Below are positions 1 to 35,180 of a stretch of DNA of 35,180 nt, piece by piece. The notes under the pieces were generated by a model that was not told the DNA's origin, did no database searches, and saw nothing but the letters and a program-made list of their open reading frames with translations. The translations under genes were made by a program, and so were the position numbers. The DNA is taken from positions 1-35,180 of the forward strand of contig JAHIOQ010000143.1 of assembly GCA_018895275.1 (NCBI GenBank). Direction: 5' to 3'. Source of the stretch: Candidatus Omnitrophota bacterium (GTDB lineage Bacteria > Omnitrophota > Gorgyraeia > B26-G9). Each line of letters begins with the position of its first letter. Position 1 is the first letter of the stretch.

Positions 1-2
1 AA

Positions 3-299
3 AAAGTCGGAGCGGCAATTATCCTTGAAGAACCGGGAAAATTCGGAATAATGAAAATTGCCGTTGGCTTAACAATGGAAGGCGAGGTTTATGCGGTAAA
101 AGTAATAAGTTTTACTGATTCTCGAGGGCGTGCTGTTGTCCGCGGAAGTTTTCTTAAACAATTTATGGGCAAAAGCGGCAGAGATTCCTTTGCCCTGAAT
201 AAAGATGTCATTGCCGTAAGCGGAGCGACTGCTTCTTCAGGAGCGGTTATTTTTATTATTAAAAAAGCCGTTGTTTTATATGAACTGGCTTATCTTTAA
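3..299 (+). CDS. FMN-binding (FMN_bind/RnfG-NqrC-like) domain protein, 5'-truncated by window edge
   Basis: Frame is open from base 3 (KVGAAIILEEPGKFGIMKIAVG...). C-terminal ISFTDSRGRAV...DVIAVSGATASSGAV resembles the FMN_bind SGAT flavinylation motif. Confidence 0.7.
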   Translation, partial: KVGAAIILEEPGKFGIMKIAVGLTMEGEVYAVKVISFTDSRGRAVVRGSFLKQFMGKSGRDSFALNKDVIAVSGATASSGAVIFIIKKAVVLYELAYL

Positions 300-315
300 A
301 AAATAGAGAAAATTC

Positions 316-344
316 TTGACAATAATGCATGGGTGTGTTAACTT
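316..344 (+). promoter_or_regulatory. Candidate sigma70-type promoter upstream of porin-like gene
   Basis: TTGACA (316-321), 17-bp spacer, TAACTT (339-344). Confidence 0.45.
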
Positions 345-590
345 AAACAGCTAAGAAATGCCGCATTCATTTCCGGCGGCAGAAGGGATAATTTTATACA
401 AAGGTTCTAATTATCATATATAGCCTTAATCCGGCGTGAAGGAGGTGGGGGAAAATTAAAGCCAGAGGTTATAAGTATATGATGATATACATATAATAGA
501 AAAAGTGCCTGGGCAACTATAGACAGAATAAAACTATAGCCCTAGTTTGACGTATAAATTAAAAAAATGGATTTAAAAGGAGGACTTAAA

Positions 591-1892
591 ATGAAACGGA
601 TGCTGATAATATTATTAGCCGTAAGCATGGTGGCAGTAATGATTATGCCTGCCTTTGCTGAGGTGCAGAATATAAAAGTCGGAGGAGGAGTCAATATTAA
701 AGGATTCTTGCGCGACAATTATTTAACAACCGGTTCCGGCGGCGGAAGAATGTTAACCGGATTTCAGAATGCTGAAACAAGAGACTGGTACAACACCATA
801 ACCAAGTTGGCAGTCAACGCGGATTTGACGGATAATGTCGAGGCAAGCATTGTCCTGGCCAACGAAAGAGATTGGCAGAATGCAGCAACGAATTCAGGTG
901 CGGTAAATGTCTATTGCTCATATGTGACGTTGAAGGAAATGCTTTATTCTCCGTTGACCGTAAAGGCCGGAAAAATGCCGGTAAAGATTGCGGATGGTTT
1001 AATGCTTGGGGATGGGTCAATTTCAGAACAATATCTTGGTTCTGATTATGCCCTCTCCAGCGCTTTCAATACCATCCACGGAATTTTGGATTATGATCCG
1101 TTGACACTAATTGTGGGCACAATGAAATTTAGCGATGCGGCTCAATCCTCGTCGGATGATATTGATGGATATTTGATTGACGCGATCTACAAATTCGAAG
1201 ATGATATGAAAAGTGTCTTGGATGTGTATGTGATTAACGCGCATTATAACAGCCCGCAGGCAACAACAACCGGCCCAACCGGTACCAGTACCAACGCGGT
1301 TGATGTATACGCGATTGCCGGCACCTTGAACTCAAGCCCGATAGAGGGTGTTGCCACAAAACTGGGATTGGCTTATCAGTTTGGAGATTATCAGAAGATC
1401 CACGGCGGTACGAACAGAGACCTCAAGGCATACGCTATTGACGTTGCCGTGAATTACAGCGTTGAGAGCGAATATTCGCCGAAGGTCGGCGTGAAGTATG
1501 TGTATCGTTCCGGCCAGGATTCATCCGGCACAACCGGTGATTATAAAGGCTGGCTGGCGTTGTATGAAAGCCAGGTCAACGGTGTTATCTATGACCCGAA
1601 CACGAACACGAATTCCATTGCTTTGACCGGCAGTGTTGTTCCTATGGACAGATTGACGGTGGGCTTGGAATGGTGGTGGTATAACCTGGCGAAGAAGCAG
1701 TCAACGGAAACACCGGCTAATTCTTCGAAAAAGGATGCGGGAGCAGAGTTGGATCTTTATGCCAAGTATGCCTATACGGAAGATGTCAGCCTTGGCCTTA
1801 ACGTGGCGTGGTTTTTCCCGGGAGATTACTACAAATCAGGATATGATAAGACAGCAATGCAGGTTATGGCAGAACTCGGCGTAGCGTTCTAA
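591..1892 (+). CDS. Porin-like outer-membrane beta-barrel protein with signal peptide
   Basis: GGAGG then ATG at 591; MKRMLIILLAVSMVAVMIMPAFA signal peptide; alternating polar/hydrophobic strands; C-terminal ...MAELGVAF ending in Phe. Confidence 0.75.
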   Translation: MKRMLIILLAVSMVAVMIMPAFAEVQNIKVGGGVNIKGFLRDNYLTTGSGGGRMLTGFQNAETRDWYNTITKLAVNADLTDNVEASIVLANERDWQNAATNSGAVNVYCSYVTLKEMLYSPLTVKAGKMPVKIADGLMLGDGSISEQYLGSDYALSSAFNTIHGILDYDPLTLIVGTMKFSDAAQSSSDDIDGYLIDAIYKFEDDMKSVLDVYVINAHYNSPQATTTGPTGTSTNAVDVYAIAGTLNSSPIEGVATKLGLAYQFGDYQKIHGGTNRDLKAYAIDVAVNYSVESEYSPKVGVKYVYRSGQDSSGTTGDYKGWLALYESQVNGVIYDPNTNTNSIALTGSVVPMDRLTVGLEWWWYNLAKKQSTETPANSSKKDAGAELDLYAKYAYTEDVSLGLNVAWFFPGDYYKSGYDKTAMQVMAELGVAF

Positions 1893-1916
1893 CGAACGGA
1901 TATAAATTAGAAACGG

Positions 1917-1952
1917 CAGGGCCTTCGTTATTTGACGAAGGCCCTGTTTTTT
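1917..1952 (+). terminator. Rho-independent terminator after porin-like gene
   Basis: CAGGGCCTTCGT-TATTTG-ACGAAGGCCCTG perfect 12-bp stem followed by TTTTTT. Confidence 0.93.
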
Positions 1953-1982
1953 AATTTATTCGATAAAGACGGGATTTTATGC

Positions 1983-2011
1983 TTGACACTCCGGGCTTTT
2001 TTGAGTATGAT
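1983..2011 (+). promoter_or_regulatory. Sigma70-type promoter of the chemosensory operon
   Basis: TTGACA (1983-1988), 17-bp spacer, TATGAT (2006-2011). Confidence 0.75.
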
Positions 2012-2171
2012 AAAATATATTCTAAGTTACGGTGTTTCAGTTTGTTCAGCGAAATACAAGGAAAAGGAAGCTGAAGATAGCATGGTAAAAACCGGTAAGC
2101 GAGAGGCCACATAGATGGCTGATTTTGGGGACGGCACTTAATATCCTTGATTTACTTTGGGAGGTATAAAA

Positions 2172-2687
2172 ATGGTGGAAAATAGAAAGGGCAAAGAAGA
2201 GGTTCAACTGGTGGTTTTCAAGATCGGCAGTGAAGAATTCGGGGTAGAGATTAATCAGGTGCGGGAAATTGTTAAGCTTGTTTCGATTACACGTATGCCG
2301 AAGGCGCCCGCATTTATTGAGGGGGTGGTGAATTTAAGAGGGCAAATAATTACGGTAATAGATTTGTCGAAAAAGCTGGATCTTCCCTCTGCGGGTAAAA
2401 CAGATTCGACCCGAATCATGGTTGTAGAAGTCGCAGATAATACGGTGGGAATGATCGTTGATTCTGTTTCGGAAGTTTTGCGCCTGGCCAAGGATGATAT
2501 AGAAGCTACTCCTGCGCTTATCGATACGGAAGTACACGAGCGCTATTTAAGAGGTGTAGGAAAGATGGAGGACAGGCTGCTTATTTTGCTGGATTTAAAT
2601 GAAGTATTGAGCATAGATGAGATACATCATATTTCCAAACAGGTTGAGTCGATAAAAGAAACTGTTGGTAAAGAGGATAAATCGTAA
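2172..2687 (+). CDS. cheW: Chemotaxis coupling protein CheW
   Basis: GGGAGG RBS, ATG 2172; LVVFKIGSEEFGVEINQVREIVKL...NLRGQIITVIDLSKKL...RLLILLDLNEVL. Confidence 0.93.
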   Translation: MVENRKGKEEVQLVVFKIGSEEFGVEINQVREIVKLVSITRMPKAPAFIEGVVNLRGQIITVIDLSKKLDLPSAGKTDSTRIMVVEVADNTVGMIVDSVSEVLRLAKDDIEATPALIDTEVHERYLRGVGKMEDRLLILLDLNEVLSIDEIHHISKQVESIKETVGKEDKS

Positions 2688-2707
2688 GGAAAAGGAGGAA
2701 CGTAACT

Positions 2708-3082
2708 ATGGGAGCAAAAGTCTTGGTTGTGGATGATGCGGTGTTTATGCGTAAAATGATCGGCGATATTTTGAAGAAAGAAGGATATGAAGTCGTGGGC
2801 GAGGCAGAGAACGGGAAAGAGGCCGTGGATAAATATATGGAGCTTTGCCCGGAATTAGTTACGATGGATATAGTTATGCCCAAAGTCGGCGATATCGACG
2901 GGATCGGCGCCGTAAAGCAGATTATGCAGAAAGACGGCAAAGCGAAAATCCTGATGGTCAGCGCTATGGGGCAGCATGCGCTTGTGGTGGAAGCAATTCA
3001 GGCAGGGGCAAAAGACTTCGTAACGAAACCGTTTCAGCCTTCGCGCGTGCTGGAGGCGGCAAAACGCGTGCTGGAAAGCTGA
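2708..3082 (+). CDS. cheY: CheY-like single-domain response regulator
   Basis: VLVVDDAVFMRKMIGDIL...VTMDIVMPK...LMVSAMG...KDFVTKPF receiver signature. Confidence 0.92.
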   Translation: MGAKVLVVDDAVFMRKMIGDILKKEGYEVVGEAENGKEAVDKYMELCPELVTMDIVMPKVGDIDGIGAVKQIMQKDGKAKILMVSAMGQHALVVEAIQAGAKDFVTKPFQPSRVLEAAKRVLES

Positions 3083-3141
3083 GCGGTTAAATGTTGTTTG
3101 AAATAAAAATAATATCGTTCAACAAATAGGGGGAAACAAAT

Positions 3142-3753
3142 TTGCTGGAGGAAGATATTAAATTAAACGATAAACAGCAGGATGTGTTGAAGGAAATTGC
3201 GAATATTTGTGCCGGCAATGCCGCTACGGCTTTTTCTCAGCTATTGAACAAGAAAATAGAAATGAATGTTCCGCGTGTCCATCTTTTGCGCGTGGAGAAA
3301 GTCCCCGAAGTAGTCGGCGGCGCGGACACATTAGTCGTGAGCGTGGTTTTTCAGGTTTTCGGCGATGCGCCGGGAGTGATTCTTTTGTTATTTCCGCAAA
3401 AAGATGCCAGGTCACTGGCGGCAATGTTGACGGAGACGACGGTTGACAGCAATATTTTCACGGAGATGGATCAGTCCGCGATTAAAGAGGCGGGAAGTAT
3501 TCTTACCGGTGCGTATTTGAATACTCTTTCCAGTTTTACCCGTTTAGGTCTTATCCCTTCGACTCCGAGTATCGTTATCGATATGGCCGGCGCTTTGGTT
3601 GATTATATTTTGATTGAACTGGCGACGGTTACGGAATACGCGTTATTGATTGATTCGGAATTTATTGAGGAAGACAGAAGTGTGAGAGGGCACTTCTTTT
3701 TATTACCTAACCCGGGAAGTCTTACTGCGATCTTAAAAGCAATAGGAGCGTGA
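3142..3753 (+). CDS. cheC: CheC-type CheY-P phosphatase (copy 1)
   Basis: TTG start after AGGGGG; DVLKEIANICAGNAATAFSQLLNKKIEMNVP fits the (D/S)xxxExxN-x22-P motif. Confidence 0.85.
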   Translation: MLEEDIKLNDKQQDVLKEIANICAGNAATAFSQLLNKKIEMNVPRVHLLRVEKVPEVVGGADTLVVSVVFQVFGDAPGVILLLFPQKDARSLAAMLTETTVDSNIFTEMDQSAIKEAGSILTGAYLNTLSSFTRLGLIPSTPSIVIDMAGALVDYILIELATVTEYALLIDSEFIEEDRSVRGHFFLLPNPGSLTAILKAIGA

Positions 3754-3754
3754 C

Positions 3755-4243
3755 ATGGAAGTACACGAGATTCATGTGGGAATGGCAGACATGAAGGTTG
3801 CCAGGTCTCCTGCCATACTTACTTCATTAGGAATCGGTTCTTGCGTCGGTATTGTGCTTTATTATCCCCGCTTGAAAATAGGCGGCATGGCCCATATCAT
3901 GCTTCCAGATATAGAAGTTGTCAGGAATAAAAGCAACCGGGCAAAGTTTGCGAATACGGCAGTTCCGGACTTGCTGCGGGAGATGGAACAAATGGGCGCG
4001 GAAAAGTTAATGATCAAGGCAAAGATTATGGGCGGCGCGCACATGTTCTGTTTTGCCAAATCCAGCACGGTGTTTAATATCGGCGAGCGTAATGTGGAAA
4101 AGGTGAAGCAAATACTGCAGGAACTGCGCATTAAAATTGTCGCGGAAGATACCGGAGGCTGTTACGGGCGCTCTTTGTTTTTTGACTTGGATACCGGGCT
4201 GGTAAGAGTGCGGACGATTGCGCATGGAGAAAAAATTCTATGA
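3755..4243 (+). CDS. cheD: Chemoreceptor glutamine deamidase CheD
   Basis: LTSLGIGSCVGIVLYYPRLKIGGMAHIMLPD...GGAHMF; Cys/His motif present. Confidence 0.92.
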   Translation: MEVHEIHVGMADMKVARSPAILTSLGIGSCVGIVLYYPRLKIGGMAHIMLPDIEVVRNKSNRAKFANTAVPDLLREMEQMGAEKLMIKAKIMGGAHMFCFAKSSTVFNIGERNVEKVKQILQELRIKIVAEDTGGCYGRSLFFDLDTGLVRVRTIAHGEKIL

Positions 4244-5274
4244 TACGGGTACTTGTGGTTGATAATTCTGCGTTTATGCGCAGGGTTATCAGCGACATCA
4301 TTAACAGCGATGATGAGATGGAGGTTGTTGATGCCGCGCGTACAGGTGCTGAAGCAATCACAAAGGTATTACAGTTAAGGCCGGATGTTGTTACATTGGA
4401 TATTGAAATGCCCGATATCGACGGCCTTACTGCCTTGCGGTATATAATGAATGAGGCGCCTACTCCGGTAGTGGTTATCAGCGCCAACGCGGCTCCCGGC
4501 AGCCCCAATGCGTTAAAAGCGCTGGAATTGGGCGCGGTGGACATAGTTTGTAAATTGAGCGGAGAGATTTCTCTGGATATCCATAATTCGGGCAGTGAAA
4601 TCGTCCGCAAGGTAAAAGCAGCCTGCCGCGTTAATGTTAGACAGATCCAGAAAATATTTAACCGCCTTATAAGAAAGCCGGCAGCGTGTCCGGAGATAGC
4701 GGTTAATCTCAAAAAGGTGATTACGATCGGGGCTTCGACAGGAGGTCCAAAGGCGATAAAAGAGATACTTCCGTATTTTCCTGCCGATATCCCCGCGGCA
4801 TTTCTTATTGTGCAGCATATGCCTGCGATGTTTACGAAGTCGATGGCGGAGCGGTTAAACTGGTCGACAAAAATAGAAATTAAAGAGGCTGAAGACGGGG
4901 ATATCATCCGCTCCGGATGCGGATATCTCGCTCCGGGTGATTATCACATGGTAGTCGGCGCGGAAAATGATGATGCCGTGATTCGCCTTGTGCATACGGA
5001 AAAAGTAAATAACGTGCGGCCTTCCGTAACGGTAACGATGAATTCCGCGGCGGAGTATTTCGGCAGCCGGAATATCGGTGTTTTGCTTACGGGTATGGGA
5101 CAGGACGGAGCGGAAGGCATGCGTAAGATTAAGCAGGCTGGGGGGGTAACTCTGGCGGAGGATGAATCTACCTGTGTTGTCTACGGCATGCCGCGTGCGG
5201 CGGTAAAAGAAGGTGTTGTCGACAAAATTGTCCCCTTGTTTCATATGGGGCTGGAGATAATGAAATATGTTTAA
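4240..5274 (+). CDS. cheB: Protein-glutamate methylesterase CheB
   Basis: 4-bp overlap with cheD; receiver domain plus GASTGGPKAIKEIL, QHMPAMFTKSMAERL and LTGMGQDGAEGM catalytic motifs. Confidence 0.95.
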   Translation: MIRVLVVDNSAFMRRVISDIINSDDEMEVVDAARTGAEAITKVLQLRPDVVTLDIEMPDIDGLTALRYIMNEAPTPVVVISANAAPGSPNALKALELGAVDIVCKLSGEISLDIHNSGSEIVRKVKAACRVNVRQIQKIFNRLIRKPAACPEIAVNLKKVITIGASTGGPKAIKEILPYFPADIPAAFLIVQHMPAMFTKSMAERLNWSTKIEIKEAEDGDIIRSGCGYLAPGDYHMVVGAENDDAVIRLVHTEKVNNVRPSVTVTMNSAAEYFGSRNIGVLLTGMGQDGAEGMRKIKQAGGVTLAEDESTCVVYGMPRAAVKEGVVDKIVPLFHMGLEIMKYV

Positions 5275-5296
5275 TTTTAAAGCAAGGTGTTTTTAA

Positions 5297-7339
5297 ATGG
5301 GCATTGAACAATACCGTTCATTATTCGTTGCCGAATCGGAAGAGCATTTGCAGATTGTCAATAATGCTCTTTTAAAACTTGAGAAGGCGCCGGATAATTT
5401 AAATATCCTCAATGAAATATTTCGCAGCGCTCATACGTTAAAAGGCATGTCGGCGACGATGGGGTTTAAAGCGCTGACAAAACTTACGCATAAGATGGAA
5501 GATGTGCTGGATGTTTTCCGCGCACAAAAGATTCCGGTTACGACGGAAGTTATTGATGCTTTGTTCCGCTGCCTGGATATGCTGCAGATGCTGCTTGAGG
5601 AAGTTAAAACGGAAAAGGATTTGTCGGTTGATGTCGACGCGATGATCGTGCAGCTGGAAGGCATTCTGCCGACGATCTCTTCCGCTGCGGCCGCTACGTT
5701 TGCCGATAAAAAAAACGAGATACGGCTGACGCCTTTGGAACGGGATAATTTGCGGGAAGTCCTGAGTGCGCAGGATTTATATATATATATTGTGGATATA
5801 TTTCTCAGTCCCGATTGCCAGCTGAAATCCGCCCGCGCTTTTATGGTTTTCAGCAGGCTGGGTGATAAGGGAGAGGTTATAAAATCCGACCCTCCGGTGG
5901 ATGAATTAGAGAAAAATCATTTTGGCTGTTCTTTCGAACTGCTTTTTCTTACGCATTTGGAGCGGAATAAGGCCGAAGAATTGCTTGCGAAAATAATCGA
6001 GATTGATAAAATAGAAATCAGAAAAATCGAAAATATTAATGACATCCCCGATGAAAAGGGTATAAAGGTAAAGGCGCGGACGGAAACGGCAGCGGCAGCT
6101 GATGAAGAGGCGGGCAAGAGAAAAGAAGGCATGGCGCCGCAAACGGCTTTTAAAAAAATTCAGAGCATCCGTGTCAGTACAAAGCGGCTGGATAACCTTA
6201 TGAATTATGTGGGAGAGCTGGTTATCGCTAAAATACGGCTTATGCAGATTGCCCGGGTTCATCAGATACAATCTCTCCATGAAATCCTGACTAATATCGA
6301 CCGCCTGATGACGGATTTGCAGGATGAAGTTATGCAGGTGCGGCTTATCCCTATCGCGCAGGTTTTTGACCGGTTTCCGCGCATGGTCAGGGACCTGGCA
6401 CGCAGCGAATATAAACAGATTAATCTGGAACTAAGCGGCGGAGAAATCGAATTGGACCGCACTGTGCTTGATGAGATCGCCGATCCGCTGGTGCATCTTT
6501 TACGTAACGCTGTTGATCACGGCATTGAACTGCCGCAGGAGCGCAAAAGTAATAACAAAAGCCCGGTGGGAGTCATAAAATTAACTGCTCGCAGGGAAAA
6601 AATATATGTTTTGATTGAAGTTTCCGACGACGGCAGGGGGATGGACCCGAATATGCTGCGCCAATCCGCGGTGAGTAAGGGATTCATAACGGAAGATGAG
6701 GCGAATAAATTAAGCAATAAAGAAATACTCGAACTGATCTTGCTTCCCGGTTTTAGTTCCTCGGTTACGATTACGGATACTTCGGGCCGCGGCGTAGGCA
6801 TGGATGTTGTGAAAATGAAAATAGAGGACATTGGAGGAACGGTAAGCTTTGATTCCGTACAGGGTAAGGGAAGCATATTTTCTCTAAAACTTCCGGTAAC
6901 GGTTGCGATTATTCGTGCGATGCTTGTTAAAGTAGCACAAGAGATATACGCGATTCCTATTGCTAACGTGGCGGAAACCGTAAAAATCCCGCAGCATAAG
7001 ATTAAACATATTGAAAAATCGGAAGTTGTCAATTTAAGGAATGAAGTCGTTTCCTTACTGAGAATGGACAAATTTTTAGGCGCGCTAAGAGCGACAACCG
7101 GCGAAAAAAAGGAAGAAGCTGCAGAAGGAAAAGAAATCGAATACAATGTAGTTATAGTGGAAAGCGGCGGGAGGAAAGCCGGCTTGGTGGTTGAGGATGT
7201 CTTAGGCCAGCAGGAAGTGGTTATTAAATCAATCGGCGCTTTGCTGAAAGGGATTAGAGGGTTTTCCGGAGCGACGATTCTCGGCGACGGCCGCGTTGCT
7301 TTAATTCTGGATGTGGCTGCATTTTTGATGAGCAAATAA
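5297..7339 (+). CDS. cheA: Chemotaxis histidine kinase CheA
   Basis: P1 FRSAHTLKGMSATMGF; N-box HLLRNAVDHGIE; G1 DDGRGMD; G2 GRGVGMDVV; C-terminal CheW-like domain. Confidence 0.96.
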   Translation: MGIEQYRSLFVAESEEHLQIVNNALLKLEKAPDNLNILNEIFRSAHTLKGMSATMGFKALTKLTHKMEDVLDVFRAQKIPVTTEVIDALFRCLDMLQMLLEEVKTEKDLSVDVDAMIVQLEGILPTISSAAAATFADKKNEIRLTPLERDNLREVLSAQDLYIYIVDIFLSPDCQLKSARAFMVFSRLGDKGEVIKSDPPVDELEKNHFGCSFELLFLTHLERNKAEELLAKIIEIDKIEIRKIENINDIPDEKGIKVKARTETAAAADEEAGKRKEGMAPQTAFKKIQSIRVSTKRLDNLMNYVGELVIAKIRLMQIARVHQIQSLHEILTNIDRLMTDLQDEVMQVRLIPIAQVFDRFPRMVRDLARSEYKQINLELSGGEIELDRTVLDEIADPLVHLLRNAVDHGIELPQERKSNNKSPVGVIKLTARREKIYVLIEVSDDGRGMDPNMLRQSAVSKGFITEDEANKLSNKEILELILLPGFSSSVTITDTSGRGVGMDVVKMKIEDIGGTVSFDSVQGKGSIFSLKLPVTVAIIRAMLVKVAQEIYAIPIANVAETVKIPQHKIKHIEKSEVVNLRNEVVSLLRMDKFLGALRATTGEKKEEAAEGKEIEYNVVIVESGGRKAGLVVEDVLGQQEVVIKSIGALLKGIRGFSGATILGDGRVALILDVAAFLMSK

Positions 7340-7391
7340 AATCCCGAAAATTATTGATAAAAGCTTTGTTTTTTAGTAAGGAGGTTTTGAA

Positions 7392-7988
7392 ATGGGGGAA
7401 TTGACTGATATTCAGGTTGATGCGTTACGTGAGATGGGCAACATCGGGGCGGGGAATGCCGCAACGGCCCTGTCTCAGTTAATTTCAGAGGCGGTTGACC
7501 TTAGTATTCCGGCGGTTACGATGATACCCCTGGAAAAGGTTTCCTATGCCCTGGGCGGGCCGGAGAAGCTTGCTTATGTAGTATATTTGGAAGTACAGCG
7601 GCAAATGAAAGGGACGATGTTAACGGTGTATTCTCCGGAAAGCGCGCTTTTCCTTGTAAAAAAACTACTGGGAGACCAGTGCGTCGATATGGAGACGGAG
7701 TTGTCCTGCTCGGCGTTAAAAGAATTGGGGTCAATTCTTTGCGGATCTTATTTAAGCGCCCTGGCGCAGGTGATTAATTTAAATGCGGTTGCCGGAGTGC
7801 CGGCATTGGCCTATGATATGCTCGGCGCGATGATGGATTTTATTCTGGCGGAAATCGGCCAGGTTGCCGACGAAGTCTTTTTTATCGATTCGGAACTTTT
7901 TGTGCAGGAAACAAAAGTAGAGTGTTCCCAGTTATTTATCCCTAATCCGGAGGCATTGGAACAAATACTTTCCGGGTTGGGTATGTAA
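7392..7988 (+). CDS. cheC: CheC-type CheY-P phosphatase (copy 2)
   Basis: DALREMGNIGAGNAATALSQLISEAVDLSIP motif; homologous along its length to copy 1. Confidence 0.87.
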   Translation: MGELTDIQVDALREMGNIGAGNAATALSQLISEAVDLSIPAVTMIPLEKVSYALGGPEKLAYVVYLEVQRQMKGTMLTVYSPESALFLVKKLLGDQCVDMETELSCSALKELGSILCGSYLSALAQVINLNAVAGVPALAYDMLGAMMDFILAEIGQVADEVFFIDSELFVQETKVECSQLFIPNPEALEQILSGLGM

Positions 7989-8006
7989 TGGAGGAGATGC
8001 CTGGTT

Positions 8007-10157
8007 ATGGATAACAATAATGAATATATTTTTTCCCTGGATATCGGCACGCGAAAAGTTGTCGGTATCGTAGCGCGAAAATCGGCAAATAAACTTCAGA
8101 TCCTCGGCATGGAAAAGATCGAGCATAAGTCGCGTACGATGCTTGACGGCCAGATTCATAATATCAATGAAGTTGCCAAGACGGTCCGGCAAATCAAAGC
8201 AAACCTGGAAGAAACCCTAAATATCAGCCTGCGTAATGTCGGCGTTGCCGTTGCCGGCCGCAGCCTTAATACAATTAAGGCAAAGATCGAAAAAACGATT
8301 CCCTCTGATGATGAAATAAGCGAAGATGCCGTGCGTAACCTGGAGCTCGAAGCCGTCAGCAGTGTTTTAAATAATGCGCGTCATGATTTCGGCCATGGCG
8401 AATACTATTGTGTGGGCTATAGCGTTATTTACTATGCGCTTAACGGTGAACAAATCGGCAGTTTGGCCGGACATTTCGGCCGGAGCATGGCTGTGGAAGT
8501 GATTGCCACGTTTTTACCGCGCGTTGTTCTCGATAGTATGCTTAGTGTGCTGCGTCGCTGTGAATTAGAAATAACGAATTTAACGCTGGAGCCGATAGCG
8601 GCGATTAACGCGATTATTCCGCAGGATATCAGGGCGTTGAATCTTGCCTTGCTGGATATCGGAGCCGGGACTTCCGATATCGCCCTGACAAAAGACGGAA
8701 CGGTTGTGGCATACGGCATGGTTCCGGAGGCCGGGGATGAAATTACCGAACTTATCTGTGAAAAATATATCCTTGATTTTACGACGGCGGAAACGGTGAA
8801 ACGCAGCGTATTAAACCAGCGTGAGGTAACATTCCGGGATATCTTAGGCAGAGTCCACTCGCTTGATTCGGAAAAAGTTATTGAATCAATAAGGCCGCGG
8901 GTAAAGGAACTCGCCGCTTCGATAGCGCGCTGTGTCTGCGACCTTAATCAAAAAGTTCCCTGTGCGGTGGTATTGGTCGGCGGCGGAAGCCTTACGCCTC
9001 TTCTTGAAGGAGAAATTGCCGAGGCCTTTGGCTTGGAGGCGTCGAATGTCGGTATCCGCTTGCCGGAGATGGTGGAAGGGATAGAGGATACGACCGGAAA
9101 ACTTCAGGGGCCGGATATGGTTACGCCGTTGGGGATAAGTATTATGATTGCGCAGTCTTCCGGATTAAAATTTCTCGAACTGCAGGTTAATAACCGGCGT
9201 ATACATGTGCTGGATATGCGGCAAAAACTTGATGTCTTGAGCGCGCTTGTTGCCGCTGGCGTGGATAAGATGAGATTGTACGGTAAGATAGGGCGTGCGA
9301 TATGCGCGCAGGTAAACGGCGAGCTGAAAGCAATTAAAGGTAAGATGGGCAAGCCGGCACAGATTAAACTTAACGGAGAAGATGCGAGCCTTACCGCAAA
9401 AATAAAAAACAAGGATTCAATATTATTTACGGAAGCGGAAAACGGAGAAGACGCGCAGGGGAAAGTAGCGGATATCATTGATAGTGATTTAACCGTTCGG
9501 GTTGAAGTAAACGGACAATCTATTGAGATTAAACCGCAGATCATCATGAACGGGCTGCCGGTGGAGTTGGACGCGGAGTTGCCTGACCGCGCGGTAATTG
9601 AATACCCGCAAGAGGTCTTAGTTAAAGATGCTTTAGAAAGGGCAGGAGTCGATATCCCTACGCTTCAGGAAAGGGAAATTGTGGTCAGGGTGAATAAAGA
9701 ACCGCGGGTATTGACCCAGAGGAATTTCACGCTGATGCTTGAGGGCAAAGAAGTGGGGCTGGAAACACCGGTGAAAAATGCAGGTAAGATTGAGTTCAGC
9801 TCCGGGCCGGTGATGTTTTTTAAAATTAAGGATGTTGTAGAAATGCCTCCTCTGGGAAAGAGCGTAAACGTAATTCTCAACGGCATGACGCATGTTATTC
9901 TGGGGGCTAAGGGAAAAATTTTCATGAACGGCCAGGAGGTAACTCCCGATGAATTCCTTATCGACCGCGCGGAAATTGCTACCCGTCCGGGAGGGATTCT
10001 GCCGCCTACCGTGGCCCAGGTACTGGAACATGTTTCTTTCAAGCCGGAAGAGCAGCGGGGCAAGTTACTGAGAATTACCGTGAACGGCCAGCCGGCGGGA
10101 TTTACGACCCAGCTTTGCGCGGGCGCGGAAGTCATGGTCAATTTTGTCGAGGTGTGA
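8007..10157 (+). CDS. Large FtsA/PilM-like actin-fold ATPase with long C-terminal extension
   Basis: SLDIGTRKVVGIVA (phosphate 1), ALLDIGAGTSDIALTKDG (phosphate 2), VVLVGGGSLTPLLEG (adenosine); about 300 aa C-terminal extension. Confidence 0.85.
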   Translation: MDNNNEYIFSLDIGTRKVVGIVARKSANKLQILGMEKIEHKSRTMLDGQIHNINEVAKTVRQIKANLEETLNISLRNVGVAVAGRSLNTIKAKIEKTIPSDDEISEDAVRNLELEAVSSVLNNARHDFGHGEYYCVGYSVIYYALNGEQIGSLAGHFGRSMAVEVIATFLPRVVLDSMLSVLRRCELEITNLTLEPIAAINAIIPQDIRALNLALLDIGAGTSDIALTKDGTVVAYGMVPEAGDEITELICEKYILDFTTAETVKRSVLNQREVTFRDILGRVHSLDSEKVIESIRPRVKELAASIARCVCDLNQKVPCAVVLVGGGSLTPLLEGEIAEAFGLEASNVGIRLPEMVEGIEDTTGKLQGPDMVTPLGISIMIAQSSGLKFLELQVNNRRIHVLDMRQKLDVLSALVAAGVDKMRLYGKIGRAICAQVNGELKAIKGKMGKPAQIKLNGEDASLTAKIKNKDSILFTEAENGEDAQGKVADIIDSDLTVRVEVNGQSIEIKPQIIMNGLPVELDAELPDRAVIEYPQEVLVKDALERAGVDIPTLQEREIVVRVNKEPRVLTQRNFTLMLEGKEVGLETPVKNAGKIEFSSGPVMFFKIKDVVEMPPLGKSVNVILNGMTHVILGAKGKIFMNGQEVTPDEFLIDRAEIATRPGGILPPTVAQVLEHVSFKPEEQRGKLLRITVNGQPAGFTTQLCAGAEVMVNFVEV

Positions 10158-10286
10158 AGGTTTATCTTACACTATGATAAGGCTGCGAAAAATAAAACAG
10201 CGGCAGATTGTTTGCAGGCAGGCGAGGTTGTATCTGCATATTCTCTACCCGTAACTTATCCACCTATATATAACCAGGAAATAGCG

Positions 10287-12308
10287 ATGAAAAAACTTGT
10301 TATCGTAGAGTCTCCGACAAAAGCAAAAACAATAAGTAAAATTCTCGGCAGTGATTTTGTTGTCTATTCTTCAATGGGCCATATTATCGACTTGCCGCAG
10401 CGTAAGCTTGGGGTTGACGTCGACCGGGACTTTCAGCCTACATATGTGGTCATTCCCGGCAAGAAAAAGACGCTTACGCAACTGAAAAAAGAAGTTAAGA
10501 ACATTTCGCATGTTTACTTGGCTACAGACCATGACCGTGAGGGAGAGGCGATAAGCTGGCATCTGAGAGAACATTTGAAAGGAGCCGGAAAAGAGCATGA
10601 GTTCTTACGGGTTATCTTTCATGAGATTACGCCGGATGCGATTAAAGAAGCGTTTGCCAATCCGGTTGTGCTGGATTTAAACAAGGTAAACGCGCAACAG
10701 GCAAGAAGGGTTTTGGACAGAATCGTGGGGTATTTTTTGAGCCCGCTGCTGTGGAAAAAAGTGGCAAAGGGGCTTAGCGCCGGCAGGGTGCAGTCGGTGG
10801 CCTTAAAGCTTATCGTACAGCGCGAACGCCTGATACAGAGTTTTGTTTCGCAGGAGTACTGGAAGATTGAAGCGCGGCTTCAGCGTAAACAGGGCGGGCA
10901 TGAAATTTTTACCGCCGAACTGGTAAAATATGACGGGGAAAAGATCGAACTGGCAAACCAGGATACGGTACAGAATTTACTCGCTGAACTTAAAACCCGG
11001 GAATATAGTGTAGCATCCATAACAAAGAAGGAAAAAAAGCGCAACCCATACGCGCCGTTTATCACCAGCACGCTGCAGCAGGACGCTTTTAATAAACTGA
11101 AATTTACCACGCGCAAGACGATGCTCATCGCGCAGCAGTTATATGAAGGCGTTGAGCTTGGAGCCGAGGGGCCGATAGGACTTATTACCTATATGCGAAC
11201 CGACTCGGTAAAGATTGCGGCTACGGCGCTGGAGCAGATTCGTAAACTGATTGGTGAACGCTATGGCAGGGATTATGTTCCGGCAAAGCCGAATGTCTAT
11301 AAATCGAAAAAATCCGCGCAGGAGGCGCACGAAGCAATCCGTCCGACATCGGTCAGCCGTACTCCGGAACAGATAAAGGAATATTTAACGCCGGAACAGA
11401 ATGCGCTTTACGAGCTGATCTGGAAAAGAGCGGTAGCCAGCCAGATGAAAGCGGCGGTGTATCTTTCGAGCACTGTGGAAATTGCCGCCGGCCGCTATAT
11501 GTTCAGCGCCGGCGGCTCAATGCCTTTGTTCGACGGATTTTTGAAGGCCTATGTGGAGCAGGCGGAAGAAAAAGAGAGCCGGCTGCCGGAGCTTAATAAG
11601 GACGAGCCGCTCGACTTGCTGGAGCTGGTTCCTTCACAGCATTTTACGAGGCCGCCGGCGCGGTATTCAGAGGCGTCTTTGGTTAAGGACCTGGAAGAAA
11701 AAGGAATCGGCCGTCCGAGCACATACGCGCCGATAGTGTATACGCTGATTCTCCGCGATTACGTGCGCAGGGAAAAGGGCTACCTGATTTGCACGGAATT
11801 GGGCATGAAGGTAAGCGATATCCTGGCGGAATACTTCCCGAATATCATTAATGTGGCGTTTACGGCAACGATGGAGGAGGAGCTGGACAAGGTTGAAGAT
11901 GGAACCCTGGACTGGATCGCGGTACTTAAAGATTTCTATACGCCATTTGAAAAGAAACTGCACTTTGCGCAGGAAAATTTAAAAAAAGAAGTTATTGAAA
12001 CCGACCAGGTTTGCGAAAAATGCGGCCGGCCGATGGTGATTAAATGGTCCCGGCGCGGCAAGTTTTTAAGCTGTTCAGGCTTCCCCGAATGCCGTAACGC
12101 GAAGTCGATGTCAACCGGAGTGAAATGCCCGAATCCGGGCTGTGAGGGCGAATTGGTGATGCGGCGTTCGAAAAGAGGCATGCGTTTCTACGGATGCAGC
12201 AAGTATCCGCAATGCCGTTATGTATCCAGAGATCTACCCCGAGAGACAAATAAGCTGGAAGGGGAAAATAAGGAAGTAGATGGGGGAGAGGAAAGACAAA
12301 TATTTTAG
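10287..12308 (+). CDS. topA: DNA topoisomerase I (type IA)
   Basis: MKKLVIVESPTKAKTISKIL; TOPRIM DHDREGEAISWHL; active site GLITYMRTDS; two C-terminal C4 zinc ribbons. The ORF-track start at 10212 is upstream of the homologous start. Confidence 0.97.
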   Translation: MKKLVIVESPTKAKTISKILGSDFVVYSSMGHIIDLPQRKLGVDVDRDFQPTYVVIPGKKKTLTQLKKEVKNISHVYLATDHDREGEAISWHLREHLKGAGKEHEFLRVIFHEITPDAIKEAFANPVVLDLNKVNAQQARRVLDRIVGYFLSPLLWKKVAKGLSAGRVQSVALKLIVQRERLIQSFVSQEYWKIEARLQRKQGGHEIFTAELVKYDGEKIELANQDTVQNLLAELKTREYSVASITKKEKKRNPYAPFITSTLQQDAFNKLKFTTRKTMLIAQQLYEGVELGAEGPIGLITYMRTDSVKIAATALEQIRKLIGERYGRDYVPAKPNVYKSKKSAQEAHEAIRPTSVSRTPEQIKEYLTPEQNALYELIWKRAVASQMKAAVYLSSTVEIAAGRYMFSAGGSMPLFDGFLKAYVEQAEEKESRLPELNKDEPLDLLELVPSQHFTRPPARYSEASLVKDLEEKGIGRPSTYAPIVYTLILRDYVRREKGYLICTELGMKVSDILAEYFPNIINVAFTATMEEELDKVEDGTLDWIAVLKDFYTPFEKKLHFAQENLKKEVIETDQVCEKCGRPMVIKWSRRGKFLSCSGFPECRNAKSMSTGVKCPNPGCEGELVMRRSKRGMRFYGCSKYPQCRYVSRDLPRETNKLEGENKEVDGGEERQIF

Positions 12309-12392
12309 TAACCAGAAACCAGAGCACAGAACTCAGAACAAATAATTCTGGTAACGGGTTACTGGAGTCTGGGTTCAGAATGATTTAAAATC

Positions 12393-13265
12393 ATGGAACG
12401 CTATATCGATAAATTTTTAAGCTATCTGAAAATCGAGAAAGACGCATCCGTACATACGATTATCAATTACAGCGTGGATTTGAAGGAGCTTGCCGGATTT
12501 CTCCAAAACAAAGATATCCACGGCGTTGATGTACTGGATATCCGCAGATTCCTGGTGGGCCTGCGGCAAAAGGGGTTCAAGAAGATAACGATTACGCGTA
12601 AAATGGCCTGCCTGCGTTCATTTTTTAAATTTCTCTGCCGCGAGGGGCATATCAAAACCAATCCCATGATTGGGCTGGTCGGGCCTAAACTGGAGAAAAA
12701 GCTGCCTATTTTTCTCGGAGAAGACGAGGTAAGCCAGCTTCTGGATACGCCGGACATAAAAGACGAAAGGGGATTGCGGGATAAGGCAATCCTGGAAACG
12801 CTTTACAGCACAGGTATCCGCGTAAGCGAACTTGTCGGCTTGAACATCGAGAATATTGATTTTATCGGCGGAATAGTAAGGGTATTCGGTAAGGGTAAAA
12901 AAGAGCGCCTCGCGCCGATCGGAGACAAGGCCCTGCGCGTGATAAAAAGCTATCTTCAAAAACGCAGTACCGGTAAAGGCGCGGCTTCCCGCGCGCTTTT
13001 CTTGAATAAGGACGGACGCCGGCTTACGGACCGCAGTGTGCGTAATATCGTCGATAAATATATCCACATCGCCGGCATACAGAGAAATATTTCTCCGCAC
13101 GGGCTGCGGCATTCTTTTGCCACGCATCTTTTGAACCGGGGAGCGGACTTACGTTCCGTGCAGGAACTGCTCGGCCACGCGAACTTATCCACAACGCAGA
13201 TATACACGCATTTGTCCACGGAAAGGATAAAAAGCGTTTATGAAAAAACACACCCGCGCGCCTAA
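12393..13265 (+). CDS. Tyrosine recombinase XerC/XerD type
   Basis: SAM-like N-domain; catalytic R...K...HGLRHSFATHLL...LGHANLSTTQIYTH. Confidence 0.95.
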   Translation: MERYIDKFLSYLKIEKDASVHTIINYSVDLKELAGFLQNKDIHGVDVLDIRRFLVGLRQKGFKKITITRKMACLRSFFKFLCREGHIKTNPMIGLVGPKLEKKLPIFLGEDEVSQLLDTPDIKDERGLRDKAILETLYSTGIRVSELVGLNIENIDFIGGIVRVFGKGKKERLAPIGDKALRVIKSYLQKRSTGKGAASRALFLNKDGRRLTDRSVRNIVDKYIHIAGIQRNISPHGLRHSFATHLLNRGADLRSVQELLGHANLSTTQIYTHLSTERIKSVYEKTHPRA

Positions 13266-13288
13266 AACGTATACAGGGAAACGGAACT

Positions 13289-14572
13289 ATGCGCTTTATA
13301 CTTGATATTATATATTTATTTGCCGCCTGTGCCTATCTGCCTTCCTTTGTTTTTAAGGGAAAACACCGCCTGGGCATACGGCAGCGTTTTGGTATATACG
13401 CGCCGGATATTCGTATCGCGTTTAAGGCAAATCAGCCGCGGTTATGGCTGCATGCCGTAAGCGTGGGCGAGATTAAGGCCGCGGCCGCGTTGATCGAGGC
13501 CCTGCGCAGCCGCTTCCCCGGCCTGCGGTTTGTGATTTCGACGATTACGCCTACCGGCAACACCGTGGCGCGGCAGCTGGCCGCTCGGGAGGATATTGTC
13601 ATCTATTTTCCTTTTGATTTAAGCCTGGTGGTTAAAAAGGCCGTATCTATGATTAATCCCGCGGCCGTACTGATTATGGAAACGGAGATATGGCCGAATT
13701 TTATCCATGAACTCTCTGCGCAGCACATCCCCGTAGCAATTGTCAACGGCCGGATATCGGATAAGGCCTTTCCGCGTTACCGCCGCGGAAAATTTATTTT
13801 TCAGGAGGCGCTGAAAAATATCGGTATTTTTTGCATGCAGACGGAGAACGACGCGAGCCGGATTATCGAGCTGGGAGCGGATAAACAAAAAGTGCATATC
13901 GCCGGTAATATCAAGTTTGACCAGGTAAAGCCGGCTGCGGCATCGCTGCCGCTGAGGCTCGGGCTCAAGGCACACGAGCGTTTGCTTGTTGCCGGAAGCA
14001 CGCATGATAATGAGGAAGAAATGATCACGCGCGTTTTTCTTAAGCTCAAACCAAAATATTCATTTTTGCGGCTTTTGCTTGCGCCGCGGCATCCGCACCG
14101 CGCCGCTGCCGTTGAGAAGATGCTTAAACAAAACGGATTGTTCGTGCAGTTGATAAGCCGGCTTGCCGCGGATGAGCGGGAAATAGAAAAGGACGCGGTT
14201 TTTCTGCTCGATGTTATGGGGATTCTGAACCGGGTATACCGTTTGGCGGACATTGTATTTATCGGCGGCAGCCTCGTCCGGCACGGCGGACAGAATCCGA
14301 TAGAGGCGGCGGCCTGCGGAAAACCGGTGGTTTTCGGCAGATACATGTATAATTTTTCCAAGATAGCTAAAATGTTCCTTGATAATAAAGCGGCGCTCTC
14401 CGTCTCAGATGAAGACGGCCTTTTCACTGCTCTGGACGAGTTGCTCCGTGATCCCGGAAAGAAAAAACAACTGGCGCAAAACGCGCAACGCCTGGTGGAC
14501 AAAAATAAAGGCAGTGTGCAGCGCATCATAGAGTTGCTGGAGAAAAAATCGTTCTTTGCGAAATACGGTTGA
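13289..14572 (+). CDS. waaA: 3-deoxy-D-manno-octulosonic acid transferase
   Basis: RLWLHAVSVGEIKAAAALIEALR...ETEIWPNFIHEL...NGRISDKAFPRY...GGSLVRHGGQNPIEAAACGKPVVFG. Confidence 0.95.
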   Translation: MRFILDIIYLFAACAYLPSFVFKGKHRLGIRQRFGIYAPDIRIAFKANQPRLWLHAVSVGEIKAAAALIEALRSRFPGLRFVISTITPTGNTVARQLAAREDIVIYFPFDLSLVVKKAVSMINPAAVLIMETEIWPNFIHELSAQHIPVAIVNGRISDKAFPRYRRGKFIFQEALKNIGIFCMQTENDASRIIELGADKQKVHIAGNIKFDQVKPAAASLPLRLGLKAHERLLVAGSTHDNEEEMITRVFLKLKPKYSFLRLLLAPRHPHRAAAVEKMLKQNGLFVQLISRLAADEREIEKDAVFLLDVMGILNRVYRLADIVFIGGSLVRHGGQNPIEAAACGKPVVFGRYMYNFSKIAKMFLDNKAALSVSDEDGLFTALDELLRDPGKKKQLAQNAQRLVDKNKGSVQRIIELLEKKSFFAKYG

Positions 14573-14597
14573 CTCCTGGGCTTTTTATTGGTAGAAT
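14569..14597 (+). promoter_or_regulatory. Sigma70-type promoter upstream of TonB-dependent receptor
   Basis: TTGACT (14569-14574, overlapping the waaA stop), 17-bp spacer, TAGAAT (14592-14597). Confidence 0.65.
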
Positions 14598-14637
14598 AAA
14601 AAAATAATCACTAACCCGAGTGGTATTTTTTTAGGCA

Positions 14638-14675
14638 GCATTGTTAACTTATAATTATTATATGGTTAACAATGC
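14638..14675 (+). promoter_or_regulatory. 11-bp perfect inverted repeat with 16-nt spacer: candidate operator or leader hairpin
   Basis: GCATTGTTAAC (14638-14648) - N16 - GTTAACAATGC (14665-14675), between the predicted promoter and the start at 14689. Confidence 0.6.
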
Positions 14676-14688
14676 GGAAAGGATCCGG

Positions 14689-16527
14689 ATGAGTAAATAT
14701 AGGTACTACGGGCATGCCCGTGGGGTTGTTTTCCATTTTCTGGGTGTTTTTATTATCGCGAGCGGGTTTTTTATCGGCCCGGCGGTTGCCGCGGATAAGA
14801 CTGCTACCTATTTTCTGGAGCCGGTAGTTGTATGTCCGACCGTATTGGCGGAATATTATAGTAATTCTCTGCGGCATATTGAAACCGGAGAAAATTGCGA
14901 AAATAACGGCGCGTATTCCCTTGTTGACCGTTTTCGTTATTTCTCGACGCTGGACGTGTCCCGCCGCGGAGTCTTTGATGTACAATCCGATATCCAGATG
15001 CGCGGCGCAGGATTTGAGCAGACGGATATTCTTTTAAACGGTGTTATTATCAATGACCCGCAGACCGGGCATTTTAACGCGGACATCCCTTTTTTCCCCG
15101 AGGACATGGAAAGAATCGTGGCCATCGCCGGGCCGGCGGCAAGCGTAAACGGAGCAGGGCGCCCGGGCGGCTCCGTGCATTTGGTAATGAGAAAACCCGA
15201 AAAACCGGGCGTAGCAGTAAAAACGGTCTTTGGAGCGCATGATTTTTCCAGCCAGACGCTGGCATTGTCTTATTCCTTGGCAAATACAATGTCCCGCACA
15301 ACCTTGGGCCGGGCCTCTTGCGACGGATACCGCTATAACACGGATTTTGACAGCATTTGTCTTTCGCATATCACGGCAGCGGAAAGCGGCCGGGGAGAGA
15401 TCAAGTTTCTTTTCGGTTGGCTGGATAAGGACTTCGGCGCGAACGGTTTTTATTCGGAGTTTTATCCGGAGCAAAAAGAGTTCACGAATACCGTATTCAG
15501 CAGCATCGGATTACAGGCCGAAGGCAGTGGGTACTATATCAATCCGCAGGTCTACGTACGCCGCCATAATGACCGCTACCTGCTTAACCGCATGAACCCC
15601 GGATTTTATGAGAATCTGCATACGAATTATATCAGCGGCGCCAAAATCGATACGGTGTTTGAATTGGAGGAGGGGAAATTATGTACCGGCATTGATTCCT
15701 GCGAGGAGAGGATTAAAAGTTCGAGTTTGGGAAAACACGCCCGCCTGCGCCATACGCTCTATTCCGTTTATAGCTCGGAGTGGGAAAGGACACTTTATTC
15801 CTGCGGGATTACGGGGTATTTTTACGAAGGGTTTAACTCACGCGGTGTACCGGAGATAAGCGCGGGGTACAGGCTAAAAGATAATCTTAAGCTGCGCTCG
15901 GCTTTCAGCCGGTCTTTTCGGCCACCGACGTTTACGGAATTATATTACGACAGCCCGGCCAACAAAGGAAACCGCGAGCTTTCCGCGGAGGAATCGAAAA
16001 ATTATGAAACAGGCATTGATTACGCCGGGGAAGGGTGGGATTCCTCTCTCACCGCGTTTTGGCGCAGAGAGAAAAATCTGATTGACTGGGTGCGCACGCC
16101 TGCCTCGACCGTTTATCAGGTGAGGAATGTCGCGCATGTAAATACGCAGGGGATTGAGGCGAATGTAACTATTTGCCCGCTAGCGGAAAACTGGCGGAAA
16201 GTTACGCTCGGGTATGCTTATACGGACCGCAACGAAAAGGACACGGAATTTATTTCCAAATACGTCTTTGATTATCTTGAACACAAGTTTGTCTGCGGCA
16301 GTGAATATGTTTTGCCATACGCCATAACCGCCAAGGCCAACCTTACGTACCTGGAACGCGTGCATAAAGGCGGTGATTTTGTTTTCGATTCCAGTCTGGA
16401 GAGGGAGATTAAGAATTGCCGTGTTTATTTAAAAATAGATAACCTGTTTAATCATGCCTACGCGGAAAAAAGCAATATTCCCATGCCGGGCAGGTGGGTG
16501 TTTGCCGGTATCGAGGCGCGGTGGTAA
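14689..16527 (+). CDS. TonB-dependent outer-membrane receptor (BtuB-like)
   Basis: Plug domain with DVQSDIQMRGAGFEQTDILLNGVIINDPQTGHFNADIPF; C-terminal TonB-receptor barrel with FSRSFRPPTFTELYY and LFNHAYAE...PMPGRWVFAGIEARW. AAAGGA upstream of ATG 14689. Confidence 0.9.
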   Translation: MSKYRYYGHARGVVFHFLGVFIIASGFFIGPAVAADKTATYFLEPVVVCPTVLAEYYSNSLRHIETGENCENNGAYSLVDRFRYFSTLDVSRRGVFDVQSDIQMRGAGFEQTDILLNGVIINDPQTGHFNADIPFFPEDMERIVAIAGPAASVNGAGRPGGSVHLVMRKPEKPGVAVKTVFGAHDFSSQTLALSYSLANTMSRTTLGRASCDGYRYNTDFDSICLSHITAAESGRGEIKFLFGWLDKDFGANGFYSEFYPEQKEFTNTVFSSIGLQAEGSGYYINPQVYVRRHNDRYLLNRMNPGFYENLHTNYISGAKIDTVFELEEGKLCTGIDSCEERIKSSSLGKHARLRHTLYSVYSSEWERTLYSCGITGYFYEGFNSRGVPEISAGYRLKDNLKLRSAFSRSFRPPTFTELYYDSPANKGNRELSAEESKNYETGIDYAGEGWDSSLTAFWRREKNLIDWVRTPASTVYQVRNVAHVNTQGIEANVTICPLAENWRKVTLGYAYTDRNEKDTEFISKYVFDYLEHKFVCGSEYVLPYAITAKANLTYLERVHKGGDFVFDSSLEREIKNCRVYLKIDNLFNHAYAEKSNIPMPGRWVFAGIEARW

Positions 16528-16587
16528 GCGCCTGTTTATTTTGAAATCCCTCGTCAAACTTTATGCCTTGATATCATATTAAATTTA

Positions 16588-16607
16588 CACATGTAGATCA
16601 TGTAGCG
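16588..16607 (-). repeat. Partial end of the GxxExxY-associated repeat, reverse orientation
   Basis: CACATGTAGATCATGTAGCG matches the reverse complement of the right end of the copies at 31331 and 34736 (CACATGTAGTTCATATAGCG) at 18/20 positions. Confidence 0.55.
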
Positions 16608-16852
16608 AATTTCCATCATTCTCTGTGTCTCTGTGTGAGCATAAAAAAAATTATAACGATGTGTTGCGGCCCGATTTGATTTGTTAAACAAGCATTATTT
16701 ACCCACTTGAAACTTACAGGAGTCGTTTAAACAAATTCTATTCTGCCAAAAATTTCTTTTCGATCTTGTGTGCATATTGTGATACAATATTTCCGTGCTT
16801 CTGTGGTTAAGTTTTGACATTACCCCTTAAAGGAATCTTTACGAAGGCGGAT

Positions 16853-17326
16853 ATGCGCAGTAAAATCATTTATCTGATGTTTTTGTTATGCCTGCTACCC
16901 CGGTATGCCTCAGCGGAAAATAATCCGGAGCTTATCGCGGAACTGAATAGGGTCTTTACCTTGGAAATCCAGTCTCTGCAGCAATGCGAGCATGACAGCG
17001 AGGTATTTAATGTGGCCATGCCTTTCCACCGGATTATTCTGGAAAAACAGGAAACCGTGAAATCTCTTGCAGATGTTATTGATGCCTTGAACGGAGATGC
17101 GGAGAAAAACCGTCTGCCGATCGTGAAAACTACTCAATTGGACAAGGCTTTGGTGATTGATGCCGAAGCTCAGATTGAAATTATAGACAGATATGATAAA
17201 TTGCTTGCCGCTTTCGGGTATCCGGAGGTGCGTCGGATAGTGGTTATTGCCCGCAGCCGGGCATTGCGGCATTTTATGCTGCTGACGAACATGGCACAGA
17301 AGATCGGCATAAAATGGACGGATTAA
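16853..17326 (+). CDS. Secreted/periplasmic ferritin-like (DUF2202-like) helical protein
   Basis: Signal peptide MRSKIIYLMFLLCLLPRYASA; FTLEIQSLQQCEHDSEVF...MPFHRIILEKQETVKSLADVIDALNG resembles the DUF2202 four-helix pattern. Confidence 0.5.
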   Translation: MRSKIIYLMFLLCLLPRYASAENNPELIAELNRVFTLEIQSLQQCEHDSEVFNVAMPFHRIILEKQETVKSLADVIDALNGDAEKNRLPIVKTTQLDKALVIDAEAQIEIIDRYDKLLAAFGYPEVRRIVVIARSRALRHFMLLTNMAQKIGIKWTD

Positions 17327-17432
17327 GACTAATTGTGCCCGGCTTTTCTAATAAAAAGGTTGATTCAATATTTAATAGTGATACAATTAATATCGTAACA
17401 TTAAATCTGACTGTTCATTAAGGAGGCATGTT

Positions 17433-18398
17433 ATGATTAGTCTTAAGAGCTGCGGGATGAAAATTATATCAATACTTTGTTTAGCATTGATGGTATCAGG
17501 TGTAGGGATATGCCAGGAAGAGGAGGGTACGCCCCCAATGCAACTTTATAAAATCGTAGTTACCGACGCGCCGACTACGCATCATATGGGGCTCTATCTG
17601 GGAATGGACTTGGGAATTTTTAAAAAACACGGCATTGAGATAGGGTATATTCCGGTTAATTCGCTTGATGCGGCAAAAGACGCCGTTGCCGCGGGTAAAG
17701 CGGATATATTCTTCGCCTGTCCTACCTTTACAATGGCCGCAATATCCCAGGGTGCGCCGGTTAAAGTAATCGCGCAGGCTAAGATTCCATGTACGTCTGT
17801 TTTGGTTGTGCCGCAGAATTCCACGATTAGCAGGGTTAAAGATATTGCAGGTAAAAAGATTGCCGGAATTAGCCCTACATGCGAAGCAACTATTGCTTAC
17901 ATCAAGGCGGTTAAAGACTTAAACGGGAGTTTCGAGCTGGTAAAACTTGCTCCGGCGCCGGCAATGGCGGCGTTGGAAGCCGGGGTTGTCGACGCGGCAA
18001 TCCTGGAAGAGCCTTACGCAAGCATTATGGAACTTAAAGGCTATAAATTAGTACTGCGTGAAATCGTTGACGTGCCTTGTCGTTTTGTCGGCGCGAACAG
18101 TAATTTTTTAACGCAAAAAACGGATGTGGTAAGACGCTTTGTGGCTGCGTTGGATGAGGCCAACGAGCTGTTTAACAGTAATCCTCAGGAGGAAAATATC
18201 GTGGCTATCGCGCATAAATACACGGGGGCTCCGGAAGATGCGATCCGACATGGGAATCCGAGGATTCGTTTAACGACGAAATTGGATATAGTGCGCAATG
18301 ATGTTTTGAACGGTTATCTGGTATCTCTCGGTGTGATGCCGAGATTATTAACGGATGAAGAATTGTACGCGAAGGAGATGAAAGGGATTACCTGGTAA
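17433..18398 (+). CDS. ABC-type NMT1/THI5/TauA-like periplasmic substrate-binding protein
   Basis: Signal peptide; HHMGLYLGMDLGIFKKHGIEIGYIPVNSLDAAKDAVAAGKADIFFACPTF; AALEAGVVDAAILEEPYAS. Confidence 0.88.
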   Translation: MISLKSCGMKIISILCLALMVSGVGICQEEEGTPPMQLYKIVVTDAPTTHHMGLYLGMDLGIFKKHGIEIGYIPVNSLDAAKDAVAAGKADIFFACPTFTMAAISQGAPVKVIAQAKIPCTSVLVVPQNSTISRVKDIAGKKIAGISPTCEATIAYIKAVKDLNGSFELVKLAPAPAMAALEAGVVDAAILEEPYASIMELKGYKLVLREIVDVPCRFVGANSNFLTQKTDVVRRFVAALDEANELFNSNPQEENIVAIAHKYTGAPEDAIRHGNPRIRLTTKLDIVRNDVLNGYLVSLGVMPRLLTDEELYAKEMKGITW

Positions 18399-18458
18399 TC
18401 TTCTCCAGCTTTGTTTTGGAATTTTTGACAGAACCTATACTTTTTTTGGAGGTAGTTT

Positions 18459-20489
18459 ATGCTGAAATGGAGAGATTTAAAGATCAAGCACAAGATTATG
18501 AGTACTATTGTCGCGATTGTGCTCGTATCAATGGCAGCCACTTTTTTAATAGTTTCCGGAATTATTCGGACAAGGCTGGAAGAACTGCTTCAGGTTCAGC
18601 TGGAAGGAGACGGAAATTATGTAACGCAACTGTTTGAAGAGTATAAGATTAAATCATTGAATTACGTCCGGCTTTTCACCTATGATACCACTCTCCAGGA
18701 GGCAACTTATCACGCAGCTTCTCTTAAATGGCGGGATCCGTTGATAAAGGAACTGCAGGGGCGGTTTAAGGCGTTGGACCTTGATACGCTTGAGGTATGC
18801 AGTATTACGGGTGAAGTTCTCCTTAGGAGTACGGCCACGAACAAATTCGGAGATAAAAAGGGCGATTTGCCTTTATTCAAGAGTGCCGTTGCCGGAAAGA
18901 TAACGGTTGATATCAATGACGACAAGGATGGTATGTACGCGATCAGAGCGAGCGGCCGCATAGACCATGGCGATAGCCATGAGCCGATAGGCGTGGTTAT
19001 GACCGGTATTTATTTCGATGATAAATTTGCCGAAGAGATGAAAGTGTTAAGCGGCGCGGAAATATCTATTGTTATCGGTAATAGGGTTATTGCGACAACG
19101 ATTCCATCTTTAAAAGATACAATGATCGGCGATGATATTGCTGCCGCACTTGATGAAAAAGAAAATGTCTATAAAGCGGTTACATTAGGTGAGCATCCCT
19201 ATGGGCTTTTGTACTCTCCTCTAAATTCGGTACAGGGTAAAAAAGTCGGCGCGCTTATCGTAGGATTACCAAGAAGCGATTTAATCGCGGCGCATAGGCA
19301 GGCGGCCGGCGCTTTATTTCTTGTTGTGCTGATCTCTTGTGTTTTCTCGATTCTGGCAGGGCTGGGTGTTGCGCAAGGCATTGTCAGGCCGCTGCTTACA
19401 CTTACCGCTACTGCGGAAACAATGGCTTCCTGTGCCGGCGACCTTACGCAAAGGGTAGAGGTGCATTCCAAAGACGAAATCGGAATTCTCGGTACTGCCT
19501 TTAACCGGATTATTGCCACGTTGCATGATATGTTCCTGAAAATCCGTGTTACTGCCGACCGCGTCGCGGCCTCCAGCGAACAGCTCTCCAGCTCCACGCA
19601 GGAGGTTAATGCTTCTACGGAAGAGATTTCGACGACGATCCAAAGGATAGCCAAAGGCGTAACCACGCAGGCAAAAAGAATTGAAGAAACATCGAGATTG
19701 ATGGAAGAGATGTCAAACTCGGTTAAACAGGTAGCGGAAAATTCAAAGGCAGCCTCGAAAATATCGGAAGAATCTTTACATCTGGCGCAAAACGGCGGCG
19801 ATGCGACTGAACAAGCTGTGGAAAAAATGAACAAGATTACGGAAACGGTTACGGGCGCGGCTAAAGTTGTGCGGGCGTTGGGAGAAAAATCACAGCAGAT
19901 CGGCCAGATTACCGAAACGATAACTTCTATCGCGGACCAGACAAACCTTCTCGCGCTTAATGCCGCTATTGAAGCAGCGCGCGCAGGAGAAGCCGGGCGC
20001 GGTTTTGCCGTTGTTGCCGAGGAGGTGCGTAAGCTGGCCGAAGGTTCTGCCGAGGCGGCAAGGAGAATCGGCGCATTGATAAAGAGTATTCAGATAGAGA
20101 CTCCCAAGGCGGTTAGTTCCATGGAAGCGGGTACGAAAGAGGTTAATGAAGGCGCTCATATTGTTTCCCGTGTTTCCGACGCGCTGGCGCAGATTCTTGA
20201 GGCGGCAAAACAGTCGGCAAATATGGTGAACGAAATTACGGTGGCCACTGTGCAGCAGCTGGCAAATTCCGAACAGATAATTAAGGCTGTAGATGAAGTC
20301 GCGGCGGTGGCGCAGGATTCGGCTTCCGCGACACAGGAGACATCTTCATCTGCCCAGGAGCAGACGGCTTCTATGGAAGAGATGGCTTCCAATGCGCAAG
20401 ACCTTGCGCGTATGGCGACGGAATTAAAAGATATGGTCAGCAGATTTAAGTTTAACGAAGGAGTAAGCGAAACCCGTTCTAAGATGTAA
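18459..20489 (+). CDS. Methyl-accepting chemotaxis protein with Cache-like periplasmic sensor and HAMP
   Basis: Two TM segments, HAMP ([28 protein letters not shown]...), signalling tip [39 protein letters not shown]. Confidence 0.96.
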
Positions 20490-20506
20490 GAAGTGATAAT
20501 GCGTTA

Positions 20507-20535
20507 TTGACAAATAATGAATATGCAGGTATATT
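20507..20535 (+). promoter_or_regulatory. Sigma70-type promoter upstream of the fabG-like lipid cluster
   Basis: TTGACA (20507-20512), 17-bp spacer, TATATT (20530-20535). Confidence 0.6.
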
Positions 20536-20663
20536 ATTAATTGCTAATACGCTTCAATTATTAATCGGTAAAATCAGGGGGAAAGGGAAGTATTTAAAAA
20601 GAACGAAATCCGTAGTAATCGTAATTTTTCAGGCGTGGTTTTCTGTTAAAGGAAACGAGAGGA

Positions 20664-21410
20664 ATGAAACTACAGGATAAGGTTGCGGTGGTTACCGGAG
20701 GGACTCGCGGTATCGGCAGGGCCATGGTGGAGGCCCTCGCGCGGGAAGGAGCGCAGGTGCTTTTTACATATGCGCATAATGATTTATTAGCCGGGCAGAT
20801 AGAAAGTGAATTACGGGAACAGGGTTTAAAAGCTAAAGGTTTTAAGATAGACGTTAGAGATTTTGAAAAAATAAATCAATGGAAAGAAGAAATATTAATT
20901 GAGTTCGGCGGCGTTGATATTCTAATTAATAACGCCGGTATTGCAAAAGATAAAGCTCTGATGATGATGAGCCGGGAGGATTGGGACGAAGTCATAGACA
21001 CCAATCTGAACGGCCTTTTTAATTTTACGCGGGCTTTTATTGTGCATTTTTTGAAGAAAAAGGAAGGCAACATTATCAATATAAGTTCGGTTAGCGGGCT
21101 TATCGGGTTACCTCGCCAGGTGAATTATTCCGCTTCCAAAGGAGGGATGATTTCTTTCAGTAAAGCGCTTGCCAAAGAAGTCGCGCCTTATAATATCAGG
21201 GTTAACGTTATTTGCCCCGGGTTTATCGATACGGATATGACGAGAAAATTAAGAGAGGAATATGTGCGGCAGATGATGCCGCTTATTCCTTTGGGGAGGT
21301 TCGGTACCGTAGAAGAGGTAGCGCGGACAGCGCTTTTTTTGGCGGATGAGACGGTATCGCACTATATTACCGGCCAGGTAATACGCGTTGACGGCGGATT
21401 GACAATGTGA
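20664..21410 (+). CDS. fabG: 3-oxoacyl-ACP reductase (FabG-like SDR)
   Basis: VTGGTRGIGRAM; INNAGIAKD; YSASKGGMISFSKALAKE; NVICPGFIDTDMT; ITGQVIRVDGGLTM. Confidence 0.93.
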   Translation: MKLQDKVAVVTGGTRGIGRAMVEALAREGAQVLFTYAHNDLLAGQIESELREQGLKAKGFKIDVRDFEKINQWKEEILIEFGGVDILINNAGIAKDKALMMMSREDWDEVIDTNLNGLFNFTRAFIVHFLKKKEGNIINISSVSGLIGLPRQVNYSASKGGMISFSKALAKEVAPYNIRVNVICPGFIDTDMTRKLREEYVRQMMPLIPLGRFGTVEEVARTALFLADETVSHYITGQVIRVDGGLTM

Positions 21411-21426
21411 AAGGGGGAGGGAATCT

Positions 21427-21684
21427 ATGCCGGCAGAAAAGACTTTAGATACGCTCAGGCAGGAACTAAGAAAGATTGTTGCCGAAATCGGCGAGATTTC
21501 AGAAGAAGAAATTAAGGATGATGCTAACTTCATCGATGATTTAGGATTCGACAGTATGAAGGCGCTGGAAGTGGCGGCGGCGATCGAGAAAAAATATAAA
21601 ATACGTATATCGGAAGAAGAAATACCGAAAATAAATTCTTTGGTGAATGTGTTTAAGCTGCTGGAGAAATCTTTAAAAAACTAA
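21427..21684 (+). CDS. Acyl carrier protein
   Basis: DDANFIDDLGFDSMKALEVAAAIEKKYKIRISEEEIPKI; phosphopantetheine Ser in LGFDSMKAL. Confidence 0.95.
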   Translation: MPAEKTLDTLRQELRKIVAEIGEISEEEIKDDANFIDDLGFDSMKALEVAAAIEKKYKIRISEEEIPKINSLVNVFKLLEKSLKN

Positions 21685-21721
21685 TAAAACCGTCTTGTAA
21701 AATCGGTAGGCTCCCGGAAAT

Positions 21722-22324
21722 GTGCATATGTGGTATTGGGTACTTCGCGTATTAAGCAAGCTAATATTAAGAATATTTTTTAATTTTAAAGTTGCAGGCC
21801 TGGAAAACATACCCAAAAAAACTAATTTTATTGTGGCTGCCAATCATGTTAGTTTTCTGGACCCTTTTATTATTGGAGTTGCCATACCCAAAAGAATTAA
21901 TTGGCTGGCCTCAAGATTTTTTTATAGCTATGCATGGTTCAAGTGGTTTTTTCGTAAATTAGACGCTTTATCAACCGGAAATGTGTCGGAAAGGGCGGTT
22001 TTTCTGCTGGAAGCAAATAAGAATGTCGGTTTGTTTCCGGAGGGATGCCGCAGCCATGACGGAAGTCTTGGGGGGTTTAGAAGAGGCGCGGCACTTTTGG
22101 CCTTTAAAACCGGAAGGCCGGTTGTGCCTTGTGTCATTAAGGGGGCCTATGAGGTACTCCCGCGCGGGAAATTTTTCCCAAAGCTGTTTTTGCCTATAGA
22201 AGTTAAAATAGGCAAACCGATATATCTATTGAAAGAATTTGAAAAAAAAATTGATGATGTGTATTTACAAAAAGGCACGTCTAAGATTAAAAGCAGCATT
22301 GAGGAGATGTTAAATGCCGGATAA
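21722..22324 (+). CDS. 1-acyl-sn-glycerol-3-phosphate acyltransferase (PlsC-like)
   Basis: NHVSFLDP (HX4D), FPEGCRS, GRPVVPCVIKGAYEVLP. GTG start at 21722 or ATG at 21728. Confidence 0.92.
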   Translation: MHMWYWVLRVLSKLILRIFFNFKVAGLENIPKKTNFIVAANHVSFLDPFIIGVAIPKRINWLASRFFYSYAWFKWFFRKLDALSTGNVSERAVFLLEANKNVGLFPEGCRSHDGSLGGFRRGAALLAFKTGRPVVPCVIKGAYEVLPRGKFFPKLFLPIEVKIGKPIYLLKEFEKKIDDVYLQKGTSKIKSSIEEMLNAG

Positions 22325-23918
22325 AGATTTAATAGAGATAAGTGTCGAAAGAGTTATTCCTGCGGAAAAATGGAGGGTGGTACGTTTGCTTACAAAGGTA
22401 TGGGACTTTCCGTCCTTTGTGCCTTCCGTCAAGGAAGTATCGGTGATTCAAAAGTCTCATAATAAAATAAAGACGAGATGGCGGATACAAGTAGACAAAA
22501 TTCCGATATCCTGGATAGAGGAAGATGAGCTTGCCCTGAAGGATAATGCGATTTATTTCAACGCAGTAGAGGGAGACCTGCAGGAATTTAAGGGGGAATG
22601 GAGGTTCCGTACCCATGAGGGAGGGACTTTAGTAAGCGTGAAGGTTAACTTGAGAGTTGGGCTTCCGGTAATCGAGGAATTCGCGCAGGCCTATGTGAAA
22701 AATATGCTTACGAGTAATTTTGCCGCTATTTTGGAAGCATTGGAGCAGCGTTTAATATCAAAAAAATATGCAAGTTATAAACAGGGAGACACGAAAAAAA
22801 TAGCCGGATTCGGAATTCTCGGGCATTTTTACAATTTTAACCATCTCGCGCGGTGCTTAAAAATGATAAATCCGAACTACAAGCTTCCTTCGCGGGAATT
22901 CCTGCACGGATTATTCAGTATCACGCCTTCTTTTAAGATGTATGAAATGGAAAAATTTGTTTCTAAAACAAAGGATACCACGCACGGCTGTTTTATCGTG
23001 TGTACGTTTATACCCGATATGATGGCTCAGGACATGTACGCTGTTTATGCGAAAGTGGTGCGGGCCTGTAAGCTGGCGGAGAAACACGGCGTCGGCATTG
23101 TAACTCTCGGCGGATTTACTTCGATGGTAGGGGAGCGGCTGGGACACCGCATTGAAGAAGATGTGGATATCCCGATTACCACCGGCAATACCTATACGGC
23201 GGTGCTGGCGCTTGAAGCCGTGGAAAAGGCTGTACAGCTTTTCGGTAAGGAATTAAAAGACGTAAAAATAGCTGTAGTCGGCGGCACAGGCGATATCGGC
23301 AGCGCCTGCAGCCGTATATTGGCGGAAAAATCCAGGCAGGTGACGATAACCGGCAGGACTAAGTCTAACCTGCGTCTTCTTTCCGGCGAGCTTAAAAGAA
23401 AACGTGCGGCGAAGATTGAGGCGACTACCGATAATAGAAAGGCGGTAAAGGATGCGGATGTGGTTATTGCCGCGGCAAATTCTTCCGCGTCGATACTGGA
23501 TGCGGCGTGGTTTAAGCCCGGTGCCGTCATTTGTGACCTGGCTTATCCGAAAAATATTTCTTACGCGCCTATAAGCAGAAAAGATATTTTTGTATTTTCC
23601 GGAGGGCTGGCGAGTATTCCTACGCCGATAGATATGGGTATTGATTTGGGAGTTCCTTCTCCGGATATTTCCTACGGCTGTTTTTCCGAAGTAATTATTC
23701 TCGCGCTTGAACACCGTTTTGAAAATTTCAGCTACGGCCGGGGAAATATATCGGTGGAGAAAATGCAGGAAATAAAGAAGCTGGCGGTTAAACACGGTTT
23801 TGAATTAGCCCCGTTTTACTGGGCGGATAAGTTAATCGGGACGCAGGAAATAGAAGAAATCAAAAAGGCGGCAAAAAATGCCGGATCGGCTACTGGATTT
23901 TTCAAATTATCTTTATAA
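22314..23918 (+). CDS. Fusion: N-terminal SRPBCC (polyketide cyclase/COQ10-like) domain + C-terminal acyl-ACP reductase (AAR)-like domain
   Basis: N-terminal ~150 aa SRPBCC pattern (ISVERVIPAEKWRVVRLLTKVWDFPSFVPSVKEVSVI...). C-terminal FGILGHFYN...VTLGGFTSMV...TTGNTYTAVLALEAVEKA...VAVVGGTGDIGSAC...LAYPKNIS...GCFSEVIILALEHRFENFSYGRGNISVEKMQEIKKLAVKHGF closely parallels recalled cyanobacterial AAR. Confidence 0.85.
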   Translation: MPDKDLIEISVERVIPAEKWRVVRLLTKVWDFPSFVPSVKEVSVIQKSHNKIKTRWRIQVDKIPISWIEEDELALKDNAIYFNAVEGDLQEFKGEWRFRTHEGGTLVSVKVNLRVGLPVIEEFAQAYVKNMLTSNFAAILEALEQRLISKKYASYKQGDTKKIAGFGILGHFYNFNHLARCLKMINPNYKLPSREFLHGLFSITPSFKMYEMEKFVSKTKDTTHGCFIVCTFIPDMMAQDMYAVYAKVVRACKLAEKHGVGIVTLGGFTSMVGERLGHRIEEDVDIPITTGNTYTAVLALEAVEKAVQLFGKELKDVKIAVVGGTGDIGSACSRILAEKSRQVTITGRTKSNLRLLSGELKRKRAAKIEATTDNRKAVKDADVVIAAANSSASILDAAWFKPGAVICDLAYPKNISYAPISRKDIFVFSGGLASIPTPIDMGIDLGVPSPDISYGCFSEVIILALEHRFENFSYGRGNISVEKMQEIKKLAVKHGFELAPFYWADKLIGTQEIEEIKKAAKNAGSATGFFKLSL

Positions 23919-26073
23919 CCCGCATGCCATACCGGTAATATTGGTAGGCAGTATTATTTTTTGCATAGGGTTATTTATCCTTTTACAGTCAAAAAAGCAG
24001 GCAAGCGGTAAAGCGTTTTTTTTATTCTGCGTAAGCTTAAGCATCTGGCTGATAACAATAGGCTTTGTTTATTGCGCGAATAATCCTCGGACGGCGCTGC
24101 TATGGTATAAATATTTTACTTTTTTCGGCGTGGTTAACATTATGCCGAGCGGGTATTTATTCGTAGCGGCACTAACAGGCCTTTTACGGAAACAACGCGC
24201 TTTGGTGGCCGGCAATTATGTTATAGCGAATATTTTTTACGCGCTGGCGCTTGTCACGGAAAAATTTATTGCCTTGCCGCGGTGGTATTACTGGGGGTAC
24301 TATCCGCGATATGAACGGCTGAATATTCTATTCATCGTTTTTTACTTAACATTGTATGTCGCGCTTCAGATTATTTTATGGCGCAGGTATAAATCGGAAA
24401 AAATACCGATCAAACGCACCCGGCTCTTAGCGATATTTATCGGCTTTCTGGTTGCTTTTATTGCTTCTGTTGATTTTACGCCTAAATTTTTTACCGTAGC
24501 GGTATATCCCTTCGGCTTTATCCCCATGCTTATTTTTGTCTGTATTCTGGCATATTCGATCATCCATTATAAAGCGTTCGATATCGAAACCGTCATTCAT
24601 AAAACGGCGGCATGGGTATTGGCATCTTCAACCTGCCTTATTCCGATAGCTTTGCTTGTCTATTGGTTAAGGCCATGGTATCAAAAAGCTTCTCCTTTTG
24701 AAGTATCCCTGCTTTGCGCGGGCATATTCTACCTGTTGACGATTTATGTCCAATGCACACAGCCCAAGATTGACCATTTTTTTCAAAGGCGAAAAGCGGA
24801 CCTGGAAGAGACATTGGATAAATTCAGTGAAGATTTAGTTTATTTGAAAGGGTTGAATAACCTTATCCGGCGCATAGAACAGACGATTGCCGATACTTTA
24901 TATCCGCAGTATATCGCGATTTTTATACATAACAAGGAAAGGAACGGTTATGTGCGAATTAATAATATTTCCGAAGGCGAGGATATAACAGCGGATTTTC
25001 TGGAAGAAAATAACCAATTCTTGTCGTGGCTTGCTAAAAGCGGTAAGATTGTATATAAGGAATTCGTGAATATCGACCCGCAGTATACTTTGATAGAAAA
25101 AGAGGCAAATGATTATTTCAATTTAACCGATGCGATGCTGGCTATTCCATTGGTTTTGAATGTGAACATGCTGGGCATAATCAATCTGGGAAAAAAAGCA
25201 AATTTCAAAAAATACCGTGCTTCGGATTTGTATTTTTTAAATAAATTGAAAAACGAGTCGGTTATCGCGATATCAAACTCTTTACTTTACGAAAATATGG
25301 AAGAACAGGTAAAGGAGCGCACGAAACAGTTGGTGAAGGTGCAGAAACAGCTGGTACAGGCGGAAAAGCTGGCAACCGTGGGAACATTGGCCGGCGGCGT
25401 TGCGCATGAGATAAACAATCCGTTAATGGCGATTCTGACCAACGTGCAGATGCTTCTGGCTTCCGATTCGATTCGTGACGAATCGGACCGGGAATCTCTT
25501 CAACTGATAGAAGAAGCGACAAAACGGGGCCGTGATGTCGTGCAGAAATTAATGGTTTATGCCCGCAAACCTTTAGAATCCAGGGAAGCCGGGAGAATAG
25601 ATTTATTAAAGGTGGTAAAAAATGTGGTCGCGTTTATCGGGTATCAGTTGGCGCAGGAAAATGTCAGGGTAAATATTCATGCAAATGGCCGTAACGGATA
25701 TATGGTAATCGGTACCAAGAACGAGTTTGAGCAGGTTGTAACAAACATAATTTTGAATGCCAAAGACGCGGTTAAGCGTTTTAAAAAAAACGGAGTTGTG
25801 GATGTTTTTCTTGATCATGACGGCGAATGGGTGAGGCTTATGGTTAAGGATGAGGGCGAGGGAATGACGCCGGAAATTAAAGCAAAGATATTCGACCCTT
25901 TTTTTACGACTAAAGATGTGGGCAAAGGCCTGGGACTGGGACTGTCCATCTGCCAGTCGGTAATTGAACGGCATAACGGCGTTATAAAGGTTGATTCCAG
26001 CCCTGATCAAGGGGCGGTATTTACGATTTGCCTGCCGACGGCCGCGATGATAAAAAGCGCCGTGTCGGGCTAA
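23878..26073 (+). CDS. Membrane sensor histidine kinase (multi-TM N-terminal region, GAF-like, HisKA/HATPase)
   Basis: Multiple N-terminal TM helices; GTLAGGVAHEINNPLMAILTN H-box; NIILNAKDAV N-box; DEGEGMTPEIKAKIFDPFFTTKDVGKGLGLGLSICQSV. Overlaps preceding gene by 41 bp. Confidence 0.93.
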   Translation: MPDRLLDFSNYLYNPHAIPVILVGSIIFCIGLFILLQSKKQASGKAFFLFCVSLSIWLITIGFVYCANNPRTALLWYKYFTFFGVVNIMPSGYLFVAALTGLLRKQRALVAGNYVIANIFYALALVTEKFIALPRWYYWGYYPRYERLNILFIVFYLTLYVALQIILWRRYKSEKIPIKRTRLLAIFIGFLVAFIASVDFTPKFFTVAVYPFGFIPMLIFVCILAYSIIHYKAFDIETVIHKTAAWVLASSTCLIPIALLVYWLRPWYQKASPFEVSLLCAGIFYLLTIYVQCTQPKIDHFFQRRKADLEETLDKFSEDLVYLKGLNNLIRRIEQTIADTLYPQYIAIFIHNKERNGYVRINNISEGEDITADFLEENNQFLSWLAKSGKIVYKEFVNIDPQYTLIEKEANDYFNLTDAMLAIPLVLNVNMLGIINLGKKANFKKYRASDLYFLNKLKNESVIAISNSLLYENMEEQVKERTKQLVKVQKQLVQAEKLATVGTLAGGVAHEINNPLMAILTNVQMLLASDSIRDESDRESLQLIEEATKRGRDVVQKLMVYARKPLESREAGRIDLLKVVKNVVAFIGYQLAQENVRVNIHANGRNGYMVIGTKNEFEQVVTNIILNAKDAVKRFKKNGVVDVFLDHDGEWVRLMVKDEGEGMTPEIKAKIFDPFFTTKDVGKGLGLGLSICQSVIERHNGVIKVDSSPDQGAVFTICLPTAAMIKSAVSG

Positions 26074-26102
26074 TGTTGTGTAATATTACAGGGAGTAACT
26101 AA

Positions 26103-26525
26103 ATGAAGAAGCATATTTTAATTATCGACGATGAGGTTTTGGTGGTTAAAACATTGCGTAAATTATTAAGTAGCGAAGGTTATGCGGTGACGGTCGCGCA
26201 GAGCGGGCAGGAAGCGCTTGAAAAAGTAAAGTGCGGGGAATTTAATCTGATTGTCTGCGACATGAGAATGCCGCAGATGGACGGGGTGGATACGATCAAA
26301 GAAATCCGTGAATACCTGAAAAAACAGGGGAAGCCTCCTGTGCCGGAAATTTTTATTACCGGTTACGCGGATGAGCAGAAGTACAAAAGCGCCGTGGAGT
26401 TGAAAGTGGCGGATTATATATATAAGCCGTTTGAACGGGAAGAATTTCTGGAAGTGGTAAAAAAGAATCTGGACCCAAAGGACGAAAGACGATATGACAG
26501 GTTGCGGGCTGCAAGAAGAGAGTAG
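26103..26525 (+). CDS. Single-domain response regulator
   Basis: IIDDEVLVVKTLRKLL...LIVCDMRMPQMDGVDTI...IFITGYAD...DYIYKPF. Confidence 0.93.
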   Translation: MKKHILIIDDEVLVVKTLRKLLSSEGYAVTVAQSGQEALEKVKCGEFNLIVCDMRMPQMDGVDTIKEIREYLKKQGKPPVPEIFITGYADEQKYKSAVELKVADYIYKPFEREEFLEVVKKNLDPKDERRYDRLRAARRE

Positions 26526-26652
26526 AAAGAATGTTCTCGCTACTTGCCTGTCCTTTGCAGCTTTCTTGACCCTCGAAGCCTTCATGCTCAATTCGAAAGG
26601 CCGGCGAAGTGGGTAGCGAAGGAGGGTTGTTTGCTACTTTTTTTAAGGTGAT

Positions 26653-27888
26653 ATGAAAAACGAACTAAGGATTGTCATAACCGGTATCGGCGTGATCGCG
26701 CCGAACGGCATCGGTAAGGATGCCTTCTGGCAGGCGCTGCAGGAAGGCATCTCCGGTATAAGACCAATATTGTCTATCGACACCACCTATTTTAAAAGCA
26801 AATTGGCCGCGGAATGCGCTGATTTCAATGCCGCGGAATTCCTGGGAGCCAAGGGATTGAGGAATCTTGACCGCGCTACTTTACTTGTTACCTCGGCGGC
26901 AAAACTGGCTTTGGATGATGCCGGATTGGAAATCAGCGAGGCGAATACGGATGATATCGGCGTAGCTACGGCAACGACGTTATCCGTTGCGGTTGATATT
27001 GCCGCTTTTACCAAAGAAGTTGTCGATGATGGGGCACAGATGGTCAATCCGGCGTTGTTTCCGCCGACAACAATGAATTTCCCTTCAAGCCATATCGCGA
27101 TCAGGTACAAGATAAAAGGGTTTAACTCAACCATATCCACCGGATATACCGCGGGCTTAGACGCGCTTAAGTACGCGATGGACTTAATAAAGGCAGGCAG
27201 GGCCAGAGCGGCTTTGGTCGCCGGGGTGGAAAGCTTTTCATTTGCCAATTTTGTCGGATTTTATAAGGCCGGATTTCTTTCCGGCAGGCGCGGTGAGGAG
27301 CTTTGCTGCCCTTTTGATAACCGGCGCAACGGTATTATCCTGGGCGAGGCAGCCACGGTTATTGTCGTGGAGGATGAGGAATTTGCCCGGCAGAGGCAGG
27401 CGCGCATCTACGCGCGTGTGCTGGGAGTAAAGAGTTTTTTTGACGCGTACCGCAGCGCGGATTATGCCCCTAAGTCAAGGGGGTTAAAACAAAGCATGGT
27501 GAAGGTGCTGGAAGAAGCGCGCTTAAGCGAGGAAGATATCGACTATATTTGCAGCGCGGCAAATTCGGTAAAACAGCAGGATAAATTGGAAACCGAGGCG
27601 ATAAAGGAGGTGTTCAATATCTACGCGGAGCAGATTCCCGTAAGTTCGATAAAGTCTATGGTCGGTGAAAGCATCAGCGCCGCGGGATGCCTGCAGATTG
27701 CCGCTTCCGTGGCCGCCATAACCAAAGGCTTTATCCCTCCGACAATTAATTATGAGGTGCCGGACCCGGAGTGTGATTTGGATTACGTGCCGAACGTCTC
27801 CAGAAAAGCGGATGTTAAAAATGTCCTGATAAACAATTTCGGCCCCGGCGGCAATAATGCCGCGGCGGTGATAAGCAGATATGAGTAG
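26653..27888 (+). CDS. Ketosynthase-fold protein lacking the catalytic triad (KS-beta/chain-length-factor-like)
   Basis: KAS fold along its length (VITGIGVIAPNGIGKDAFWQALQEG...). Ungapped alignment to the adjacent KS shows Cys->Tyr (STGYTAG), His->Ala (YICSAANS), His->Glu (SMVGESIS). Confidence 0.87.
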   Translation: MKNELRIVITGIGVIAPNGIGKDAFWQALQEGISGIRPILSIDTTYFKSKLAAECADFNAAEFLGAKGLRNLDRATLLVTSAAKLALDDAGLEISEANTDDIGVATATTLSVAVDIAAFTKEVVDDGAQMVNPALFPPTTMNFPSSHIAIRYKIKGFNSTISTGYTAGLDALKYAMDLIKAGRARAALVAGVESFSFANFVGFYKAGFLSGRRGEELCCPFDNRRNGIILGEAATVIVVEDEEFARQRQARIYARVLGVKSFFDAYRSADYAPKSRGLKQSMVKVLEEARLSEEDIDYICSAANSVKQQDKLETEAIKEVFNIYAEQIPVSSIKSMVGESISAAGCLQIAASVAAITKGFIPPTINYEVPDPECDLDYVPNVSRKADVKNVLINNFGPGGNNAAAVISRYE

Positions 27889-27901
27889 AGTAGTGAGAAA
27901 A

Positions 27902-27948
27902 AGTAGGCAGTAGGGAGTAAGTAAGGAGTAAGGAGTAAGGAGTAAGGC
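27902..27948 (+). repeat. Short tandem repeat, 7-bp unit GTAAGGA
   Basis: GTAAGGA GTAAGGA GTAAGGA GTAAGGC at 27921-27948 with degenerate units (gtaggcagtagggagtaa) upstream. Confidence 0.9.
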
Positions 27949-27974
27949 AGCTACTCGCTACTATTAAGAGGTGT

Positions 27975-29198
27975 ATGATGAAAGATCGTCGCGTTGTCGT
28001 TACGGGTATCGGCGTGGTTTCATCCGTGGGCATTGGCAGGGATGCTTTCTGGAATAGTATTGTTAATGGCGCCTGCGGGCTCAGCGAAGTGAGTGCGTTT
28101 GATACTTCGGGGTTTACCTGCCATCGCGGCGGAGAGGTAAAAAATTTCCTGCCGGGAGAATTCATGCCGAAACACAAGATAAAGTTTTTGAGCCGAACTT
28201 CGCAGTTGGCGATTGCCGCGTCGGCACTTGCTTTAAAAGATGCCGGCGTTCCCATAGAAAAGATATCCGGAGACAAACTCGGGGTTATTATCGGCACAAC
28301 CCTTGGTGAAACATATATAGAGGACTTAGCCGCGGCATGGGCAAGGGGCGGCTTAAAAGACGTACAGCGCAGGAAACTTTTTCAGGCCTCGGTAAATAAC
28401 ATATCGGCAAATGTCGGCATCCAGTTTAAGGCCATGGGGGTAAATTACCTTATCCCCAATGCCTGCGCCGCGGGTAATTATGCCATAGGCTATGCCTTTG
28501 ACCTGATTAAAAACGGGGATTTGAATTTTGTCCTGGCCGGCGGCAGCGAGGCGTTTTCATGTTTAGCCTTTGCCGGTTTTCAGCGGCTTTACGCGATGTC
28601 TCCGGATAAGTGCGCGCCTTTTGATAAAAACAGAAAGGGCATGATGCTGGGCGAAGGCTCCGGCATCCTATTAATCGAGTCCCTGGAATCAGCGCGCAAG
28701 CGGGGCGCGAATGTTTACGCGGAGATTTTAGGGTACGGGTTGTCGTGTGATGCCTATCATGCTACGGCTACGGAGCCGGAAGGCATAGCCAAGGTAATGC
28801 GAAAGGCGTTAAAGGACGCGGCTATAGACAGGGAGGAAGTGGATTATATCTGCGCGCACGGCACAGGCACGCCTATGAATGATAAGACCGAATCAAAGGC
28901 AATTAACGAGGTCTTTGGAAAAAGGCAGGGGCTGATGGTGAGCTCGCTGAAATCCATGCTCGGCCATACCATGGGCGCGTCCTCGGCAATCGCCTCGGCA
29001 GCCTGCTGCCTGGCGATAAAAGACGGCATCGTGCCTCCGACGATAAATTTTGAAACCCCGGATCCGGAATGTGATATCGACTGCGTAGCGAATATAGCCA
29101 GAAAAATAAAGATAAACATCGCGCTGAACAACGGCTTTGCCTTTGGCGGGAATAACTGCAGCGTGGTGTTTAGCAAGGCAAATCTTGAAATATCTTGA
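27975..29198 (+). CDS. Beta-ketoacyl-ACP synthase II-like (KS-alpha), catalytic triad intact
   Basis: NACAAGNYAIGYA (Cys codon 28464-28466), YICAHGTGTPMND (His), SMLGHTMGASS (His). Confidence 0.93.
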   Translation: MMKDRRVVVTGIGVVSSVGIGRDAFWNSIVNGACGLSEVSAFDTSGFTCHRGGEVKNFLPGEFMPKHKIKFLSRTSQLAIAASALALKDAGVPIEKISGDKLGVIIGTTLGETYIEDLAAAWARGGLKDVQRRKLFQASVNNISANVGIQFKAMGVNYLIPNACAAGNYAIGYAFDLIKNGDLNFVLAGGSEAFSCLAFAGFQRLYAMSPDKCAPFDKNRKGMMLGEGSGILLIESLESARKRGANVYAEILGYGLSCDAYHATATEPEGIAKVMRKALKDAAIDREEVDYICAHGTGTPMNDKTESKAINEVFGKRQGLMVSSLKSMLGHTMGASSAIASAACCLAIKDGIVPPTINFETPDPECDIDCVANIARKIKINIALNNGFAFGGNNCSVVFSKANLEIS

Positions 29199-29223
29199 CT
29201 TTAATCAAGGATTGGCTTAAAAT
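29195..29223 (+). promoter_or_regulatory. Sigma70-type promoter for the DUF4143 ATPase gene
   Basis: TTGACT (29195-29200), 17-bp spacer, TAAAAT (29218-29223). Confidence 0.6.
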
Positions 29224-29225
29224 TA

Positions 29226-29239
29226 CTCATTATAATGAG
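29226..29239 (+). promoter_or_regulatory. 14-bp perfect palindrome immediately downstream of the predicted -10
   Basis: CTCATTATAATGAG overlaps the expected transcription start. Confidence 0.45.
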
Positions 29240-29267
29240 ATAATTTTAAAATTCAGCATATCTAATT

Positions 29268-30452
29268 ATGTATAAAAGAGATATAGTAAATACAATCAAT
29301 CACAGACTTGAAGAAAAGAGACGTTTTATTCAGGTAATCATGGGCCCGCGTCAAGTGGGTAAAACTACGGCTATTCAACAAATCATTAAAGAAAAAACTA
29401 TTCCCTGCCATTATGCCGCCGCGGATTTGCCGGCGCCTCCGGATACAGAATGGATTTCTCGCCAATGGGATTTAGCCAGAATGAAAATGGAAGGCCGGCA
29501 AAAAGGTATCTTAGTTCTCGATGAAGTCCAAAAGATTGCTCACTGGTCTAATGAGGTGAAACGGTTGTGGGATGAGGATACGAGGTTGGGTAGTAATCTT
29601 CATGTTGTAGTTTTGGGGTCGTCGTCTTTACTTATTCAAAAAGGGCTGGAAGAAAGCCTTGCCGGCAGGTTTGAGATTATAAGATTTCCTCATTGGTCAT
29701 GGCTGGAGTGCCGCGATTGCTTTAATTGGACATTGGATAAATATATTTATTTTGGAGGATATCCGGGAGCGGCAGATTTAATAGAAGAAGAGGACCGTTG
29801 GAGCCGGTATATTCGTGATTCATTGATAGAAACGGCCATTTCTAAAGATATTCTTTTATTAAACAGGGTGGAGAAGCCTGCTTTATTAAGACAATTATTT
29901 GTCTTATCCTGCGATTATGGGGGGCAGATTCTTTCTTATCAGAAGATAATGGGACAATTGACTGATAGCGGTAACACAACTACGCTTGCGCATTATCAGA
30001 GACTGCTGGAATCCGCTTTTTTAATTCGCGGATTACCTAAATGGTCGGGTAATCTTGTACGCCGGCGGAATTCAAGCCCTAAATGGCTTCCTTTAAATAC
30101 GGCATTGATGAGCGCGTTAGCTAACCGTAGTTTTAAAGAATGTAGGAGTGCTGCTGAAAGCTGGGGGCGGTTGGTAGAGGTATCTGTAGGCGCGCATCTG
30201 GTTAACAGCGGGATATCTCATGGGATTGATATTTATTATTGGCGAGAGGGAAATAAAGAGGTTGATTTTGTGATTCGCAAGGGTAATAAAATTACGGCTA
30301 TTGAAGTTAAAAGCGGAAGGAAACGCGGTTCTTTGCCGGGTATTAGTAAATTTTTAACACATTATTCTACTGCGCGAAGCGTAGTTGTCGGAAGCCAGGA
30401 ATTGAGCCTGCGGGAATTTTTGGAAACGCCGTTATCTAAATGGGTTGAGTAA
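29268..30452 (+). CDS. AAA+ ATPase with DUF4143 domain
   Basis: VIMGPRQVGKTTAIQQII (Walker A), ILVLDEVQKI (Walker B), LGSSSLLIQKGLEESLAGRFE, YYWREGNKEVDFVIRKGNKITAIEVKSGRK (nuclease-like C-terminus). Confidence 0.92.
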   Translation: MYKRDIVNTINHRLEEKRRFIQVIMGPRQVGKTTAIQQIIKEKTIPCHYAAADLPAPPDTEWISRQWDLARMKMEGRQKGILVLDEVQKIAHWSNEVKRLWDEDTRLGSNLHVVVLGSSSLLIQKGLEESLAGRFEIIRFPHWSWLECRDCFNWTLDKYIYFGGYPGAADLIEEEDRWSRYIRDSLIETAISKDILLLNRVEKPALLRQLFVLSCDYGGQILSYQKIMGQLTDSGNTTTLAHYQRLLESAFLIRGLPKWSGNLVRRRNSSPKWLPLNTALMSALANRSFKECRSAAESWGRLVEVSVGAHLVNSGISHGIDIYYWREGNKEVDFVIRKGNKITAIEVKSGRKRGSLPGISKFLTHYSTARSVVVGSQELSLREFLETPLSKWVE

Positions 30453-30466
30453 AGGATGGATTATTA

Positions 30467-30916
30467 ATGAATGACAAAGATAAAGTTATCATTACAAAGT
30501 TACGCGGGTTTTTAAAAGAAATGGCATCTGAGTATCCTATTGAAATAGTTTTTCTTTATGGCTCTTTTGCTTCGGTTTATCATCATGCCGGGTCGGATAT
30601 CGATATCGGTATATTTTTCTCCGAATCTGTTGAAAAAGCGGAAAAGGCACACTTTTTTATTACAGAGATCACATATAAATTAATTCAAGAATTTAGCAGG
30701 GAAGTAAATATCATTTCCATAGACAGGAATTTTTTACATCCGATGCTTTATTATAACGTGATAATTTCAGGTATCCCGCTATTTATAAAAGATGACGGTA
30801 AGTTTTTGAGTTTAAAATTAGAAGCAATTCACCAGATGGAAGATTTTCAGCTTTTTGCTCCTTTTTGGCAGAGAACGGTCACTAAAAAAATTATGAAAGG
30901 AGTATCGTATGGCTGA
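30467..30916 (+). CDS. MntA-like nucleotidyltransferase antitoxin
   Basis: FLYGSFASVYHHAGSDIDIGIFF minimal nucleotidyltransferase motif; 8-bp overlap with downstream HEPN gene. Confidence 0.88.
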   Translation: MNDKDKVIITKLRGFLKEMASEYPIEIVFLYGSFASVYHHAGSDIDIGIFFSESVEKAEKAHFFITEITYKLIQEFSREVNIISIDRNFLHPMLYYNVIISGIPLFIKDDGKFLSLKLEAIHQMEDFQLFAPFWQRTVTKKIMKGVSYG

Positions 30917-31340
30917 CTTTAAATACGCGAAGGGCAGAATTACTGAGTCACTGCAATTTATTGCCGTTGAAATGAGGGAGTTTGACCAGGATTATGCTTT
31001 AAAACGATGGGAAGATTACCATGACGATAGAAAACTGCAGAAATTGATTGACCGGACTGTGGAAAATATTCTTACCGCTCTTGTTGAAGTCTGCGGCACA
31101 ATTTTAACCCAGGAAGAAATTGCTGTTGAAAGTTATGCGCAGGTTTTAAGCGAATGTGCCGGAAGATTAGGTTTTTCTAAAGAAGAACAGGAAAATTTAG
31201 CAAAACTGGCTATTCAGAGAAATCGCTTAGCGCATCGTTACTTAAATTTTCGCTGGCAGGCAATTAGTATGTTTAAAGAATATCGGCCCGTAATTACAAA
31301 GCTTTTAGAGAAAATTTTAGAGAGAGAGGAGAAAATGTAG
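30909..31340 (+). CDS. HepT-like HEPN toxin
   Basis: QRNRLAHRYLNF carries the Rx4HxY HEPN motif; paired with the MntA-like gene. Confidence 0.88.
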   Translation: MADFKYAKGRITESLQFIAVEMREFDQDYALKRWEDYHDDRKLQKLIDRTVENILTALVEVCGTILTQEEIAVESYAQVLSECAGRLGFSKEEQENLAKLAIQRNRLAHRYLNFRWQAISMFKEYRPVITKLLEKILEREEKM

Positions 31341-31390
31341 ACATGGAATACTTGGATAATTTCTACAAGCGCTATATGAACTACATGTGA
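31331..31390 (+). repeat. Short derivative of the GxxExxY-associated element (copy A)
   Basis: GAAAATGTAGACATGGAATACTTGGATAATTTCTACAAGCGCTATATGAACTACATGTGA aligns without gaps to copy D with about 4 mismatches. The left end is truncated and the hepT stop TAG lies inside it. Confidence 0.8.
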
Positions 31391-31548
31391 AATAAAAGCG
31401 TTAAAGCCGCAATTAGCGGCAGATGGAATATGCGGCATAAGCGGTTAGGCAAAGAGGTGAAGAAAATAGTTTTTAGTTTTGCGGGTTGGCCCTTGCTATT
31501 CTTTAACGTTAATGATTGCTTTGCCCAACGGAGGTGAGATTTGTAATA

Positions 31549-32643
31549 ATGAAGGATAAGATAACGAAAACATGTAAGCAGTGCGGGTTGCCGAACACTT
31601 ATCCGGGGATTAAATTTGATAAAGACAATACTTGTAATTATTGTGTTTATTTCGAACTTAATAAAAATAGGGAAAAACTCTCCAGAATGAGGATGAAAAA
31701 AGAATTTGTTAATGTTGTCAATGCCGCCAAATCACGGAAAAATAAATATGACTGTGTTGTGGCTTACAGCGGCGGTAAGGACAGTTCTTTTCTGCTTTAT
31801 TTTTTAAAAAGAAGGTTTAATCTAAAAATCCTGGCGCATACGTTTGATAATGGCTTTGTTTCGGAAACAGCCCAGAAAAACATAAAACAGGTTACAAAGG
31901 TTTTGGGGATAGATCATCAGACAACGCGTCCGGGGTTTGACTTCTTACAGGGCCTTTTTATTAGTGCTTTAAAGGAAGAATTTGTGTTTCCTAAAGAGAT
32001 TCTGGCGATGATGAGCCCGGTGTGCGCGGCTTGTTTAGGCATGGTTTTCGGCAGCACCATTAATCGGGCGATAAGATTAAGAATACCGGTAATGTTTATC
32101 GGTTTTACCCCCGGTCAGTATCCGGCGATTAGTTTAGAGAACTTTTTTAAGGTAAAATCATGCGTATATCTTTCCGATAAGGTTTACCGCGATGACCCCT
32201 GGGATGTGCTGAAAATAATCTCCGACCCGATAAGAGAAAAATTCGGGAGACAGGCTAGCCGATATTTTTTTAAAAGCCAATATGTCGCGAAACGGGCATT
32301 TATACCGAAAGTGTTATTTCCCTTTCATGTCTTACTGGATTATGATGAAAAGAAAATTATTGAGGCAATTTCCAAAATAGGATGGGTTAAGCCTAAAGAT
32401 ACGGATTCCTGTTCAACTAATTGCCTGCTGAATAGTTTGGGAAATTTTTGTTTTGCTAAAAAATACGGATATCATCCTTATGCCGGAGAACTTGCCTATT
32501 TGGCAAGAACGGGCAAATTAAACCGCAAACAGGTATTAGCGGCCGTAAAAATAGAGGATGATTCTTTTGCCCTGAAACATTCCTTGCGGAAGCTGAATAT
32601 TAAATGCGATGATGTATTAAAAACAGAGAGCTGCCTAAAATGA
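31549..32643 (+). CDS. PP-loop ATP-dependent amidotransferase-like protein (N-acetyl sugar amidotransferase/WbpG-like)
   Basis: CKQCGLPNTYPGIKFDKDNTCNYC and VVAYSGGKDSSFLLYFLKRRF; GGAGGTGA RBS upstream of ATG 31549. The ORF-track TTG start at 31516 is less likely. Confidence 0.75.
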   Translation: MKDKITKTCKQCGLPNTYPGIKFDKDNTCNYCVYFELNKNREKLSRMRMKKEFVNVVNAAKSRKNKYDCVVAYSGGKDSSFLLYFLKRRFNLKILAHTFDNGFVSETAQKNIKQVTKVLGIDHQTTRPGFDFLQGLFISALKEEFVFPKEILAMMSPVCAACLGMVFGSTINRAIRLRIPVMFIGFTPGQYPAISLENFFKVKSCVYLSDKVYRDDPWDVLKIISDPIREKFGRQASRYFFKSQYVAKRAFIPKVLFPFHVLLDYDEKKIIEAISKIGWVKPKDTDSCSTNCLLNSLGNFCFAKKYGYHPYAGELAYLARTGKLNRKQVLAAVKIEDDSFALKHSLRKLNIKCDDVLKTESCLK

Positions 32644-34229
32644 AAGAAAATATTTATTTGCCCTCTTCGCTTAAAAATTTTGAGAAAATAGTTATCGGCA
32701 GCCTGCGTTTGTTGTCTGATATTGATGAGTCTAATGTTTATTCGGCGTATTCACTGATACCGTTGATTTCTCAAATTCTGGGGGTTAATACGCCGTTAAT
32801 GGGCACAGGCGATTCTCCTTATTCGCTTGTGTCCGCAGTTTTTCAAATGAGAAAGAAGCAGTCCCTGTTTGATGGTTTGTTTAAAATCAGCCTTGAAGAA
32901 AGAAGAAAAGTAATAGATGAAATGTATGAAATGGTTGCGCCTTGCCTGCTGGAAGAGGAGGGTGAGTATATAGAGCTTCTCTTAAATACCAAATATAAGT
33001 ATCTGTTAAAAAATAATAAAAAGAATCTGATAAAAGAAAAAAAGGTTTTAGAAGATAAGTTTTCTCTTCTTGCCCCGGTGGTCGAAAAAAACAGAAGCAG
33101 CCAGGGGGATTTTGCCCATATGATCCATTACGGTTATCCGGCTGATTTGTATCGGGAATTTTCTTTTTTGGAAAAAATGCCGAAAGCGTTGGTTAAACAG
33201 TGGCGGGATTATTCTTATCCCGTAGTCAATGAATTTATTATCAGAAATTTTCCTGTCAAAAATAAAAAGGCAAAAACGGCGATTAAAGGATGGGTTTTGT
33301 TTGTTACAAATCATACCAGAGAGCTTCTTGAAAGCGGGAGCTTGAGGAAAAGAAAAATATTGCAGGCCGCGAAACTCGCGCGCCGGATGGGAGCAAGGAT
33401 TGTGGGGATGGGGGGACTGATTGCTTCTTTTGCCCAGGGCGGGCATTGGCTGTCCGAACAGATTCCGGATATGGGTTTTACTACCGGGCATGCTTATACC
33501 ATAGGCAATATCATGGAGATTCTGGATAATGCCGCAGGGAGAGTAAACCTGGATATTAGAAAAGCAACGGTTGCGATTGTCGGTGCCGCGGGCTCTATCG
33601 GCTCGGGCTGCGCAAAATTATTGGCGGATAGAAAGCCCGGCCGTATAATATTAATAGATTTAAATACATTTGATGCTTTAAGAAAATTGGAAGAGGTAAA
33701 AAATTATATTAAAAATGTATGTCCAGATATCAATGTGCTATTATCTATTAATCTTAGAAAATTAAAAAAAGCAGACGTTGTTATTGTCGCAACAAATTCC
33801 GTGGCTTCGATTATAAAAAAAGAACATTTAAAACAAGGGGCAATTGTTATTGACGACTCCTTTCCGAAAAATGTTTCCGAAAGGATCCTCAGGGAAAGAA
33901 AAGATATTATTCTGTTGGAAGGGGGCATGACGCGGCTTCCATCTTCTATCGAGGTCCTGGCCGCCCGGAATATGCCGGATTTGATGGATATCCCTTTAAC
34001 CCGGCTGGTTAGCTGCAAGGAAACTTACAGCTGTGTGGCGGAAACGCTGACCTTGGGATTGTATGGATATAAAAAAAATTACGGATTAGGCCAATCCGAC
34101 CCGGCGCTGGCAAAGGATATTATGACTAAAGCCCGGCAGAGAGGTTTTAACTCCGCTCCGCTGCAATGCTTTGACGAGGCGGTGGAAGAAGAGAGGTTCG
34201 AATGCGTAAGAAAACTGGTGAAGCAATAA
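32640..34229 (+). CDS. Second acyl-ACP reductase-like dehydrogenase (divergent), with unrecognised N-terminal region
   Basis: ATGA overlap with previous gene; [14 protein letters not shown]...[17 protein letters not shown]...[14 protein letters not shown]...DDSFPKN...LEGGMT...[23 protein letters not shown]; same motif order as the C-terminal half of 22314..23918. Confidence 0.72.
34191..34226 (+). repeat. Left copy of 36-bp duplication (end of AAR-like gene)
   Basis: GAGAGGTTCGAATGCGTAAGAAAACTGGTGAAGCAA; 33/36 identical to 34826-34861. Confidence 0.95.
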
Positions 34230-34237
34230 AAAATATC

Positions 34238-34668
34238 CACATGTAGCCCCTGTAGGAAATGTAGATATGGAATACTCAAAATTGGCGGATCAAATTATAG
34301 GCTACGCAATAGAAGTCCATCGGATACTGGGGCCGGGGCTGTTGGAATCAACATACGAACAATGTTTAGCTCAAGAACTTCGTCTTAATAAGATTAATTT
34401 TAACACACAACTGGCTTTACCTGTTACCTATAAAGGCATTAGATTAGATTGCGGCTACCGTATTGATATGCTTATTGAGAATGAAATTATTCTAGAAATA
34501 AAAAGTGTGGAAGAGATTCAAGGCATACATCAGGCGCAGGTACTTACTTATATGAAATTGGCTAACATTAAACATGGCTTTATTGTGAATTTTAATGTTA
34601 AATATCTTAAGGAAGGGCTAAAAAGTTTTATCCTGTGATTTCTACAGGTACTATATGAACTACATGTA
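34238..34668 (+). mobile_element. Repeat-bounded element carrying the GxxExxY gene (copy B, candidate full-length form)
   Basis: CACATGTAG at 34238-34246 and inverted CTACATGTa at 34660-34668. The 44-bp left block (34233-34276) recurs at 34731-34774, and the right block recurs in copies A and D. Confidence 0.6.
34267..34638 (+). CDS. GxxExxY family protein
   Basis: [46 protein letters not shown]...[18 protein letters not shown]...[19 protein letters not shown]. Confidence 0.93.
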
Positions 34669-34735
34669 AAATAAATATTCTAAGTTTTTATTATCTCCGG
34701 GAAATATGGAATTAAAAAAAACGATAAGAAATATC

Positions 34736-34811
34736 CACATGTAGCCCCTGTAGAAAATGTAGACATGTGATACTTGAATAATTTCTATAAGCGCTATATG
34801 AACTACATGTG
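34736..34811 (+). repeat. 76-bp MITE-like derivative (copy D) with perfect 9-bp terminal inverted repeats
   Basis: CACATGTAG (34736-34744) ... CTACATGTG (34803-34811). Left half matches the left end of copy B and right half its right end, without the GxxExxY gene. Confidence 0.85.
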
Positions 34812-34825
34812 AAACAGGGAAATAC

Positions 34826-34861
34826 GAGAGGTTCGAATGCGTAAGAAAACCGGTAAAACAA
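34826..34861 (+). repeat. Right copy of 36-bp duplication (RBS and start of nitroreductase gene)
   Basis: GAGAGGTTCGAATGCGTAAGAAAACCGGTAAAACAA; 33/36 identical to 34191-34226. Confidence 0.95.
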
Positions 34862-35180
34862 CGGCGAAAAAAGTAGATTTATTAAAGCTTATAAAAAACC
34901 GCAGAACAATACGAAAATACCAGGACAGGCCTATTTCTAAGAGAATATTGAATAAGATTATTGAGGCGGGTGTGTGGGGACCGTCTGTTCATGGAATACA
35001 GCCGTGGCAGTTTTTGGTGATAAATAATGCGAGTTTCATCAAAGAAGTAGCTAAAATTCTTTTGAGAAGATCCATGGAAAAAGAGATAGCCGGAAGGATT
35101 CTACTTGATTCTACAGCGAATACTATTAATAACGCACCTCTATTAATAGCGGTTTATAACAATAAAGAGGTTGTTAAATT
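34837..35180 (+). CDS. Nitroreductase family protein, 3'-truncated by window edge
   Basis: MRKKTGKTTAKKVDLLKLIKNRRTIRKYQDRPISKRILNKIIEAGVWGPSVHGIQPWQFLVINN...NNAPLLIAVYNN; absent from the ORF track because it runs off the window. Confidence 0.9.
   Translation, partial: MRKKTGKTTAKKVDLLKLIKNRRTIRKYQDRPISKRILNKIIEAGVWGPSVHGIQPWQFLVINNASFIKEVAKILLRRSMEKEIAGRILLDSTANTINNAPLLIAVYNNKEVVK

Follow-up and report, generated by a model that had tools for sequence, protein, structure and literature searches.

What is made by a run of eight co-directional genes in which an acyl carrier protein (ACP) and a pair of ketosynthases (KS) stand beside an acyl-ACP reductase (AAR) domain? The window, i.e., the whole stretch of DNA analysed here, comprises 35,180 nucleotides of contig JAHIOQ010000143.1 from a Candidatus Omnitrophota bacterium (assembly GCA_018895275.1), a MAG of 2.56 Mb in 163 contigs that is 88.7% complete. 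The preliminary description of this locus had proposed an uncharacterised, dedicated ACP-bound pathway with a KS/chain-length-factor (CLF)-like pair and reductive release. We revisited it through family assignments, catalytic residues, KS subclass, co-occurrence and synteny, all of them read from sequence. The translated ORFs of the window include eight plus-strand genes, closely spaced with short gaps or overlaps, and their coordinates, strand and Pfam and NCBIfam profiles all agree with the families originally given for them:

20664..21410, plus strand: FabG-type 3-oxoacyl-ACP reductase (TIGR01830, 302 bits, above the curated cut-off of 297.75; adh_short_C2/FabG, 223 bits)
21427..21684, plus strand: dedicated ACP with its phosphopantetheine Ser in LGFDSMKAL (PF00550 PP-binding, 50 bits)
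21722..22324, plus strand: PlsC-type acyltransferase (PF01553, 74 bits; HX4D and FPEG motifs in the translation)
22314..23918, plus strand: SRPBCC domain (about residues 1-150) fused to an AAR domain (about residues 166-520) (Polyketide_cyc and Shikimate_DH; TIGR04058, 167 bits)
23878..26073, plus strand: sensor histidine kinase with an N-terminal 7TM region (PF16927, PF00512, PF02518)
26103..26525, plus strand: receiver-only response regulator (PF00072, 99 bits)
26653..27888, plus strand: KSbeta, a ketosynthase fold with Cys/His/His replaced by Tyr/Ala/Glu and Lys kept (ketoacyl-synt; model pLDDT 90)
27975..29198, plus strand: KSalpha with intact Cys-His-Lys-His (ketoacyl-synt; 52% identity to 9s5h_B)

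As the preliminary description had held, one KS is active and the other inactive: KSalpha carries the complete catalytic set, and KSbeta lacks the Cys and both His. The residues of the latter (Tyr163, Ala298, Asn300, Lys328, Glu333 and Gln342) follow the pattern of ladderane-type KS proteins, with positions 163, 298 and 333 replaced, Lys328 kept and Glu at 333, and an intact partner FabF, namely KSalpha, lies about 86 bp downstream. Across Omnitrophota, KSbeta was recovered (E up to 1e-95) from 92 of the 384 genomes sampled; in all 73 aligned sequences the Cys and both His are lost, and the Lys and Glu/Asp are retained. Position 163 is Phe in 50 of these, Tyr in 15 and Met in five, the remainder being rarer; every sequence has Asn300 and Lys328, with Glu (68 sequences) or Asp (five) at position 333. 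This signature is similar to that of Kuste2805 (Phe163, Asn298, Asn300, Lys328, Glu333 and Gln342; table in PMC2649909). The Cys, His, Lys and His of KSalpha are intact in 49 of 49 sequences. The loss in KSbeta is fixed and old and, hence, not a sequencing error.

In a search of PDB sequences, the two window KS proteins found their best matches in two chains of a single entry, 9s5h: KSalpha in chain B (456 bits, runner-up 335; 52% identity) and KSbeta in chain C (350 bits, runner-up 275; 43% identity). The entry was absent among the best 50 matches listed in the KSbeta fold search, and the literature searched contained no publication on it. A tree built from 146 KS sequences places 9s5h_C within the clade of KSbeta (support 100) and makes 9s5h_B the sister of the KSalpha clade (support 88). 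The residues of 9s5h_C (Val163, Asn298, Tyr300, Gly302, Lys328, Glu333, Gln342 and Arg392) are identical at eight of eight positions to those of Kuste3606, one of the anammox FabF paralogues whose active-site residues were tabulated by Rattray et al. 2009 (PMC2649909, Table 2), and the ACP of 9s5i carries a consecutive-Phe motif of the type reported for AmxACP3 (PMC9821293). Hence, 9s5h/9s5i appear to be an anammox pair, an attribution drawn from residue matching and not from the PDB title. The top three PDB matches of the window ACP are 7qv0_D, 7auf_A and 9s5i_E; it reads NFIDDLGFDS, without Phe-Phe, against NFFQDL in 7auf_A and NFFKDL in 9s5i_E.

The two KS proteins and the ACP are not the sole housekeeping set of the genome, a reading that the preliminary description had named as fatal to its own proposal. 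The genome encodes four KS proteins, which include a FabF on contig C7, encoded apart from the window in a fabG-acp-fabF locus whose FabG is 47% identical to that of the window, and a lone KS on contig C112. The tree sets both of these apart from the window KS clades, which group with the presumed anammox pair, and an identity as housekeeping FAS is thus rejected. We are highly confident that the KS pair belongs to the ladderane-type FASII family, and it accordingly loses the orphan status first given to it.

Synteny, the absence of which among relatives had been named as the other fatal outcome, is conserved. We read the neighbourhoods of 75 KSbeta loci, searching 9.5 kb for KSalpha, and found the two together at 51, most commonly in the order KSbeta-FabG-ACP-FabZ-KSalpha. 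Neighbouring genes, counted with purpose-built HMMs (single-sequence phmmer labels undercount ACPs), comprise an ACP in 45 of these loci, FabG in 41, FabZ in 40 and CrtI in 27. An AAR or thioester reductase is present in 28 of the 51, in 21 of the 30 that have at least 7 kb downstream, and in one of the 24 KSbeta loci without KSalpha; none was found in the other 23 of the 51, which counts against a model with reductive release. That a plain AAR or a thioester reductase takes the same slot in other clusters suggests that reductive release is a general exit from such pathways.

The functions that the preliminary description had found missing are indeed so placed: FabZ has two copies elsewhere in the genome and none in the cluster, and PF11266 finds no aldehyde-deformylating oxygenase (ADO) in the 88.7% complete assembly, so that an AAR/ADO alkane pathway was rejected. 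Scans other than with a dedicated enoyl reductase model recognised no such enzyme in the cluster, and no CrtI-like protein occurs in the window or assembly. The lack of FabZ in the window and of a CrtI-like protein in the assembly, both of which speak against the function proposed below, means that this genome's version of the cluster is reduced or incomplete.

The extent originally given to the cluster needs revision: its eight genes stand, and its end at 29198 does not, the co-directional cluster probably reaching the contig end at 35180. Downstream of KSalpha lie the following genes:

29268..30452, plus strand: ATPase (from the translation), a hitch-hiker probably outside the pathway
30467..31340, plus strand: MNT nucleotidyltransferase and HEPN-like pair (from the translations), a hitch-hiker
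31549..32643, plus strand: PP-loop ATPase resembling the N-acetyl sugar amidotransferase WbuX (TIGR03573, 142 bits, cut-off 203)
32640..34229, plus strand: AAR2, a second, divergent AAR-like reductase
34837..35180, plus strand: nitroreductase-like protein, truncated at the contig end (150 bits to an HMM of cluster nitroreductases)

An ATPase and a comparable MNT/HEPN-like pair also follow KSalpha in one related genome (G011, locus L079). The WbuX-type protein, AAR2 and the nitroreductase recur as a trio 3' of KSalpha in a genome of another family (G253, locus L154), with the WbuX-type gene in the same position and a relative of AAR2, 57% identical, beside KSalpha; these three are probably an extension of the cluster.

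The candidate release enzyme is the SRPBCC-AAR fusion. In alignment, its Cys456 falls on Cys294, the catalytic residue of cyanobacterial AAR, its nucleotide-binding motif GGTGDIGS likewise falls on the cyanobacterial counterpart, and both features are conserved. In an AlphaFold model of the fusion (pLDDT 86), the C-terminal part matches the AAR structures 6jzy and 6jzu. Against the proposed model, the AAR domain scores 167 bits to TIGR04058 versus a curated cut-off of 449.7; its best NCBIfam match is the reductase domain of prodigiosin PigE (180 bits). A fold search with the same model matched the N-terminal part to TTHA0849 (2d4r; TMt 0.93, 24% identity), ahead of the polyketide aromatase/cyclases TcmN and ZhuI (TMt 0.72-0.83, 13-17% identity). 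With TTHA0849 as the nearest fold, a role as polyketide cyclase was rejected and the earlier label of the domain as cyclase-like finds no support; judging from the modelled fold, the SRPBCC domain is more likely to bind a hydrophobic chain than to cyclise one.

In related genomes the fusion (55-69% identity) usually has PlsC before it and a histidine kinase and response regulator after it, the kinase being of the 7TM type in most relatives, and at about 41-48% identity it extends to genomes outside the window's class. Many related genomes with the fusion carry no KS pair. This distribution bears on the best-surviving alternative, namely that two unrelated modules adjoin here and that the PlsC, SRPBCC-AAR and two-component genes use an ordinary acyl-ACP, e.g., for an ether-lipid aldehyde or alcohol, rather than the KSalpha/KSbeta product. 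Consistent with such independence, the fusion occurs without KSbeta in 50 sampled genomes and need not act on the cluster ACP, the two show no association across the sampled genomes overall (odds ratio 0.73, p 0.42), and the whole set from PlsC to the response regulator is conserved without a KS pair at four loci (L030, L032, L067 and L068). However, among KSbeta genomes the fusion is found in 12 of the 14 of the window's KSbeta subclade versus none of the other 78 (p 2.5e-13, in a test that ignores phylogeny), an association that spans six families. Moreover, FabG-ACP lies immediately 5' of PlsC-AAR both in the window and in G011, and a plain AAR or thioester reductase stands beside KSalpha in many other clusters. 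PlsC, the fusion, the histidine kinase and the KS pair stand next to one another, in this order, on one contig at loci L129, L132 and L134, the last two with the response regulator as well. On this evidence, we regard a side-by-side placement of two unrelated modules as rather unlikely. The SRPBCC-AAR fusion, usually with PlsC and the two-component genes, is an independent module that has been recruited to the window's KSbeta subclade; given the subclade link and the order on shared contigs, the window is a hybrid in which a ladderane-type KS cluster is joined to a phylum-wide, putatively aldehyde-forming module.

We therefore favour, as the moderately probable answer to the question of product, a type II fatty-acid/polyketide-like cluster of the ladderane-type FASII family that assembles a dedicated, probably unsaturated acyl-ACP and releases it reductively as an aldehyde, a reading in which the core of the preliminary proposal is supported. 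KSalpha and the inactive, chain-length-factor-like KSbeta would form a heterodimer that elongates the chain on the cluster ACP, with FabG reducing the beta-keto groups in each round and dehydration falling to a FabZ encoded elsewhere in the genome, a function that in most relatives lies within the cluster. As no enoyl reductase is recognised in the cluster, some double bonds are probably retained. The acyl chain would then pass from the ACP to Cys456 of the AAR domain, which would reduce it with NAD(P)H to the aldehyde; the SRPBCC domain would serve to bind the hydrophobic chain. PlsC may insert the product or a side product into a membrane glycerolipid, and control of the operon, in response to a sensed cue, may fall to the membrane histidine kinase with its response regulator. 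The cluster thus configured probably makes an undescribed relative of ladderane lipids. A more specific and distinctly tentative suggestion is that a ladderane-type KS pair without ring-forming enzymes yields an undescribed polyunsaturated aldehyde, alcohol or ether-type membrane lipid, the SRPBCC-AAR fusion passing the chain from the ACP to PlsC-dependent membrane insertion.

The adjacent kinase raises another possibility, that the product is a lipid signal (an aldehyde or ester) sensed by this membrane protein, comparable to fatty-acid-derived quorum sensing. The conserved position of the 7TM kinase and response regulator after AAR in most relatives fits this, as do methyltransferase genes, some with a PilZ domain, near three loci (L029, L030 and L078). 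Yet histidine kinases are common in these genomes, an eight-gene lipid operon would be costly for signalling, and no homology with PhcB or any other known synthase was shown, all of which leave a signalling role improbable. PhcB-type quorum sensing itself was rejected, with no matching family and plasmid records that carry no useful annotation. Finally, a true ladderane-like or polycyclic lipid, its rings formed by enzymes encoded elsewhere, would accord with the ladderane-type KS pair, with the ACP, FabZ, KSalpha, KSbeta and CrtI that relatives have in common with kuste3603-3608, and with the radical-SAM-like gene 3' of KSalpha and CrtI at locus L092, but is very improbable given that no radical-SAM gene occurs among the window ORFs from 20664 to 35180 and that such genes are only scattered near other KSbeta loci, that the Phe-Phe motif of AmxACP is missing from the window ACP, and that Desulfotalea, with a similar cluster, has C31:8 and C31:9 polyunsaturated hydrocarbons, ladderanes not being detected (PMC2649909).

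Genome mining has already reported 'ladderane' clusters, of unknown product, in Omnitrophota and other non-anammox phyla (PMC9902471); the window cluster is a variant of ladderane-type FASII with proposed reductive release. In the literature searched, we found no account of Omnitrophota in which a ladderane-type cluster is accompanied by an AAR or a thioester reductase, nor of the SRPBCC-AAR coupling. How ladderanes are made is unsolved, and what the inactive FabF paralogue does is central to that question. With a KS pair, ACP, FabG, FabZ, often CrtI and a visible release enzyme, and no conserved radical-SAM gene, the Omnitrophota clusters offer a natural comparison that separates chain building from ring building, the former being testable in E. 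coli. They also give concrete content to the mined clusters of non-anammox phyla.

Several known systems share parts of this organisation. In actinorhodin-type CLFs, Gln stands in place of the KS Cys. This Gln is absent from the window KSbeta, which has Tyr, and is found in one of the 73 relatives; correspondingly, KSbeta scores 139 bits to the act CLF versus 350 bits to 9s5h_C. The ishigamide KS/CLF (6kxd-6kxf), of a highly reducing type II PKS, likewise joins a KS to an inactive partner, and its ketosynthase is the second-best PDB match of KSalpha, but the identity is only 42% and the accessory genes differ. The window fusion has the fold and catalytic Cys of cyanobacterial AAR (6jzq, 6jzu, 6jzy and 6jzz) and, unlike it, an N-terminal SRPBCC domain, a score below the equivalog cut-off and no ADO partner; unlike prodigiosin PigE, it has no aminotransferase domain.

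The nearest solved relatives of KSalpha and KSbeta are the 9s5h/9s5i KS pair with its ACP, from which KSbeta differs in having Tyr (Phe in most relatives) versus Val at 163, Asn versus Tyr at 300 and Pro versus Arg at 392. The closest parallel in gene content is kuste3603-3608 of Kuenenia stuttgartiensis, which encodes an ACP, FabZ, FabF, a non-canonical FabF, a phytoene-desaturase-like protein and a radical SAM protein (PMC4790861) and comprises candidate genes for ladderane synthesis (PMC2649909, PMC4790861). Unlike this anammox cluster, the window has no radical-SAM gene, CrtI-like desaturase or consecutive-Phe motif in its ACP, and it carries in addition FabG, PlsC, a two-component system and a candidate enzyme for reductive release, an AAR here and an AAR or a thioester reductase in other clusters. 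Nevertheless, the Omnitrophota cluster has five of the six gene types of kuste3603-3608, radical SAM being the one missing: the window shares with it the ACP, an active FabF and a non-canonical FabF that has lost Cys/His/His but not Lys/Glu, and the window's relatives in the phylum share FabZ and the CrtI-like oxidoreductase as well.

Synteny in the window's family may extend upstream of the cluster, as suggested by the apparent relatives (L078_12 and L078_13, compared by eye) of one window protein, which sit just upstream of fabG in the Omnitrophota genome G002:

window 16814-17326: probably secreted protein, 170 aa

KSalpha, the intact ketosynthase, is separated from the genes downstream by an ATPase gene plus an MNT/HEPN-like pair (window 29268-31340); G011 has a comparable set after its own KSalpha (L079). 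The window's genome has two FabZ copies, one of which (L146:727-1263, contig C63) has surroundings that read as a lipopolysaccharide-type locus.

Near the acyl-ACP reductase (AAR), given below either with the histidine kinase that follows it (AAR-HK) or as the SRPBCC-AAR fusion, several loci encode further enzymes:

L029:13769-15379: in-frame fusion of a response-regulator receiver domain with a FabF-type ketosynthase
L029:15611-16966: methyltransferase-like protein after the AAR-HK region
L030:14115-15476: methyltransferase-like protein with an N-terminal PilZ domain, likewise placed
L129:13902-15173, L034:5969-6898 and L136:332-1618: GMC-type oxidoreductases directly after SRPBCC-AAR
L032:14737-16635: fusion protein near SRPBCC-AAR that joins a methyltransferase domain with a nitronate-monooxygenase/FabK-like domain

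The receiver-FabF fusion lies directly 3' of AAR-HK and is followed by an ACP; Pfam gave no match for the L029 methyltransferase-like protein. At least two of the GMC-type oxidoreductases contain a Cys-rich stretch, and an aldehyde dehydrogenase follows the L032 fusion.

KSbeta-FabG-FabZ also occurs within a riboflavin-biosynthesis operon (L080, L083, L087, L138, L157, L170 and similar loci), where KSbeta retains its inactive-ketosynthase signature despite the absence of KSalpha nearby.

Among the loci seen, the most ladderane-like arrangement is that of L092:

L092:12206-15138: KSbeta-KSalpha-CrtI, then a putative B12-binding radical-SAM enzyme

The protein after CrtI is a candidate for this assignment, reading like such an enzyme.
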